Shown: one piece after another, positions 1 through 64,000 of the stretch | Numbering within the stretch: the stretch's first letter is position 1 | Layout of the letters: each line of letters begins with the position of its first letter | Assembly (NCBI RefSeq): GCF_004762035.2 | Contig: NZ_SIJK02000021.1 | Coordinates: 1 to 64,000 of the forward strand | Direction: 5' to 3' | DNA: 64,000 bases | Origin: Candidatus Chloroploca mongolica | Lineage (GTDB): Bacteria > Chloroflexota > Chloroflexia > Chloroflexales > Chloroflexaceae | The notes under the pieces: generated by a model | What the model was told of the DNA's origin: nothing | Database searches by the model: none | The model's input: only the letters and a program-made list of their open reading frames with translations | Position numbers and translations under genes: made by a program

Positions 1-70
1 GATGCTCGCGGCCATCGGCGGCAAGTTGCAGCATCGGTAGCATCAGGTTTTGGAAATCGGGGATGGTCAT
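1..70 (-). CDS. Mrr-like restriction endonuclease, N-terminal fragment
   Basis: This is the first 23 codons of a gene that runs off the left edge. It reads MTIPDFQNLMLPMLQLAADG, then REH. This strongly resembles the start of Mrr restriction proteins, where a winged-helix DNA-binding domain begins with a similar IPDFQ..MLP.L pattern. Mrr enzymes cut DNA carrying foreign methylation. The ATG lies 9 bases after the stop codon of the type IIG restriction-modification gene, so the two are probably co-transcribed. The nuclease domain is outside the window, so the call rests on a short stretch only. Confidence 0.6.
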   Translation of the reverse strand, partial: MTIPDFQNLMLPMLQLAADGREH

Positions 71-79
71 AGTAAAATT

Positions 80-3000
80 CTATTTATTTACCGGCATTCG
101 TGGCGGCGCAGTTTCCCACAGTAATGCAACATCCTCTGGCGTCAGGCCGTAAGCAGCGTTGACCAACTCAGCCAGACGTCGCTCCAGTCCCAGTGCTTCG
201 GCCCGGTGTTGTTGAACAGGCTTAGCTTGTTCAGCGTAGCCGTCGCGCAGTGCCCGTAGTCCTGCTGGCGAGAGTTTGCCTGAAGCCTTGGGGCGACGCT
301 TCTTAACCTCCTCGATAAACTCTGGTTCACTAAGGGTGGAGAACTCGGCAAGCTTCTGGCCTGGTGTCGCTATATCGAACTCGCTACGCAACCAGTCAAG
401 GGTATCGCGCCGCGCTTGCTGCCCAGTTCTGGTAATGGCGATCAGCCGATCCACTGCTGGCGCGACGACCTCGCGGGTGGCATCATTAGCCGGAGCGATT
501 GGTAACTTCTCGATTAGAAAGCCAGCCGGGTTAAGGGCTTCGTCTTTCATATGTGGCAGATAGCGCCAGTTATACCACCACATGAGCGGGGAGTTAAGAA
601 CTGCAAGGAGCCAATGGTCAGGAACCGGAATAAAAAAGCCTTTATCGTTAGTAAATGCTTGAGACTTATCAATTCCATATTGTGAGTGGAATTGAATGAC
701 TTGATACATTACCTTTGGTTTTTCAAAAGCCTCATAGTACGCACAGGATCGTAGCTCCCACCAATAGTGCCCTTTGTCCTGACGGGCGCGCAATCGCACC
801 TCCATAGGCTTCATAAAGGCGTAGAGCGAGGGATAGTGCTCGCGGAAAGCGATCTCAGCCGCTTGTTCCGGGGTATGACTCCAGGGCCAGAAATTATTTT
901 CGCTGGACTTGAGCACAATCATCCACAGTCCTTGCCACTCGGGCGTCCAGCGTTTAATATCCTGCCCGCGCAGGTACGGCTTGATGACTTGCTCCGAACG
1001 CGGATCTTCTTGCACCAGACGTGTTTTGGTCGGCGTATCGATCAGGAACGCCTCGTTAAAGCCGGTCTTGATACCATAAAAGGGCTTCACCCCAGCATAC
1101 TCAATCAGCGGTATGCCAGCGCAGCGAATCTTATCTATAAGCGCATCGGTGCCGGTTTGTTCCAGGCTCCAGGCATTGCGACCCAGACGGTGCTGAGGCA
1201 CAGGGTGGCTGTAGCGAGCCACGTAGCTGTCCAGGCTCACTAAGCCCAGAGCATCTCGTGGAAAGCTCGTTACTTGCACCTCGTGATCTTTCAAGTCTGC
1301 ATCCGCTGAAGGTTTCGTCACCACGATAATCACCGGGAAGACATCGGCACCCTCAAAGATTGGAGCGTGGCCGAAATCAATGATGCGCTCAATGGTTGAC
1401 TGAGAGGCGAAGTAAGCCCGTAGCCCCTCGCCATAGCCAGCCCGTAGCCACTTGTTGGTTGTGATATACCCCAGCCGCCCGCCGTGCCGCAGCAGCTTGA
1501 CGCCCTGGTGGAAGAAGGAGACAAAGAGATCCGCTGTGCCGCTGTAGGTTTCGGGGTAGGCTCGTTGCAGGTAGGGTTTGAGCAGGCCGAGTTGTTCCTG
1601 GCGTACGTAGGGCGGGTTGCCAATGATCGCGTCAAAGCCGGCCTGTTCCCCCAGCGGGCGACCGTGGCGATCAAAAAAGACTTCGGGGAATTCCAGATCC
1701 CAATGCAAGAAGCGTTGCGCTTCGGCCAGCGCCCGTACCTGCGCCAGCAGCGGCTCGTAGGCGGGCATGGCAAACGCTCCGCTCTCGCGCTTGCTGGCAT
1801 ACGCAAGCAGACTCGGCCAGAGGCTCTGGTCGGGCGCCTGGGCGAAGTCGTCGGCGGTGCGCAGATCGGCCTGCACCGCAAAGCGTTCGGTCAATTCGCA
1901 CCGGATCAACTCGTATAAGTGCTCTTGCTCTTTGACTTCGGCGACGGTGCGCCCGGCGCTGCCTTCAATCAGCCACATCGAGCCGACGGCGCTCGACATC
2001 GCCCCGGCAAAGGCCGGATCTTCGAGCATCGAGAGCTGCCCTGCTTGCGCCGCCGCCACCTCTTTCTTGCTGCGTTTCGCCTGCTTCACGGGCTTGCTGG
2101 CCGCAACCTCGGTCGCTCTGGAACCTACCAGGGCATTGCCGCAGCGCAGGTGATGGTCAAGGAAGGAGAGCGGGCGGCCCTTCGCGGCGGTCGCCAGCCA
2201 GAGCGAGAGCTTGGCGAGATCGACCGCGAGCGGGTTGAGATCGACGCCGTAGATGCAACTCTGCGCCACGCGCCGCTTCCAATAGACCAGATCAGGCTCC
2301 TCGCCGGCCTCGGCGGGCGGCTGGACGCCCAGCTCGACGAGGTAGCGTGCGATATACTCCGTCGCCGCCACCGGAAAATGCCCGCTGCCCATCGCAGGAT
2401 CGAGGCAATTCACCGCCAGCACCGCCGCAATCTTCGCCTCGTCCGTCGTCTGCCCAGCAACCGCCTCCTCCAGCAACGGGCGGATGGTCTGCTCAACAAT
2501 ATACTGCACCACGAAATCGGGCGTGTAGTAGCTGCCGGTGCGGTGGCGCTCGCCCTTGTCATTGAAGAGATCAAGCGTGAAGCCGTCAGACGTGGGCGCA
2601 ATCGGCTGCAAATGATACTCAAGCAAGCCTTCGTAGATCGTGCCAAGATGGCGCTCGGCCAGATCGCGATAATCGATCTGCTCCTTCTCGACGCGGGCGA
2701 GCTTATCCAGCGCCCGCTGAAGCTGCGCATCACCAATCGTATAACGCTCAAGAAAGGGATGCCGCTGCGGATCGAACAGGCCCCCATTGAAGGTCGCAAC
2801 CTGAAGCGGCGGACTTCCGCCATTGATAATATGGAAGAGATCGCGCAAGCGCGCCCACGTCCGCCCGGTATCAGCCAGCAGCGTCAAGCCACTATCGAGA
2901 CGCCGCACCACCTGACGCACCGTCGCCGCAAGACTGTAATCCTCGCGATAGGCCGCACTCGCACGCAACGGCAGCAACTCACGCGCCTCGGCGTAAAAGA

Positions 3001-3877
3001 TAAAGAGCAACCGATAGAGCACAATCAGGCTATGGCTATAGACCTCGCGCAGCGTCTCAGGCGTCGGTTCCAACCGATTGCCCGGATAATCGAGCAAACC
3101 CTGAGCAAGATGGCGGAGCGCATCAAAAACCTGCGCCTTGAGGCTCTCACTCACGCCACGAGCATAGGCGCTGCTCTCACGGAGCATCGCCTCGAGCGCG
3201 AGCGGTTCCGCCGCCGGAGGGTTGAAAGCCTCCCGCCGAAAGAAGGCATAGAAATAGAGGAACGCATCAACATCACCGGACTCGGCCAACTGGCGCAGAT
3301 CGACCTCGTAGAAGCGATCCTGCTTATGAACGGTATCCTTATGATAGAGCCGCCAGAAGCGCCCATTGGTCAAGATGCCCCAGGCGACCCCGCTATGGCG
3401 CATATAAAAAGCGATCTGATCAGCCGGAACTTTATTGATCTCATCGCTCTCGCCGGTGCTCGAAACATCCAGCTTGCGCTCCCAATGCTTCGCATCGCCC
3501 ACCGCAAACGCCGCACCGAAATCGGCATCCGTCAGCACCCGACCTTTATTAGCATTCAGCGCAGCCTGATCGCAGTAGAAAACATAATCCGGCTTCTTCG
3601 TCCCCTTGGGCGTACGCAGCGCAGCCTGCACCTCAAAGCTATGGCCGAGCGCCAGCAGCACCGGACGCACCAGATCGTGCTCGGTCTGCGCCTCATTATT
3701 CGAAGGCGTAAAAGCCGCCAACAGCGCCCGCACCTGCGCCAGCACCGGAGCAGCCTCAGCCCGCAGCGCCAGCCACTGCTCACGTTGCGGCAACGTCACA
3801 TCAAGATAACGATCAGCAAAAAGCTGACGATTGTGGTGGCGCTGAGCCAGGGCCAGCGAGAGTTGCGCTGCTGACAT
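80..3877 (-). CDS. Type IIG restriction-modification enzyme (Eco57I-like)
   Basis: A 1265-residue protein combining nuclease and adenine-N6 methyltransferase. Near the N-terminus, PDYVFY (about residue 97) and GDAKHW (about 128) fit a PD-(D/E)xK nuclease core. The methyltransferase shows motif I DPAMGSGHF near residue 494 and motif IV IIGNPPYV near 753. The C-terminal third should hold the target-recognition region. Such enzymes methylate and cut near one recognition sequence without a partner. I placed the start at MSAAQLSLAL because the 18 codons further upstream overlap the preceding gene. No good ribosome binding site precedes it. It begins 11 bases after the membrane protein gene and is followed at 9 bases by an Mrr-like gene. 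A solitary PglX-like methylase is the alternative, but the nuclease motif argues against that. Confidence 0.85.
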   Translation of the reverse strand: MSAAQLSLALAQRHHNRQLFADRYLDVTLPQREQWLALRAEAAPVLAQVRALLAAFTPSNNEAQTEHDLVRPVLLALGHSFEVQAALRTPKGTKKPDYVFYCDQAALNANKGRVLTDADFGAAFAVGDAKHWERKLDVSSTGESDEINKVPADQIAFYMRHSGVAWGILTNGRFWRLYHKDTVHKQDRFYEVDLRQLAESGDVDAFLYFYAFFRREAFNPPAAEPLALEAMLRESSAYARGVSESLKAQVFDALRHLAQGLLDYPGNRLEPTPETLREVYSHSLIVLYRLLFIFYAEARELLPLRASAAYREDYSLAATVRQVVRRLDSGLTLLADTGRTWARLRDLFHIINGGSPPLQVATFNGGLFDPQRHPFLERYTIGDAQLQRALDKLARVEKEQIDYRDLAERHLGTIYEGLLEYHLQPIAPTSDGFTLDLFNDKGERHRTGSYYTPDFVVQYIVEQTIRPLLEEAVAGQTTDEAKIAAVLAVNCLDPAMGSGHFPVAATEYIARYLVELGVQPPAEAGEEPDLVYWKRRVAQSCIYGVDLNPLAVDLAKLSLWLATAAKGRPLSFLDHHLRCGNALVGSRATEVAASKPVKQAKRSKKEVAAAQAGQLSMLEDPAFAGAMSSAVGSMWLIEGSAGRTVAEVKEQEHLYELIRCELTERFAVQADLRTADDFAQAPDQSLWPSLLAYASKRESGAFAMPAYEPLLAQVRALAEAQRFLHWDLEFPEVFFDRHGRPLGEQAGFDAIIGNPPYVRQEQLGLLKPYLQRAYPETYSGTADLFVSFFHQGVKLLRHGGRLGYITTNKWLRAGYGEGLRAYFASQSTIERIIDFGHAPIFEGADVFPVIIVVTKPSADADLKDHEVQVTSFPRDALGLVSLDSYVARYSHPVPQHRLGRNAWSLEQTGTDALIDKIRCAGIPLIEYAGVKPFYGIKTGFNEAFLIDTPTKTRLVQEDPRSEQVIKPYLRGQDIKRWTPEWQGLWMIVLKSSENNFWPWSHTPEQAAEIAFREHYPSLYAFMKPMEVRLRARQDKGHYWWELRSCAYYEAFEKPKVMYQVIQFHSQYGIDKSQAFTNDKGFFIPVPDHWLLAVLNSPLMWWYNWRYLPHMKDEALNPAGFLIEKLPIAPANDATREVVAPAVDRLIAITRTGQQARRDTLDWLRSEFDIATPGQKLAEFSTLSEPEFIEEVKKRRPKASGKLSPAGLRALRDGYAEQAKPVQQHRAEALGLERRLAELVNAAYGLTPEDVALLWETAPPRMPVNK

Positions 3878-3888
3878 AGGGGTAAAGG

Positions 3889-5445
3889 TCACGTCGACAC
3901 CCGCGCCACAGCCCAGACGCGCCACAGGCACACGCCCGCGCTCACCGCAGTAAGCACACCAAGCGCAAGATAGAGCGCGGGCACCGCAAAGAGCCAGGGC
4001 TTGCCAGCGGTCAACGCCTCGAGCGTCCAGGGTTGCCCATAGTATTCGGTGATCAGCGTGACGAGGCCGTACGTGTTAAAGATGAAGAAGAAGAGCACAA
4101 GCGCCAGCAAGAGCAGGGTGTCGAAACGGCGAGGCAGCAGACCGAGCAGGCCAAAGACCAGCAGCCAGATCGTGGCACCGAGCATGCCAAAGAGGTAGCG
4201 CCCCCGCGAAATATAGACATAGTCGCCATAGGGTGGGATTGGATGCACACGCAGCAACAAAGCCGCCACCCCGACCGCGATCAGGCTCAACAGCATCCAG
4301 ATCACCCGGCGCTGCCAGAGCGCCACCTCATCGCGGCGACGGAAAGCCCGGATAAGCAAGCCGAGACCCGCGGCGGCACTGAGCAGCAGAAAGATGATCG
4401 TCCAGACCCCATCGAGCACGATGCGATCCCAGCCATAGGCACCCCAATGGGTCCGAAACGCAACCTCAAGGGTAAAAGGATAGAGCTGCGCACTATTTTC
4501 CCAGTCCATAATCGACAGGAAAAAGGGCTCAAGCCTGAGGCGCAGATACTGCTGATCGAGTTGCAGAAACCAGGGGCGCAACTCGAACGTCATCCCGGCC
4601 TCAGTCTGCGCGATCTCTACTGCGGCCACGAATCCGCCTGTGGCAAGGGCCAGCCCAAGCACCAGCGTCACCCAGCGCCAGATCCCACGGATCGGCTGGC
4701 GTTTCAGCGACCAGAAGAGCGCCAGCACCAGCGGCACCACGCCCAGCACCGCCGTCCGTTTGGCCGCCACCCCGATCCCCAGGCTGAGCAACGCCATCAA
4801 CAACGGCAACGGGCGCAGACCATCGCGGATCAGCAACGCACAGGCAAGCAAGAGCATCGCCCCGGTCGCATTGATCAGCACATCGTTATTCACCGTCACC
4901 ATCAACGAGGCAAACGCAGGCAGCGTGGCATAGATCAACGGCACCGCCACCTGGAGTGACGGCTGATCAGGGGTCAGCACAACCGCGAGGCGCCAGACCG
5001 CTAGCACGGACACGACATAGAGTGCGAGACTCAAGAGACGGGCTGCATAAAGTTGCGTTTCGATGGACTGATCAAGCGTCTGTTCAATCGGAAGCGAGGC
5101 AAGCTCATAATAGAAGGGCGGGTGAATGCGCTGATTGAAACCAATGAAAGGCACCCCAGGCGAGCGGTAGGTCGGCTCGCCATCAGGCCCCCAAAAGTCA
5201 AAGCGCTGCATCGAATCGGCAATTGGCTGCACAAACTCATTGCGGTAGGTCGCAAGATCACTCGCAGCGCGGATCAACGCATGCTCAAAATGGGTCGGCT
5301 CATCATAGCCCTGCCAGGGCAAAATCAAAAAGAGATAGAGCAAACCGTGGAGCAACGCAAAACTCAGCAGGCACGCGAACGTCACCCAATCTGTTGCCTT
5401 GCGACGGGAAGATGCAAGGGGGGGATCGGCAGCAATCTGGGTCAT
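3889..5445 (-). CDS. Polytopic membrane protein, GT-C / DUF2142-like
   Basis: A 518-residue protein with about ten hydrophobic segments. The first extracytoplasmic loop carries LPWQGYDEPTHFEHA, which matches the acidic DEP.H signature of DUF2142 and related GT-C glycosyltransferases that use polyprenyl-phosphate sugars. It may transfer a sugar to a surface polymer, but the acceptor cannot be told. It overlaps the small membrane protein upstream by 4 bases (ATGA) and precedes the type IIG gene by 11 bases. The three appear to share a transcript, although no functional link to restriction is evident. Confidence 0.6.
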   Translation of the reverse strand: MTQIAADPPLASSRRKATDWVTFACLLSFALLHGLLYLFLILPWQGYDEPTHFEHALIRAASDLATYRNEFVQPIADSMQRFDFWGPDGEPTYRSPGVPFIGFNQRIHPPFYYELASLPIEQTLDQSIETQLYAARLLSLALYVVSVLAVWRLAVVLTPDQPSLQVAVPLIYATLPAFASLMVTVNNDVLINATGAMLLLACALLIRDGLRPLPLLMALLSLGIGVAAKRTAVLGVVPLVLALFWSLKRQPIRGIWRWVTLVLGLALATGGFVAAVEIAQTEAGMTFELRPWFLQLDQQYLRLRLEPFFLSIMDWENSAQLYPFTLEVAFRTHWGAYGWDRIVLDGVWTIIFLLLSAAAGLGLLIRAFRRRDEVALWQRRVIWMLLSLIAVGVAALLLRVHPIPPYGDYVYISRGRYLFGMLGATIWLLVFGLLGLLPRRFDTLLLLALVLFFFIFNTYGLVTLITEYYGQPWTLEALTAGKPWLFAVPALYLALGVLTAVSAGVCLWRVWAVARVST

Positions 5446-5714
5446 CGTCGTCTCCGCAGCCAGCGCATCGTCCAGAGCGCCAGAAAAAAGACCGACGCGG
5501 TAATCGTCAGCCTGATCAACTCAAGCCAGAGCATTTCACGGGCGATCAACATCACCCCGATGAGAAAGAGGGCAAACCCGCTGGAAAACCAGGACTCAAT
5601 CGGTGCAGCGAGCGGAATACGGCGCATATGATCGCCATAACTCAGCGTCGCAAAGAGGATCGCGGCACCACTGATCACCACCGCCAACTCAGCGAGATAG
5701 GGCCACGCTTCCAT
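5442..5714 (-). CDS. Small membrane protein, unknown function
   Basis: A 90-residue protein beginning MEAWPYLAEL with three predicted membrane segments (about residues 8-25, 45-60, 67-84) and a basic WLRRRR tail that would lie in the cytoplasm. I do not recognise the family. The start at 5714 is preceded by GAGGAG about nine bases upstream. A longer in-frame reading reaches 5978, but its N-terminal part is low-complexity translation of a GC-rich repeat and is not credible. The stop overlaps the next gene by 4 bases, suggesting translational coupling to the GT-C-like protein. Confidence 0.6.
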   Translation of the reverse strand: MEAWPYLAELAVVISGAAILFATLSYGDHMRRIPLAAPIESWFSSGFALFLIGVMLIAREMLWLELIRLTITASVFFLALWTMRWLRRRR

Positions 5715-5797
5715 CCCACAACTCCTCACATGCGCCTGAACCACGAACCTTCGCGCGCACGCATGGTAGCACACACCACGCGGAGGACGCAACCAAG

Positions 5798-5945
5798 AGT
5801 ACGGGCACGGCGCCGCCGTGCCCCCACGCGCCGTGCCCCCGCGCCGTGCCCCCGCGCCGGGTCCCCGAAGCCGCCGTACGGGCACGGCGCCGCCGTGCCC
5901 CCACGCCGTACCCCCTCGCCGTGCCCCCTCGCCGTCACCCCCGCT
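5798..5945. repeat. GC-rich low-complexity repeat block
   Basis: This intergenic block is built from GTGCCCCC and CGCCGTGCCCCC units and their complements. A 29-base unit starting GTACGGGCACGGCGCC recurs at about 5799 and 5875. It can fold into strong GC hairpins. It lies between the sulP stop and the small membrane protein gene. All three reading frames of the minus strand stay open through it, which creates spurious reading frames. Confidence 0.75.
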
Positions 5946-5974
5946 CCAGGAGGCGGGTGAGGGCGAAAAGTCGA

Positions 5975-7642
5975 TCAAGCCGCGATGCCCGGCAATGCAG
6001 GCATCAACCGCCCCACTGCCCGCCGCAGGGCCGCTGGCCGATGGCAGAAGACATGATCCTCTGGGATCATGGCAAAAATATCGAGCCGACTCAACTGGCG
6101 ATGCATCGCGGCGGTGGGACTAACGATGAAAACCTCGCCCCTGGCTTCGACCGCATCTTTGATCGCATTCTCAATCGCCAGCGAAATCGTATCATCCAGC
6201 AGGGGCACATTGCTCAGATCGATCACCACGGCATCATACTCGCTGATTGTCGCGTGCTGACGCGCAATCGCCTTCGAGACCCCAAAGATCATCGGGCCAC
6301 TCAGGTAAAAGAGCAAGACCCGTCCATCGGCCTGTTGCAACAGGCTGCGCTCTTCGTCAGTCATCTGGATCGCATCATCAGCATCACTAATCGCCTTCAC
6401 ATGCTCTGATTGCAACGCGCTCAGCCGCTCGATCGTCAGGATATTGGCAATAAAAATGCCCACCCCAACCGCGACAATCAGATCAACAAAGACCGTCAGC
6501 AGCAACACGCCATACATAATCACCGTCGTCTGGAATGAGACCCGATGCGCCCGCTTGAGCAAGCTCCAATCGAGGATGTTGAACCCAACATGCATCGCAA
6601 TGCCGGCGAGCACAGCAAGCGGGATCTGTTCGGTCAACCTGGCTGCCCCGAATACCACTACCAGTAACAGCAAGGCCCGGATCACCCCGGCGAGCGGCGT
6701 CCTGCCTCCACTCTGGATATTGACCACCGTGCCCATCGTGGCGCCCGCCCCCGGCAAGCCACCAAAGAGACCCGAGACAAAATTGCCAAGCCCCTGACCA
6801 ATCAACTCCTTATCCGAACGATGCTCGGTACGGGTCAGGCTGTCGGCAATCATTGCCGTGAGCGTCGTATCAATGCACCCGAGCATCCCCAGGATCAGGC
6901 CATCAATCATGATCGTCGTGATCTGCTCGGGGGTAAAGGTGGGAAAGATCAGCTCGGGCAAGCCAACCGGAATCACCCCAATCCGACGGAGATCTTCATT
7001 GGCAAAGACCAGCAACGAGACAACCGTACCCGCAACAAGCGCGATCAACTGAGGGGGCACATAGCGTTTGAAGCGCGCCGGAAAGAGAAACAGGATCGCC
7101 AGCGTCAGCAGTCCGAGGATCGTCTCGGTGGGGCGGATATTCGCCACCAGGGTCGGCAGATTTTGCAACGTCCCCAGCACCCCCCCCGGAGGACTCGGCT
7201 GGCCCATCAGCGGGGCCAGTTGCAGCGTCATCAGGATAATGCCAATGCCCGACATAAAGCCAGAAATGACACTGTAGGGCATCAGCGTAATATACTTGCC
7301 CAGTTTGAGCAGGCCGAACAGGATCTGAAAGAGACCCGCAACCATCACCACCGTAAAGGCCATTGCCATCCCTTGATCGGGATTTTGCGCCAGCATCGCG
7401 ACAATCACCGCCGTCATCACCACCGTCATCGGGCCAGTTGGCTCTGAGATGAGCGTTGAGGTGCCCCCAAAGAGCGCCGCAAAGAGACCAACCAGAATCG
7501 CCCCATACAACCCGGCTGCAGGCCCCGCCCCCGAAGCAACCCCAAACGTCAACGCCAGCGGCAACGAAACAATGGCCGTCGTCACCCCACCGAACAGGTC
7601 CCCGCGAAGGTTATCGAACCGAAAGTGATTGAAGACCTGCAT
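5975..7642 (-). CDS. SulP family anion transporter with STAS domain
   Basis: A 555-residue inner-membrane transporter of the SulP (SLC26) family. The N-terminal part has the typical GDLFGGVTTAIVSLPLALTFGVASG start and about 10-12 membrane helices. The C-terminal about 120 residues form a cytoplasmic STAS domain (from about 430, with VVIDLSNVPLLDDT). Members move sulfate, bicarbonate or other anions. The substrate cannot be read from sequence. GGGAGAGGGT directly before the ATG is the ribosome binding site. The gene stands alone between terminator-like sequences, and its promoter region holds a symmetric operator-like site. Confidence 0.9.
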   Translation of the reverse strand: MQVFNHFRFDNLRGDLFGGVTTAIVSLPLALTFGVASGAGPAAGLYGAILVGLFAALFGGTSTLISEPTGPMTVVMTAVIVAMLAQNPDQGMAMAFTVVMVAGLFQILFGLLKLGKYITLMPYSVISGFMSGIGIILMTLQLAPLMGQPSPPGGVLGTLQNLPTLVANIRPTETILGLLTLAILFLFPARFKRYVPPQLIALVAGTVVSLLVFANEDLRRIGVIPVGLPELIFPTFTPEQITTIMIDGLILGMLGCIDTTLTAMIADSLTRTEHRSDKELIGQGLGNFVSGLFGGLPGAGATMGTVVNIQSGGRTPLAGVIRALLLLVVVFGAARLTEQIPLAVLAGIAMHVGFNILDWSLLKRAHRVSFQTTVIMYGVLLLTVFVDLIVAVGVGIFIANILTIERLSALQSEHVKAISDADDAIQMTDEERSLLQQADGRVLLFYLSGPMIFGVSKAIARQHATISEYDAVVIDLSNVPLLDDTISLAIENAIKDAVEARGEVFIVSPTAAMHRQLSRLDIFAMIPEDHVFCHRPAALRRAVGRLMPALPGIAA

Positions 7643-7695
7643 ACCCTCTCCCAGGCTACATGCTCCTTGCGCCGCTTTGGAATGCTATTTAATTC

Positions 7696-7717
7696 ACGAT
7701 ATATATATCGTATTATA
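7696..7717 (-). promoter_or_regulatory. Putative sulP promoter -10 box and operator palindrome
   Basis: On the minus strand a perfect TATAAT lies at 7717-7712, immediately followed by the perfect 16-base palindrome ACGATATATATATCGT at 7711-7696. The palindrome would cover the transcription start about 60 bases upstream of the sulP ATG, the usual place for a repressor operator. No clear -35 box is present, which fits an activated or weak promoter. Confidence 0.45.
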
Positions 7718-7746
7718 ACACACTATGCAGCCCTGGCGCATAGCAA

Positions 7747-7779
7747 AAAAAACAAGCCAGCAAAGCTGGCTTGTTTTTT
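7747..7779 (-). terminator. Intrinsic terminator after adenosine deaminase gene
   Basis: A perfect hairpin with core arms AACAAGCCAGC and GCTGGCTTGTT around an AAA/TTT loop, with runs of A or T on both sides. It lies 24 bases after the stop of the adenosine deaminase gene. It may work in both directions. Confidence 0.85.
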
Positions 7780-7802
7780 GCTGTGTGCCACCCTATTGGC
7801 CG

Positions 7803-8843
7803 TTACACCCCAAGGCGTTGACGGAGCAGCGTGATCTCTTGTTCAACCCGCATTGTGAGCGCCTCCTGGTCAGAGGCGGGCAAGAAGGTCGCCCGGGCCG
7901 CTGTGTTGACCGTACCACACAACTGGTCGAGCGTCAGGCCAAGGTGCGTAAGCGAGCGACGGTACTCTTCGGTCAACGTCGTCGCAAAGAAGGTCGGGTC
8001 ATCAGAATTGATCGTCACCTGGACGCCCGCGGCAAGCAAAGAGGGCAACGGGTGGCTCTCCCACGTCTTGATAGCGCCGGTCAACAGATTGCTACTGGGG
8101 CAAATATCAAGCACAACGCCCCGTTCGGCCAGCGTCTGCACCAGGAGGGGATCATCAACGCTGCGCACACCATGGCCGACCCGCTGCGCCTCAAGAAACT
8201 CGATCGCGCCCCAGACACTCACCGGCCCGACCACCTCACCGGCGTGGGCCATCACCCCAAGCCCCGCCGCACGGGCAGCCGCAAAGACAGGGGCAAACGG
8301 CTCGGGGGGATGCCCGATCTCATTGCCTCCAATCGACCAGCCGACAACCCCACGGTGCATCAGCGCACAGGCGACTTCGAGTGACTCCCAGGCGCGTTCA
8401 GGGCCATACTGGCGCCCATAATCAAGGGCCAGGCGGAGCACAATATCAGCCTCACGCTCGACCTGGGCAAAGCCTGCCATCGTGCCCTCAATGACCTCAT
8501 AGAGATCGACCCCGCGCAGCAGGTACTGCATCGGGGAAATCATCACCTCGGCATAGCGCACGTGCTGCTGGGCGAGATCGTGGCCCAACTCATAGGCCAG
8601 TTGTTCAAAATCCTCACCACGCACAATGGCTCGCGTCATCGCCATAAACACATTGAGGAAATCGCCAAAATCGCGATAGCGAAAGAGTGCGGCGACACCC
8701 TCTTCATCATTGGCGGGCAAGGTGACCCCATTGCGTTCAGCCAGCACTAACAACGTGCGCGGGGTGATCGTTCCCTCCAGGTGAAGGTGGAGTTCCACCT
8801 TGGGCATCTGAGTGATAAAGGTCTCAAGCACTGGCGTGAGCAC
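7803..8843 (-). CDS. add: Adenosine deaminase family protein
   Basis: A 346-residue amidohydrolase of the adenosine/AMP deaminase family. Metal and substrate motifs are in order: KVELHLHLEG (residue 15 on), MAHAGE (near 210), QRVGHG (near 233), and INSDDP (near 290). The family converts adenosine to inosine in purine salvage. The SDDP form and divergent substrate loop leave adenine or a modified adenosine as possible substrates. The start is GTG. An ATG 12 codons later (MPKVELH) is the alternative. A strong terminator follows. The gene is not tightly coupled to prfA upstream (74-base gap). Confidence 0.85.
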   Translation of the reverse strand: MLTPVLETFITQMPKVELHLHLEGTITPRTLLVLAERNGVTLPANDEEGVAALFRYRDFGDFLNVFMAMTRAIVRGEDFEQLAYELGHDLAQQHVRYAEVMISPMQYLLRGVDLYEVIEGTMAGFAQVEREADIVLRLALDYGRQYGPERAWESLEVACALMHRGVVGWSIGGNEIGHPPEPFAPVFAAARAAGLGVMAHAGEVVGPVSVWGAIEFLEAQRVGHGVRSVDDPLLVQTLAERGVVLDICPSSNLLTGAIKTWESHPLPSLLAAGVQVTINSDDPTFFATTLTEEYRRSLTHLGLTLDQLCGTVNTAARATFLPASDQEALTMRVEQEITLLRQRLGV

Positions 8844-8917
8844 AATGATCTTCCCTGACTATCTTGCCGATGGTGTGTGAAGATTATAGACTATCCTCTC
8901 AGCAAGCGCCAATCGAA

Positions 8918-10000
8918 TCACGCAATCCCGGAAGCCTGCAGGCGTTCAGCGTTATCATGCACGATCAGGGCATCAATAATCTTATCCAGGTTGCCAGCGA
9001 GCACACCCGGCAGATTCGAGAAGTTCTGGCCGATACGATGATCGGTGATGCGATCCTGCGGGAAGTTGTAGGTACGAATCTTCTCGGCACGTTCACCGGT
9101 TCCAACCTGAGCAAGGCGTGATGAGCTCAGTTCACGATCTTGCTTCTCTTGTTCACGGGCATAGAGCCGCGCCCGCAGCACCGTCATCGCCTTATCCCGG
9201 TTCTTGATCTGCGAACGGCCATCCTGACATGTCACCACAATCTCATCAGGCGTTCCCGCTCGATACACCAGGCGCACCGCCGAGTCGGTCGTATTGACGC
9301 CCTGACCGCCGTGCCCACCGGCGCGGAAGACATCGAGGCGGATCTCATCAGACCTGATCTCAAATTCGGTTGGTTCGACCTCGGGCAAGACTGCAACCGT
9401 CGCCGTAGAGGTATGAATCCGCCCACGCGCCTCGGTCACGGGCACCCGCTGCACCCGATGCACGCCACCCTCATACTTCATTCGGCTATAGGCCCCTTCG
9501 CCACGGATCTCGAAGATCACTTCTTTCATCCCACCGGTATCACTTTCGGTGGTACTGTTCACTTCAACTTTCCACCCGCGCAACTCGGCATACCGGACAT
9601 ACATCCGATAGAGATCGCCGGCAAAAAGACCAGCCTCATCGCCGCCCTCGCCCTGCCGGATCTCCATAATGACATCTTTCGCATCATTCGGATCGCTCGG
9701 CAACAGCAACAAGCGGATCTCCTGGTCGAGCCTGGCAATCGTGGTCTGCTGCTGCTCCATCTCTTCTTGTGCAAGCGTCTTCAACTCGGGATCATCGGTC
9801 TCATACGCCATTGTCTGAGCCTCATCGAGCGCGGTGACGGCCTGACGATACGCGCGATAGGCGGTCACAAGGTCGGTCAAATCACTCTGTTCACGCGCAT
9901 ACTGTTGCAAGCGTGGCAAATCAGTAACCACCTCAGGGTTCGCCATCAGGTGATCAAGTTCTTCATAGCGGGCTTCAACAAGTTTTAGTTTATCAAACAT
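8918..10000 (-). CDS. prfA: Peptide chain release factor 1
   Basis: A 360-residue class I release factor. The conserved GGQ loop appears as RAGGHGGQGVNTTDSAVR around residue 225-242 and triggers peptidyl-tRNA hydrolysis. Length and the ending match RF1, which reads UAA and UAG. The ATG at 10000 has AAAGG nine bases upstream. A TTG three codons earlier is less likely. It sits downstream of rpsU with a hairpin between them, so prfA may be partly read through from the rpsU promoter. Confidence 0.95.
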   Translation of the reverse strand: MFDKLKLVEARYEELDHLMANPEVVTDLPRLQQYAREQSDLTDLVTAYRAYRQAVTALDEAQTMAYETDDPELKTLAQEEMEQQQTTIARLDQEIRLLLLPSDPNDAKDVIMEIRQGEGGDEAGLFAGDLYRMYVRYAELRGWKVEVNSTTESDTGGMKEVIFEIRGEGAYSRMKYEGGVHRVQRVPVTEARGRIHTSTATVAVLPEVEPTEFEIRSDEIRLDVFRAGGHGGQGVNTTDSAVRLVYRAGTPDEIVVTCQDGRSQIKNRDKAMTVLRARLYAREQEKQDRELSSSRLAQVGTGERAEKIRTYNFPQDRITDHRIGQNFSNLPGVLAGNLDKIIDALIVHDNAERLQASGIA

Positions 10001-10025
10001 ACAGTGCAACCTTTAAAAAGACACA

Positions 10026-10071
10026 AACGACACGAGAAGAGCGAACAAATGCCCGCTAGCCTCGTGTCGTT
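10026..10071 (-). terminator. Hairpin between rpsU and prfA
   Basis: Perfect 11-base arms AACGACACGAG (10026-10036) and CTCGTGTCGTT (10061-10071) enclose a 24-base loop. On the minus strand the hairpin is followed by TGTGTCTTTTT. It lies directly after the rpsU stop and could partly terminate or stabilise the rpsU transcript before prfA. Confidence 0.6.
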
Positions 10072-10084
10072 CTTTATGGATTGG

Positions 10085-10276
10085 TTAGAAACCCTTCGAC
10101 ATCTTCTTGCGCCGATTGCGCTCGGCACGACGACGTTTCTCCTTGCGCTGTTCGCTCTTGGAAACGAAGTGCATCTTCTCGCGATATGTTTTGGTAATCC
10201 GCTCAGAGACCACGCCCTTATTAAAACGGCGGATCAACTGCTCGACAGTCTCGCCTTCACGACGTTCTACACGCAT
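10085..10276 (-). CDS. rpsU: 30S ribosomal protein bS21
   Basis: A 63-residue very basic protein, MRVERREGETVEQLIRRFNK onward, ending KKMSKGF. It carries the family core (VEQLIRRFNKGVVSE..TK.YREKMHFV.KSE.RKEK). bS21 assembles late onto the 30S platform near the anti-Shine-Dalgarno helix and helps initiation. The in-frame reading extends upstream to 10486, but the upstream part is a transcribed leader, not protein. No clear ribosome binding site precedes the ATG. A consensus promoter lies about 175 bases upstream, giving a long structured leader. Confidence 0.93.
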   Translation of the reverse strand: MRVERREGETVEQLIRRFNKGVVSERITKTYREKMHFVSKSEQRKEKRRRAERNRRKKMSKGF

Positions 10277-10443
10277 TGCTCTGCATCGATCAATATCGTA
10301 CGACCACCTCAGATGACCTGGACTCTCATATGCGTGGGGCAGCGCCTGTTCCAGACACGCTTGATATTGATCTCGTCTGCTCACCCCCTTTGCCGTGGAT
10401 TTGGTGTGGCCCCATGCAGCCCTCAGAACAACGACGATACACC
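10277..10443 (-). promoter_or_regulatory. Long structured 5' leader of rpsU
   Basis: About 165 bases lie between the predicted transcription start and the rpsU ATG. GATCAATATC at 10288-10297 and GATATTGATC at 10363-10372 are exact complements and would close a roughly 65-base internal domain. One side of this stem begins 11 bases before the start codon, so it could mask or expose the start. I do not recognise a known riboswitch. Confidence 0.4.
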
Positions 10444-10450
10444 GTACAAA

Positions 10451-10479
10451 AGTATAGCCGAGATTCAGACGTTGTGCAA
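10451..10479 (-). promoter_or_regulatory. Sigma-70-type promoter for rpsU
   Basis: On the minus strand TTGCAC (10479-10474) and TATACT (10456-10451) are separated by exactly 17 bases. This is the best -35/-10 pair noticed in the window. It begins just 4 bases beyond the apt stop and would drive rpsU and perhaps prfA. Confidence 0.7.
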
Positions 10480-10482
10480 GTC

Positions 10483-11004
10483 TCAATATTGGATCAGCGA
10501 GTAGACCGGATAGCCCTCAAGTTTTTCGCGTCCATTGAGGAACGCCAACTCGATCACAAAGGCAAGTTCAACGACCCGTGCGCCAGCCTGTTCAATCAGT
10601 TGCGTGGCGGCACTGATCGTGCCACCCGTCGCCAGCAGATCATCAATCACAATGACCCGTGCCCCTGGCACAAACGCATCACGGTGAATCTCCAGTTTGC
10701 TGGTACCATATTCCAACGCATACTCGATCTGATAGGTATCAGCCGGCAACTTGCCCGGCTTGCGCACAGGCACCAGGCCTACCTTCAGTTCCAGGGCAAG
10801 CGGGGCGCTAAAGATAAACCCCCGCGATTCGATCCCCACCACCGCATCGATCCCCAGTGGCCGGTACCGGTCAGCCAGCGTCGTGATCACTTGCTGAAAC
10901 GCCGATCCATTGCTGATCAGCGTGGTGATATCCTTGAACTGAATGCCCGGAATCGGAAAATCGGGCACGTTGCGCACCAGACTCGCAAGATCCACGTTCG
11001 TCAT
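10483..11004 (-). CDS. apt: Adenine phosphoribosyltransferase
   Basis: A 173-residue type I phosphoribosyltransferase converting adenine and PRPP to AMP (purine salvage). The PRPP loop VIVIDDLLATGGT lies near residues 120-132, preceded by the family's GIESRGFIF. PDFPIPGIQFKDITTL near the N-terminus is diagnostic of Apt. The ATG has a perfect AGGAGG six bases upstream. With the adenosine deaminase family gene 1.6 kb downstream this run holds two purine salvage genes. Confidence 0.95.
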   Translation of the reverse strand: MTNVDLASLVRNVPDFPIPGIQFKDITTLISNGSAFQQVITTLADRYRPLGIDAVVGIESRGFIFSAPLALELKVGLVPVRKPGKLPADTYQIEYALEYGTSKLEIHRDAFVPGARVIVIDDLLATGGTISAATQLIEQAGARVVELAFVIELAFLNGREKLEGYPVYSLIQY

Positions 11005-11055
11005 CGCTCCTCCTAGACTCGAGGCAGGTATACCATTGAGACCATGCCTATTATA

Positions 11056-11457
11056 CTAGCGAACGACCACCTCGACGGTAAAACTCCGCACCGGCATTTC
11101 ATCTGGCTCAAAGGGACGTTTATAGCCAATTGTCAACATGGTTGTCCCCGCACCTTGCGCCATAAACCGCAGGGTCTCCATCCCGCCAGCACCGGGCATG
11201 CTCGCGCCCTGGACATACTCGGCCTCACCCTGCTGCGCGATGATTGCCTCATCGCCAGCGATGAACTGCCAGCCATAGCCGGTTGAGGGATTGCTCGGCA
11301 GCGTAATCGCCAACGCCTGTCCCACCGCCAGTTCAACAGTCTGACCGACCGCATCGTCGGTCAGTTGCACCTCGGGCAAGGGCGGTTGGGGCTGGGCACA
11401 TGCAGCCAGACTCAGCAGCAGGACGATCACGAAAACGAGACGTTGTGTGCGGTGCAT
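11056..11457 (-). CDS. Chagasin-family protease inhibitor, lipoprotein
   Basis: A 133-residue exported protein. The signal peptide ends in a lipobox (LSLAAC, Cys20), so it should be lipid-anchored outside the membrane. The mature part has all three inhibitor loops of chagasin (peptidase inhibitor I42): NPSTGYGW near 57-64, GAGGMETL near 89-96, and KRPFE near 113-117. The family blocks papain-like cysteine proteases by inserting these loops into the active-site cleft. The start at 11457 has AAAGGAA upstream. A longer in-frame reading includes a dispersed repeat and is not credible. The target protease is unknown. Confidence 0.85.
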   Translation of the reverse strand: MHRTQRLVFVIVLLLSLAACAQPQPPLPEVQLTDDAVGQTVELAVGQALAITLPSNPSTGYGWQFIAGDEAIIAQQGEAEYVQGASMPGAGGMETLRFMAQGAGTTMLTIGYKRPFEPDEMPVRSFTVEVVVR

Positions 11458-11496
11458 CGATAGTTCCTTTTTAATGCTTAAAACCAATACTTTTCC

Positions 11497-11595
11497 AATA
11501 AGCTCACGCGAAGGCGCGAAGGGTTCGCTCACGTACGCGAAAAACGTTGCGCCTTTGCGTCTTTGCGTCAAAACAAGCGCCTTATTGCAAGGTAT
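11497..11595. repeat. Dispersed octamer-type repeat (copy A)
   Basis: The sequence has GCTCACGCGAAGGCGCGAAGG at one end and GCGCCTTTGCGTCTTTGCG followed by TCAAAAC at the other. It is built from repeating GCGAAG/GCAAAG octamer-like units. The same arrangement occurs at 17575, 41341 and 62074, and partly at 27927 and 49300. It abuts the stop codon of the glycosyltransferase gene. Confidence 0.75.
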
Positions 11596-11600
11596 TGTGC

Positions 11601-12737
11601 TTAAAAACCCCTCACGGCGGCTTCGTAGGCGGCAAGCGTTCGTTCTGCCGTCGTATGCCACGAAAAAGCCTCGGCACGGCGCAGACCACGCTCACGCAGT
11701 TCATGGTGCAACGCGCGGTCGTCGAGCAGGGCTATGATCGCCTGCGCAAAGGCCCCGGCATCGTGCGGGTTGACCATCAGGCCGGCGTCACCAACAACCT
11801 CGGGCAGGCTGGCGCTCGCCGAGGTGATCACCGGGGTACCACAGGCCATCGCTTCAAGCGGCGGCATCCCAAACCCTTCATAGATTGAAGGAAAGACAAA
11901 GACGGTCGCAGCAGCATACCAGAGTGGCAGTTCCTCTTCTTCAATATAGCCGACAAACTCCACCAGATCGCGCAACCCAAGCGCCTCGAGACGCTGAAAG
12001 ACGGCATCGTAGAGCCAGCCCTTGCCGCCACCAATCAGCAATGGAACCTGATGGGTGCGCACGACCTGGGCATACGCATCAAGCAGAGTCGTCAGGTTTT
12101 TGCGTGGCTCAAGGGTACCGACGGTCAAGAGAAAGCGCTCGGGCAGGCCTTTGCGGGCGCGGAAATGAGCGAGCACACCTGGCTCGGGGGGGCGAAAATG
12201 GTCACGGACGGCGTTAGGGGTAACGATAATGCGATCCTCTGGAATGCCCAGCAAGCCTACAACTTCGCGTTTGGTATGCTCAGACACCGCCAGAATCCGT
12301 GACGCCCGCCTGGCGCTCAGGCGGGTCGCAAAATCAAGATAGGTTCGATTATAGGCCCGAAAGGTCTGAGGGAACCGAATAAACGCGAGATCGTGGATGG
12401 TAATGACGCTCGGCACGGGGCAAAAGAGCGGGGCCACATTCAAGACCCCATGAAAAAGATCGGCGCGCATCGAACGCAGCAAGAGCGGGGCGAGCAGTTG
12501 TTCCCACGGAATCCGCACGCGAGGATTGATCGTCGGCAGATGGCTGGGGCGCACACAAAAGTTGGGGGGCAACCCGAGGGCCGCACTGGTCAACCCACGG
12601 GTTGTATAGACGGTATACCGATTCTGGCGATCAAGGCGACCGAGGTGCAGCAACACCTGTTCAATATAGTGCGAAACACCGGCGCGCCGGAAGGAACGGG
12701 TATGGGCAAGCAGGTGGGCATTGATGGCAATATGCAT
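11601..12737 (-). CDS. Glycosyltransferase family 4 (GT-B)
   Basis: A 378-residue cytoplasmic glycosyltransferase. The donor-binding C-terminal half carries LLTVGTLEPRKNLTTLL (near 200) and the retaining-enzyme signature FPSIYEGFGMPPLEAMACGTP (near 280-300), typical of GT4 enzymes using nucleotide sugars. It probably adds a mannose- or glucose-like sugar to a lipid or polysaccharide. Neither donor nor acceptor can be told. It follows lepB by 30 bases in the same direction. A dispersed repeat begins six bases after its stop. Confidence 0.85.
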   Translation of the reverse strand: MHIAINAHLLAHTRSFRRAGVSHYIEQVLLHLGRLDRQNRYTVYTTRGLTSAALGLPPNFCVRPSHLPTINPRVRIPWEQLLAPLLLRSMRADLFHGVLNVAPLFCPVPSVITIHDLAFIRFPQTFRAYNRTYLDFATRLSARRASRILAVSEHTKREVVGLLGIPEDRIIVTPNAVRDHFRPPEPGVLAHFRARKGLPERFLLTVGTLEPRKNLTTLLDAYAQVVRTHQVPLLIGGGKGWLYDAVFQRLEALGLRDLVEFVGYIEEEELPLWYAAATVFVFPSIYEGFGMPPLEAMACGTPVITSASASLPEVVGDAGLMVNPHDAGAFAQAIIALLDDRALHHELRERGLRRAEAFSWHTTAERTLAAYEAAVRGF

Positions 12738-12767
12738 AGAATTGATCGTTCCTCGTAGCCCGTCGCG

Positions 12768-13562
12768 CTACGGTTCAAAGGCAAGCTCGGCTGGCGGTTG
12801 ATGAGCATCAGCCAGCGACGCATAGTCATGGTGCGGCACGAGCCCCCACTCGCTCAGCGGATAATAGACAAACCAGGCTTTCCCCACCACTCGCTCGAAA
12901 GCCAGGGGCCCCCACTCACGTGAGTCACTCGAATTAGCCCGATTATCCCCCATCACAAAGAGATGGCCTTCGGGCACCACGAGCGGGACAGTTTGACATG
13001 CCGAATTGATCATACAGTAGGTTGAGGCACCACCCAGATAGGGCTGCGCAAGCTCCTGACCATTCACAAAAACCTTGCCATCGCGGATCTCTACGCTATC
13101 ACCAGGCAAGCCGATCACACGTTTGATATAATCCTTGGCAACATCATTCGGATACTCAAAGACAACGATATCACCACGGCGTGGCTGATGAAACGGATAA
13201 ATAATGCGTTGGGGCAAATCCTCCTGGCCGGGCATCAGGCGCAACGGTGCATTGAGGTCAAAGTGAAAATAGACCAACTTGTTGACAAGGATATACTGAC
13301 CACTGTGCATCGTCGGCTCCATGCTACTTCCTTCGATCTTGAAGTTCTGCACCATGCCGCGCACAATAAAGAAGATCAACAAAATAAAGAGCGCTGTTTC
13401 CAACAATTCGCGCACAACCCGGCGCACCTGGGTCAAACGGAGCCCGGGGTGCGGCGGTTCGGCAAGCTGCGTCCAGGGCTGATCATCACCAGGGGAACGC
13501 TCATGCTGAACGGAACGAGCAACCTCATCGCGTTGCCCGGGCCGGAGGGGGGTGTCTTCCAT
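12768..13562 (-). CDS. lepB: Signal peptidase I
   Basis: A 264-residue type I signal peptidase that removes signal peptides from exported proteins. One membrane anchor (about 52-75) is followed by the catalytic serine in GSSMEPTM (near 78-85), the catalytic lysine in DYIKRVIGLPGD (near 140), and MGDNRANSSDSREWG near 205. The N-terminal about 45 residues are hydrophilic and unusually long. I chose the ATG at 13562 over a TTG four codons earlier. It is divergent from the AmrS-like gene across 92 bases. Confidence 0.93.
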   Translation of the reverse strand: MEDTPLRPGQRDEVARSVQHERSPGDDQPWTQLAEPPHPGLRLTQVRRVVRELLETALFILLIFFIVRGMVQNFKIEGSSMEPTMHSGQYILVNKLVYFHFDLNAPLRLMPGQEDLPQRIIYPFHQPRRGDIVVFEYPNDVAKDYIKRVIGLPGDSVEIRDGKVFVNGQELAQPYLGGASTYCMINSACQTVPLVVPEGHLFVMGDNRANSSDSREWGPLAFERVVGKAWFVYYPLSEWGLVPHHDYASLADAHQPPAELAFEP

Positions 13563-13654
13563 GAAGTTTCTCAAATTGGCCCACGAATACCTATGTTACA
13601 CTGTCCTATTATACGTCATCTCATGAATGCAATGCTAGAGCAACAGGAACTCGC

Positions 13655-14653
13655 ATGACAGACGCGCACAACCTCGCCGATCTCGTCATCGCCAGAGAAG
13701 AACATCAAACGACATGTCAGGCGTGCCAATGGCGTTGCACCCTCACTCCTGGCGAAACCGGGCGCTGCCAGATGCGCATCGGGGTCGAAGGCGGCATCGC
13801 CATGCTCAACTACGAACGCATTGCGGGCGCAGCGCTCGGGCCGATTGAAGATTATCGGCTCTGGCACTTCTTTCCCGACACGATGACGTTGGCGCTGGGC
13901 GGATGGGGGTATGCAACGCTGGTGGATCAGGAACGCGGACTGTATGCCACGCTCCCCGAAGATCCGGCGCAGCAACGGCGGCTTGACCCCGAACGTGCGG
14001 CCAACGTCGCCCTCGAACGACTCTGTCGAGGGGTCATCTGGGCCTTTGGTGAGCCAGCGGTCAACTTTGAATATGTCCGCAACCTGTTGCAACTCTGCCG
14101 GGCGACCAGTCGCTACACTGCGCTGGTAACGACGGGAGCCTTCACCATCGAAGCGCTTGATGCGCTCGGGCACTACCTTGACGGTATGAGTCTCGACCTG
14201 CGTGGGTTTAGCGACGAGAGCTATGCGCGGCTCGGCGGGCTCCCCGCGTGGCGCGAAATCTTGGGCATCGCCGAGCGTGCCCAGCAACGCTGGCAATGCC
14301 ACCTCGAAGTAACCACCCGCATCCATCACGGGGTCAACGACAACCCTGACGAACTGCAAGCGCTCATCGACTGGATCCGTGACACCCTGGGTGCGGCCAC
14401 GCCCTGGCATATCCTGCCTGGCGATACCGGCAGTGCCACAGCTGCCTCAACCATGCGCGCACGGAGGCTCGGCCACGAACGCGGCCTTTTCCACATCTAC
14501 GGCCTGGAACCAGACCAAGAGACCCTATGCCCCCACTGCGAGCAAACCCTGATCACACGCACCAACGGCAGCACGCGCATCGTCGGCCTCGACGGCACAG
14601 CCTGCACCGGATGTGGGCAAGAAACGGGGATCAGACGATCGATTTTTAAGTAA
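13655..14653 (+). CDS. AmrS-like radical SAM homologue lacking the cluster cysteines
   Basis: A 332-residue protein that follows the AmmeMemoRadiSam radical SAM (AmrS / PFL-activase-like) fold along its length. It has an N-terminal CQACQWRC and GRCQMR, then GPIEDYRLWHFFP, LVTTGAFT, SLDLRGFSDESY, HLEVTTRIHHGVND, TPWHIL, and a C-terminal zinc-ribbon-like CPHC...CTGC. Where AmrS carries the CxxxCxxC that holds the 4Fe-4S cluster, this protein reads GGWGYATLVDQERG, with no cysteine. It therefore probably cannot do standard radical SAM chemistry. AGGAACTCGC precedes the ATG. No Memo or AMMECR1 gene is adjacent. The function is unknown. Confidence 0.7.
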   Translation: MTDAHNLADLVIAREEHQTTCQACQWRCTLTPGETGRCQMRIGVEGGIAMLNYERIAGAALGPIEDYRLWHFFPDTMTLALGGWGYATLVDQERGLYATLPEDPAQQRRLDPERAANVALERLCRGVIWAFGEPAVNFEYVRNLLQLCRATSRYTALVTTGAFTIEALDALGHYLDGMSLDLRGFSDESYARLGGLPAWREILGIAERAQQRWQCHLEVTTRIHHGVNDNPDELQALIDWIRDTLGAATPWHILPGDTGSATAASTMRARRLGHERGLFHIYGLEPDQETLCPHCEQTLITRTNGSTRIVGLDGTACTGCGQETGIRRSIFK

Positions 14654-14674
14654 GCGTGTAGGTCAATCGCCCTA

Positions 14675-14749
14675 CCGCTTACCCTAGGGCTACGCTGAAA
14701 ATGGGGGAACGTGGTTCCCCCATTTTCAGCGTAGCCCTGCCGCTTACCC
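14675..14749. repeat. Palindromic repeat P, copy 1, with flanking direct repeats
   Basis: Perfect 25-base arms (14686-14710 and 14714-14738) surround a GTG loop. CCGCTTACCC occurs as a direct repeat at 14675-14684 and 14740-14749, one base from each end, as a target duplication would. The same palindrome occurs at 53345-53403, and one half-arm at about 29457. Here it lies between two convergent genes. Confidence 0.85.
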
Positions 14750-16198
14750 CGCTGGCCGTCCATTGCGACAGAGGATCACCGCAGTGCGGGTGTCGGTGTG
14801 ATAGTCGTAGAACTGTTCGTCTAGCTTGAGCACGATCTGGTAGCCTGGGGTGAGTACCTGGAGGTAGTTTTGGCCTGGTTCAGGGCAACCCAGTGAGCCG
14901 TCCGGCCAGACGACTTCGTCTGCAAGGTGCAGGCTGATTGCTGCAAACGAGGCGCCGGTACGCTTGATGAGATCGGCTTGCGCAAGGGCAATCGCTCGGT
15001 CGATGCCACGCGCAAGACCCTCGATGATCACCGGTTGGCGCGCAATGATTGTTTCGCTGCCATCAAGCGGCGAGATGACAAAGACCTCGATGACACCAGG
15101 GGTTTCGGTTTCGGGTGGCGTGAATACGAGGCTCGCCACAAAGGGGCCGGGAATGTTGAGATCGGGACGCTGCACCGAGGTTCCACCCTGGGCGATGATC
15201 GCGCCGCTGGCCGTGCGTAGCCGGAGATCAATGCCCGCCTCAAAGGCTCGCCCTCGCTCAAAGCCTTGCACAAGTACCGGACTGCTGATGCGCGTCGCCG
15301 CCGCCGGTACCGTAATCAACGCTTGCTGTCCCTCGGCAAAGGGGAGTTCGTAACGCCAACGGTAGTAGTGCAGGCCGACATTGCCCATTTCGACCTGAAA
15401 TTGGGGCGGGTTGCTCGGGGTGTAGGTCAGCAACCGCCGCTCGAAGGGCTGCACCATGACGTCACGCTCGACCCCGGCAATCGGGACACGCACCCAGAAG
15501 GCGTCAGCAAGAGGATAACCCGCTATATAGAGCCAGTCAAAACGCGGGGTTACTTGCACAAAACGCCGCTTCTCGTACACGACTCCGCCTTCGTTGAGGT
15601 ATGACCAGAAGGCACGTGGAATGCCATACCCATTGACGACTGCGCTGTCAATCCGTGCCGCCGCAAGGTTGGCGAACTCTGGGGCGGCTCGCAAGCCAAC
15701 AGGCGTCAACCGCTCTGCGACGGTATCGCCAGGGCCAAGGCGCGGTTGCACCCGTACATAGGGCTGCAAATCGGCGTAGGTTGGAAAGGTCGCGTTAGGA
15801 TCGCCCGCCACCGGGATGGTCGCTGGTGCCAACGCCACAAAAGCGCCATTGCCAACCTGCACCCGCCCATCAATCATGTCACGCACGAGTAACCCGCTCG
15901 TGACAAACCAGAGGCTAGCTGGATCACCAAGCGGATCATTGATCTCCATCCGCCCCTTGTCGAAGTATTGCACCGAGCGAAACTGCTCTGGCCCATCAAC
16001 ATACCACTCCCGCAGCCCTTGCGTGCGCGGAACTGGCCCCCAGAGCCACGAATGGCTGCCGCGCCCCTGCTGTACCGGGTAATCGCTGCGCTCCCAGATC
16101 GTCCTAAAAGCGGGAGGATCAGAGGTCTGGGCCGCAGCACTCAGCGGCAGAAAGATGGTCAGCAGAAGCAAAAGACCGAAGAAATAGCGCATAGACAT
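14744..16198 (-). CDS. Secreted protein with Gmad2-type domain
   Basis: A 484-residue protein with a signal peptide (MSMRYFFGLLLLLTIFLPLS, cut near AAAQT). The central third is a repeat-poor beta-rich region of unknown type. Around 300-390, ISSPVLVQGFERGRAFEAGI to VFVISPLDGSE fits a Gmad2 immunoglobulin-like domain, which occurs in cell-envelope and spore proteins. The C-terminal about 90 residues, with WPDGSLGCPEPG and LTPGYQIVL, match a small domain I know from other Chloroflexota and cyanobacterial exported proteins. GAGGTG precedes the ATG. It starts 3 bases after the Lgt-like gene, so both are in one operon. The role is probably structural or binding. Confidence 0.65.
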   Translation of the reverse strand: MSMRYFFGLLLLLTIFLPLSAAAQTSDPPAFRTIWERSDYPVQQGRGSHSWLWGPVPRTQGLREWYVDGPEQFRSVQYFDKGRMEINDPLGDPASLWFVTSGLLVRDMIDGRVQVGNGAFVALAPATIPVAGDPNATFPTYADLQPYVRVQPRLGPGDTVAERLTPVGLRAAPEFANLAAARIDSAVVNGYGIPRAFWSYLNEGGVVYEKRRFVQVTPRFDWLYIAGYPLADAFWVRVPIAGVERDVMVQPFERRLLTYTPSNPPQFQVEMGNVGLHYYRWRYELPFAEGQQALITVPAAATRISSPVLVQGFERGRAFEAGIDLRLRTASGAIIAQGGTSVQRPDLNIPGPFVASLVFTPPETETPGVIEVFVISPLDGSETIIARQPVIIEGLARGIDRAIALAQADLIKRTGASFAAISLHLADEVVWPDGSLGCPEPGQNYLQVLTPGYQIVLKLDEQFYDYHTDTRTAVILCRNGRPAG

Positions 16199-16201
16199 GG
16201 T

Positions 16202-16948
16202 TCACCTCATATAATCGGGATGCAGTTGTATCTTCTTGCGCCCCCACCTCATCGCCCCGAGCATGAGGCCCAGGCCGACGATCTGCGCTATCCGCAGGCC
16301 AAAAACGGTCAGCAGTGCGTCGCCACGCAGTGGTTCAAGCAACAGCATCGTCAGGCCCTGCAGCCAAAGGTAGGCGGCAAAGAGTGCCCCCGGTGCCAGG
16401 GAACGTCGGGCAAGTAGCTGAAGGATGCCATAGCTGATCAGCGCCGCAAGCATCAGATAGATCTGCGTTGGGTGGCGTATGGTGCCAAAAAGCGGAATGC
16501 CCCAGGGCAACGCCGTTGGGAGGCCAAAGGCTTCGCCGCTGAGCAAGAGACCGAGGCTGGCAATGGCCTGTACAAGTGGCAAGGTCAGCGCCGCTACATC
16601 CGCGCTCGGCGCGAGGTCGCACCGACGCCAACGACACCAGAGCCACACTGAGGCCATGCCACCGATCAACGCACCTGCCCAGGCGAGATCGGCAACCCGT
16701 AGCGCCACAAAAAGCCCAGGATTGCGCCCATAGAGATCCCAGTTGAAAAGGCCATACCAGAGCCGTCCGCCAACGAGTGCGCCTGCGAGTACCGGCAAGG
16801 TGAGGCTGGAAACCTGATCGGCCAGTTCCGCGCCGCCCCGCTGACGCGCGATGCGTTCGCTCAGGAACATCCCCACCATGATGCCGAGCAGCAGCAGCAG
16901 ACCGCCACTGCTCAGGTTGAGCGGGCCAAGTGGAATGAGGGGATACAT
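16202..16948 (-). CDS. Divergent prolipoprotein diacylglyceryl transferase homologue
   Basis: A 248-residue membrane protein with about seven helices that follows the Lgt plan: MYPLIPLGPLNLSSGG, GGRLWYGL, WAGALIGG, LSGEAFGLP, RHPTQIYLM. True Lgt enzymes, which transfer diacylglycerol to the lipobox cysteine, have HGG and GRxGNFxN motifs at the third and fourth positions. Here these read WAG and SLGLLLSGE, so the histidine and the arginine/asparagine are missing. It may be an inactive or re-purposed paralogue. It shares TAATG with the TlpA gene upstream. Confidence 0.65.
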   Translation of the reverse strand: MYPLIPLGPLNLSSGGLLLLLGIMVGMFLSERIARQRGGAELADQVSSLTLPVLAGALVGGRLWYGLFNWDLYGRNPGLFVALRVADLAWAGALIGGMASVWLWCRWRRCDLAPSADVAALTLPLVQAIASLGLLLSGEAFGLPTALPWGIPLFGTIRHPTQIYLMLAALISYGILQLLARRSLAPGALFAAYLWLQGLTMLLLEPLRGDALLTVFGLRIAQIVGLGLMLGAMRWGRKKIQLHPDYMR

Positions 16949-17526
16949 TATGGCGCCTCGGCCAGCAACTGTTCGACCGTACCAGCAATGACGCTGCGGG
17001 CCAATGGCCCACGGTAGACGGCACGGATCACCCCGGCTCGATCCACAAAAAAGCTTGATGGCATCACGCGGGCTTGATAGACATTGCTCACGGTGCCATC
17101 ACGATCAAGCAACGCAGGAAAGGTGAGGCCGCTCGCGTCCATATAGCCCGCAACGGTTGCCGCTTCCTCACGGGAATTGACCGCCAGCACGGTGAAACCC
17201 TGGTCACGGTACTCTTCGTACGACGCCTGGATCATCGGCATCTCGGCGCGACACGGCGGGCACCAGGTCGCCCAGATGTTGATCAAGATCACCTGGCCGC
17301 GCAGGTCAGCGAGTTGCACCGGTTGCCCCGTGAGATCGAGCAGGGTAAAGTCAGGCGCAGGATGGCCTTCACGGGGCGCGGGTACCGTTGCAACGCTTGC
17401 TGCACCAGGCTCGGCCAGGCTAACAGGCTGATCAGGGCGCACACGACTCAGAACGATCAACCCAATCCCCACCACCAGCGTGGCAAGCATGAGTATATCC
17501 CACTGGCTACGACGAAGCATCACCAT
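16948..17526 (-). CDS. TlpA-like membrane-anchored thioredoxin
   Basis: A 192-residue thiol-disulfide oxidoreductase. A single N-terminal anchor (about 10-28) is followed by a thioredoxin fold with the active site WATWCPPCRAEMP near residue 100. Such proteins reduce or resolve disulfides outside the membrane, often for cytochrome c maturation. I chose ATG 17526. An upstream TTG at 17574 lacks a ribosome binding site. It is the first gene of a three-gene operon with the Lgt-like and Gmad2 proteins, which suggests redox maintenance of an exported protein. Confidence 0.85.
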   Translation of the reverse strand: MVMLRRSQWDILMLATLVVGIGLIVLSRVRPDQPVSLAEPGAASVATVPAPREGHPAPDFTLLDLTGQPVQLADLRGQVILINIWATWCPPCRAEMPMIQASYEEYRDQGFTVLAVNSREEAATVAGYMDASGLTFPALLDRDGTVSNVYQARVMPSSFFVDRAGVIRAVYRGPLARSVIAGTVEQLLAEAP

Positions 17527-17574
17527 ATACTGTCTTACTGCTCCTCTAGGTTCTCTAGGATCAATAGCATTCAA

Positions 17575-17658
17575 GGAAGCTCACGCGAAGACACGAAGGG
17601 TTCGTGCACCTCCACGAAAACCTTTGCGCCTTTGCGCCTTTGCGTCAAAACAACCACC
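17575..17658. repeat. Dispersed octamer-type repeat (copy B)
   Basis: This has the same architecture as the copy near 11.5 kb: GCTCACGCGAAGACACGAAGG at one end and TTTGCGCCTTTGCGTCAAAAC at the other, ending against the stop codon of the HD-GYP gene. It fills most of the gap between that gene and tlpA. Confidence 0.75.
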
Positions 17659-18660
17659 TTATTTGCCAGGCATTGCCTCGAGGACTTGAAAAAAGAGTTC
17701 GACGGCCCACGGGTCAAAGTGTGTTCCGGCTTGCGCCCGCAGATAGGCCAGAACCTCGTGTTCGGGCCAGCCACGGCGATAAGGGCGATCGGAACGCAGG
17801 GCGTCCCAGACATCGACGACCGCAAAGAGACGCGCCGCCAGGGGAATCGCGCTGCCCGCCAGACCACACGGGTAGCCTGTACCATCCCACTTTTCGTGGT
17901 GGCAATAGGGGATAGCGAGCGCTGGTTGCAAGTAGGCGATCGGCGCAAGCATATCGTAGGCATACCGCGGATGCTGGTGCATAATGGCCCACTCTTCTTC
18001 GGTCAATGGCCCTGGTTTGAGCAGAATCGCATCAGGAATGCCGAGTTTACCAATATCGTGCAGCAACGCTCCACGTCGAATCGCGGTCAACTCAGGTTCA
18101 GTGGTGCCAGCAGCACGGGCCATACGTATGGTCATCTCGGTCACACGCAACGAGTGGCCCTCGGTCTCTTTATCGCGCAGATCGAGGGCATGCACCCAGC
18201 CTTCGATGGTTGCGTCATAACTCGCGATCAGTTCCTCGTGGGCATGCTGCAGAGCAGCGCGCTCTTCAAGTAGGCTCCGATAGCGATTGAGCCGGGTAAT
18301 CGTTTTGACCCGTGCCCGCAACTCGGCCCGTTTGAAGGGTTTGCTAATGAAATCGTCAGCACCAGCTTCAAGCCCACGGAGGCGCGACTCTGAGTCATCA
18401 AGCGCCGTGACCATCACCACAGGAACTTCGGCCAGATGCGGATCGGCGCGCAGGCGTCGGCATACCTCAAACCCATCCATACCTGGCATCATCACATCCA
18501 GCAAGATCACATCAGGCGTCAGGGCAGCGGCCTGCTGCAACGCTTCAGGACCATCAGCCGCAAATGCCAGCGTATAGCCCTGACCATAGAGCAGATCTTC
18601 CAGTGTCTCGCGGCCAATCGGGTTATCGTCAACAATGAGGACAATGCTCGGTGCTGCCAT
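17659..18660 (-). CDS. Response regulator with HD-GYP phosphodiesterase domain
   Basis: A 333-residue cytoplasmic protein. A receiver domain (1-120) has the phosphoacceptor in VILLDVMMPGMDGFEV (near residue 54) and lysine in SKPFKR. A coiled linker leads to an HD-GYP domain with GALLHDIGKLGIPD, CHHEKWDGTGYPCGL and FAVVDVWDAL. This domain hydrolyses cyclic di-GMP. GGGGGAGCT precedes the start, which overlaps the stop of the huge kinase gene. The kinase therefore very likely phosphorylates this regulator. Confidence 0.92.
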   Translation of the reverse strand: MAAPSIVLIVDDNPIGRETLEDLLYGQGYTLAFAADGPEALQQAAALTPDVILLDVMMPGMDGFEVCRRLRADPHLAEVPVVMVTALDDSESRLRGLEAGADDFISKPFKRAELRARVKTITRLNRYRSLLEERAALQHAHEELIASYDATIEGWVHALDLRDKETEGHSLRVTEMTIRMARAAGTTEPELTAIRRGALLHDIGKLGIPDAILLKPGPLTEEEWAIMHQHPRYAYDMLAPIAYLQPALAIPYCHHEKWDGTGYPCGLAGSAIPLAARLFAVVDVWDALRSDRPYRRGWPEHEVLAYLRAQAGTHFDPWAVELFFQVLEAMPGK

Positions 18661-21600
18661 CATAGCTCCCCCTGCGGATGGTCGAGAAGCCGCTCAATCG
18701 TGTCAACCAGGCCACGCAGACTCACCGGTTTGCTGAGGTACTCACTCGCCCCCGCTTCCATACAGCGCTCACGATCACCCGGCATCGCAAGGGCCGTCAA
18801 CGCAATAATCGGCGTTAGCGCAAAAGTAGAATCGGCGCGCAACCGCCGAATCGCCTCAAGTCCATCTAATTCAGGCATCTGAATATCCATGAGCACGAGA
18901 TCGGGGGGGGTCTCGGCGGCTAGGTCAAGGGCTTCACGCCCATTGCGTGCCACCGAGAGCCGATAGCCTTTGTCTTGCAGATAGTCGCCAAGCGCAATAA
19001 TATTGACTTCGTTATCTTCGGCCATCAGGATATGGGCTACTGACGAGCGTCGTGCTGGTGCTGAGGCGATAACAATCGCTTCACGTGGTGGTTGAGGCTT
19101 ATGCACCGCAGCACCAAGCGCCCGACGCAGCGTCTCGCGCGAGATGGGCTTCACCAGGTATTCGGCGGCCCCGGCCGCCAAGCCACTGACCCGATCGTCA
19201 ACAACCGAGATAATGATCACCGGAATAGCCTGCAACGTTGCATCAGCCTTGAGTTGCGCCAGAATTTCCCAGCCTGATTGCTCGGGCATCTGCAGATCAA
19301 GGAAGATGACATCAGGACGCAGACGAGCGACCTCATCAACGGCCCCGACACCCCGACCATAGACCATCGCATGGATGTCGAGTTCCTCAAGGTACCGGGC
19401 GATCTGTTCACCGGCCGTCTCTGAGTCTTCAATCACCAGCGCCGAGCGGAGCTCTTCGGAAGCAGGTTCGTCTGCCGGATGGGTCGGCAAGCGTGCGGGA
19501 ACCGTGGGAGGCGGTGGATAGGGCAGCGCGACGGTAAAACAACTCCCCTTGCCCGGTTCACTCGTCACCGTGACACTGCCCCCGTGCAACTCAACCAGCC
19601 GACGCACCAGCGCAAGGCCAAGACCAGTCCCTTCATGCTGACGGCTGAGGCTCGAGTCGAGTTGGATAAAAGGCTTGAAGAGTTGGGCGATCCCTTCGAG
19701 TGACATCCCAATGCCGGTATCCTCAACGGCAAAACGGATCGCCCCCTCGTCCGCCTGCGCCTCGACAAGCAGACTCACTCGGCCCCCTGGCGGGGTGAAT
19801 TTCACCGCATTGCTGAGGAGATTGACAAGGATCTGCTTGAGGCGCTTGGGGTCAGCTTCAACACGCGCCTGTGGCTCATTGATCTGCAGGTGCAGCTGGA
19901 TCTGCTTTTTATTGGCGAGCTCTTTGACAAAGACCAGGCTTGCCTCGCAGATCTCGCTCACCGCCAGGATTTCGGGTTGCAGATCCATGCGCCCGGCTTC
20001 AACTTTCGAGAGATCAAGGATATCGTTGATCAAGGCAAGCAGGTGGCGACCACTCGCTTCGATGTTGCGCAGCGACGCCTGCTGGCGTTCGTTGAGCGGG
20101 CCACGCAGTTGTTCCAGCAAGCCTTCACTCAATGCCAGAATCGCATTGAGCGGCGTCCGCAACTCGTGGCTCATATTGGCGAGAAAGTCATCTTTGGCGC
20201 GCACAGCGCGGGCAAGTTCCAGGTTGGTACGGCTAAGATCCGCAGTACGCTCATCAACCCGCCGGGCCAACAGATTGCGCTCATTGATCAGCGCATGTTC
20301 GGCACGCCGCCGCTCAAGCCAGAGACTAAGGGCATGCGCAATGCTGTCGAGCATGTTTTGCTCTTCCGGGATAAGTTGCACATCTTCAAGGTAAAAGACC
20401 TTCAAGCACCCGATCGCGCTTCTACCCACAAGAATGTCGGCACGAATGCCCGGCAACGACTCAGCAATGGCCTCGCCTTTCATCGAACGATAATGGCAAC
20501 CATCAACGTCAATGGTCGCGAATGCAATCTCAGGATACTGCATCGCAGCAACAAGATAGCCGATCACCTGATGACAGAGAGCATCAAGGGAGGGATTCTG
20601 ATCAAGCAAGCGCTGCACCTGACGTAAACACGTCAACTCTTTGAGCCGCTCTTGCAGATCGTGTTCCATCTGCTTGCGCATGGTAATATCTTTGCTCGTC
20701 GCGACAAAGTCGGTAATCGCCCCACGCTCATCACGCACCGGGGTAATCGTCTTGGCCTCATAGATAAGCTGCCCATCTTTGCGTCGATTGGAGAACTCGG
20801 CCTGAAACGACTCACCACTGAGGATCGTGGCCCAGAGGTTGGTATAGAACGCCATGCTCTCCAGGCCCGATTTGAGAATACGCGGTGTCTGCCCAATGAC
20901 TTCGTCATAGGCAAACCCGAACTGGCGCTCGAAGGCTGGGTTGACATACTGGATGATCCCGTTGATATCAGTAATCAAGACGATGTCATCCATCTGTTCC
21001 ACCACCCGTGAAAGGCGCACAATTTCGGCGGCTGATCGCCGCGCCTCCGTGACATCACGAACAATGGCAACCGCTTCGCGCTCGCTCGGGTTGACACTGA
21101 GCCGCGCCTCAAAGAAGTGCGGTTCATCACCAAGCATCAGTTGATATTCAAAGGTCTGCAACGCGTCGGTTGTGAAAGCCGCATCAATGGCTATCTGCCA
21201 TTGTTCCCCGACCTCCAAGGGCAGTACATCGCGAAACGACTTGCCAAGAAACACGTCGGGCGAGACATACAGGAGGTCAGACATCATAGCCGAATAATCA
21301 AGAATGACGCCTTCGTGGTTCACCCGGAACATGATATCCGGAATTGCCGCAAGTAACGCGCGACTACGCCGCTCACTGGCGCGTATCTGCTCTTCCGCTT
21401 CGTGTCGTTGCTGCTCCTGCGCCATAAATTCCAGCGCAAAGGCAATATCAATGGCCATTTCATCAAAAAGCTTGAGTTCAGCTTCATCAAAGAAATCGGT
21501 CTCAGGCGCATACAGATTCAGCGAACCCTCTACCTTGCCCGCAACAATCAGGGGAAAGACCGCGAGCGCATCATACCCAAGGCGCAACGCATCCTCGCGC

Positions 21601-23918
21601 CAGGGGGCCATGCGTGGATCATTGGCAATATCATTGATCACGATATGCTCCCCATGTCGCAGAGCGGTCGCCGTGGGCCCACGCCCGCGCGGGCTATCGT
21701 CAAGCGTGATGCGCAGCTTGCCCAGATAATCGCCAATTTCGCCAGCCCAGGCAACCGGTTGCACTTCACTTGTCTCCGGATCAAGCAAGCCAATCCAGGC
21801 CATGCGAAAGCCCCCCTGGGTAACCGCGATCTGGCAGGCCGTGGCAAAGAGGAACTGCGGATCACGCACGCGCACAATCGTCTCATTCACCTCACTCAGC
21901 ACGATATAAGCGCGATTGAGCTTGTGCAAACGGGCTTCGGCCTGCTTGCGCTCGGTGATATCCTGCACTGTGCCAATAATTCGTTGCGGTTTATCTTCGG
22001 ACTGGCTCAAGGAGATGGCTGCTTCAAACCATTGCTCACGCCCCAACGAGGGGTTGAGGCGATATTCGATCGTCACCCGCTCGTGGCTAGCCAGCGCCTC
22101 GGCCTGCGCCGCAAGCAAGGCCGCACGATCATCGGGGTGAACCCAAGTGATAAACTCATCAAAGGAGGGGACCCCAGCCTTGGGATCCCGCCCAAACAGG
22201 CGAAACATCTCGTGTGACCAGAAGCCCGTGCCAGTCGCAAGATCAAGATCCCAACTCCCCAGATGGGCCACCTCCTGGGCCATCTCAAGGCTCGCCTGAC
22301 TCTGCGCCAGCAAGAGATCGGTGCGCTGGCGCGACCGTATATAAAGGAGGAAGAGCGTAGCGGTGAAAAGCCCGATCGCAAGGGTCGGCCAGGCCATCCA
22401 GCCGCGAATAGCAGCCACATACGCCGGGCCAGGCCGAACGACAAACTCCCACGTGCGGCCATAGAGCTCGAGACGGTGGGTGGTCACATAGCGGGACGCC
22501 TCGAGTTGGGCTGGGCTCACCTCGTCAGCAGGTGCCAAGGTCTGGCTTCCCGAGCGCGACGGTTGAAAAGCCAGCAACGGCGGCGCTCCTTCCGTCACAT
22601 CAAAAAGGTAGAATTCAAGATCATGAGGCGTCGTCGCACCAAGGGCCTGTTCGACCACCTCTTCCATCTGGAGAATGAGAAAGACCATCCCTTCAAAAGC
22701 CGCCTGACGCTCGGCAAGGGTCTCTATGGGGGTATCAACAGCATAGAGCGGGCTAATGAGCAAGACATGCAACTCATCATCGGTCGTTGAAATCAGCTTG
22801 AGTTGCGGAGTCAGCATTGTCTCACCACGATCACGCGCACGCATAATCGTCGCAGCACGGACTTGCTCGGATGGCATATCAAAGCCTAGGGCCGGACGAT
22901 TGAGCTCAAAAGGCTCAAAAAAGGTCGCCGGAAGATAGAAAGGCCGCTCAGCGACAGGTATCGGTTGACCGGTGGCATCACGTTCATAAAGCATAGAGGA
23001 GGAAAAACCCTCTTCACGCAGCGCTTGCTCAAACGCGGCCCGCTCTTCTTGCGGCACTACGGGCGACCACGCCATCGTCTGAATACTCGGTGAACGCGCC
23101 AATAGAGGGGTGACAAAACGAAGAAACTCAGCGCGATCAACCTCATCTGAGGCGTCATAGAAGGAGCGCACCGCGAGCAACGAGTAGTCGTGGTCAGACA
23201 TCATTGTCGCAACCGCCCGTACCACCTCGGCACTATCGGCCTCGAGGCGGGCGCGCAACTGACGCTCTTCATAGTTAATCGCAAGCGTAAAGACAAAAAA
23301 AGCCAGCCCGACCATCAGACTTGCCAATGGGCCGACCAGCACTTCCAGGCTCACGCGGTTATGCCTGATCCGGGTTGCAGCAATGATCGCCGGCGCGATC
23401 ATCAGGATGCCGACATAGACGCTGATCCACCAGCGCCCAAACAAAAGAGGCGCCTGCGCCCACGACAACACTCCAGCCACGGCCATGGACACCATGCCGA
23501 CAGCAGGGGCTACCGCAGCCGTTACCCCGTTGAAAAAGAGGCTGAGTACCACCAGTTTCACCGTGCGTGGCGGCAACGGACTGGCAAAGCGGCGCAGCAA
23601 AAAGGCCCCGAGTAGGGCCTGCATCGTTGAACCAAGCGCAAACACCAGGGCCAGTATCGGGGTCACCGGGCCGCCAAGGAGCGAAAGACCGACGAGAAAA
23701 CTACCCGCCAGCACTCCCAGGCTCAACCAGTAGCCGCCGATAACAACGCCAGCCAGGGCCACACCTGCCGCAGGCCACACCGCAACGATTGGATCAAGCG
23801 GATCAAGAAAAAAGAGGGTAGCGTGAGCAATCGCCACATAGAGTAGCGCCAGCAGGAAGATGTTCCCTATAAGCCACAGACGACGCGATGGCGAAACAAG
23901 ACTGGTTTGATTCTGCAT
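18660..23918 (-). CDS. Giant hybrid sensor histidine kinase (MASE1-CHASE-PAS-GAF-HK-REC-REC)
   Basis: A 1752-residue membrane kinase. In order: a MASE1-like membrane sensor (about 10-215); a CHASE extracytoplasmic domain (about 220-430, with MAWSPVVP and FDMPSEQVRA); a membrane helix near 510; a PAS domain (from 545); GAF (from 660); two more PAS (about 860-1090); a degenerate GAF (about 1110-1220); HisKA with ANMSHELRTPLNAI near 1249; HATPase with DTGIGM near 1401; and two receiver domains (LDLQMPEQSG near 1543, LMDIQMPELDG near 1681). The start MQNQTSLVSP was chosen over one 31 codons upstream. The gene overlaps the HD-GYP regulator gene. CHASE domains bind small molecules, but the ligand is not evident. 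Confidence 0.9.
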   Translation of the reverse strand: MQNQTSLVSPSRRLWLIGNIFLLALLYVAIAHATLFFLDPLDPIVAVWPAAGVALAGVVIGGYWLSLGVLAGSFLVGLSLLGGPVTPILALVFALGSTMQALLGAFLLRRFASPLPPRTVKLVVLSLFFNGVTAAVAPAVGMVSMAVAGVLSWAQAPLLFGRWWISVYVGILMIAPAIIAATRIRHNRVSLEVLVGPLASLMVGLAFFVFTLAINYEERQLRARLEADSAEVVRAVATMMSDHDYSLLAVRSFYDASDEVDRAEFLRFVTPLLARSPSIQTMAWSPVVPQEERAAFEQALREEGFSSSMLYERDATGQPIPVAERPFYLPATFFEPFELNRPALGFDMPSEQVRAATIMRARDRGETMLTPQLKLISTTDDELHVLLISPLYAVDTPIETLAERQAAFEGMVFLILQMEEVVEQALGATTPHDLEFYLFDVTEGAPPLLAFQPSRSGSQTLAPADEVSPAQLEASRYVTTHRLELYGRTWEFVVRPGPAYVAAIRGWMAWPTLAIGLFTATLFLLYIRSRQRTDLLLAQSQASLEMAQEVAHLGSWDLDLATGTGFWSHEMFRLFGRDPKAGVPSFDEFITWVHPDDRAALLAAQAEALASHERVTIEYRLNPSLGREQWFEAAISLSQSEDKPQRIIGTVQDITERKQAEARLHKLNRAYIVLSEVNETIVRVRDPQFLFATACQIAVTQGGFRMAWIGLLDPETSEVQPVAWAGEIGDYLGKLRITLDDSPRGRGPTATALRHGEHIVINDIANDPRMAPWREDALRLGYDALAVFPLIVAGKVEGSLNLYAPETDFFDEAELKLFDEMAIDIAFALEFMAQEQQRHEAEEQIRASERRSRALLAAIPDIMFRVNHEGVILDYSAMMSDLLYVSPDVFLGKSFRDVLPLEVGEQWQIAIDAAFTTDALQTFEYQLMLGDEPHFFEARLSVNPSEREAVAIVRDVTEARRSAAEIVRLSRVVEQMDDIVLITDINGIIQYVNPAFERQFGFAYDEVIGQTPRILKSGLESMAFYTNLWATILSGESFQAEFSNRRKDGQLIYEAKTITPVRDERGAITDFVATSKDITMRKQMEHDLQERLKELTCLRQVQRLLDQNPSLDALCHQVIGYLVAAMQYPEIAFATIDVDGCHYRSMKGEAIAESLPGIRADILVGRSAIGCLKVFYLEDVQLIPEEQNMLDSIAHALSLWLERRRAEHALINERNLLARRVDERTADLSRTNLELARAVRAKDDFLANMSHELRTPLNAILALSEGLLEQLRGPLNERQQASLRNIEASGRHLLALINDILDLSKVEAGRMDLQPEILAVSEICEASLVFVKELANKKQIQLHLQINEPQARVEADPKRLKQILVNLLSNAVKFTPPGGRVSLLVEAQADEGAIRFAVEDTGIGMSLEGIAQLFKPFIQLDSSLSRQHEGTGLGLALVRRLVELHGGSVTVTSEPGKGSCFTVALPYPPPPTVPARLPTHPADEPASEELRSALVIEDSETAGEQIARYLEELDIHAMVYGRGVGAVDEVARLRPDVIFLDLQMPEQSGWEILAQLKADATLQAIPVIIISVVDDRVSGLAAGAAEYLVKPISRETLRRALGAAVHKPQPPREAIVIASAPARRSSVAHILMAEDNEVNIIALGDYLQDKGYRLSVARNGREALDLAAETPPDLVLMDIQMPELDGLEAIRRLRADSTFALTPIIALTALAMPGDRERCMEAGASEYLSKPVSLRGLVDTIERLLDHPQGEL

Positions 23919-24025
23919 AAACACTGGTCTCTCAAACGTACGTATGTGGTTTGAGGAATGTGACAATGAGACCGGTGATCGTATTGTATCACCCGCTAGG
24001 GGGACTTTCAATGTCCGAAATATGC

Positions 24026-24254
24026 CGTTCCTGTGCGGGGAGCCAAGTCAACGCCGCTGGCTTGGCTCCCCACACAGGAACGCCTCCTGGAGGCCTCATT
24101 CTTGTGGTACAATGAAGTATGCACAGGTTTTTTTCGCTTTTTGCAAAGCTTTCATCTGAGTTTCTTGGGGCCTACGACCCCAAGAAACTCGCTTGTACGG
24201 CGGTCAGCTTCGCTGACCGCTGTACAAGCATGGGTTTTTAGGGCAACAGCCCTA
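24026..24254. repeat. Run of hairpins upstream of the carotenoid oxygenase gene
   Basis: Four inverted repeats lie in this 368-base gap. They are: 22-base arms at 24026-24047 and 24061-24082 with one mismatch; perfect 13-base arms at 24158-24170 and 24178-24190; 18-base arms at 24191-24208 and 24212-24229 with one mismatch and a TTC loop; and a small TAGGGC/GCCCTA at 24239-24254. The rest of the gap between the kinase and the oxygenase genes shows nothing else I can support except a possible -10 box TACAAT at 24108. Confidence 0.75.
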
Positions 24255-24286
24255 GACCGCGCCAGAAGGCGTAAAAAGGAATATAG

Positions 24287-25789
24287 ATGACAATGACAAC
24301 CACCCCAACGACCGAGGTGCCGTTCGAGCAGATACGCGCAGCCTTTGCGCGGGGCTATCAGTCGCAGCGGCAAGAATTGGCCTATTGGATTGATGAGGTT
24401 GAGGGAACCATTCCCCCCGATCTCCACGGTACGTTCTTTCGGAATGGCCCGGGCTTGCTCGATGTGAATGGGCAACGTCTGCATCACCCGATTGACGGTG
24501 ACGGTATGATCTTCTCAATGGCCTTTGCCAATGGCCGTGCCTTTGTGCGCAATCGCTTTGTGCGCACCAAAGGCTTTCTCGAAGAGCAAGAAGCCGGCAA
24601 GATCCTCTACCGTAGCCCGTTTGGCACGCAGAAACAGGGCGGGATGCTCGCCAATATTTTTGATCTGCGCCTCAAGAACCTGGCGAATACCAGTGTTACC
24701 TATTGGGGCGGCAAATTGCTTGCTCTGTGGGAGGGTGGCGAACCCCATCGCCTCGATCCTTATACGCTCGAAACACTTGGCCTCGATGACCTGGGTGGCA
24801 TTCTCAGCCCCGGCAAAGAGTTCGCGGCCCATTACCGCATTGATCCCGATGTCGCGGGGGAGCCACATCTGGTCAATTTTGGCAGCCAGATGAAACTCGG
24901 CATCGGTTTCCAGGAAGATGCGACGATCATCACGATCTATGAGTTTGACCAGGCAGGCAAGGTGCTCAAGCGCCACGCCTATCGCATCCCTGGTTTCTCG
25001 GTGCTGCATGATATGGCAATTACGCCTAACCACTGCATCTTTTTCCAGACGCCCCTCGATTACAATGCGATCCCGTATGTGCTCGGCATCCAGTCGATTG
25101 TCCAGTCTTTTCGCCTGAATCCTTCGCGTCCGACCCGGATTGTGGTGCTGCCCCGCGATCCCGAGGGGCCAGTAAATATCTACGACACAAAATCAGGCTT
25201 CATTTTTCACCTTGCCAATGCCTTTGAAGATGGTGATACGCTCTGTGTTGATGCTGTCTCGTACGCTGATTTCCCCCAGATCGAGCCAGGCGAGAACTTT
25301 CTTGACCTTGATTATCGGCGGTTCCCTGCTGGCGAACTCTGGCGCTATACGATTGATACCAACACTGGCACGGTTGACCGTACATTCCTCTATCCGGGTA
25401 CCTGCGATTTCCCGACACTCCACCCGCAGAACCAGGGCCGTCCGTATCGTTATGTCTACCTTGTTGCGGCCCCCCCAGACAAGACCAGATGGGTCGTGCA
25501 GACGATCACGAAACTCGATCTCGCCACGGGCACAACCGATGTGTGGAATGCTGCGCCCTACGGGTTCCCGAGTGAAGCGCTCTTTGTACCCAGGCCCGAT
25601 GGGGTGGCAGAAGATGATGGCTGGCTCTTGAGCCTCGTCTACGATGGCGAGCAGCATCGCAGCAGCGTCGTGATCCTCGATGCCCGCGACCTTGCCCAGG
25701 GGCCAATCGCCCGGCTTCAGATGAAGCACCACCTGCCGCATGGGTTCCACGGCTGCTTTGTGCCCGACTATTTTGGGCCTGAGGCCTGA
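24287..25789 (+). CDS. Carotenoid cleavage oxygenase (RPE65/CCD family)
   Basis: A 500-residue non-heme iron dioxygenase that splits a carotenoid or similar double bond to give aldehydes. The N-terminal signature GTFFRNGPG and DGDGMIFSM are typical. The four iron histidines are visible in AHYRIDP (near 182), VLHDMAITP (near 244), FIFHLANAFED (near 308) and HGFHGCFVP near the C-terminus. Whether the substrate is a carotenoid, apocarotenal or stilbene-like compound is open. The start is preceded by AAAAAGGAATATAG. It lies upstream of the mevalonate genes, and its 3' end overlaps a convergent GNAT gene by 22 bases. Confidence 0.9.
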   Translation: MTMTTTPTTEVPFEQIRAAFARGYQSQRQELAYWIDEVEGTIPPDLHGTFFRNGPGLLDVNGQRLHHPIDGDGMIFSMAFANGRAFVRNRFVRTKGFLEEQEAGKILYRSPFGTQKQGGMLANIFDLRLKNLANTSVTYWGGKLLALWEGGEPHRLDPYTLETLGLDDLGGILSPGKEFAAHYRIDPDVAGEPHLVNFGSQMKLGIGFQEDATIITIYEFDQAGKVLKRHAYRIPGFSVLHDMAITPNHCIFFQTPLDYNAIPYVLGIQSIVQSFRLNPSRPTRIVVLPRDPEGPVNIYDTKSGFIFHLANAFEDGDTLCVDAVSYADFPQIEPGENFLDLDYRRFPAGELWRYTIDTNTGTVDRTFLYPGTCDFPTLHPQNQGRPYRYVYLVAAPPDKTRWVVQTITKLDLATGTTDVWNAAPYGFPSEALFVPRPDGVAEDDGWLLSLVYDGEQHRSSVVILDARDLAQGPIARLQMKHHLPHGFHGCFVPDYFGPEA

Positions 25790-26337
25790 GCAACCCGTTT
25801 CGCCATCAAGATATCAGGTTTGCCAAAGCCATTCGCATCAGGCACAAGGCCCACAATCACGAAGCCACACCGTTGATAAAAGGCGTACGGGTGGTCACGC
25901 ACGTTGCGGATCGTCGACATATGGGCAGACACATCAGGATAGAGGTCAACGCCAGCCAGCGACGTAAGCCCAGCCTCATCATCGGTGCCAAGGAAGATGG
26001 TCGAGCCGCCACGCGCCACAACCTGCCGTTCCAGATCTTGCACGAGTGCCCGCCCAACGCCTTGGCGCTGGTGCGAGCGGCGCACCACCAACGGGTGCAG
26101 TTCCCACACATGGCCGGGGTACAACTCGAGGGACCCAATCCAGCCCACGAGCAACCCGGCCTCGTCATAGGCAACTCGGCAGATCTTCGCCGGATCAAGT
26201 GCCTCCTCAACCTCGGTCTGGGCGCTCTGAAGATCCGGCCAGGTCTGTGGCGCAAAGTCACGAAACCCCTCGACCAGCAGCATCGCTGCCGCCGTACGGG
26301 CCTCGTGGTCGTTCGTTTCGAGCGTTGTGATGTTCAT
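25768..26337 (-). CDS. GNAT family N-acetyltransferase
   Basis: A 189-residue acetyltransferase. The acetyl-CoA loop is RRSHQRQGVGRALV (near 87-100), preceded by VWELHPLVV and followed by FLGTDDEAGLTSL. The ending DANGFGKPDILMAKR resembles aminoglycoside 6'-acetyltransferase-like GNATs, but that is a weak hint and the substrate is unknown. The start MNITTLETND at 26337 has GGAAG upstream. It is convergent with the carotenoid oxygenase and the two coding ends overlap by 22 bases. Confidence 0.8.
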   Translation of the reverse strand: MNITTLETNDHEARTAAAMLLVEGFRDFAPQTWPDLQSAQTEVEEALDPAKICRVAYDEAGLLVGWIGSLELYPGHVWELHPLVVRRSHQRQGVGRALVQDLERQVVARGGSTIFLGTDDEAGLTSLAGVDLYPDVSAHMSTIRNVRDHPYAFYQRCGFVIVGLVPDANGFGKPDILMAKRVAQASGPK

Positions 26338-26611
26338 ATATGTATTTTCTTCCGCTTCAAAAAAAAGTCCAATGTTTTGCTCGCATGCAAGTCTAGCAAA
26401 AGCAATCCCGTGCGTGAACAACGTGAAATGCGGTTATAATGGCCTCTTTTTACCATAATTTCAAGCCCATGTGCCTTGCCTGAAAGCCTGAGAGAGTGGG
26501 TTGATAGGTTTTGACAGTTAATCCAAGGCTTGCCGAGGGCCTACCAATGTTACAATAGTCAACGGAAGAGCTTGTGCAACAAAGTACGATGTGGAGGAAG
26601 CATAGCGTTTT

Positions 26612-27898
26612 ATGGGTACAAAAAATTCACGGCTCCAGGGATTTTATCAGTTAAACCCGTTTGAGCGTTTGCAAATGGTCAAGTCCTTTGACGGACTGTG
26701 CGAAGAAGATCTCCGGGTTTTGCATGGTGGTCATGGCACCCTGACGATTGAGCGTGCTGACAAGATGATCGAAAATGTGGTCGGCACCTACAACCTGCCA
26801 CTTGGCATCGCGACCAATTTTTTGATCAACGGGCGTGACCATTTGATCCCGATGGTCGTTGAGGAACCATCAATTGTTGCCGGCGCAAGCTACGCGGCCA
26901 GAATGGTACGCGAGGGCGGCGGTTTTGCAACCAATAGCACCGACCCAGTGATGATCGGGCAAATTCAGATTGTTGGCGTGGCGGCCCCGCAGAGTGCGCG
27001 TCACGATATTTTTACGCGCAAAGAAGAGATCCTCGCGATCGCAAATGCCCAGAGCCGCTCGCTCGTCGGGCTTGGCGGCGGTGCCCGTGATCTCGAGGTC
27101 AACCTGCATGCAACAAGCCCGATGGGGCCAATGATGGTTGTTCACCTGCTGGTTGACACCCGCGATGCGATGGGGGCCAACGCCATCAACTCGATGTGTG
27201 AGGCCGTTGCGCCATTGATCGAGCAGATCACCGGTGGGCGCGTCTATCTGCGCATTCTGTCGAATCTCAGTGACCGTCGCCTCGCCCGCGCACGCTGTGT
27301 CGTGCCAACCCGCGCCCTCGAACGCGATGGGTTGAGTGGCGAAGAGGTGGCCGAGGGCATTATGTGGGCCTATGCTTTTGCCGCCGTTGATCCCTATCGG
27401 GCAACGACCCACAACAAGGGCATCCTCAATGGGGTTGACCCGGTGATTGTCGCAACCGGCAATGACTGGCGCGCCATCGAGGCTGGCGCTCACGCGTATG
27501 CTTCACGCAGCGGCCAGTACCGCTCGTTGAGTGTGTGGGAGCGCGATGACGAGGGCAATCTTGTTGGCACCCTCGAAATGCCCATGGCCGTTGGCATTGT
27601 TGGCGGTGCAACCAGGGTGCATCCCGCAGCGCAGACCGCGCTCAAATTGCTTGGGGTGAAGTCAGCCAACGAACTGGCCGAGATTTGTGTCGCCGCCGGC
27701 CTCGCAAGCAATCTGGCCGCCATGCGTGCCCTCGCCTGCGAAGGGATCAACCGCGGCCACATGGGGCTCCACGCACGCCAGATCGCAATGGCCGCCGGAG
27801 CCCACGGCCCCCTCGTTGATGAGGTCGTCCGCCGTATGATTGAAGAACGCAATATCAAACCCGCTCGAGCGGAAGAATTGATCGCTGAATTGCGGTAG
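26612..27898 (+). CDS. mvaA: HMG-CoA reductase, class II type
   Basis: A 428-residue enzyme that reduces HMG-CoA to mevalonate. It has the soluble bacterial class II layout. ENVVGTYNLPLGIATNF and MVVEEPSIVAGAS carry the catalytic glutamate. GARDLEVN and HLLVDTRDAMGANA hold the dinucleotide-binding region. TTHNKGILNGVDPV carries the catalytic lysine, and the C-terminal flap has histidine in GLHARQIAMAAGA. Class II members often use NADH. GGAGG lies about 14 bases before the ATG, longer than usual. The 270-base upstream region has a TACAAT at 26551 and no clear -35 box. Confidence 0.93.
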   Translation: MGTKNSRLQGFYQLNPFERLQMVKSFDGLCEEDLRVLHGGHGTLTIERADKMIENVVGTYNLPLGIATNFLINGRDHLIPMVVEEPSIVAGASYAARMVREGGGFATNSTDPVMIGQIQIVGVAAPQSARHDIFTRKEEILAIANAQSRSLVGLGGGARDLEVNLHATSPMGPMMVVHLLVDTRDAMGANAINSMCEAVAPLIEQITGGRVYLRILSNLSDRRLARARCVVPTRALERDGLSGEEVAEGIMWAYAFAAVDPYRATTHNKGILNGVDPVIVATGNDWRAIEAGAHAYASRSGQYRSLSVWERDDEGNLVGTLEMPMAVGIVGGATRVHPAAQTALKLLGVKSANELAEICVAAGLASNLAAMRALACEGINRGHMGLHARQIAMAAGAHGPLVDEVVRRMIEERNIKPARAEELIAELR

Positions 27899-27926
27899 TG
27901 CCGTCGGTGAAGCACGTTTTCTGATG

Positions 27927-27960
27927 ATTTGACGCAAAGACGCAACAGCGCAAAGGGTGT
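27927..27960. repeat. Short octamer-type repeat (copy C)
   Basis: TTTGACGCAAAGACGCAACAGCGCAAAG, a partial copy of the GACGCAAAG family, lies 30 bases after the HMG-CoA reductase stop. The full 249-base gap to the next gene also holds the palindrome at 28075. Confidence 0.55.
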
Positions 27961-28074
27961 TAAGACAAAGCAACTGTGGGATAAACGCAGGATCGCCGAT
28001 GATGACGATGGCTGCATCGCACGTTGGGCAGGGCCTGCGTTTTTTGCTGTGCCAGATACCAAGTTACGCTCATC

Positions 28075-28126
28075 GTAGTGCCGACTTCAGTCGGCTGAGC
28101 CGGAAGCCGACTGAAGTCGGCACTAC
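28075..28126. repeat. Palindromic repeat Q, copy 1
   Basis: Perfect 22-base arms (28075-28096 and 28105-28126) with core GTGCCGACTTCAGTCGGCT. It lies 22 bases before the HMG-CoA synthase start. A related copy with two mismatches lies at 46232-46277. I recall similar GCCGACTTCAGTCGGC elements as frequent intergenic repeats in Chloroflexota and other genomes, but have not checked. Confidence 0.8.
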
Positions 28127-28147
28127 ATTAGAGAGAAGGTTAGCCGT

Positions 28148-29197
28148 ATGATGAAACCAGAGCGCCCGGTTGGTCTGATTGGCTACGGGGCGTATGTTCC
28201 CCGCTATCGCATTGCTGCGCGTGAGATTGCGCGCATCTGGACTGATGGGCAGGGTGGGGTGCCCGTGGATGCCAAGAGTGTGCCAGGGCCCGATGAAGAT
28301 ACCATTACCCTCTCGATTGAGGCCGCCCGCAATGCCCTTGCGCGTGCCGGGGTCACAATCGAACAGGTGAGTGCGGTCTGGGTCGGCAGCGAGAGCCATC
28401 CGTATAGTGTGAAGCCTTCGGGCACGATCGTGGCCGAAGCGCTTGGGGCGACGCCGTGGGTGAGCGCCGCTGATTTTGAGTTTGCCTGCAAAGCGGGCAG
28501 CGAGGCCCTCACCGCAGCGATGGCGTTGGTTGGCAGCGGGATGGCCAATTATGCCATGGCGATTGGCGCCGATACCGCGCAGAGCCGCCCCAGCGATGCG
28601 CTGGAATATACCGCGTCGGCGGGGGCAGGTGCGTTGCTGATCGGGCCAGCCGCAGAGGCCGTGGCAACGATTGACGCAACCGTGAGCTATGTGAGCGATA
28701 CGCCCGACTTCTTCCGGCGCGCCGATCGTCCCTATCCCGTCCATGGCAATCGCTTTACCGGCGAGCCGGCCTACTTTCACCAGATCCAATCGGCGGCCCA
28801 ACGCTTGATGAGCGATATGGGCAAGACCGCCAAGAATTTCACCTATGCGATCTTCCACCAGCCGAATGCCAAGTTCCCTCAGGCAGTCGCCAAGCGCCTG
28901 GGTTTCAGCGATAGCCAGATTGCGCCCGGTTTGCTTAGCCCACAGATCGGCAATACCTACTCGGGCGCGGCCATGGTCGGCCTGTGTGCAACACTTGACG
29001 TTGCGCAACCCGGTGAGACCATCTTTATCACGACCTACGGTAGCGGCGCTGGCTCTGATGCCTATGCGCTCACCGTCACCGAGCAGATCCTCGAGCGGCG
29101 CAACCGCGCCCCGCTGACCGAGGCCTACCTCAAACGGCAGGTCTTTATTGACTATGCGGTCTATGCGAAATGGATCGGCAAGTTGGTGATGGGGTAA
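28148..29197 (+). CDS. HMG-CoA synthase, archaeal type
   Basis: A 349-residue thiolase-fold enzyme that joins acetyl-CoA and acetoacetyl-CoA to HMG-CoA. It matches the archaeal short form: PVGLIGYGAYVPRYRI at the start, VGSESHPYSVKPSG, the catalytic cysteine in ADFEFACKAGSEAL (near 112), and the catalytic histidine in IFHQPNAKFP (near 237). ITTYGSGAGSDAY is conserved near 300. In archaea this enzyme forms a complex with a thiolase and a DUF35 protein, and both partners follow here. GAGAGAAGGTTAGCCGT precedes the ATG. Confidence 0.92.
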   Translation: MMKPERPVGLIGYGAYVPRYRIAAREIARIWTDGQGGVPVDAKSVPGPDEDTITLSIEAARNALARAGVTIEQVSAVWVGSESHPYSVKPSGTIVAEALGATPWVSAADFEFACKAGSEALTAAMALVGSGMANYAMAIGADTAQSRPSDALEYTASAGAGALLIGPAAEAVATIDATVSYVSDTPDFFRRADRPYPVHGNRFTGEPAYFHQIQSAAQRLMSDMGKTAKNFTYAIFHQPNAKFPQAVAKRLGFSDSQIAPGLLSPQIGNTYSGAAMVGLCATLDVAQPGETIFITTYGSGAGSDAYALTVTEQILERRNRAPLTEAYLKRQVFIDYAVYAKWIGKLVMG

Positions 29198-29205
29198 TGC
29201 TTTTG

Positions 29206-29470
29206 TTTGCCTGGTTTTGGCGGCTGCGCCGCCAAAACCAGGCAAACGAGGGGTGATGCAAAGTTTGCCTCTGGCGGTAGGGTGTGGGGTGGCTGCGCTG
29301 CCAAAACCAGGCACACGAGGGGTGATGCAAAGTTCGCCTCTGGCGGTAGGGTGTGGGGTGGCTGCGCTGCCAAAACCAGGCACACGAGGGGTGATGCAAA
29401 GTTCGCCTCTGGCGGTAGGGTGTGGGGTGGCTGCGCTGCCAAAACCAGGCAAACGAGGGCTACGCTGAAA
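29206..29470. repeat. 69-bp tandem repeat, about 3.6 copies
   Basis: The CGAGGGG landmark recurs at 29247, 29316, 29385 and 29454, giving a strict 69-base period. Each unit holds a GCTGCGCTGCCAAAACCAGGC motif. In the first unit this is a perfect palindrome at 29209-29243. The last unit runs into a half-arm of palindrome P (about 29457). The repeat fills the 300-base gap between HMG-CoA synthase and thiolase genes. Since 69 is divisible by three, frames stay open through it, but I do not think it is translated. Confidence 0.9.
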
Positions 29471-29497
29471 AGGATTGTTAAGCAAATAAGGAGATGT

Positions 29498-30661
29498 ATG
29501 CGATCATCATATATTGTGAGTGCTGCGGCAACTGCCGTTGGCGAGCATTATGCACGCAGTCTGAGCGATCTGGCGAGTGAGGCGGTACGTAACGCGTTTG
29601 CCGCCCTACCCGAGGTAAGCCCCGAGCGGGTGGGGGCGCTTTTTGTCGCGAATGCAATGGGCGAGACGCTGGCAAGCCAGGGGCAACTCGGGGCGTATCT
29701 GGCCAACGCTGTCGGACTACGAGGGGTGCCTGCGCTGCGTGTTGAGGCCGCCGGCGCAAGTGGCGGGGTGGCAATGCACCAGGCGGCCCAGGCGATTGCG
29801 ACAGGGCAGTGCGACCTGGTGGTGGTGCTGGGAGCCGAGAAGGTAACCGATCGCCTCGAAGGGGCACTTGAAGCAGCGCTCGCGCTGCATACCGACACCG
29901 AGGCCGAGGCGATCCACGGGTTGACGCTGACCTCGCAATGGGCGCTGCTGATGCGTCGGTATATGCACGAATACAACCATGGCCTAGAAGCCTTTGCGCC
30001 CTTCCCGGTCAATGCGCATGCCAATGCAGCAAAAAATCCGCAGGCGCTCTACCGGTTTGCGATCAACGCCGACAAATACCGCAAAGCCGGCATGGTCGCC
30101 TCGCCGCTGAATATGCTCGATTGCAGCAGTGTCGCTGATGGCGCAGCATGTGTCATCCTCGCGGCAGAATCGCTTGCCCGCGAACTCCCCGGGCCACTTA
30201 TCCGACTGGCTGGCACAGCGATCGCCACCGATACGCCTTCGCTCGGCGCACGCCGCAATCCGCTCGATCTTGAAGCAGCGCGGGCCAGTGCCCACGTCGC
30301 ACTTGGGCGCGCCCATATGGGCCTCAGCAATGTGCAGGTCTTTGAATTGAGCGACCCCCACGGCATTGCTGCCGTGCTTGCGCTCGAATCAATCGGCTAC
30401 TACGAACGCGGCGAGGCCCCGCGCCACGCCGCTGATGGGTCCATCGCGCCGAGCGGGCGCACACCGCTCGCCACGGCAGGCGGCTACAAAGCCCGTGGCG
30501 ACATCGTCGGCGCAAGTGGCGTCTACCAGGTGGTCGAACTGGTACGCCAGTTGCGCGGCGAAGCCGGCCCAACCCAGGTAGCCGAAGCCCGCGTTGGGTT
30601 GGCGCAAACGCTCGGTGGCATTGGGGCAACCGCAGCTACCGCCGTCATCGTCGCTGAGTAG
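29498..30661 (+). CDS. Acetyl-CoA acetyltransferase, archaeal-type thiolase
   Basis: A 387-residue thiolase. It begins MRSSYIVSAAATAVGEHYAR and lacks the classical CXS-type loop of long bacterial thiolases. Its layout (VEAAGASGGVAMHQAAQAI, VLGAEKVTD, YMHEYNHGLEAFAPFPVNAHANAAKNP, FELSDPHGIAAVLALESIG) is that of the archaeal acetoacetyl-CoA thiolase/SCP-x group. It likely makes acetoacetyl-CoA for the upstream HMG-CoA synthase. Where the nucleophilic cysteine is expected this protein has AAGASGG, so the active-site residue should be checked. AAGGAG lies before ATG 29498. Longer in-frame readings start inside the tandem repeat. Confidence 0.85.
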   Translation: MRSSYIVSAAATAVGEHYARSLSDLASEAVRNAFAALPEVSPERVGALFVANAMGETLASQGQLGAYLANAVGLRGVPALRVEAAGASGGVAMHQAAQAIATGQCDLVVVLGAEKVTDRLEGALEAALALHTDTEAEAIHGLTLTSQWALLMRRYMHEYNHGLEAFAPFPVNAHANAAKNPQALYRFAINADKYRKAGMVASPLNMLDCSSVADGAACVILAAESLARELPGPLIRLAGTAIATDTPSLGARRNPLDLEAARASAHVALGRAHMGLSNVQVFELSDPHGIAAVLALESIGYYERGEAPRHAADGSIAPSGRTPLATAGGYKARGDIVGASGVYQVVELVRQLRGEAGPTQVAEARVGLAQTLGGIGATAATAVIVAE

Positions 30662-30771
30662 TACAGCTTCCGGGAAGCTCTGCGCGAAGATGTCATGGCG
30701 CACCGACGTGCCGAACCACCGATGAGCATGCCGCCACCACCGCACAAGCTTCCCGGAAGCTTTAGCTGTAC
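30661..30771. terminator. Inverted repeat after the thiolase gene
   Basis: GTACAGCTTCCGGGAAGCT at 30661-30679 pairs with a segment at 30747-30771 that carries a six-base bulge. Each arm is itself nearly palindromic (AGCTTCCGGGAAGCT). It starts on the last base of the thiolase stop codon. It may end the transcript, but there is no T-run. Confidence 0.4.
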
Positions 30772-30868
30772 GTTTCGCCCTTCATGCACTACAATGATCC
30801 CACGACCTTTGCCCTGGCAGGGTTCGCAGGTTACGCTACGTACTCGCCCTTTCTACAGGAGCCAGACC

Positions 30869-31522
30869 ATGATTCAGGAGATGATCAACGGCAGCGTCGG
30901 TGTGCTGAGTCGACCATCAGTGGCGACCTTCGAGGAATATGAGAAGGATAATCTGGGTTGGGCGCTGATCTACTCGGTGCTCGCCGGGGTGATCAATGCG
31001 ATCATTAGTGGCATTCAGTTCGCTCTTTTTCCACCAACACCAGTCAATCCGCAAGATTTAGGTGATGTCCCCCCGGAATTGGCCGAGTTGCTCGGCGGTA
31101 TGACGACGGGTGCAGCAGCAGCGCCTAATATCTGGGCCTCGGTGATCGGGGCAATCGTCTTTACGCCACTCATTCTGCTCATTGCCTGGGGCATTACCTT
31201 TGCACTCGGGCGGGCGTTTGGAGGCGATGGCAAGTTTGGTGAACTGGCCTACAATATGTCGCTCTTTGGGGCACCCATTACGGTGATCGGGAGTGTGTTC
31301 GGCCTCATTCCATTTCTTGGTGGCATTGCGGCGTTTGCCCTCTTTATCTACAATCTCTACCTGACCTATCTCGCGATCCAGGCTGGCATGAACCTGCCGG
31401 GCAATAAAGCCCTATACGTCATTCTGATCCAGTTTGCCATCGGGATCGCCATTGGCCTCTGCTTTTTCCTTTTCTTTGCCCTCATGATCGCAGCCCTGAT
31501 CGGCGCGGCTGGTGGGGTCTAG
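30869..31522 (+). CDS. YIP1-family membrane protein
   Basis: A 217-residue membrane protein with about five helices. The start MIQEMINGSVGVLSRPSVATFEEYEKDN and the pattern of helices separated by a glycine-rich cytoplasmic loop (RAFGGDGKFGELAYNMSLFGAP) fit the bacterial YIP1 family, whose role is unknown. AGGAG lies eight bases before the ATG. It sits inside the mevalonate cluster, between the thiolase and DUF35 genes, so it may be an insertion into that set or be co-expressed with it. Confidence 0.75.
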   Translation: MIQEMINGSVGVLSRPSVATFEEYEKDNLGWALIYSVLAGVINAIISGIQFALFPPTPVNPQDLGDVPPELAELLGGMTTGAAAAPNIWASVIGAIVFTPLILLIAWGITFALGRAFGGDGKFGELAYNMSLFGAPITVIGSVFGLIPFLGGIAAFALFIYNLYLTYLAIQAGMNLPGNKALYVILIQFAIGIAIGLCFFLFFALMIAALIGAAGGV

Positions 31523-31549
31523 TTTTTTTACGAGGAGACGTTGATCGAT

Positions 31550-31945
31550 ATGGAAATTGCTCGTCACTGGCGCCAGCGCGCCGCACGTTATCGGTTGCAA
31601 GGTCAACGCCATCGTGAAACTGGTGAGGTACGCTTTCCCGCTCAGCCCCCTGCCATCGGCGAAGATCCGACGGTTTGGGAAGCCGTTGATCTCAGTGGGC
31701 GCGGCGAACTCTATAGTTTTAGTGTGCTGCGGCAGGGGCCTGATGGCTATGAGGGGCTTGTACCTTACCCAGTCGGGATGGTGCGCCTTGAAGAAGGCCC
31801 GCTGGTCGCGGCCCAGTTGACCGATTGCGCCGAGGCCGATCTTGCGATTGGTCAATCCGTTGAGATGGTGACACGTCAGTTGCTCGATACCGGCGAAGAT
31901 AATGTGCTCGTCTATGGGTACAAGTTTCGCCCGGTGCTCGTGTAA
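31550..31945 (+). CDS. DUF35 OB-fold protein, partner of HMG-CoA synthase/thiolase
   Basis: A 131-residue protein. The N-terminal helix ([15 protein letters not shown]) and the OB-fold ([57 protein letters not shown]) match DUF35 proteins that scaffold thiolase and HMG-CoA synthase in archaea and channel the intermediate. The usual zinc ribbon with two CxxC pairs is replaced by [20 protein letters not shown], which has no cysteine. The ATG has GAGGAG 12 bases upstream. A TTG at 31541 is an alternative. It is followed six bases later by rlmN. Confidence 0.75.
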
Positions 31946-31950
31946 GCGCA

Positions 31951-33183
31951 ATGTCAACTGTTGCCCTCTACAATCTGACCATGATCGAGCTCGAAACCCT
32001 GCTACGTGACCTGGGCCAGCCGGCCTTTCGCGCCAAACAGCTCTATCGCCAGCTTTATGTCAATTTAGCTGACGACGCGATGACGATGACCGATCTGCCG
32101 CTCGCCCTGCGCGAGCGGCTCGCCAGCGAGGTGCGCCTGGGCGCGTTGCAGCTTGAACGGGTGCAAGAGACCGATCAGGGGCTGACGCGCAAGGCGCTCT
32201 TTCGGCTGCACGACGGGGCTGTGCTCGAAACCGTCTTGATGATCTATCCCGATCGCGCAACCGTCTGTGTTAGTACGCAGGCTGGTTGCGCGATGGGCTG
32301 CGATTTCTGTGCCACCGGCAAGCTCGGTCTGTTACGGAATCTGACGGTGGGGGAGATTGTCGAACAGGCGCTCTGGGCTTCACGTGAGTTACGGAAGTGG
32401 CAGGCAAGCCTGGTGGCCCCTGATGCAGCCCCACTCCAGACGCCTCCTGCCACAAGTCGGGCCAGACAACAAGCCTTGCCCGGCCCCGAGACCACCCGAA
32501 CCGACGACGCTGGGCAATGGTGGGGCGGCGAAGGCGAGGCCTTTACCGAGCGGGTCACGCACCAGGTCGCCAGGGTGACCAATCTGGTCTTTATGGGCAT
32601 GGGCGAACCGTTCGCCAACTATGATCGCTGGTGGGCAGCCGTCGAACGTCTGCACGATCCGCAGGGCTTCAACCTTGGCGCACGGAGCATGACCGTCTCG
32701 ACGGTTGGGCTTGTGCCAGGCATCAGGCGCCTCGCCGAGGCATCGTTGCCGATCAGCCTGGCGATCTCGTTGCATGCGCCCGACGATGCGCTGCGCAGCG
32801 CGATGATGCCGATTAACCAGCGGTATCCACTGGTCGAATTGCTTGAGGCAACCCGTGACTATATCGATCGGACTGGGCGGCGGGTCAGCTTTGAATATGT
32901 GCTGCTGCAGGGGCGCAACGACCACCCGCACCAGGCACTTGCCCTCGCCCGCCTGCTGCGTGGTCAGGGCGTCAGCAAAGGGCCAGCCTTGCTCTGCCAT
33001 GTCAACCTGATCCCGTGGAACCCCGTGCCAGGCATGCCACTCGGCCGCTCAGAACGCGAACGAGTGACGGCCTTCCAGCAAGTCCTGCTCGACTACGGCA
33101 TCGCCTGCACCGTCCGCATCGAACGGGGCGTCGCCATTGCCGCAGCCTGCGGGCAACTCGCAGGCGCCTCAGTCCCAAGCTAA
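31951..33183 (+). CDS. rlmN: Dual-specificity RNA methyltransferase RlmN
   Basis: A 410-residue radical SAM enzyme that methylates C2 of adenosine 2503 of 23S rRNA (and often A37 of some tRNAs). The cluster motif [11 protein letters not shown] is near residue 115. [10 protein letters not shown] and [11 protein letters not shown] follow. The catalytic cysteine near the C-terminus is in AAACGQLAG. Between about 148 and 205 there is an unusual, Ala/Pro/Gln-rich insertion with no counterpart in the usual 340-380-residue RlmN. It follows the DUF35 gene so closely that they are probably co-transcribed. Confidence 0.93.
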
Positions 33184-33192
33184 GCGCCAACC

Positions 33193-33801
33193 CTACGTCG
33201 CATCAAAGACCGCACTCACGGCCACCTCAAAGCCAGGCAAGATCAACGAGGTGGCCTGTTCACCACGAGCAAAGCGCCCATGCGCCACATAGGCCGCCCC
33301 ATCAAGCGTCAAGACGGTGATCTGCTCGGCGACCGGATCAACCAGCCAGTACTCGGCAATGCCAGCCTCGGCGTAATCGACCACCTTGACCACCGTATCA
33401 CGCTCAGGATCATCGGGACTGACAATTTCGACCACGAGATCAGCGCCAAGCCAGTACCGATTCTGGCGACGGGGATCATGGGCATCGCGCACAAGGAGAA
33501 TATCGGGTTCACGATGCTTGCCGGGGCGAATCTGGAGACGCAACGGGGCGACCAAGACTTTGCCACCGAGGCGATCAACCCATAGCCGGAACCAATCATA
33601 GAGCAAGAGCAGCATAACCTGATGCTTATCGGTCGGCATGGGCAGCACCTCAATCATTCCATCGGTAAACTCGATCAAATGGCGCGTATGATCACTCAAC
33701 CTCAGATACTGCTCTTCAGTCCAGAGCCCCTGAAGCGGATGCAGACTCACCTTGAGCCCGTCGTACTCGCGGACTAATGTCAAGTCAGTTGCGCTTGTCA
33801 T
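33193..33801 (-). CDS. Uma2 family nuclease-like protein
   Basis: A 202-residue DUF820/Uma2 protein with a PD-(D/E)xK-like core: REPDILLV (near 113-120), DLVVEIVSPDD (near 138-148), RDTVVKVVDY and GIAEYWLVDP. These proteins are abundant in filamentous and multicellular bacteria, and their role is unknown. It converges with rlmN, only 9 bases apart. It is divergent from the peptide-binding lipoprotein, with a long perfect hairpin in between. Confidence 0.85.
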   Translation of the reverse strand: MTSATDLTLVREYDGLKVSLHPLQGLWTEEQYLRLSDHTRHLIEFTDGMIEVLPMPTDKHQVMLLLLYDWFRLWVDRLGGKVLVAPLRLQIRPGKHREPDILLVRDAHDPRRQNRYWLGADLVVEIVSPDDPERDTVVKVVDYAEAGIAEYWLVDPVAEQITVLTLDGAAYVAHGRFARGEQATSLILPGFEVAVSAVFDAT

Positions 33802-33813
33802 AGGTTTCCTTTA

Positions 33814-33856
33814 TGGCTGGTTCAAAAGCCAGCATAGCTGGCTTTTGAACCAGCCA
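33814..33856. repeat. Perfect 20-base hairpin in a divergent promoter region
   Basis: Arms at 33814-33833 (TGGCTGGTTCAAAAGCCAGC) and 33837-33856 are exact complements with an ATA loop. It lies 13 bases before the Uma2 start (on the minus strand) and upstream of the peptide-binding gene, so it is not placed as a terminator. Confidence 0.85.
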
Positions 33857-33947
33857 AGGAATGATGCATTGGGCATCCCACGCCGTTGCCCATGCTATAA
33901 TTATATGTTACTTCAAACGAGTCTGCCCGTTGCGGGAGGATCCAATC

Positions 33948-35585
33948 ATGCAGGGTGCCAACAAGATCGCCTTCTCCACCCACCGAGCGTGGGTTGTCAT
34001 AGCGTTGCTGCTCGTGCTCAGCTTGAGCCTTGGTGCGTGTGTCCAGGAGGCGAAAGAGCCCCTTTCTGGGCCAGTGCCAAGCCCAGAGGCGGCTTCGGGT
34101 GGGACGCTCATTATGACGCTCGGCTCACGCGATCCGACCACGCTCGACCCGGCCCTCGTTGGTGATGTGACGAGCGCTTTTGTCACCCGGCAGATCTTCA
34201 GCGGTCTGGTACGGTTGGACAAAGACCTCGAAGTCGAACCAGATCTGGCCGAAAGCTGGGAACGCTCGGAGGATGGGCGGAGCTACACGTTTCGCCTGCG
34301 GCCCACGGCCAACTTTGCCGACGGGAGGCCAATCACGGCTGAGGATGTACGCTATAGCCTGGAACGCGCCACTGATCCACGGCTCGGGGCGATGCTTCCA
34401 TCTGCAACCTACCTGGGCGATATTGTCGGGGTCGCCGAAAAACTCGCCGGAACAGCCAGCACGATCAGCGGGTTGGAGGTTCTGGACGAACGTACCATCG
34501 TGCTGACGATTGACGCACCCAAGGGCTTCTTCCTCGCGAAACTGGCCCATCCAACGAGTTTCGTGGTTGACCAGCAGGCCGTTGAGTCCGGACGCCGCGA
34601 TTGGACCGAGCAACCGAATGGGAGTGGGCCCTTTACCATCGAACGCTGGGAGCGGAACCAGTTGCTGGTGCTGGCGCGCAATCCTCATTTCGCCCGTGAA
34701 CCGGCGCGCCTCGATCGCGTGCAGATGCTCATCGGTGCCGCCGCCAGCAATCCGCTGATCCTCTACGAACAGGGCCAGATCGATCTGACCAGTGTACCCT
34801 CATTTGCCCTGGCGCGCATTCAGGATGACAATAATCCCCTCGCGGCAGAACTCCGGCAAGAGCCACAACTCTCGCTCTTTTACCTGGGCATGAACGCCAA
34901 CTTGCCCCCGTTTGATGATGCCAACATCCGCGAAGCCTTCCGCCTCCTGATTGACCGCAGCCTGCTCACCAATGTGACGTTGCAAGGCACCGCCGAGTCA
35001 GCCTACGGCGTCCTTCCACCTGGCATGCCTGGGTATAACGAGCAACTGACGCCACTTGAGCCAGATGGTGAGCGCATCCGCGAACTGATTGCGACGTCAC
35101 GCTATGGGAGTGTGGAAGCCTTGCCACCAATTATCGCGTATGGCAGTTGGGCGAGCCTGCTGAGCGACGTGGCCGAAGCGACGCTCGGGATAACGATCGA
35201 GGTACGCGACTACGAAGATTTCGGCGACTACCTGGCCGCCCTGGAAGAGAACCGCTTCCAAATCTTTGGCACCGGGTGGATTGCCGACTATCCCGACCCC
35301 GAAAACTTCCTCGATGTGCTCTTTCGGAGTGGCAGCGGCCAAAACCATATGGCCTACAGCAACCCCGACGTTGATCTTCTGCTGAATCAGGCCGCCGTCG
35401 AGCCCGACGACAACAAACGCTACGCCCTCTATCAAGAGATTGAAGCGCGCATCATGGCCGACAGTCCGATCATCCCGCTCTACCATGACGTCGAGCATAT
35501 GCTGGTAAAACCCTACGTGCGCGGCCTTGAGCTTACACCAATGGGAGTGCTCGATCTCAGCACGGTTGAGTTGGTCAGGCCGTAG
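33948..35585 (+). CDS. Peptide-type ABC substrate-binding lipoprotein (SBP family 5)
   Basis: A 545-residue exported protein. The signal peptide ends with lipobox SLGAC (Cys29). After a short linker, GTLIMTLGSRDPTTLDPALVGD, FSGLVRLDKDLEVEPDLAESWE and FRLRPTANFADGRPITAEDVRYSLER are hallmarks of the DppA/OppA fold. The C-terminal GTGWIADYPDPENFLDVLF is also typical. It should deliver a peptide or similar ligand to an ABC importer, but no permease genes of that type lie here, so it is an orphan. GGGAGGA precedes the ATG. A TATAAT lies at 33896-33901 without a clear -35 box. Confidence 0.9.
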   Translation: MQGANKIAFSTHRAWVVIALLLVLSLSLGACVQEAKEPLSGPVPSPEAASGGTLIMTLGSRDPTTLDPALVGDVTSAFVTRQIFSGLVRLDKDLEVEPDLAESWERSEDGRSYTFRLRPTANFADGRPITAEDVRYSLERATDPRLGAMLPSATYLGDIVGVAEKLAGTASTISGLEVLDERTIVLTIDAPKGFFLAKLAHPTSFVVDQQAVESGRRDWTEQPNGSGPFTIERWERNQLLVLARNPHFAREPARLDRVQMLIGAAASNPLILYEQGQIDLTSVPSFALARIQDDNNPLAAELRQEPQLSLFYLGMNANLPPFDDANIREAFRLLIDRSLLTNVTLQGTAESAYGVLPPGMPGYNEQLTPLEPDGERIRELIATSRYGSVEALPPIIAYGSWASLLSDVAEATLGITIEVRDYEDFGDYLAALEENRFQIFGTGWIADYPDPENFLDVLFRSGSGQNHMAYSNPDVDLLLNQAAVEPDDNKRYALYQEIEARIMADSPIIPLYHDVEHMLVKPYVRGLELTPMGVLDLSTVELVRP

Positions 35586-35616
35586 GCTATCCCGCCAGCC
35601 ACTAGATATAGTAGCT

Positions 35617-35647
35617 TTATCCACAGTAATCCCCCAGATGTGGATAA
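35617..35647. promoter_or_regulatory. Two inverted consensus DnaA boxes
   Basis: TTATCCACA at 35617-35625 and TGTGGATAA at 35639-35647 are perfect DnaA-box sequences in inverted orientation, 13 bases apart. They lie in the 105-base gap between two convergent genes. No replication genes are nearby. The pair can also form a 9-base stem and act as a terminator. Confidence 0.5.
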
Positions 35648-35690
35648 CTTTACCATAACAAAGGTAGGAAACCGGGGCTGAACCTCGTTT

Positions 35691-36518
35691 TCAGACATGC
35701 TCAAGCAGTTCGTGCAACGGCCCGGCGATCTCGGCGAGCGCCGGAGGCAGGGGGTCACCACGCAGGATCGCTTGCCCGAGGGCCGAGCTTTTGAGTTCGA
35801 TCAGCTCCCGTTCGAGTTGATTGGTCATCAAGACGTCACGCTGGATCTGGCCGTCACGAATGGTGATCACACGCTGTGCCGCCGCTGCGACCTCACTGTT
35901 GTGGGTGACAATGATCAGCGTGGTGCCCTGTTCGCGGTTGAGCGTGGTGAGCAGGGCCATGATGTCCGCGGTGGTTTTGGTATCGAGGTTGCCCGTTGGT
36001 TCATCGGCAAGGATTATTGCCGGGCGATTGGCGAGCGCACGGGCGACGGCAACCCGTTGACGCTCGCCCCCCGAAAGCTGGTTGGGCAGATGGTTGATGC
36101 GCGACGCGAGGCCAACCATCGTCAGCAATTCTTGCGCCCGGGCGCGACGCTGACCAGCCCGCAGCGACGACTCGTACATCGGGACTTCGACATTCTCACG
36201 AGCAGTCAGCGTCGGCAAGAGGTTGTGACTCTGAAAGATAAAGCCAATCGTCTCCCCGCGAAAACGGTCGAGGTTACGAACCTTGGTCAGTGAAGTCCCA
36301 TTGATGATCACGTCGCCTGAAGAGGGGCGATCAAGCGCACCGATCAGATTCAAGAGGGTGGATTTGCCCGAGCCCGACGGGCCGACAATCGCCACGATCT
36401 CACCGGCCTGGATCTGCAGATCGACCTCATTCAAGGCTCGCACCGGCACACGCTCACCATAGATACGGGTCAATTTGCGTGCCTCGAGCACAATTGTCGT
36501 AGGCATAAAGTCGCTCAT
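35691..36518 (-). CDS. ABC transporter ATP-binding protein (MacB/LolD type)
   Basis: A 275-residue ATPase. Walker A GPSGSGKST (near 47), Q-loop FQSHNLLP, signature LSGGERQRVAVARAL, Walker B IILADEPTGNLD and the H-loop THN are all present. The LolD/MacB subfamily powers permeases that act mechanically on periplasmic partners rather than moving solutes across the bilayer. It has a 50-residue C-terminal tail of unknown role. It starts two bases after the permease stop. With the fused permease and the HlyD-like protein it forms a MacAB-like export operon. Confidence 0.92.
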   Translation of the reverse strand: MSDFMPTTIVLEARKLTRIYGERVPVRALNEVDLQIQAGEIVAIVGPSGSGKSTLLNLIGALDRPSSGDVIINGTSLTKVRNLDRFRGETIGFIFQSHNLLPTLTARENVEVPMYESSLRAGQRRARAQELLTMVGLASRINHLPNQLSGGERQRVAVARALANRPAIILADEPTGNLDTKTTADIMALLTTLNREQGTTLIIVTHNSEVAAAAQRVITIRDGQIQRDVLMTNQLERELIELKSSALGQAILRGDPLPPALAEIAGPLHELLEHV

Positions 36519-36520
36519 TT

Positions 36521-38764
36521 CTATTCGTGATAGAGCGCCGCAATCGGGCGCAGGCGCACCGCTCGCCACGCTGGCAACAGGCCACCAATCAGGCCGAGGC
36601 CGAGCGCCAGCCCGAAAATACGCCACAGATCGGCACTTGCATAGCTGATTGCGAGCACTTCGCCGTACCCCGGGATCATGACGAGCAACTGGTTGAGGCC
36701 CATCCCAAGCCCAAGGCCAGCCAGACCGCTGAGCAAGGCGAGGGCCAACGACTCGGCGAGGATCATCCGCAACACACGCCGACCACGCCAGCCGACCGCC
36801 CGCAGCACACCAATTTCGTGGGTGCGCTCAAAGACACTCATCAGCATCACATTCATCATGACGACGCCACCAACGAGCATCATCAAACCCATCAAGGCTC
36901 CAAAAAAGGCGTCCATCGTGGCAAAGTCTTGCATGCGTGACGTCAGATCGTTCGTACGCGCAACCAGCAGTTCAGGGTAGCGCGCCTCAAGCTCAGCCGC
37001 GATCTCGGCGGCTCGCTCAGGCGTATGCAGGCTAATCCCGAGGAACGAGACCTGACGCGGCTTGCCAAAGAGACGCTGCGCCTCACGGATGCTAATCACC
37101 CCGCCCGAGTCTTCATAGCCAATCCCGGTTTCGTAGATGCCCACAATCGTGAAGGTCTGACCGCTCAGGCGGAGCCGATCGCCCACCTGCTTATCCAGGC
37201 TATTGGCGGCCAGGCGCCCCAGGATAATGTCATCACTCCGTTGGATCAAACGGCCCTCGCTCACGCGATAATGGGCGATATGGTTCTCGCGGGGGTCAAG
37301 GCCATAGAGCAAAAAGAAGGGCAGGCCAGGTACCGCCGTTGAGCCAAAGACCAGCCGCGAGACAGCTTTGACCTCGGGGTGGGTGCGAAGATGATCGGCG
37401 AGCCGTTCGTCAATTGACGAGAACATCGCATCAGACGCGCCCGCTTGCTGGGCGAGAATATCAGCCTGGCCGGCACCAAGCATCTCGGTAATGACCTGAC
37501 GCGAGCCTTCGGCGATGCCACTGAGTGCAACGATCAAACCAACGCCAACGCCGATCCCAAGCATGGTCATCAAACTACGCGTCGGTCGGCGCAGCAGATT
37601 GCGGAGCGCCGGCCCGCGTAGCAACGGGGCCAACAGGCGTGCCATCAAGCCCCAACGCACACTCGACCCTGCCTCGGCGCGCATCGCCTCGACCGGGGCA
37701 AGGCGGGCGGCCCGCCACGCCGGATAGCCGCCGCCAACTAGTCCAAGCACACCGGCAATCAGCACCGCCTGCACCATCGCCGACGATTCCAATTCACCGC
37801 TAAGGAAGCCACTCAACGCCGCCGATTGAGCTAGCAGTGTAATTGAACCAGCCGCGAGCAACAGGCCAAGCAGACCACCGGCGAACGCCACGATCAGCGC
37901 TTCACCAATGATCATGCTCACCACACGCCGCCTGCGCCACCCAAGCGCCCGCAGCACCCCGATCTCGCGGGTGCGCTCAAAAACGCTCATCAACTGAGCA
38001 TTCATCATCCCCAGGCCACCAACCAGCATCGCAAAAATGCCGATCACCCAGCCCATCGAACGATAAATTTCAAGCAGATCGTCCTGACTATGGGGATCGC
38101 CCGAGCGCGTCGCTGCCAGATCAGGCCAGCGTTGCTCAATGCGCTCTTTGAGCGCATCGCGTTCATGGGCATCACGGACAAGAACTTTGAAAAAGGTCAC
38201 CTGGCGACGGCGATCAAAGGCACGCTGCGCATCATCAAGATGGATCACCGCCCCATTGTCTTCAAAGCTCGCCCCGGTCTCATAGATCCCAACAACGGTA
38301 TAGCTCATCTCATTGATGCGAAACTTATCACCAACCTGCTTTTTGAAATTGAGCGCTGCCTGACGACCGAGAATCAATTCACGGCGGGTAGCCACCGAAC
38401 GCCCATCAACAATGCGATAACGCTGGATCGCAAACCCACGCGGTTCTTCACCCGCAATGAGAAAATAGGGCGTCTCGGGCAACTGCAGAATGCCGATGAC
38501 CGTCCGATTCACGGCCGTCACACCCGGCATCGCGGTAATTTCATCACCGATCTCGGCATCGATAGCGCCCATCATAATCATGAGCGCATCTTTCTGGCTA
38601 ATGAGCAGATCGGCATCGCGGGTATCGCCCGCACTGCCAAACCCACGCGCCATACCCTCACCAAAGGCCGAGAGCACCACGACCGCCGCGACCCCGATCG
38701 CAACGCCAAGCAGGGTCAGCAGGGTACGAACCTTGCGTCGCAGCAGATTTTTGAAACTGAGCAT
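36521..38764 (-). CDS. Fused tandem MacB/FtsX-type permease
   Basis: A 747-residue permease in which the MacB_PCD-FtsX module occurs twice. Half 1 begins MLSFKNLLRRKVRTLLTLLGVAIGV. Half 2 begins near residue 375 with LRNLLRRPTRSLMTMLGIGVGVG. Each half has an extracytoplasmic domain with a RLVFGSTAVPGLPFF- or ETPYFLIAGEEPRG-like core, then three helices with FERTREIGVLRALGWRRRRV and FERTHEIGVLRAVGWRGRRV. Usual MacB permeases are single modules that dimerise, so this is a covalent dimer. It lies between the HlyD-like adaptor gene (10-base gap) and the ATPase gene. Confidence 0.88.
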   Translation of the reverse strand: MLSFKNLLRRKVRTLLTLLGVAIGVAAVVVLSAFGEGMARGFGSAGDTRDADLLISQKDALMIMMGAIDAEIGDEITAMPGVTAVNRTVIGILQLPETPYFLIAGEEPRGFAIQRYRIVDGRSVATRRELILGRQAALNFKKQVGDKFRINEMSYTVVGIYETGASFEDNGAVIHLDDAQRAFDRRRQVTFFKVLVRDAHERDALKERIEQRWPDLAATRSGDPHSQDDLLEIYRSMGWVIGIFAMLVGGLGMMNAQLMSVFERTREIGVLRALGWRRRRVVSMIIGEALIVAFAGGLLGLLLAAGSITLLAQSAALSGFLSGELESSAMVQAVLIAGVLGLVGGGYPAWRAARLAPVEAMRAEAGSSVRWGLMARLLAPLLRGPALRNLLRRPTRSLMTMLGIGVGVGLIVALSGIAEGSRQVITEMLGAGQADILAQQAGASDAMFSSIDERLADHLRTHPEVKAVSRLVFGSTAVPGLPFFLLYGLDPRENHIAHYRVSEGRLIQRSDDIILGRLAANSLDKQVGDRLRLSGQTFTIVGIYETGIGYEDSGGVISIREAQRLFGKPRQVSFLGISLHTPERAAEIAAELEARYPELLVARTNDLTSRMQDFATMDAFFGALMGLMMLVGGVVMMNVMLMSVFERTHEIGVLRAVGWRGRRVLRMILAESLALALLSGLAGLGLGMGLNQLLVMIPGYGEVLAISYASADLWRIFGLALGLGLIGGLLPAWRAVRLRPIAALYHE

Positions 38765-38774
38765 GACGCCCCCT

Positions 38775-40262
38775 TCAACCTTCGAGGGTCATGGTCGCCG
38801 TCATATTCCAGCGCAGCCGCGGATCCCACGTTTGCGGGACAATCGTGACCGTATAGATGACATCGCCTTGATAGGTCTTGCCCATGGCTTCAATCTGGCT
38901 AATCACACCGACAAGGTTGAGCTCAGGCAAAGCATCAAAGCTCAGAGCCACCGTATCACCTTCACGCACCGCCACAATATCCAGTTCGGTAAGATCGCTT
39001 GTCTCAATCTTCCACGAAGTCAGATCGGCCAGCACAAAGGCGGGCAACGTAGCCGATGGCTGTTCGCCTGGCTCAAGATTGATCGTCACCACCGTTGCGG
39101 CAAAAGGAGCGGTCAGTGTCGCTTTGGCAAGGGCAAGCTCGGCGAGGCGCAGATTGGCCTGGCTCGCACGTACACGCGCCTCGGCGGCGGCGATTGCTGG
39201 CGTTGAGGGATCGGCGAGCACCTGTTGCAACCCAGCTTCGGCCTGTTCCACACCAGCCTGGGCGGCCTCGAGTTCACCCGCACGAGCGGTACCACTCAAC
39301 TGGGCCAGGCGCGCCTGAGCCGCGCTGACCCGTGCCCGCGCACCGGCGATCTGGTCATTCTCGGCCCCGGCGAGCAAACGATCACGCCGCGCCTCAAGTT
39401 CACGCAGTTGCGCCGTGGCAGCCTCAATGCCGGTGCGTTCAGCCTGCATGGCGTGTTCCAGGGCAACCCGGGCCTCTTCAAGAGCGGCTTCGCCATTTGC
39501 CACGGCACGGAAGGCCGCCGCTTCGGCATCCTGACGCGCCTGGGCAAGCGTTTCGCCCTGACGCTCGGCCTGTTCGCGCAGATCTTTATTTTCCCAGACA
39601 ATGCGACTATACGCATCCTGGAGATCACGCAGGGCATTCGCCGCCTGGGTCACCCGCACCTCGGCGGCAAGCTTGGCTGCCGCAAGCGCATCGCGTTGCG
39701 CCTGCAGATTGGCCTGGGCTTGTGCGACCGCTGCTTCGGCCTGGGTCAGTTCCGAGCGATTGGGGCCAGCCAGCAGCCGTGCCAGGAGCGCCTGGGCCTC
39801 ACGCAATTCATCGCGGGCAGCCTGAAGATCAGCCGCTGTGACCCGCCCGGCGGTCTGGCGCTCGGCGGCCTGCGCCTGCGCAAGTTGCGCCTCGGCGGCA
39901 GCGATTGCCTCGGGGCGCGCCGGCTCACGCAAAAGTTCATACTGCGCCTGCGCCTCGTCAAGCACCGCACGCGCCTGTTCAACCGCAGCTTCAAGCTCAG
40001 CCGTTTCCAACCGGGCCAGAGGTGCCCCTGGCTCGACCGTTTCACCCTCGCTGACCAGCACCTCGGCAACGGTACCAGGCAGCGCAAACTGCACCTCAAC
40101 CGAACGGGCGGGCACAACCCGCCCATCAGCAATCACCAGTGGTGGTGGCGGCGCAAACGTATCTTCGATGACAGGCGTAGGCGTTGACGCCTGACCAAAG
40201 GAACAACTTGTCAACAACAACGTTGCAACGAGCACGACCATGCCAAAACCATGTCGTGACAT
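38775..40262 (-). CDS. HlyD/MacA-like membrane fusion lipoprotein
   Basis: A 495-residue exported protein with lipobox LLTSC near residue 20. A short biotinyl-lipoyl-like half (VQFALPGTVAEVLVSEGETVEPGAPLARL) is followed by a very long Ala/Glu/Gln/Arg-rich coiled coil (about 85-325), then the second lipoyl half (TLTAPFAATVVTINLEPGEQP) and a beta-barrel domain. This is the adaptor of MacAB-like tripartite exporters. GAGGTG lies six bases before the ATG. It heads the three-gene export operon. Confidence 0.9.
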   Translation of the reverse strand: MSRHGFGMVVLVATLLLTSCSFGQASTPTPVIEDTFAPPPPLVIADGRVVPARSVEVQFALPGTVAEVLVSEGETVEPGAPLARLETAELEAAVEQARAVLDEAQAQYELLREPARPEAIAAAEAQLAQAQAAERQTAGRVTAADLQAARDELREAQALLARLLAGPNRSELTQAEAAVAQAQANLQAQRDALAAAKLAAEVRVTQAANALRDLQDAYSRIVWENKDLREQAERQGETLAQARQDAEAAAFRAVANGEAALEEARVALEHAMQAERTGIEAATAQLRELEARRDRLLAGAENDQIAGARARVSAAQARLAQLSGTARAGELEAAQAGVEQAEAGLQQVLADPSTPAIAAAEARVRASQANLRLAELALAKATLTAPFAATVVTINLEPGEQPSATLPAFVLADLTSWKIETSDLTELDIVAVREGDTVALSFDALPELNLVGVISQIEAMGKTYQGDVIYTVTIVPQTWDPRLRWNMTATMTLEG

Positions 40263-40295
40263 CACACACCTCTAATTCGTTGACACACTCATAAA

Positions 40296-40317
40296 CTTCA
40301 GGGCGCAGACCCTGAAG
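40296..40317. repeat. Small hairpin between divergent export and ppsR genes
   Basis: CTTCAGGG and CCCTGAAG surround a CGCAGA loop, about 35 bases before the adaptor gene start. It could be a protein-binding site or mRNA leader hairpin. Confidence 0.4.
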
Positions 40318-40455
40318 AGCATTCCCGTTCATTATCGCACACCTGTATCTACAAACGTGTAAAAGTCCCATAACAGCCTGTAACCGTTTCACCATCAATC
40401 CGCAAAGAAGTGTGCTACAATTTGACCCATTCTGGCCAGAAACATGAGGAAAACC

Positions 40456-41334
40456 ATGGATCAAACGAGGACACCGATGTCTCAGGATGCGAGTCTGGCC
40501 CCACCGATCTATGTCGTATCAGGGGGCGAGGGACTGGTCGGATCGGAAGTGGCACGCCTGGTGATCAGCCAATTCGAGGGCGTCCAGGTACCCGTGATTG
40601 TCATTCCGAATGTCCACACTACCGAGCAGATCAGTGAAGTCATCGAAGAAGCGCGGGTCAGCCGCGGAACCATCCTTCATACACTGATGGAGCCAGGCGT
40701 GCGTCGCGATCTGATGCGGAAGGCACGGGACAACCGCGTGGTCGAAATTGATCTGGTGGGTTCGGTTCTTGCCCGCGTTGCCACCCTGGTCGGCAAAGAA
40801 CCTCTGGGCAAACCGGGGCTCTACAAACAACGCCTTTCGACCTATTTTGATCGCCTTGAGGCGATTGAATATTCGATCAAGCATGACGATGGTGCGCGCA
40901 CCGATGAGTTGCACGACGCAGAGATTGTGCTCGTCGGCATTTCACGCGTCGGCAAAACCCCACTGAGTATGTACCTGGCCGTGCTTGGCTGGAAGGTGGC
41001 GAATATTCCGCTGGTCAAAGAGGTTCCGCCCCCTGAAGCACTCTTTCAGATTGATCGCCGACGGGTGATTGGCCTTGTTGTTGACGCGGAACAGATCACC
41101 GCACGGCGCCGCCATCGGCAGCGTCGGACAGGCATGGCGTTTGGGAGTCGGTATGTCAGCCAGGAGACGACCGAGGACGAGGTCGAATGGGCACGTCGCC
41201 TCTTTCGCCAGCATGGGTGGGCCACGCTTAATTTGACCGACCGCTCCATTGAAGAGAGCGCCGACGAAATCATTGCGCTCGTCGCGCGCTGGTTCAAACA
41301 TGGTACGGAAATAGATCCGTCGGGAGAATCCTAG
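40456..41334 (+). CDS. ppsR: PEP synthase regulatory protein (DUF299 kinase/pyrophosphorylase)
   Basis: A 292-residue bifunctional regulator that phosphorylates and dephosphorylates PEP synthase or pyruvate phosphate dikinase, depending on ADP and phosphate. The P-loop is GISRVGKTPLSMYLA (near 160), preceded by the DUF299 N-terminal YVVSGGEGLVGSEVARLV. TEDEVEWARRLFRQHGW and RSIEESADEI near the end are typical. The ATG at 40456 has GAGGAAAACC upstream. Another ATG at 40477 also has a good site. It controls gluconeogenic flux. No target gene is nearby. Confidence 0.9.
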   Translation: MDQTRTPMSQDASLAPPIYVVSGGEGLVGSEVARLVISQFEGVQVPVIVIPNVHTTEQISEVIEEARVSRGTILHTLMEPGVRRDLMRKARDNRVVEIDLVGSVLARVATLVGKEPLGKPGLYKQRLSTYFDRLEAIEYSIKHDDGARTDELHDAEIVLVGISRVGKTPLSMYLAVLGWKVANIPLVKEVPPPEALFQIDRRRVIGLVVDAEQITARRRHRQRRTGMAFGSRYVSQETTEDEVEWARRLFRQHGWATLNLTDRSIEESADEIIALVARWFKHGTEIDPSGES

Positions 41335-41340
41335 GCGCAA

Positions 41341-42060
41341 TACCATTCAAAGAAGCGCACGCGAAGGCGCGAAGGCGCGAAGGGGTCGCGCATCTACGCG
41401 GCAAAGAAGCGCACGCGAAGGCGCGAAGGGGTCGCGCATCTACGCGAAAAACGTTGCGCCTTTGCGTCAAAACAACCGCCTTATACCAATTCCGCTTGAA
41501 GGTGCCGCATTGTCATGCTGAGCGCAGCGAAGCATCTGTGCCGTTGGGACGCCCGTGACCCTTCGCTTCGCTCCTGCGCAACAAACCTCATGGATGGTCG
41601 GATCGCAACGCTTCCGCGGTCATTCCGAACGAAGCCGTAGGCGCAGTGAGGAATCTGCACTGATCGACATGGAAGACCCCTCACTTCGTTCGGGGTGACA
41701 AGGGCGTTCGGGGTGACAAGGGCGTTCGGGGTGACAAGGGCGTTCGGGGTGACATTGCGGGCCTGGGCACCAGCCTGGTTGCTCACGGCATCACTCCTTA
41801 GCAACACACCTCCTGGGCGGAGCGCAACGCCTCCCCGCCTCCTGGGCGGAGCGCAACGCCTCCCCGCCTCCTGGGCGGAGCGCAACGCCTTCGTTGTCAT
41901 TCCGAACGAAGCCGTAGGCGTAGTGAGGAATCTGCACTGATCGACATGGAAGACCCCTCACTTCGTTCGGGGTGACAAGGGCGTTCGGGGTGACAAGGGC
42001 GGTGTTCGGGGTGCCATGGCCGGGCCGGTGCAACACCCTGGTTGCGCACGGCATCACTGG
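41341..42060. repeat. Repeat-rich intergenic region
   Basis: This 858-base gap has no credible gene. From 41341 it holds two copies of the GCGCACGCGAAGGCGCGAAGG element, ending with TTTGCGTCAAAAC near 41475. A near-identical block of about 105 bases occurs at 41619-41724 and 41896-42000, differing at one base, with GTCATTCCGAACGAAGCCGT at its start. An 18-base unit GGGTGACAAGGGCGTTCG is repeated about four times from 41690. A 29-base unit with GGCGGAGCGCAACGCC occurs three times from 41807 to 41893. Related ends GCACGGCATCACT occur at about 41784 and 42047. Confidence 0.8.
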
Positions 42061-42192
42061 CCCACAGGCCATGTGGTACTCAGGGTAACCATGCGGGCTC
42101 CTCAACGGTAAATGGTATTATGTGCAAGGTATTGATCCTAGTCGTTGACCTTCTGGACCCAGTACGACCACTTCATGTGCATGGGGAGAGGC

Positions 42193-45033
42193 TCAACGCT
42201 TGAGTTCAAAGAGGGTTTGGCCGAGCAACTTCTCAGCCAGTTCCGCAGGTTGCGGTGGGCTGATGAGGTAGCCCTGGATGGCATCACAACCATGGTGCAT
42301 CAAGAACGTACGCTGCGCCTGGGTCTCAACACCTTCAGCCACAATGCGCATATCGAGGATATGCCCGATCGCAATCACAGCACTGGCAATCGCAGCTGCA
42401 TCCTTGCTCTCGGTAATATCGCGGACAAAGGAGCGGTCAATCTTTAGGATCTGCACTGGCAAGCGGCGCAAATACCCAAGCGACGAATAGCCTGTGCCAA
42501 AATCATCAATCGCAAGCTGTACCCCAATCGCCCGTAACTCTTTGAGCAACGCAATCGTACGTTCAATATCGAGCATCGCAGCACTTTCGGTCACTTCGAG
42601 GTGCAAACTCCTTGGGGGAAGCCCCATCGCCGTGAGCAAATTCGCCACCAGGCGGGGCAAGTGGGGATTCTGGAGACTCCGTACCGAAAGGTTGACCGAA
42701 ACCGAGAGGTGGTCATACCCCTGGCGATGCCAGGACTGCAACTGCGTCAGGGCACGCCCGAGGACCCAGAGATCAATCCGGGTAATGAGGCCGGTCTCTT
42801 CGGCAAAGGGCACAAACTCGGCGGGGCTAATCATCCCGCGTTCCCAGTTATACCAGCGGACAAGCGCCTCAAACCCATAGACATGGCCCGTCTGCACATC
42901 GGCAATGGGCTGATAGAACACGCGCAACTCGTCTTCGTCGATGGCCCGACGCAGGCTGGTATCGAGATGCAGGAGATCCATACTGCGGGTATGCATCTCG
43001 TTATCAAAGACCATCGCGCAGGCGCGCCCATTGGCTTTCGCCTGATAGAGTGCGGTATCGGCATCACGCAAGAGATCCTCGGCGCGGGTATAGACCCCGG
43101 TCATGAAGGCAATACCAATACTGGCCTGGATCGTAATCTCGAGTGACTCGATTGCCATCGGCTGAGAGAGGATATCCTGGATGCGTTCAGCCACCCTGGT
43201 GGCACTCTCGATCGAACGCATATCAGGGAGCAACAAGGCGAACTCATCGCCACTGATACGGGCCACCACGTCACTAAAGCGCCGCGAGTTCGAGAGACGC
43301 TGCGCGACGATCCGCAAGACCTCATCGCCAGCCGCGTGACCAAGGCTATCGTTGATCACCTTGAAGCGATCGAGATCGAGGAAAAGGACAGTGGCCTGAC
43401 GCCCAGAAGCAAGATCCAGATGCTCGAGCATCTGTTCAATCGCCTGAACAAAATAGGTACGGTTCGGCAACCCGGTAAGCGGATCATGGAGTAACTCATA
43501 GCGCAAATGTTCTTCTGTCTGTTTACGCATACTAATGTCAGTCTGGGATCCTGCCATCCGCACCATCGTCCCGTGCTCGTCGGCAACAGCCATGCCCCGC
43601 GCCAGCACCCAAAGGTAGGTCACACCATCGCGGCAGAGCATCTGATATTCGCTCTCAAAATGGGGCAAATCGCCACGCAAATGAGCGTCGATCCGGGCAC
43701 GCACATGGTCATAATCGGCGGGATGAATACGTTTGAACCATTCATCGGGGCTATCGCCGATCGCATCATCGCCATAGCCAAGCATCATCTTCCAACGCAG
43801 CGAATAGTGGATCGTCTGGGTGCGCAGATCCCAATCCCAGATACCGTCATTAGCCCCCTGGAGGGCCAAGACATAGCGCGACTCGCTCTCGCGAAGAGCC
43901 TGTTCGGCATGGCGACGGGCGGCCAGGGTCTCGAGAAATGCATTGAACCAGCGCGTCAGTTCACCGATCTCATCATGACTAGTCGCCTGCAACGGCTCTG
44001 ACCAACCCGGGCGATCACTCTGATAGAGCTGAAAACGGTACGTCAACTGGCGGATGGGATTGACGACGGAACGTGAGACAAGCAGCACACCAACAGCCAC
44101 AATCAACAGGGCCAGCCCCATTGCCACAACGGTAACCGTTCCAATCGCCTGCACACCTTGATCAAGCGTCTGCACTGGCACGAGACTCATAATAAGCCAG
44201 TCGGTGACCTGCGATTGTACAGAGTTGATCACCATCGGCTGATCATTAATGACGTGGGTAACGCTATCTTGAGCCTCTTGTACCAGATGCAACAGGTCAG
44301 GATGGAGCATAGCACCAATCAGATCGGTCTGCGGATGATAAATAATCTGACCTCGCGTGTCACTCACCAGCATAAACCCGTCCATACCCAGATCGACATG
44401 ATTAAAATGTTTCTGGAGCATCTGCGGATCGTAGTTGACCAACAGCGTTGCGACAGGTCGTGCCTGAGCGGTACCGACATCAACGGTCATCAACGCGCGG
44501 GCAAGCGTCACGACATGCCTGGTATTCGAATTACTATTGACATTTTCAATCAGACCAAACCAGACAACCTCGGGGGCAGCGGCACGTGTTTGGGCAATAA
44601 TATCGTCACGTAGATCGGTACGAATATTCGAGATATTGAGCGTATCACCAACATGGTAATGCACGCCATTCTCGGTAAAAATATCAATCGAGACAACCCC
44701 ACCAAGGTCGGTGTAACTATCAAGGATATACCCAATCTGCGCCTGGGTTGCCAGGCGCGTGTAGGTATCCATTTCGGCCTCAGTCTGACCGAGAGCCTGA
44801 AGCACTGGTTCAACACTCGAAAGATTGATGATCAGACGCTCGAGTTGCTCAAGGCTGAAATCTAGATGGTCGCGATGGCTATTAAGCAACTCGGTCGTAT
44901 AGTGACTCACTTCATCATTCACGACCGTGCGCGACACTTGATATGAAGCAACGCTGACAATCATCAGTGGGAGAATACTGATCACCATCAGAATGGCTAT
45001 AAATTTCCGGGTTAGATTGAGCCGCACGCGCAT
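42193..45033 (-). CDS. dCache-HAMP-PAS-GGDEF-EAL sensor protein
   Basis: A 946-residue membrane sensor. Helix 1 (about 10-30) and helix 2 (about 305-330) flank a large dCache-like periplasmic domain. A HAMP segment, a PAS domain with LQGANDGIWDWDL (about 400-510), a GGDEF domain and an EAL domain follow. The cyclase site reads SGDEF (near 595) instead of GGDEF, a variant often still active. The EAL site keeps FEALVRW (near 720), DDFGTGYSSL (near 845) and EGVET (near 897), so phosphodiesterase activity is likely. The gene starts 9 bases after the stop of a periplasmic binding protein gene. That arrangement suggests a binding-protein-controlled c-di-GMP switch. Confidence 0.93.
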   Translation of the reverse strand: MRVRLNLTRKFIAILMVISILPLMIVSVASYQVSRTVVNDEVSHYTTELLNSHRDHLDFSLEQLERLIINLSSVEPVLQALGQTEAEMDTYTRLATQAQIGYILDSYTDLGGVVSIDIFTENGVHYHVGDTLNISNIRTDLRDDIIAQTRAAAPEVVWFGLIENVNSNSNTRHVVTLARALMTVDVGTAQARPVATLLVNYDPQMLQKHFNHVDLGMDGFMLVSDTRGQIIYHPQTDLIGAMLHPDLLHLVQEAQDSVTHVINDQPMVINSVQSQVTDWLIMSLVPVQTLDQGVQAIGTVTVVAMGLALLIVAVGVLLVSRSVVNPIRQLTYRFQLYQSDRPGWSEPLQATSHDEIGELTRWFNAFLETLAARRHAEQALRESESRYVLALQGANDGIWDWDLRTQTIHYSLRWKMMLGYGDDAIGDSPDEWFKRIHPADYDHVRARIDAHLRGDLPHFESEYQMLCRDGVTYLWVLARGMAVADEHGTMVRMAGSQTDISMRKQTEEHLRYELLHDPLTGLPNRTYFVQAIEQMLEHLDLASGRQATVLFLDLDRFKVINDSLGHAAGDEVLRIVAQRLSNSRRFSDVVARISGDEFALLLPDMRSIESATRVAERIQDILSQPMAIESLEITIQASIGIAFMTGVYTRAEDLLRDADTALYQAKANGRACAMVFDNEMHTRSMDLLHLDTSLRRAIDEDELRVFYQPIADVQTGHVYGFEALVRWYNWERGMISPAEFVPFAEETGLITRIDLWVLGRALTQLQSWHRQGYDHLSVSVNLSVRSLQNPHLPRLVANLLTAMGLPPRSLHLEVTESAAMLDIERTIALLKELRAIGVQLAIDDFGTGYSSLGYLRRLPVQILKIDRSFVRDITESKDAAAIASAVIAIGHILDMRIVAEGVETQAQRTFLMHHGCDAIQGYLISPPQPAELAEKLLGQTLFELKR

Positions 45034-45042
45034 AAAAAAGCC

Positions 45043-46056
45043 TTACGGTTGACGCGTACCTGTCACAAGCAAGGTGGAGATCATCGTCTCGGTAGGCACC
45101 GTCTCGCCCTGAAGCATCTTGTAGGCATACTGAACACCCAGATAGCCCTGTTCAGCGGCTTGCTGATCAATGGTCGCCTGTAACGAACCATCTTGCAGCG
45201 TCGGCTGGACTTCCTGAAGGTTATCAAACGCGGCGACGAGCACATGATCATACCCATGCTCGCTGAGAAACCGGATCGTGCCCAGGGCCATCATATCGTT
45301 GGCACAGAAGATCGCCCCAAGATCGGGATGCTCGGTCAAAAACTGGGCGGCAACCTTGTAGCCTTCATCAATTTTCCAGAAGCCACTTGCCGTCGCAACG
45401 ATCGTAATATTCGGGTTCTCACGAAACGCCCGGCGCGCCCCCTGTTCGCGATCAATCGCATTCTGGGCCGTAGGAATGCCCTGCATAATCGCCACTTTTG
45501 TGCGCGTCGTAAGCTGATCGCTAATGACGCGCGCCGAGTCATACGCCCCGGCTTCATTATCAACACTGATAAACGGAACCCCCACCAGGCCCAGCTTTTC
45601 GGCCACTGCCATATCCAGGCGATTATCAATATTCACAATGATAATGCCAGCCTGCCGCGCCTCGTGGAGGACAGGGATCAGACTCGTTGAGTCGCCAGGG
45701 GCAATGACAATGGCGTCAACCCGCGTATCAATCAGATCGTTCACAATCGCGATCTGCTGATCAATCGAGGTCTCCTGCGCCGCCGTCTTCACAATCAACT
45801 CGATGCCAAGTTCGGCTTCAGCCCGGCGCGCCCCCCGTTCCATCTCAATAAAAAACGGGTTGGTCAAGGTCTTCATCACCAACCCGATCTGAACCGTGGG
45901 CTGCGCTGCTGGAGCCGTAGCGGGAATTGCTGAAGTAGCGTCGATGAGGGTCAATGAAGATGAGCCGGTTGAACCACAGCCAACCAGGGCCAGAACAAAG
46001 AAGACAACCCAGAAGCCCCGTAACAGCGACGCGTGAGTGAAATGGGTCGCGCTCAT
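45043..46056 (-). CDS. Periplasmic sugar-type binding lipoprotein (RbsB family)
   Basis: A 337-residue exported protein with lipobox LALVGC (Cys27). The mature region is a type I periplasmic binding fold: IGLVMKTLTNPFFIEMERGARRAEAELG, IVNDLIDTRVDAIVIAPGDSTSL, NIDNRLD, FISVDNEAGAYDSARVI, IFCANDMMALGTIRFL. It resembles ribose, galactose and autoinducer-2 binding proteins. No ABC ATPase or permease is adjacent. The next gene is a dCache-GGDEF-EAL sensor, so this protein likely signals rather than feeds transport. Its promoter region faces the PGRP gene. Confidence 0.9.
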   Translation of the reverse strand: MSATHFTHASLLRGFWVVFFVLALVGCGSTGSSSLTLIDATSAIPATAPAAQPTVQIGLVMKTLTNPFFIEMERGARRAEAELGIELIVKTAAQETSIDQQIAIVNDLIDTRVDAIVIAPGDSTSLIPVLHEARQAGIIIVNIDNRLDMAVAEKLGLVGVPFISVDNEAGAYDSARVISDQLTTRTKVAIMQGIPTAQNAIDREQGARRAFRENPNITIVATASGFWKIDEGYKVAAQFLTEHPDLGAIFCANDMMALGTIRFLSEHGYDHVLVAAFDNLQEVQPTLQDGSLQATIDQQAAEQGYLGVQYAYKMLQGETVPTETMISTLLVTGTRQP

Positions 46057-46231
46057 GTGTTAATACTCCGCTGTTGCTCACGACATGGTATCATCATATC
46101 AACCGTACCATACCACGGTATTACCAGAAACTCTCTTTGCGCACGAGAGCGCTTTGCTCACCTCTTTATCACCTGCGTAACAAGCCAAAAGGCAGCCACC
46201 GAGCGTTTCTCATGGCAGACAAGGTTTCATT

Positions 46232-46277
46232 GGAGTGCCGACTTTAGTCGGCTGAAGCCAACTGAAGTCGGCACTCC
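46232..46277. repeat. Palindromic repeat Q, copy 2
   Basis: Arms 46232-46253 and 46256-46277 carry the GTGCCGACTT(T/C)AGTCGGCT core seen at 28075, with two mismatches between arms. It lies in the 294-base region between the divergent binding-protein and PGRP genes, where I see no gene. Confidence 0.75.
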
Positions 46278-46350
46278 GTGGGGCGCAAACAGTCACGTGC
46301 CTACGAACCTTGGCTTAGAGGAAAGACTAGTTTCTTATGAGGTAAATCCA

Positions 46351-49254
46351 ATGATGTACTGGCTTCCTCGTCTGCTCAGTTTCCTGAGCATGCTCCTGCT
46401 CATTGGCCTGGTGACCCACGAGGTTGAGGCCACCGTTCCAGCGACTGGTGAACCTGGTCGCCCCGATCATGCGGTGCTGATACCTACCGGTGCCGAGGCT
46501 GTCGCTGGTGCGGGAACCCTCACCAGTGTTGGCGATGCCTACCTCTCGGCGGCTACGGCAACGCCCCATCCTTTTACCTATCTCCTGGTACGCTGGGAAG
46601 CGGTTGTCCCTCTTGGGGCGGCCTTGCGGCTCGAAATCCGGGCGAGCAGCGATGGGCGTACCTGGACTGATTGGGGCATGGTCGAAGAGAACCCAGAACT
46701 TTGGATGCCCGAGGATGGCGCGGGTGTCTACTGGAGTGAAGCGATCTATGCTGGTGAGGCACGCCGGTTCTGGCAGGTGCGAGCCTTGCGTGATCCAGCA
46801 ACCGATGGATCCTTGCCGGAACTTCAACGGATCGAGGTCAATAGTATTGATGCCCGCTTTGGCCCTACCGATCCATTGCCCTCCTTTGATTCAGATCAGC
46901 CAGGTCTGACCGGCCTGGCGCGACCACCAGTGGTGACGCGCACGGGTTGGGGCAACCCTGATGGTCAAGGCAGTCGAGCAACCCCGGTCTATTATCCGGT
47001 CAAGCACATGATCGTCCATCATACCGCCGACGCGAATAGCCTCGGCGGGAGCCAGCAGGTCTGGGCGGATCGCGTGCGGGCCATCTGGTCATTCCACACC
47101 TTCACCAGAGGATGGGGCGATATTGGCTACAACTTCCTGATCGATCCCAACGGCGTTATCTATGAAGGACGGGCTGGCGGTGATAATGCGGTTGGGTTCC
47201 ACGATACCGCCAACTATGGCTCGATGGGCGTATCGGTCATCGGCACTTACGCGACGGTCAATCCGCCTGCACCTGCGGTCGATAGTCTGGTTGAGTTGTT
47301 GGCCTGGAAAGCCGATCAAAAGGGCATCGACCCGCTCGGGCGGGCGTTTTATTATGGCTGTTCCCGCAGCGCTTTTTGCAATCCATTCAATCCAGGGGCG
47401 ATCATAGAAAATATCGCCGGCCATCGCCAGGTGACCCCGGGCCATACCACGTGCCCTGGTGACCGCTTTATGGAGATGTTGCCCGGCATTCGGTGGCGGA
47501 TCCACGAACGTCTCCAGGGCATCGTGAGTGATCCGCTATTGATTGATGAGCGCGATAGCGGTTTTACCCGCAGCAATGCCAACTGGTATGAGGCAGCGTG
47601 CGGCTATGGGGGCACCACGCTCTACACCTTTGCCACTGACAATCCTGCCGAAAGCACAAATAATGGGCGCTGGCAGCCAACGATCAGCCAGGCCGGCAAC
47701 TACCAGGTACTGGTTCATATTCCCCAGGGCTGTAGCCTTGGTCATGCAACCAATCGGGCAACCTATCGCATCACGAGTGCCGACGGCACACAAGAGGTGA
47801 CGATCAGCCACAATACCCGCGATGAATGGGTGGCCTTGGGGAGTTTCCGTTTCAATGCAGGCCAGGCCGGTTTTGTCGAACTCAACGATCTGACGGGCGA
47901 ACCACTGAGCGAGCAACGCCTGATCTTCTTTGATAGCATGCATTTTGTCTTTGAAAATGACGCAACCGCACGCCTCGATCTGCTTGACGTGCGCTACGAC
48001 CGGCAAGAAGTGAGCGCAGGCGAGTTGTTGAAGGTCACATTCACCGTCAAAAATAGCGGGAGCCTGACAATTGAAAGCCAGGCCCCCGAAGCGAGTCGCA
48101 ACAGCGCGTCCCCCAGTGGCTTTGACCTCGACAATAGTTATGTCTATGACGAAGGCGAATGTTTCCAGGGCAACGAGTGGCAGAGCTATCCGGCCTTTCC
48201 CAAAGAGGCGGGGCGTTTTCGGGTCGTGCTCGGGCCAGTTGAAGCCGGGCGCCAGCCGACCTGTGCAGGCGAAACTGGTGGATACCCGTGGCGCTGGGGG
48301 CTGAATGGGTCGCTTGCGCCTGGCGAGACCCGCGAGATCGTCGGCTACATACGGCTCCGTACGCCTGGGCAGTTCACCCTCCAGGCGGGGGCAATCCACG
48401 AATATGTGGGGTATATGGCGCGTTCGCTGGCCCCAACGACCATCACAGTACACCCCGAACGCCAGATGCCTGCCCCGGCGGCCTATACTGACGCGCTCGG
48501 CCCCAAAGCCCATGTCTATCGGCTCGGGTTTGTGCCTGATAACCTGCTGGCGCGCACGGTCGATCCAACGGCCATCCCGCGTGGCACCTATATGGGCAGT
48601 TTTGCCTGGGATGGGACAACGCTTGACTGGGGCGAAGGCGGGCCACTGCCCGAGGTGTCTGAACTGACCGACTATTTTCTGGTGGAACAGACCCGCTCAA
48701 TCGTCGTCGCTCAGGCTGGCGAATACATCTTCCGCCTGACCAGCGATGATGGGGCGTGGCTCTGGCTCAACGGACGCCTCGTGGTGAGCAACCCCGGGTT
48801 GCAACCAACCAGATCGGTCATTGGCTCGATCTATCTTGAAGCAGGCCGTCACGTGCTCGCCTTCAAAATGTTTGAACGGAGTGGAGAGGCCACCGCTGGT
48901 TATGATCTCCTTGCGCCCGGAGCCTCTGATTTTAGCACGGTGATTGATGGCTTGCTGATCAACCCTCAGGGACGACTGGGGAATAGCTTTCATCGTCTCG
49001 ATGGGATGCACCTGGTGGCCGACGATCTGGGGGGCGCTGGGGTCGCCAGAGTAGAGGTATCAATCAATGATGAGGCATGGCAAACCTACGAAGGCAGCGC
49101 GGTTATGCTCGACGGCTTTGGCCTTGGCACGCACACAATCCGCTACACGGCCTTTGACAGCCTTGGCAATCAGTCGGAAGAACGGGTGATGGTCGTGAGC
49201 ATTGACCCAGAGCGGCAGATCGAACAGGTCTTCTTGCCGTTGGTTCGGCGTTGA
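46351..49254 (+). CDS. Secreted PGRP-type amidase with binding domains
   Basis: A 967-residue exported protein. The signal peptide is MMYWLPRLLSFLSMLLLIGLV. A beta-rich domain (about 55-170) precedes a PGRP/Amidase_2 domain (about 200-385). This has zinc ligands in IVHHTADANS and in HTTCPGDRF, and YNFLIDPNGVIYEGRAGGDN between them. Zinc-dependent PGRPs cut the bond between muramic acid and the peptide stem. A golvesin-like domain follows (NNGRWQPTISQAGNYQVLVHIPQG), then a CARDB-like domain (VTFTVKNSGSL), and a PA14-like domain (SDDGAWLWLNGRLV). A final Ig-like repeat ends at LPLVRR. GAGGTAAATCC precedes the ATG. It may remodel the cell wall or act on other bacteria. Confidence 0.85.
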   Translation: MMYWLPRLLSFLSMLLLIGLVTHEVEATVPATGEPGRPDHAVLIPTGAEAVAGAGTLTSVGDAYLSAATATPHPFTYLLVRWEAVVPLGAALRLEIRASSDGRTWTDWGMVEENPELWMPEDGAGVYWSEAIYAGEARRFWQVRALRDPATDGSLPELQRIEVNSIDARFGPTDPLPSFDSDQPGLTGLARPPVVTRTGWGNPDGQGSRATPVYYPVKHMIVHHTADANSLGGSQQVWADRVRAIWSFHTFTRGWGDIGYNFLIDPNGVIYEGRAGGDNAVGFHDTANYGSMGVSVIGTYATVNPPAPAVDSLVELLAWKADQKGIDPLGRAFYYGCSRSAFCNPFNPGAIIENIAGHRQVTPGHTTCPGDRFMEMLPGIRWRIHERLQGIVSDPLLIDERDSGFTRSNANWYEAACGYGGTTLYTFATDNPAESTNNGRWQPTISQAGNYQVLVHIPQGCSLGHATNRATYRITSADGTQEVTISHNTRDEWVALGSFRFNAGQAGFVELNDLTGEPLSEQRLIFFDSMHFVFENDATARLDLLDVRYDRQEVSAGELLKVTFTVKNSGSLTIESQAPEASRNSASPSGFDLDNSYVYDEGECFQGNEWQSYPAFPKEAGRFRVVLGPVEAGRQPTCAGETGGYPWRWGLNGSLAPGETREIVGYIRLRTPGQFTLQAGAIHEYVGYMARSLAPTTITVHPERQMPAPAAYTDALGPKAHVYRLGFVPDNLLARTVDPTAIPRGTYMGSFAWDGTTLDWGEGGPLPEVSELTDYFLVEQTRSIVVAQAGEYIFRLTSDDGAWLWLNGRLVVSNPGLQPTRSVIGSIYLEAGRHVLAFKMFERSGEATAGYDLLAPGASDFSTVIDGLLINPQGRLGNSFHRLDGMHLVADDLGGAGVARVEVSINDEAWQTYEGSAVMLDGFGLGTHTIRYTAFDSLGNQSEERVMVVSIDPERQIEQVFLPLVRR

Positions 49255-49299
49255 ACATGCGATAGAGAGGGCACGTGTAGGCTTCTCACGCTTCATGTT

Positions 49300-49356
49300 T
49301 TGACGCAAAGACGCAAAGGCGCAAAGATCGAACAACCCTTTGCGTCTTTGCGTCAA
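49300..49356. terminator. Octamer-repeat hairpin between convergent genes (copy E)
   Basis: Perfect 20-base arms (49300-49319 TTGACGCAAAGACGCAAAGG and 49337-49356) with a 17-base loop. It is built from the same GACGCAAAG units as the dispersed repeat. It lies between the PGRP and oleD stops and may terminate both. Confidence 0.65.
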
Positions 49357-49369
49357 CACGGGTCAACCT

Positions 49370-50371
49370 TCAAGCATGGTCGTGTTTGCCGAGCGCGGCC
49401 AGCGTCCTACGCAAGCCTTCGGGAGTAGTAATCCGCGGGCTATAGCCAAAGTCGCGCTTGGCTGCCGAGTGGTCAAACCAGTGGCTGATGCCCATCTGGT
49501 TGACGGTAAAACGGGTCAGTGGCGGTTCGCGGGTGATGCCGAGGCCCCGATAGACCGCTTCGATGCCGGTGGTGAGGCGCAGCGCCGTGCGTAACGAGAT
49601 GGAGCGGCGGACTGGCTTGTAGCCTGCGCCAGTAATCACTTCGTTGATGAAGTCCCAGAGGTTCACTGGTTGTTCTTGACCAATGAAATAGGGGCGACCC
49701 CGGAGCGGCGAGCGTTCACTCAGAGCATCGGCGGCTTGCAGATGCGCCTCGGCGGCATTCTCGACATAGGTAATATCGGCGAGATTGGTGCCATCACCAA
49801 TCTGGATCAGGCGACCGCTGCGCGCACGGGCAATGAGGCGCGGAAAGATATGCGGATCGCGTGGCCCCCAGATAAGGTGGGGCCGAATGGCAACCGTCGC
49901 AAGCTCACTGCGGCTCAAGACAAAACGCTCGGCAAGGGCTTTGGTCGCCGGATAGGGTGCAAGATAGCGCTCGGGATAGGGCGTGCTCTCATCGGCACCT
50001 TCGAGATCGGTTTCGCCGATCACCACCGATGGGGACGAAGTATAGACAAACCGTGGCACACCTGCCCGCTCGGCAGCGCGTACCAACCGCTGGGTTGCCG
50101 TCACATTATTCACATAGAACTGATCAAACGTGCCCCAGACGCTTGCCTTAGCAGCGACATGGAAGACAACTTCAACGCCTTGCAGCGCTTTCGCAAGAGG
50201 CAGCGCCACATCAGGGCTACTCAGATCAGCACGAACACACGCAACCCCAAGCGCCTCGAGTTCAGGGTACGGGTTACGCCCAAGCACACGGACACGGTCA
50301 CCGCGTGCGAGCAACTGTTCAACGATGTAACGGCCAAGAAAACCATTGCCACCAGTGACAAGTGTTAGCAT
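49370..50371 (-). CDS. oleD: OleD-like NAD(P)-dependent reductase
   Basis: A 333-residue extended short-chain dehydrogenase of the 3-beta-HSD type. The nucleotide-binding TGGNGFLGRYIVEQLL is at the start. The catalytic YPATK is near residue 140, with serine in YTSSPSVV. In olefin biosynthesis OleD reduces the beta-keto acid made by OleA to a beta-hydroxy acid. The neighbouring OleC-like ligase and OleB-like hydrolase support this over other uses. It is the last gene of the set, 166 bases after oleC. Confidence 0.8.
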   Translation of the reverse strand: MLTLVTGGNGFLGRYIVEQLLARGDRVRVLGRNPYPELEALGVACVRADLSSPDVALPLAKALQGVEVVFHVAAKASVWGTFDQFYVNNVTATQRLVRAAERAGVPRFVYTSSPSVVIGETDLEGADESTPYPERYLAPYPATKALAERFVLSRSELATVAIRPHLIWGPRDPHIFPRLIARARSGRLIQIGDGTNLADITYVENAAEAHLQAADALSERSPLRGRPYFIGQEQPVNLWDFINEVITGAGYKPVRRSISLRTALRLTTGIEAVYRGLGITREPPLTRFTVNQMGISHWFDHSAAKRDFGYSPRITTPEGLRRTLAALGKHDHA

Positions 50372-50472
50372 CTATTGCTCCGCAGCATTCAAATCGGGCT
50401 TGCGCCAAAAGAAGTCAATTTGTGAGGGCCTGGGTGCGCGGGCGTCCCGCATGCTGATCGATAGCCGTCTTC

Positions 50473-50503
<31 letters not shown>

Positions 50504-50537
50504 CCCGCGAACCCATCACCTGAAGATGGACGAAGTA

Positions 50538-52340
50538 CTAGCCATCTTCTTCTGCTTCCTCCGCAACATGAGGAGTCTGGAGACTCTGGGCGAGCGGCAT
50601 CGTTGAGCCAGCCGGGATGCCAGGTTGACTGAGTGCCCAGACAGCGAGTTGTTCACGGAAGATTTTGGCATTGTGACGAATATCAACCGGGAACGATGGA
50701 TGGAGAAGAAACGTCATGATCCCCGACGTCATTGGATAACGGCCACCAAGCTCCTGGAGCTCGTGCAGCAACGCTGCTCCGGCACTGCGATCGCGCAGCA
50801 GAGAGCGGTCTTTTGGCTCGACAATCACAACCGGCTCTTGATAACCAGCAGGGCCAACGCCAACGAGGGCGCTCCGCGCCACAGCGGGATGCTGGTTAAA
50901 GATCAGTTCGATCGGTTCGGTGTAAAGGGTCCCGTGCAAGCGTCCGGTCTCGACCCGATGGCTCTTGCGGCCATAGAACCAGACCCGGCCCTCGTCATCC
51001 AGATAGCCGAGGTCGCCCATCCGGTGCCAGACCTGATCGCCTTCGTGGATCTTGGCTTGCGCGGTTGACGTCGGGCGACTGATATAGGTTTTGGTCACCG
51101 AGGGGCCTTTGACCACCAACTCACCGATCTGATGGGCGGGCAAGGCAAGGGCTTCATCCCAATGTTCAATTGGCTCATCGCTGACCGGAATAATGCGCAG
51201 CGTCACCTCGGGGGCCGGGAAGCCGACACAGGTACCGGCAGTCGGATCGGCCCCCCGCGCAGCAATCGCCGCGAGCACCTCACGCCCACTGATCGACGTA
51301 ATCGGCAAGGCCTCGGTCGCACCATAGGGCGTATGGGTATCGCTAGTCTCGTCCAGGATCTGACGGAAGCGCTCGTGAAGATCCGCCGGCACGGGCGCAC
51401 CGGCCATCAACACACGCCGTAGACCAGGCAATTTCACCTGATGTTCCAGACAATAGGCCGTCACCTTGCGCCAGATCGCGGGCGAACCAAAGGTCGAGGT
51501 CACCTTCTGATCCTGCATAAAGGCAATCACAGCCGCAGGATCGCAACTGGCGGGGCGGGTGGGATCAATCGGCGGGATAGCCGAGGTACACCCGAGAGCC
51601 ACATTGAAGAGCGAGAAGAGCGGAAACGCCGGCATTTCAACTTCACCTGGTTCGAGATGAAAGAGCGCCCGCAACAGCCGCACCTGGGCCTCAAACATCC
51701 CGTGCTCATAGAGCACCCCCTTGGGGACACCGGTGCTGCCGGTGGTAAAGATGATCGCTGCTGGCTCGTCAGGCGAGACCTGGGCCAAAGCAAAGGGCGC
51801 ATTGAGCGGCACACTCAGATCGGCGAGGTTGAGATCACCAAGGGGCGTAAAACGCGAACCAACGGTGATACTGCGTTGCACGGTCCGAAACGCACCAGGA
51901 AAGAGGAGCCGCGCCAATTGCGCCCGCGCCACCCCGATCATCGCCTCGGGGGTACACTCCTTGATGCACTGGATCAAATTCCGTCGCCCCATCGCGGGAT
52001 CGATGAGGATCGGCACCGCCCCGACCTTCATCAACGCAAAGGTGAGACTGATCAACGGCAGACCGGCAGGAACCATCGACAAGACCCGAGTACCCCGTTC
52101 GATCCCAAGCGCACTCAACCCCCAGGCATAGCGGTCGCTCACCAGGTTTAACTCGGCGAAACTCAAGCGCCGATAGACCGTCTGCCCGGCGCGATTTTGC
52201 CCATCGCCCATCACAATCGCCGTCTGCTCGGGGCGTTCGCGGGCCATCAAGGGAAGATAGCGTGCAATATTTGCCCCTGGAGGGGCTGAACCATAGAAGG
52301 AGTCGTCGTGGATTGTGCGATCAGAAGACGCATCTGTCAT
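50538..52340 (-). CDS. oleC: OleC-like AMP-dependent ligase (beta-lactone synthetase)
   Basis: A 600-residue member of the acyl-CoA ligase superfamily. The ATP loop IIFTTGSTGVPKGVLYEH is near 190. TPYGATEALP and GDLGYLDDEGRVWFYGRK follow. The C-terminal domain is compact, with HNAKIFREQL holding the late lysine. OleC uses ATP to close the beta-hydroxy acid into a beta-lactone. The start MTDASSDRT was chosen because AAAGGA lies upstream. Readings that begin further upstream overlap oleB. Its place between oleB and oleD supports the role over a CoA ligase. Confidence 0.83.
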   Translation of the reverse strand: MTDASSDRTIHDDSFYGSAPPGANIARYLPLMARERPEQTAIVMGDGQNRAGQTVYRRLSFAELNLVSDRYAWGLSALGIERGTRVLSMVPAGLPLISLTFALMKVGAVPILIDPAMGRRNLIQCIKECTPEAMIGVARAQLARLLFPGAFRTVQRSITVGSRFTPLGDLNLADLSVPLNAPFALAQVSPDEPAAIIFTTGSTGVPKGVLYEHGMFEAQVRLLRALFHLEPGEVEMPAFPLFSLFNVALGCTSAIPPIDPTRPASCDPAAVIAFMQDQKVTSTFGSPAIWRKVTAYCLEHQVKLPGLRRVLMAGAPVPADLHERFRQILDETSDTHTPYGATEALPITSISGREVLAAIAARGADPTAGTCVGFPAPEVTLRIIPVSDEPIEHWDEALALPAHQIGELVVKGPSVTKTYISRPTSTAQAKIHEGDQVWHRMGDLGYLDDEGRVWFYGRKSHRVETGRLHGTLYTEPIELIFNQHPAVARSALVGVGPAGYQEPVVIVEPKDRSLLRDRSAGAALLHELQELGGRYPMTSGIMTFLLHPSFPVDIRHNAKIFREQLAVWALSQPGIPAGSTMPLAQSLQTPHVAEEAEEDG

Positions 52341-52359
52341 CAACATTTCCTTTGAAGAG

Positions 52360-53262
52360 TTATTGAGGATAATCCTCCCCAAAAAACCGTACGACACGCG
52401 GCACAATCTCTTCGTGCGCATCTTCAAGCACATAGTGTCCGGCGTCATCAAAACGGACAACTGATGCCGCAGGGAAGCGCTCGAGCCAACCGGCGAGAAA
52501 ATAGTCCGAGAAGCACCAATCTTTGCCACCCCAAAAGATCTGCATCGGCTTGTCGCGCACATTGACCAGATCGCGGTCAATGCCATCAACAACCGCCCAG
52601 GTAGGATGGCGCGGTGACATCGGAATATCGCGGACAAAGCGCTGGATAGCGACCCGATTCTCCCACGAATTGTAGGGGAAGAGGTAGCCCTGGCGCACCT
52701 CGGGTGACATCGGACGTTCGACGGCCATCACCGTCGCGGCGCCGGCGAACCCATTGAGGCCACGTACCGCCAGATCGCCAAAAATGGGGTATCGGCAGAC
52801 CGCGATGCGGAATGGCAGGCGGGGCGAGAGAAAAGCTGCCGTATTGAGCACCACAATGCGGCGCACTTGGTCAGCAAAACGGGTAGCCCAACCCATCCCT
52901 ATCGCACCGCCCCAATCGTGGACAACGAGATCGAGCGGCCCAAGGTCAAGATGTTCCATCAGACGCGTCAGGTTGCCAAGATGATTCTGGAGCGTATAGG
53001 CATAGGTCTGGGGCTTATCGGAAAGCCCGCAGCCCATATGGTCAGGCACAATGACCCGATGCGTAGGGCTGAGCGCAGCAATCAGATGGCGATAATAAAA
53101 CGACCAGGTCGGATTGCCGTGAACCATCAGCACCGGGGGGCCAGAACCCTCATCAACATAGCTGATGGTACCACCGGGAACCGCCAGACGGCGCGTTTGA
53201 AACGGGTAGAGGCCGCGAAGAGGCGCAAGGTGGTCGGTACCAGAGAGCATTGTCTCGTGCAT
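52360..53262 (-). CDS. oleB: OleB-like beta-lactone decarboxylase (alpha/beta hydrolase)
   Basis: A 300-residue hydrolase of the haloalkane dehalogenase group. The oxyanion region is VHGNPTWSFYYRHL (near 47-60), the nucleophile aspartate is in VVHDWGGAIG (near 114), and the histidine is in DAGHYVLEDA (near 276). OleB converts the beta-lactone into the cis-olefin and CO2. The gene starts the minus-strand oleB-oleC-oleD run. Alone it would be called haloalkane dehalogenase, but the neighbours favour OleB. I find no OleA (thiolase-like condensing enzyme) next to it. Confidence 0.82.
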   Translation of the reverse strand: MHETMLSGTDHLAPLRGLYPFQTRRLAVPGGTISYVDEGSGPPVLMVHGNPTWSFYYRHLIAALSPTHRVIVPDHMGCGLSDKPQTYAYTLQNHLGNLTRLMEHLDLGPLDLVVHDWGGAIGMGWATRFADQVRRIVVLNTAAFLSPRLPFRIAVCRYPIFGDLAVRGLNGFAGAATVMAVERPMSPEVRQGYLFPYNSWENRVAIQRFVRDIPMSPRHPTWAVVDGIDRDLVNVRDKPMQIFWGGKDWCFSDYFLAGWLERFPAASVVRFDDAGHYVLEDAHEEIVPRVVRFFGEDYPQ

Positions 53263-53344
53263 ACAACTATCCCATAAGGTAGATCATTCGTAAGACGTAG
53301 TATAGCATAGGCAGGGCATGAGCAACGCCGACCCGACCGATGCG

Positions 53345-53403
53345 CCAAGGGCTACGCTGAAAATGGGGGAACGTGGTTCCCCCATTTTCAGCGTAGCCCT
53401 TGG
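53345..53403. repeat. Palindromic repeat P, copy 2
   Basis: Perfect 28-base arms (53345-53372 and 53376-53403) with a GTG loop. The central 53 bases match the palindrome at 14686-14738. Here it lies between the divergent oleB and radical SAM genes, so it is not acting as a simple terminator. Confidence 0.9.
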
Positions 53404-53519
53404 CAGTCATGCTCACAGTCTTGACAAGAGCTATAAAGAGTCGTAGGATAAAATCATCATGAAATCTGGCTTCAAGTTTGAAGCAGATCTCAGGTTCTTC
53501 AGTGCGTGTGGGAGGGCTT

Positions 53520-54674
53520 ATGATTGCTCAAGCCGTTGTCTACCGCATTTATGGTGATGCGCTTGCCGTCCTGATGAATGTCAAGACCAGGCAGGTGGCC
53601 GTGCTCCAAGGGCCGTCCCTCCAGTTCTGGAAAGAGTGCGTGCAGGCGGACGAACCGGATCGTCACCATCCCCTCTATGCTCGCCTGCAAAACCTTGGTA
53701 TGCTTGGCGAGCCTGCCGAACTCCCTCCGTCAAGGCCCCACGCCAACACCCGCGACGAGCATGCACACACCATTGATATCGGTGCCTTGCATCTCTGGGC
53801 GTTCAAGAACCATATCCCGCTGAGCGGCCACTTCGAACTGACCTCGCGCTGCAATTTGCGGTGTCGCCATTGTTACGGTCTTTTCGAGACCAAACAGGAT
53901 ACGCTCAGCACAGAACAGGTGTGCCGTATTCTTGATGACCTCCGCGACAATGGGACACTGGGCTTGGTGCTGACCGGTGGAGAACTCTTCTTTCGCAAGG
54001 ATATCCTTGATCTGCTGCGCTACCTGGAGGCGCAGAAGTTTGTGGTGCGGATCAATTCGAATGGTACACTGATCGACGAAACGGTCGTGCGTGCCCTACA
54101 GGAACTAAGCAATATCTACCGCATTCATATCAGCCTCTACAGTTCCGAGCCAGAAATCCACGATCAGATCACCAATGCGCCGGGATCTTATCACAAAACA
54201 CTGCACGCGCTGCATCTCTTGCGCGCAGCAGGCTTCGATCTGCGCATCAATTGTTCGGTGATGAAGGCAAATTACGCGACGTACCACAAGGTGCGCGACG
54301 AAATCGGTGATCCGCTGGGGATACCGGTTCACTTTGATACCGAGATCTTTCCCCGGGATGACGGCGGGACGGACAATCTCGTTGAGCGGCTTGATGCGGC
54401 GCAGTTACAGCAGTATATGCGTGCGCAGACGCGACCGAACGCGGCAGCACCCAAGCCAAAGCTCTGCCGAGCAGGGTTCTCCTTTTTCTCGATCTGCGAA
54501 GATGGTCGCCTGCTTCCCTGTTTGAAGATGAAGCGACTGTCGCGCTATCCGCTTGGTCGCCTGACCGAGCACTCGTTCGGTGAGATCTGGCAGGGCTCAC
54601 AAGCAGTGCTTACCCTGCGTGAGCACATCAATCACCAACTCGACGCGTGTGATCTGTGTGAGCTCGCCATCTGA
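53520..54674 (+). CDS. Radical SAM/SPASM peptide maturase with PqqD-like N-terminus
   Basis: A 384-residue protein. The N-terminal about 85 residues (YRIYGDALAVLMNVKTRQVAVL, LQFWKECV) look like a PqqD-type peptide-recognition domain. The radical SAM motif CNLRCRHC follows near residue 115, then GLVLTGGELFFRKD. The C-terminal SPASM-like region has cysteines in LCRAGFSFFSICEDGRLLPC and CDLCELAI, which would hold extra iron-sulfur clusters. Enzymes of this kind modify ribosomally made peptides. A 70-codon gene follows 24 bases later. GGGAGGG precedes the ATG at 53520. Longer readings start in sequence without a ribosome site. Confidence 0.85.
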   Translation: MIAQAVVYRIYGDALAVLMNVKTRQVAVLQGPSLQFWKECVQADEPDRHHPLYARLQNLGMLGEPAELPPSRPHANTRDEHAHTIDIGALHLWAFKNHIPLSGHFELTSRCNLRCRHCYGLFETKQDTLSTEQVCRILDDLRDNGTLGLVLTGGELFFRKDILDLLRYLEAQKFVVRINSNGTLIDETVVRALQELSNIYRIHISLYSSEPEIHDQITNAPGSYHKTLHALHLLRAAGFDLRINCSVMKANYATYHKVRDEIGDPLGIPVHFDTEIFPRDDGGTDNLVERLDAAQLQQYMRAQTRPNAAAPKPKLCRAGFSFFSICEDGRLLPCLKMKRLSRYPLGRLTEHSFGEIWQGSQAVLTLREHINHQLDACDLCELAI

Positions 54675-54698
54675 GATTACGCCAGTTAGGAGAATACG

Positions 54699-54911
54699 AT
54701 GTATGTGCAGACAACGATCACGCATAGCCTCGAAGCGGTTCTGCGTGAGTTAGACCAGCCAGCGCTGCCCGACAAGGATGGCATCATCGTATCAACGATG
54801 CATGACAAATTCTTCAAGGGCGGGGGGTGTGAGCACCACCGACTGGCCGAGGATGGCACCATCGAAAATGAGCCAGCTGTGACCAACATTGCGGTGTGCA
54901 TGCACGCATAG
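54699..54911 (+). CDS. Candidate RiPP precursor peptide
   Basis: A 70-residue peptide beginning MYVQTTITHSLEAVLRELDQ. An acidic, helix-prone first half (residues 8-30) could be a leader. The second half holds KFFKGGGCEHHRLAEDG and ends PAVTNIAVCMHA, with only two cysteines and a GGG stretch that could mark a cleavage or modification site. GGAGAATACG before the ATG is a good ribosome binding site. The coding density, small size and position right after a PqqD-fused radical SAM maturase suggest its substrate. I recognise no known family. Confidence 0.55.
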   Translation: MYVQTTITHSLEAVLRELDQPALPDKDGIIVSTMHDKFFKGGGCEHHRLAEDGTIENEPAVTNIAVCMHA

Positions 54912-54943
54912 CTGACCGAGTTGGAGGGTTCTGGGAGGGATCT

Positions 54944-55001
54944 CCCACCTCCTGAGCCTGGCTTTAGGCTGTGAACCATTTACCAGGCTCAGGAGGTTGG
55001 G
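54944..55001. terminator. Inverted repeat between peptide and amylase-pullulanase genes
   Basis: CCCACCTCCTGAGCCTGG at 54944-54961 pairs with 54983-55001 (one bulge) around a 21-base loop. It lies between the stops of two convergent genes, with no T-run, and may end both transcripts. Confidence 0.55.
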
Positions 55002-55006
55002 TGCGT

Positions 55007-58000
55007 TTACCGTCCGGCGATGGGCATGAAGATCTGCGTGCGTTCGTCGGTGAAGACGACCGTGGCGCGGCCCGGTACCGCGAAGGTGCCCGTGGCCGGG
55101 TCAAAGCTGGCACTGCGCACCACCGTATCAACCGATGTGCCCTGGATCGGGTGCAGGCGTAGCTGCGCGTCTCTGAGCGTTTCAGCGGTGAAGCTGACTG
55201 GCTCGGGGGCTGCGTTGAAGAGCACGACGATCTGCTCGCGCTGCGGATCAAGGTCACGCGCACCGTTGTCGGTGATCCGCATCACGATCAGGCCCGGGAT
55301 CTGGTCGGCCCCGGTGTTCATAAAGCTGACCTGGGCGATCACTTCTTCGGCGGTGCGCAGGCGGAAGAGCGGTGAGCTCTTGCGGATCTGCAACATCTCG
55401 CGGAAGTGGTAGTGACCAAGGTCAAGCTCGGCCCGTCCCGGCTTGATCTCCTCGCGCACGAGCACCGAGCGCAGGACGCCCCAGTTGTTGTTGTTCTCGC
55501 CCTGGGGCGGCAGACCCGAACCCCAACCATGCTCGTTGCGCATCCAATCGATGCGGTTGAACCAGTCGCCCGAGTCGTAGCTGTTGCGGTCACCCGACTT
55601 CGAGCGCAGCAGATCCTGGCCCGCCTGGAAGAAGGGGATGCCCTGACCTAGCATCGCTACACTAACCCCCAGGTTGTGCATACGCACCCGGTCGGCTAGG
55701 GTCGCCGCCGCTGGGGCTTTCAACTGCACCGCGTCGAAGAGGGTCTCGTTGTCGTGGGCCTCGACGTAAGTGATCACCTCTTGTGGATCAAGCGTGTAGC
55801 CGCCCGGCGCACCGTTGTAGGTCACGTCTTCACCGTTGACGACCCGCCCGGTGCGGTTTTCCAGCGGGAAGAAGGCTAGATTGCCGGTCAAGCCTACGCG
55901 AATCAGGTCAGTCGCGTCCAGCAGGTTGTTGCGCTGATCGGCTTCGCTGCCCTGGTTCAGGTCGTTCGGGTCGGTGAAGAGTCCGGTCGCGAAGCCCTGG
56001 CGTCTGGCACCCTCGCCACTGTCGAAGGGGCCACCCCCGCGTACAGCGTCACGTAGGCGATCCGAGAAGGTGGCGATCCCGGTACCAGCCATGTTGCGCT
56101 GGGTCGCGTTGATGCCACGCCGCCCGTCGGCCACCTCGCCAAAGTTCCAGCCCTCGCCATAGAGCATAATCTTTGCACCGTCCACGCCGTCCTTCGCAAG
56201 CGTGAGGGCATCAAGGGCCGCCCGTACGTTGAGCATGTTCTCGCGAGTGTGGTGGCCCATTAGGTCGAAGCGGAAGCCGTCCACTTTGTACTCGCGTGCC
56301 CAGAGCACGAGCGATTCGATCATGAGCCGTTCCATCATGGCGTGCTCGGTGGCCGTATTCGGACAGCAGGTGCTGGTTTCAACCACGCCGTCGGCATTCA
56401 GGCGATGGTAATAGCCGGGGACGACGCGATCAAGCACTGACTTTTCGGCCTGACCGGCGGCGTTGGTATGGTTGTAGACCACATCCATCACGACGCGCAA
56501 CCCGTTCTCGTTCAGCGCCTGGACCATCTCGCGGAACTCGAGGATGCGGGGCGTACCGTTCGGGTCGGTGCTGTAGCTGCCCTCGGGCACGTTGTAGTGG
56601 AAGGGATCGTAGCCCCAGTTGAAACCGTCGAGATTGCGCACCTCGTTGCTGATGCGCTGCTGCTCTTCGCTGTCGGGTGACAGGGCACGCAACTCGGGGA
56701 AGCGGTCGAGCAACTCGGTGCGGGCGGTGCGATCCTCGTTGATGGTCGCAATGTCAAAGACTGGCAGCAAGTGGATGTGGGTCAGGCCATCCTCGGCCAG
56801 TTCGCGCAGGTGGCGCATGCCGTTGCTGTTGCGCTGCGTGAAGGCTTTGAACGTCCCGCGTTGAAGCAACGGTACGCTTTCGTCGGTGATGCTAAAGTCG
56901 CGCACATGCAACTCGTAGAGCACCACGTCCTCGAAGGCTTCGAGCGTGGGCTTGGCGGTCGCATCCCATCCACTCGGCTTGAGCGCCGCGTTGTTCAGGT
57001 TGACAATCTGGCTGCGTGTGCTATTGGTCGCCAGACTGATCGCGTAGGGATCGGTGACCTGATTGATTTCGACTTGGCCGGTACTCGGCACAAAGACGTT
57101 CACCTCATAGAGGTAGAACTGGTCTTCGCGAGTGGTCGGCAGCTCAATACTCCAACTGCCCGACGCGTCGTCGTGGGTCATAGCGAGGCGCTCGGGCGTG
57201 GTCACGACCGCCGTGTCAAAGAGCAGCAGGTTGACCTCCTGCGCCGTCGGTGCCCAGAGCCGCAGCGTGATGGCCTGGGCCAGTTCGAGCGCGCCGTAGT
57301 TCACGCCCATGGACAGCGCGGCGGCGGCCTGGGCATAGAGATCGTCGAGCACACCCGGGATCTGCACCCCGGTAACTTCGATCAGGCCGAGTTGGTCGTT
57401 GCGCGCCGAAACCCAGACCTGGCCGCGCAGAATGGCTTTGATCTGGTCGGCACTCAGGCTATGGGTGAGGCGGGCATGGTCATTGCCGGCGAGATGCGGG
57501 AACTTTGTGGCGACCGCACCAGTCAGGCCACTGCCAGCCAGGGTCAGCGGCACACTCGTGCCCCCCTGCACGGCACCATCAACCACACTCATGCCTCCGT
57601 TGGGGGCATAGTGCAGCGCGTACTCGACCTGGCTACTGGCTAGGATCGGCCAGGCCAGCGTATTCTGGCTCACCCAGTGGGCGCGTTGTTTGCTCACGGC
57701 ATTGCCCTGGCCCAGCGTACACCCGGCCTCCACCGGCACGATGTAGGGGTAACTACCGGGCATATTCTGCAGCACCCAGATCTCATGACCAGTGCCATTC
57801 AGATCGAGAAACTGATCGGTCTCCTGATCCTTTTCGTTGCCACGGTGGAGGATGTAGGCCCAGCGTGGCGCATCAGGTTCGAGTTCAACCTGGAAACCAA
57901 TCCCGAAGCTATCCTGGGGCAGATTGGGCTTGAAGGGCGTTTCCCAGGCGGGGTTAGGCGTCAAGGTTCCAGCCCAGAGATGCAGGCCCCAGAAGTCGTT

Positions 58001-61000
58001 GAAGTTGGTGCTGGTAAAGTCACCATAGTCACCAGCCGGGCGATGGTAGCGCAACGTCGCCACATTCAGCGCCTGGCTCAGCGAGCGATTGTTCGCCTCG
58101 TCGCCACTGTTGACCCAGAGCGCAGGCTGCGCGGACGGGATGAAGGTGCGGTCAGGCTCGGTATCCTTGACCCCGTTGTTCATCACGATCACGCCAACCT
58201 GTTTGGTTGCGTCGGTCAACTGGATCCGCACAAAGCGCCCAAAATCGTCGGTACCGGTAAAGGGCCGGTTGGCGGGCCATGCGGTCTGTTCGCTCGGGTC
58301 AACCCCATCGCCAAAGACATAGACGCCCCAGCCGTCGTAGATGCCATCGGGGCGATTGTAATGCACCGTGATAAAGCCCTGGGCTTCGGCCTGCGACGCA
58401 TAGATCGCTGCATCGCCACCCTTCAGGAAGATCTGCGGATTCTCTTGAGGAATGAAGCTGCGGTCGCCGCCGGGGTCACGCGTATCGGGCACACTATCAC
58501 CGCCGGGTTGGTGGACAATGAAGTTGACCGGCTTGGTCGGGTCTTTCAGGCGTACCCAGGCAAAGGCACCATAGTCAGTACGCCCCAGGAACGGCTTGGG
58601 CTCATTCCAGTCGGTCGCTTCTTCATCAGCAATCGCATCGCCCCAGAGGTGCAGACCCCAATCGTCGTAGTTGCCATCCTCGCGGTAGTAGTGGATGACG
58701 GCAAACTCGTACTCCACTGTACACACCGGGGGAACACCCAGGGTCACGATGCTGGTAGCCGAATTGAAGTTGCCCTCGGCCCCAAGCAAGTCGGTCACGA
58801 CAGCCTTGAAGGTGAGTTCAGCCCCGGCAGGCAAGCCCTGCGGATCGAAGAAGACCCGGTACGGCGCATTGGTATCAGTGCCCAGATGCTGGAACGGTGC
58901 CCCGTCGACGCTGACTGCAAACGAGACTTCGGCAAAGGCGTTCCCAGCGACACTGGCGGCCACCTCTATCAGGCCTGTCCCGAGCACAACCGTGCCACTG
59001 ACCGGCCCCGTGAGGCTGATCGCCGGACCAATTGGCGCAGCCGTGGGCGCTAGATTCGCCACCGGCTCGCTCTGCTGCTGATAGACAACCACACTCAGGG
59101 CGGGTACCGTAAGTTGCATCCGCCCATTGGCCCCGGTCACCACCGCGCCTTCAGCCCCATAGATCGCCGCAAAGGTCGTATCGGCGGCAAAGGTGGGAAT
59201 GGTCACGGTGCGCTCCGTCGTCGCATTATTGGCCGCGACGACATACTCGACCTGCTGCTCACGGTCAATGCGCGAGAAGGCATAGACACCGCTGGCGTCG
59301 CCTTCAGCCAGACGCTCGATCTGGGCACCAACCTGCAACGCCGGATGCGCCGTGCGCAGGGCGGCCAGGTCGGTCAGACCAAGGTAAAGCGGGTGGGTCG
59401 GGTCAAAGTTGTCGTCGGCGGTGGTCTTATCCGTACCGATCAGGTCTTCGGCATTATAGCTTGCCACCTGGCTCGGGAACATATTCTGGCGAGCATCCTT
59501 ATCGTTGCCATCGTCGTTCCCGGTGAAGCCTTGCTCGTCGCCGTAGTAGATGATCGGTACGCCACGGGCGGTGAACATCACCCCATAACCAAGCAGAATC
59601 CGCTTGACGCGCAGCTCATCATCGGGATCCTGCGGTGTGCGCAGCCGATTGCCAAGGCGGCCCACATCGTGGTTACCGAGGAAGGTCGGCAGATTGTAGG
59701 CATTCTGCTCGGCAGTCGTGTAGAAGTCATCACCCCGGAAGAGACCCTGGAGCCGCCCGGGGCCGGCGCTGGTGGTGGCAAAATCGCCGACCGAATAATT
59801 GAAGTCGAAGTCAAGAATGGCTGGGAATTCACCTTCGCGGGTGAAGCGGCTAAGCACGGCGGGATTGCCATCAAAGACCTCGCCGAAGATGAAGAACTCG
59901 GGCTTGCCCTCAGCGGCGGCATGGGCGCGGATCGCCGGCACAAACTGCTGCCAGAACTCCATATTGACGTGCTTGACCGTATCCACGCGGAAGCCATCAA
60001 TGCCGAACTCGCTGATCCAGAACTTGTGGATATCAACCATGCCCTGAACAACCTCGGGGCGTTCGGTGAAGAGCCCATCGAGGCCAACGAAGTCGCCGTA
60101 GAGGTCGCCCTCAGAGCCATCAAAGGCCGCGTTCCCGCGGTTATGGTACATCGTCGGGTCATTGAGCCAACTCGGCGTCTTGGCCGTCGCATCAGCGGGA
60201 TCGGGGAAGAAAGGCCGACGCGGGAAACTGAAGCGATTCATCGTGGGGAAGCGCTCGGCAAAGAGAAAGTCCCGGTCATCGAAGATATTGCCACCCGCAT
60301 CGCGATAGGGGGCGGCGGCCCGCGACACATAGGTTGTATTGCCGTCTTCGGGCACAATCACATCGGCGGTATGGTTGGTAATAATGTCGAAGAAGACCCG
60401 CATGCCACGGCCCTGAGCCGCCTCGACAAAGGCCGTCATTTCGGCATTGGTGCCGAAATGGGGGGCGATCTGCGTAAAGTCCAGCGGCCAGTAGCCATGA
60501 TACCCCGCCGAACAATCGTCAATCGAAGGCTCCTTGGTGCGATCACACTGAACCGGCTTATTCTTGAACATCGGCGTCATCCAGATCGCAGTCACCCCAA
60601 GATTCTGGATGTAATCCAGGTTGGCCTGGAGCCCGGCCAGATCGCCGCCGTGGTAATAGCCCTTATTGGTGGGCAAAAAGCCGGTTTGAAGCGGATCGTC
60701 ACCGGCGATACCGCCGCGATCATTGGACGGCTCACCATTGGCAAAGCGGTCGGGCATCACAAAATAGAAGATCTCGCCCTGGTTGATGGGATCACTGACC
60801 GGCGGCTGGATCAAGGCGGCGTCTTCGGCAGGCGGCGGCGGCGGTGGCGTCGTCGCAATAACCTCGACGCCCACCGTATTATCGGCGGTATCAAAGCTAA
60901 AGACCACTTCAGCGGTATCTTCGCCCACCGTGAAGGGCACATTATTGCCGTTATCACCATAGTTCGGATTGCCCCAATCCTCGTTGGTCGCAACCTTGAA

Positions 61001-61636
61001 CTCGTAATTGCCGGCAGGAATGGCTTCACTGCGGAAGGTATAGACGCCATCAGCGTCCACATCGCTCATCAGCGTGCGCAGACAATCGGCCAGCCAATCG
61101 CCAGAACAGCCAAGTTCGCTATTGAAATCACCAGGGACGGTATAGATCGTATTGGCGAAGCTATTGGCGATGTAGTGGGTCTTGTGGTCATAGAAAAACC
61201 TGACCGAGGTTGTCGTGGTCAGGTTCAGAGTAAAATTGGGGCCATTTTGCTGGAAATCACTGCCGTAGTTCTGGTCCCACGCGCCATTGAGCGCGATCTT
61301 GAACTCGTAATTGCCTGCTGGGATCGGGCCAAGGGTGCGCGCCCAGACCTCGTTGCCCTGATCTTGCAGGTCGTTACCCTCGGGGGGCGTCGGGGTAACT
61401 GGCGTGACTCCGGGGTTCGTCGTACACCCGGGTTCCCAGTCACCGCCAGCGTTGCTGCTCGTAGCCGTGCAGCCAAGTTCGCTATTAAAACTCCCAGGAA
61501 CCGTCACACGAGTAGGGGCAGCGGTGTGGTCAGCCAGGGTGAGGGGCGTCGCTGCCCCGGGGATCCCAAGCATGCTGAACAGGAGGGCAAACGCACAGAG
61601 GATCTGCACGGCCCGCCATGGCGTCCGATGTCGCAT
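55007..61636 (-). CDS. Giant secreted amylase-pullulanase
   Basis: A 2209-residue exported enzyme. After the signal peptide (1-37) come two starch-binding-like beta domains (about 45-270), each with NYEFKIA- or NYEFKVATN-type motifs. A complete GH13 alpha-amylase follows (about 285-855): nucleophile in FRVDTVKHV near 555, acid in FGEVFDG near 583, NHDVGR near 655. Then an Ig-like domain, three CBM41/PUD-like modules (about 970-1300; [38 protein letters not shown]), and a type I pullulanase GH13 (NWGYDP near 1675, [10 protein letters not shown] near 1790, YGEGWNFGE near 1828, VEAHDNE near 1957). It should cut both alpha-1,4 and alpha-1,6 bonds. AAGGAG precedes the ATG. Confidence 0.93.
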
Positions 61637-61884
61637 AGGTCGCTCCTTACAAAAAAACTTCAGCCCAACCGGGACGCAACAGCGCAATCCCGGAGACAGA
61701 AAGACGTGGCTGAAGAATGTACGGGCCGTAGCCCGCCCCCAACGCTGGGGAGATCAAACGTTCTGTGGAGGATGCTGGATAGTTGCATTAGGAATTATAT
61801 GGCTTATCGTAGGAGCTTGTCAAGCAACAGCCGTGGGCGGCTAGGGCTGTTGCATCATACGAAATCGGATACAACGGGGCACCC

Positions 61885-61991
61885 GCAAGGGGTGCCCGTA
61901 CCAGCGCAAGGCCGCATCCGGCGTAGGGGCACCCCTTGCGGGTGCCCTTGCGGGTGCCCTTGCGGGTGCCCTCGCGGGTGCCTTGGCGGCG
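61885..61991. repeat. Hairpin and 12-base tandem repeat upstream of the amylase gene
   Basis: GCAAGGGGTGCCC at 61885-61897 and its exact complement at 61927-61939 form a stem. The right arm runs into four copies of the 12-base unit CTTGCGGGTGCC ending near 61983, then a degenerate copy. Confidence 0.8.
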
Positions 61992-62073
61992 TGCCTACAC
62001 GGAAGATGCAATCGCCCTAGTAGGCGGCATCGGGCCATTGCAGCTTCTTCCGTCAGCGTAAACGGCTCGACTT

Positions 62074-62160
62074 TTGTTTTGACGCAAAGGCGCAAAGACG
62101 CAAAGATTGGAGCGTAGGAGCGCTCACCCTTCGCGCCTTCGCGCCTTCACGTGAGCTTCT
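62074..62160. repeat. Dispersed octamer-type repeat (copy F)
   Basis: TTTTGACGCAAAGGCGCAAA at one end and CTTCGCGCCTTCGCGCCTTC with ACGTGAGCTT at the other show the same two-ended architecture as copies A and B. It lies in the long gap upstream of the amylase gene. Confidence 0.7.
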
Positions 62161-62165
62161 GTGCA

Positions 62166-62490
62166 TGCTCTTGGAGTCGCATGCGCCGCGTAGCACGATG
62201 AACGCAGCGTATTCGCGGCGTAGCATAGACAAGACCATTTCGGTGGTACAATTACCTCGTAGCACAGGTATAGCGGGTATAGGTGGTAAAAATGCTGTCT
62301 AGTTCATGTTCGGCGGCAATGCTTCAATGCCTGCGCAGTCTTCTCCATTGCTCTTCCACGATCTTCCGCGTCCCACGTATAAAGTTGCATCCGCACATGC
62401 TTTCATCTACAATGCCTGCGGATAAAGCATAGCGCGTAGCCGCCAGCACAGCGCAGGAGCATCGCACAATGAACGAGCGCAAGAACCCCA
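62166..62490. other. Non-coding stretch, nothing assigned
   Basis: No gene, RNA or strong repeat is visible. A TACAAT near 62248 could be a -10 box facing right. CCAGCCCTCCC and GGGGAGGG near 62490-62515 form a small stem at the border of the pseudogene. Confidence 0.4.
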
Positions 62491-62497
62491 CCCCAGC

Positions 62498-62818
62498 CCT
62501 CCCAGCAAGCGGGGAGGGAGCAGTCTATCCTCGAAGCGGTGGCCTATCGCGATACCTGGGGCGATAACTGCGCTGCGCGAGCGGGCGATCACATCGCCGT
62601 TCGACTTCATCGACTTCTGGGCGGTTGATTTCACCTGGCGCGAGAACAAACCGTTCGAACATCACTGGCAGGACTTCCGCACCCGCAAAGACCGCTCGCT
62701 CAAAACCCGCACTGACACCGGCTGGAGCTACGCCGACACGGGCAGTTACTGGATCTGCGTCAAGGTGATCGACGTGTTTGGGGTGGATACGACCACGGTC
62801 ATCGAGGTACGGGCCTGA
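62498..62818 (+). pseudogene. Remnant of a site-specific DNA methyltransferase (C-terminal end)
   Basis: In the frame ending at the TGA at 62816, about 75 codons read FDFIDFWAVDFTWRENKPFE and onward to VKVIDVFGVDTTTVIEVRA. This is the type of ending I know from type III-like or Chloroflexota DNA methyltransferases (WAVD, WQ.FRT.KD, VKV.DVFG.DT). No start codon or methylase motif precedes it. A neighbouring frame shows EAVAYRDTWGD, suggesting a deletion or frameshift. It ends 24 bases before vapB. Confidence 0.5.
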
Positions 62819-62841
62819 CTGTGCTTTCAAAGGAGAATCGT

Positions 62842-63069
62842 ATGACCCTTGAAGAAAAAATTCGTGAACTCCCGAACGAGCTTCAGCGCGAAGTCGAAGA
62901 TTTTGTCGAATTCTTGCTGGTAAAGCAGCGTCGCGCCGAACTTGAGCGCACCGCCATAGCAATGGGTTGGCCGGCCGGCTTCTTTGCCAGAATCGCAGGC
63001 TCGATCGACGATCCAACGTTTGTGCGTGGCGATCAAGGCGTAGCTGAAGAACGGCTGCCACTGGAATGA
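62842..63069 (+). CDS. vapB: VapB-like antitoxin (DUF2281)
   Basis: A 75-residue protein, MTLEEKIRELPNELQREVED onward. The first 40 residues (helix-rich, EDFVEFLLVKQRR) match DUF2281 antitoxins. The tail, FFARIAGSIDDPTFVRGDQG, is the usual toxin-binding end. AGGAG lies seven bases before the ATG. It overlaps vapC by 4 bases (ATGA), the common arrangement for antitoxin-toxin pairs. It should neutralise the toxin and repress the operon. Confidence 0.88.
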   Translation: MTLEEKIRELPNELQREVEDFVEFLLVKQRRAELERTAIAMGWPAGFFARIAGSIDDPTFVRGDQGVAEERLPLE

Positions 63070-63467
63070 TCTACCTGCTCGATACCAACGCCTGTATTCG
63101 CTACCTGCGCTCCCCTATATCATCGGTGGCGCAAAAGGTTGCTGCGACATCACCGGACGCGATTGCGATCAGCGCGATTACCGTGGTTGAGCTTGTGCGT
63201 GGTGCATACCGCAGCGCCAGGATGCAAGAGAATCTCAACCAGGTTCAAGCTATGGTCGCGCAGTTTATGTGCCTGCCGCTTGATCAAATGGTAGCCACGC
63301 ATGCCGGAAGAATAGATGCCGAACTGATGGCAGGAGGTCTGCGCATTGGTCCGTATGATACGCTGATCGCTGCGACGGCGTTAGCACACAACCTTACACT
63401 GGTTACTCACAATACAGGTGAATTCAGCCGCGTTGTAGGATTACGCCTGGAAGATTGGGAGGCATGA
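63066..63467 (+). CDS. vapC: VapC-like PIN-domain toxin
   Basis: A 133-residue PIN ribonuclease. The acidic metal-binding residues appear in IYLLDTNACI (Asp6), VVELVRGAY (Glu), PYDTLIAATAL (Asp near 98), and THNTGEFSRV near 115-124. VapC toxins cut tRNA or rRNA to arrest growth when the antitoxin is degraded. The pair lies between two remnants of a restriction-modification locus. Confidence 0.93.
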   Translation: MIYLLDTNACIRYLRSPISSVAQKVAATSPDAIAISAITVVELVRGAYRSARMQENLNQVQAMVAQFMCLPLDQMVATHAGRIDAELMAGGLRIGPYDTLIAATALAHNLTLVTHNTGEFSRVVGLRLEDWEA

Positions 63468-63472
63468 GATGA

Positions 63473-63694
63473 AATCAATTATCGCCTACCGAACCCGGCG
63501 GCGGGACAGATGTTCAAAAGCAATTCGGCGGCAGAGGAATGGCCGCGCTCTATGCCGAACTGCGCCAAGTCAACGACTTTCGCAACACTCGCGTTGCCCA
63601 CATTGAAACAAAGCTCGATAACGCGGAGGAAGCGTGGAAGGCAATGATCGTCTGGCTGCGCTGCATTGACAAAATGGTCACTATGGCAAGCTAA
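63473..63694 (+). pseudogene. Remnant of a restriction/helicase gene (C-terminal end)
   Basis: An open frame of about 73 codons without a start reads ...GMAALYAELRQVNDFRNTRV, then AHIETKLDNAEEAWKAMIVW, then LRCIDKMVTMAS and a stop. The ELR.VNDFRN..VAH.E pattern resembles the C-terminus of type III restriction (Res-like) proteins in related bacteria. With the methyltransferase remnant on the other side of vapBC it suggests one decayed locus. Confidence 0.4.
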
Positions 63695-63870
63695 CGCATC
63701 ATTCCCATATTATCGATGGCATTGCCGCCGAACAAGCGCATGCACCCGACGCCGCTACGCGGGCCCAAGATGCGGTGCGATTTTGAAGGTTGGAATCAAC
63801 CGGAAAGCAGTTCTGATCTACATGGCGGCGCGGGTGATGCGCAGGCCGTTGGGCGGCAAACAGCGTTCGC

Positions 63871-64000
63871 CTATAAATCAAGCAGCATCCGGAGCGTTTC
63901 TTCAACACGCTCCATGGTGGCGACCGAAATACGCCCCCATGGATCACCTTTGAGGCGATCTTTGGAGATGGATCGCAGGGCATCACACAAAATCAGACTC
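63871..64000 (-). CDS. MazF/PemK-type toxin, C-terminal part
   Basis: The gene enters from the right edge and ends with TAG at 63871. The 42 visible residues include LCDALRSISKDRLKGDPWGR and end in ATMERVEETLRMLLDL, the typical C-terminus of MazF/PemK mRNA interferases (CD.LRS....R....G.....M..V...LR.LL.L). The catalytic N-terminal part is outside the window. The 176 bases between it and the remnant on the left show no further gene. Confidence 0.7.
   Translation of the reverse strand, partial: SLILCDALRSISKDRLKGDPWGRISVATMERVEETLRMLLDL

Follow-up and report, generated by a model that had tools for sequence, protein, structure and literature searches.

A compact radical SAM maturase–peptide gene pair in Chloroploca is a probable minimal RiPP cassette

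Two adjacent genes of the filamentous green bacterium Candidatus Chloroploca mongolica (Chloroflexota), one for a radical SAM enzyme and one for a 70-residue peptide, probably form a minimal, self-contained cassette for a RiPP (ribosomally synthesised and post-translationally modified peptide) in which a maturase of RRE–radical SAM–Twitch layout acts on a precursor of a new family, with a thioether as the most likely product. The pair lies in a 64,000-nucleotide stretch of contig NZ_SIJK02000021.1 (assembly GCF_004762035.2), referred to here as the window. It is real and rare, of a general kind that is already known and restricted to one lineage, and its precursor is absent from the family libraries searched. 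An initial annotation had read the locus as a RiPP-type pair; this reading is supported in substance, with the enzyme taken to modify the peptide.

The maturase gene encodes 384 aa and occupies 53520..54674 of the + strand (ATG 53520, TGA 54672–54674), the strand that carries all the cassette features described below. It is followed after 24 bases by the precursor-peptide gene (54699..54911; ATG 54699, TAG 54911; 70 aa), and both ORFs and their spacing are where the initial annotation had placed them. A ribosome-binding site, AGGAG (54688..54692), can be read from the sequence 6 nt 5' of the peptide ATG, and GGAGG is found upstream of the peptide start in Chloroploca sp. Khr17 and in G048, a genome from another genus of the same family. 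The claim that the 70-codon ORF is a real gene was upheld by homologues at the equivalent position in four genomes, by codon-position-3 bias of the substitutions and by a dN/dS of approximately 0.23–0.39, indicating purifying selection on a protein sequence (dS was above 1 for Chloroploca–G048 pairs). No protease, exporter or immunity gene was recognised beside the pair in the loci examined, in agreement with the earlier remark that no protease or exporter is adjacent.

Maturase and peptide genes were adjacent in three Chloroploca species and in G048, a total of four genomes. Near-identical loci were present in C. asiatica B7-9 and Khr17, the maturase/peptide identities for these other two Chloroploca being 99/97 % and 93/84 %; the values for G048 were 72/57 %. 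Profiles of the maturase and of the peptide each matched the same four of 158 genomes of the class, and of 400 genomes of the phylum searched with a profile, four contained the peptide, with no further copies there. A contig scan with six peptide patterns, which is sensitive to close relatives only, gave two matches; this does not represent the full distribution because the six patterns are altered in G048. Homology between Khr17 and the window was confined to 53420–54939, comprising the promoter, the enzyme and the peptide, while C. asiatica was syntenic on the upstream side with homology ending downstream at 54942. The G048 pair is flanked by different genes than those in the window. The limited homology with Khr17 and the different neighbours in G048 indicate that the pair is an autonomous cassette of approximately 1.5 kb. 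When the proposed check for the small gene beside orthologous maturases was run, it was adjacent in every genome with the maturase, including the 72 %-identity copy, which lies in a different genomic setting. Plasmid relatives of the enzyme had only ~27 % identity. A phage origin was rejected, as the viral contigs held no relative of the peptide. A literature search on the pair or on RiPPs of Chloroploca returned no match in the library searched.

The initial annotation had recognised a radical SAM protein by its CNLRCRHC motif, and this assignment was confirmed: the enzyme matched Pfam Radical_SAM (5.4e-21), and the motif (CX3CX2C, residues 111–118; 53850..53873) has three cysteines that are invariant in 14 of 14 aligned relatives. 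The description of the tail as cysteine-rich and SPASM-like held for the presence of cysteines but not for a complete SPASM. Seven cysteines define a SPASM domain; in Twitch it is shortened and carries one auxiliary cluster (PMC6231123). Measured against the seven-cysteine motif CX9-15GX4C-gap-CX2CX5CX3C-gap-C, which provides for two auxiliary clusters, the tail (54465..54674, aligned with complete SPASM relatives) has the first four cysteines only, although the Pfam SPASM profile is still matched (8.8e-8). These four, namely Cys316, Cys334 within GX4-Cys334 and the CX2C at 377/380, are invariant in the four orthologues. Since only Cys316, 334, 377 and 380 of the motif are left, a SPASM cut down by sequence to the cysteines for one auxiliary cluster, the enzyme is Twitch-like, with cluster binding itself predicted. 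Distant Chloroflexota relatives (26–33 % identity) have a complete SPASM with CX2CX5CX2C and the last cysteine; the Chloroploca and G048 enzymes end directly after CX2CX4. The TGA stands in place of the residue preceding the third cysteine of CX2CX5C, which is the fifth SPASM cysteine.

Selenocysteine insertion at this TGA was considered because the genomes show a strong match to tRNA-Sec and carry genes of the SelB type (the SelB of G048 being a fragment below the cut-off) and because, past the TGA, G048 has cysteines at SPASM positions. In four of four genomes, the TGA and the peptide gene share a reading frame. In G048 (L056:9640-9700, − strand, compared with 54672–54698 of the window), reading on gives CDLCSLGI-TGA-CDGGCACGLSGPC, an exact CX2CX5CX3C continuation of SPASM if the TGA counts as an x residue (C-DGG-C). 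This pattern follows only one of the 509 TGA triplets in the 19-kb G048 locus, the maturase TGA itself. A search for a SECIS-like hairpin found folding that did not go beyond that of shuffled sequences (z 0.1, 1.3 and 2.1). The genomes G000 and G001, which include the species of the window, have a second in-frame stop past the TGA, and the post-TGA sequence is not conserved between species. Given the lack of a SECIS-like structure and of post-TGA conservation, and the second stop in the window's species, the sound reading of the TGA is as a stop. Read-through was rejected as the main reading on these grounds and because the peptide genes have their own start and ribosome-binding site. What follows the TGA in G048 may be left over from a complete SPASM tail or, alternatively, may reflect recoding.

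The N-terminus had been called PqqD-like. This identity did not hold by sequence: hmmsearch against the PqqD profile with all filters off gave no match, and the hhalign score of 12.4 was within those of 100 column-shuffled controls (top 16.9), and neither these comparisons nor the Pfam results gave a significant PqqD signal in the sequence. The predicted fold, at moderate model confidence, is nevertheless RRE-like. Residues 1–64 (53520..53711; pLDDT ~56–81, whole-model mean 74.5) were predicted to contain beta5-9, beta15-20, beta26-30, alpha32-42 and alpha51-58, a beta-beta-beta-alpha-alpha order that would correspond to a small RRE lacking one helix relative to PqqD. The structural comparison suggested earlier for this region was carried out and aligned it with RRE-bearing RiPP maturases: full-length matches were SuiB (Z 23.6), SkfB (Z 22.7) and CteB, while for most other radical SAM proteins the structural alignment began at approximately residue 96. 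As the peptide is in frame with the maturase TGA, both could be modelled in one chain, which matched SuiB from residue 1 (Z 23.4, 330 residues, rmsd 4.9) and had peptide residues 2–17 as a helix of low confidence. Distant relatives have a stand-alone PqqD-like gene immediately 5' of the radical SAM gene, which is the position of the fused domain here.

The peptide matched no family in Pfam or NCBIfam, consistent with the earlier statement that it fits no recognised class. Three segments are conserved: SLE(A/D)VLREL, STMHDKFFKGGGCE and NIAVCMH. The first, SLEAVLREL in the window (54726..54752), is conserved in all four aligned genomes and is a candidate leader segment, for which a helix was predicted with low confidence in the fused chain. 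The other two are identical in all four genomes and hold the only invariant cysteines, Cys44 in STMHDKFFKGGGCE (54792..54833) and Cys67 in NIAVCMH (54885..54905); each is proposed as a core or modification site. Between the window and G048, all nine DNA differences within these blocks fall at third codon positions (six and three, respectively), and the chance of a 14-residue identical run such as STMHDKFFKGGGCE at 57 % overall identity is 0.004. The sequence that separates the two blocks has diverged freely. The invariant blocks also carry His, Asp, Lys, Phe and Glu, residues that are used by other radical SAM chemistries, and Trp is absent from all four precursors.

Upstream of the maturase, a consensus scan located a sigma-70-type promoter, TTGACA-17-TAGGAT (53421..53449; 10/12, with ~1 such site expected by chance in the region), whose hexamers and spacing are kept in Khr17 and C. 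asiatica. The interval between promoter and start codon contains a dyad, ATCTGGCTTCAAGTTTGAAGCAGAT (53464..53488), which is conserved in the three Chloroploca species and occurs as a single copy genome-wide, allowing up to three mismatches; it presumably acts as an operator or a 5'-leader hairpin. A perfect 29-bp inverted repeat with a 3-base loop (53344–53404) separates the cassette from a divergent hydrolase gene, and a different long perfect palindrome lies upstream of the G048 maturase. The genes at 49370–53262 (− strand) resemble an olefin (Ole) hydrocarbon pathway, with an OleD-like reductase, an OleC-like AMP ligase (684 bits to NF006754) and an OleB-like alpha/beta hydrolase. Downstream of the peptide gene, the hairpin that had been noted does exist as an inverted repeat (arms 54948–54961 and 54983–54996), but the conserved unit does not include it, because homology ends at ~54940 and the terminator scan omits it. 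It was rejected as a component of the system, being outside the segment conserved with both other Chloroploca species.

Among solved structures, the best sequence match of the enzyme was SkfB (E 1.4e-12), which has the RRE, radical SAM and Twitch domains and forms thioethers from cysteine to alpha-carbons (PMC6231123). The new pair shares with SkfB/SkfA, the sporulation killing factor sactipeptide system, the RRE–radical SAM–Twitch order and a single auxiliary cluster (RRE and cluster being predicted for the Chloroploca enzyme) and a short precursor gene. It differs in that identity is ~20 %, the precursors are unrelated, no exporter or protease genes were seen in the Chloroploca cassette, and the auxiliary-cluster cysteines of SkfB form CX33CXC (PMC6231123) whereas those of the Chloroploca enzyme are at 316, 334, 377 and 380. 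NCBIfam cut-offs for sactipeptide maturases were missed (skfB 60.3 versus 300 bits, AlbA 82.5 versus 850, StsB 71.4 versus 625). SuiB, which acts on SuiA to give the Lys–Trp cross-link of streptide, had the highest full-length structural similarity, including the N-terminal domain (300 residues, rmsd 5.3), but has a complete SPASM with two auxiliary clusters; the chemistry of streptide is impossible here because the precursor lacks Trp. CteB, a SCIFF/ranthipeptide-type maturase, is an RRE–radical SAM fusion with thioether chemistry (RRE predicted and thioether proposed for the Chloroploca enzyme); unlike the latter it has a complete SPASM and an unrelated Cys-rich precursor, and similarity was lower.

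The nearest enzyme relatives found were in Chloroflexota clusters (e.g. L060, L068 and L074) with the same order of recognition domain, radical SAM protein and peptide, but with a separate PqqD gene, a complete SPASM, kinase and peptidase genes and unrelated precursors. In L060, L068, L074, L082 and L084 a PqqD-like gene, a complete radical SAM/SPASM gene, a short Cys-bearing peptide, an HprK-like kinase and often an S26-like peptidase recur; the precursors of these clusters vary and appear unclassified. Two further loci are on plasmids. Plasmid pTs417 of Candidatus Thiodictyon syntrophicum (L063:3773-9044) encodes a PqqD–radical SAM fusion followed by a second radical SAM protein, an amidohydrolase, YcaO and a TfuA-like gene. 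This cluster, RiPP-like and mixed, adjoins an IS66 element. Escherichia coli IncF plasmids and a Salmonella plasmid (L064:3566-5002) encode, close to insertion sequences, a 478-aa radical SAM/SPASM protein that has an additional N-terminal region; no obvious precursor is annotated there.

The peptide is very probably the substrate of the maturase, and the predicted structures suggest that its leader is bound by the N-terminal RRE-like domain. Which bond would be formed is less certain. A thioether is the first guess from the two invariant cysteines and the SkfB-like layout, and by analogy such chemistry at Cys44 and/or Cys67 has close to an even chance of being correct. Members of the family also form C–C bonds, epimerise residues or build cofactors. 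It is thus conceivable, if rather unlikely, that the cassette makes C–C cross-links (e.g. 3-residue cyclophanes at HDK and FFK in MHDKFFK, both of which are invariant), epimerises its peptide or yields a redox cofactor resembling PQQ or mycofactocin. The top structural matches include SuiB (C–C cross-linking), EpeE (an epimerase) and PqqE as well, and sequence clustering in this radical SAM subfamily is a poor guide to function and, likewise, to fold (PMC6231123). However, the best sequence match is SkfB, the location of both invariant cysteines within small invariant blocks suggests sulfur chemistry, and no NCBIfam equivalog was reached, the scores being far below the cut-offs for PqqE, the mycofactocin maturase (MftC), AhbD, NirJ and ScmE.

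Two other readings are less probable again. Maturation of a small protein that is kept in the cell as a protein cofactor or metal-binding protein, comparable to QhpC or to anaerobic-sulfatase maturation, is improbable: a 70-aa chain conserved at both ends, the lack of a recognised exporter or protease nearby and residues that, from their sequence, could bind metal (M34-H35-D36, C44-E45 and C67-M68-H69) are compatible with it, but the sequence between the blocks diverges freely and the peptide has little structure, at low confidence, in the fused model. Action on a small molecule such as a tetrapyrrole, in the manner of AhbD or NirJ and with the small gene as an unrelated downstream gene, is very improbable. 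AhbD, ScmE and NirJ2 were the top NCBIfam profiles, but at scores far under their cut-offs (AhbD 114.7 versus 500 bits), and this reading sits poorly with the strict co-occurrence and joint movement of both genes and with an additional N-terminal domain that structurally matches RRE-bearing maturases.

For the preferred RiPP cassette with a thioether product, the small gene would give a precursor whose leader, SLEAVLREL, is helical and whose core is conserved, and the leader would be captured by the RRE-like domain of the enzyme. The radical SAM core would then generate a 5'-deoxyadenosyl radical, to which a residue of the peptide core would lose a hydrogen, and the one auxiliary Fe–S cluster in the Twitch-like tail would assist bond formation. 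The product would be an intrapeptide thioether from Cys44 and/or Cys67, as in SkfB, which has an equal domain layout. Leader removal and export might perhaps be provided by unlinked cellular proteins.

It is possible, though doubtful, that the two-gene cassette represents a new RiPP class, with an undescribed cross-link pattern between MHDKFFKGGGCE and AVCMH, a new precursor family, a distribution limited to anoxygenic phototrophs of the Chloroflexota and perhaps a role other than that of an antibiotic, as a cofactor or in metal binding. The pair is a compact, probable enzyme–substrate system, consisting of one enzyme and one 70-aa peptide with apparently nothing else for the first step. As a further natural, predicted RRE–radical SAM enzyme with a Twitch-like tail, the maturase is useful for asking what role the auxiliary cluster has. 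The cassette also adds a precursor family that is missing from the libraries searched, in a phylum with little-studied peptide products.
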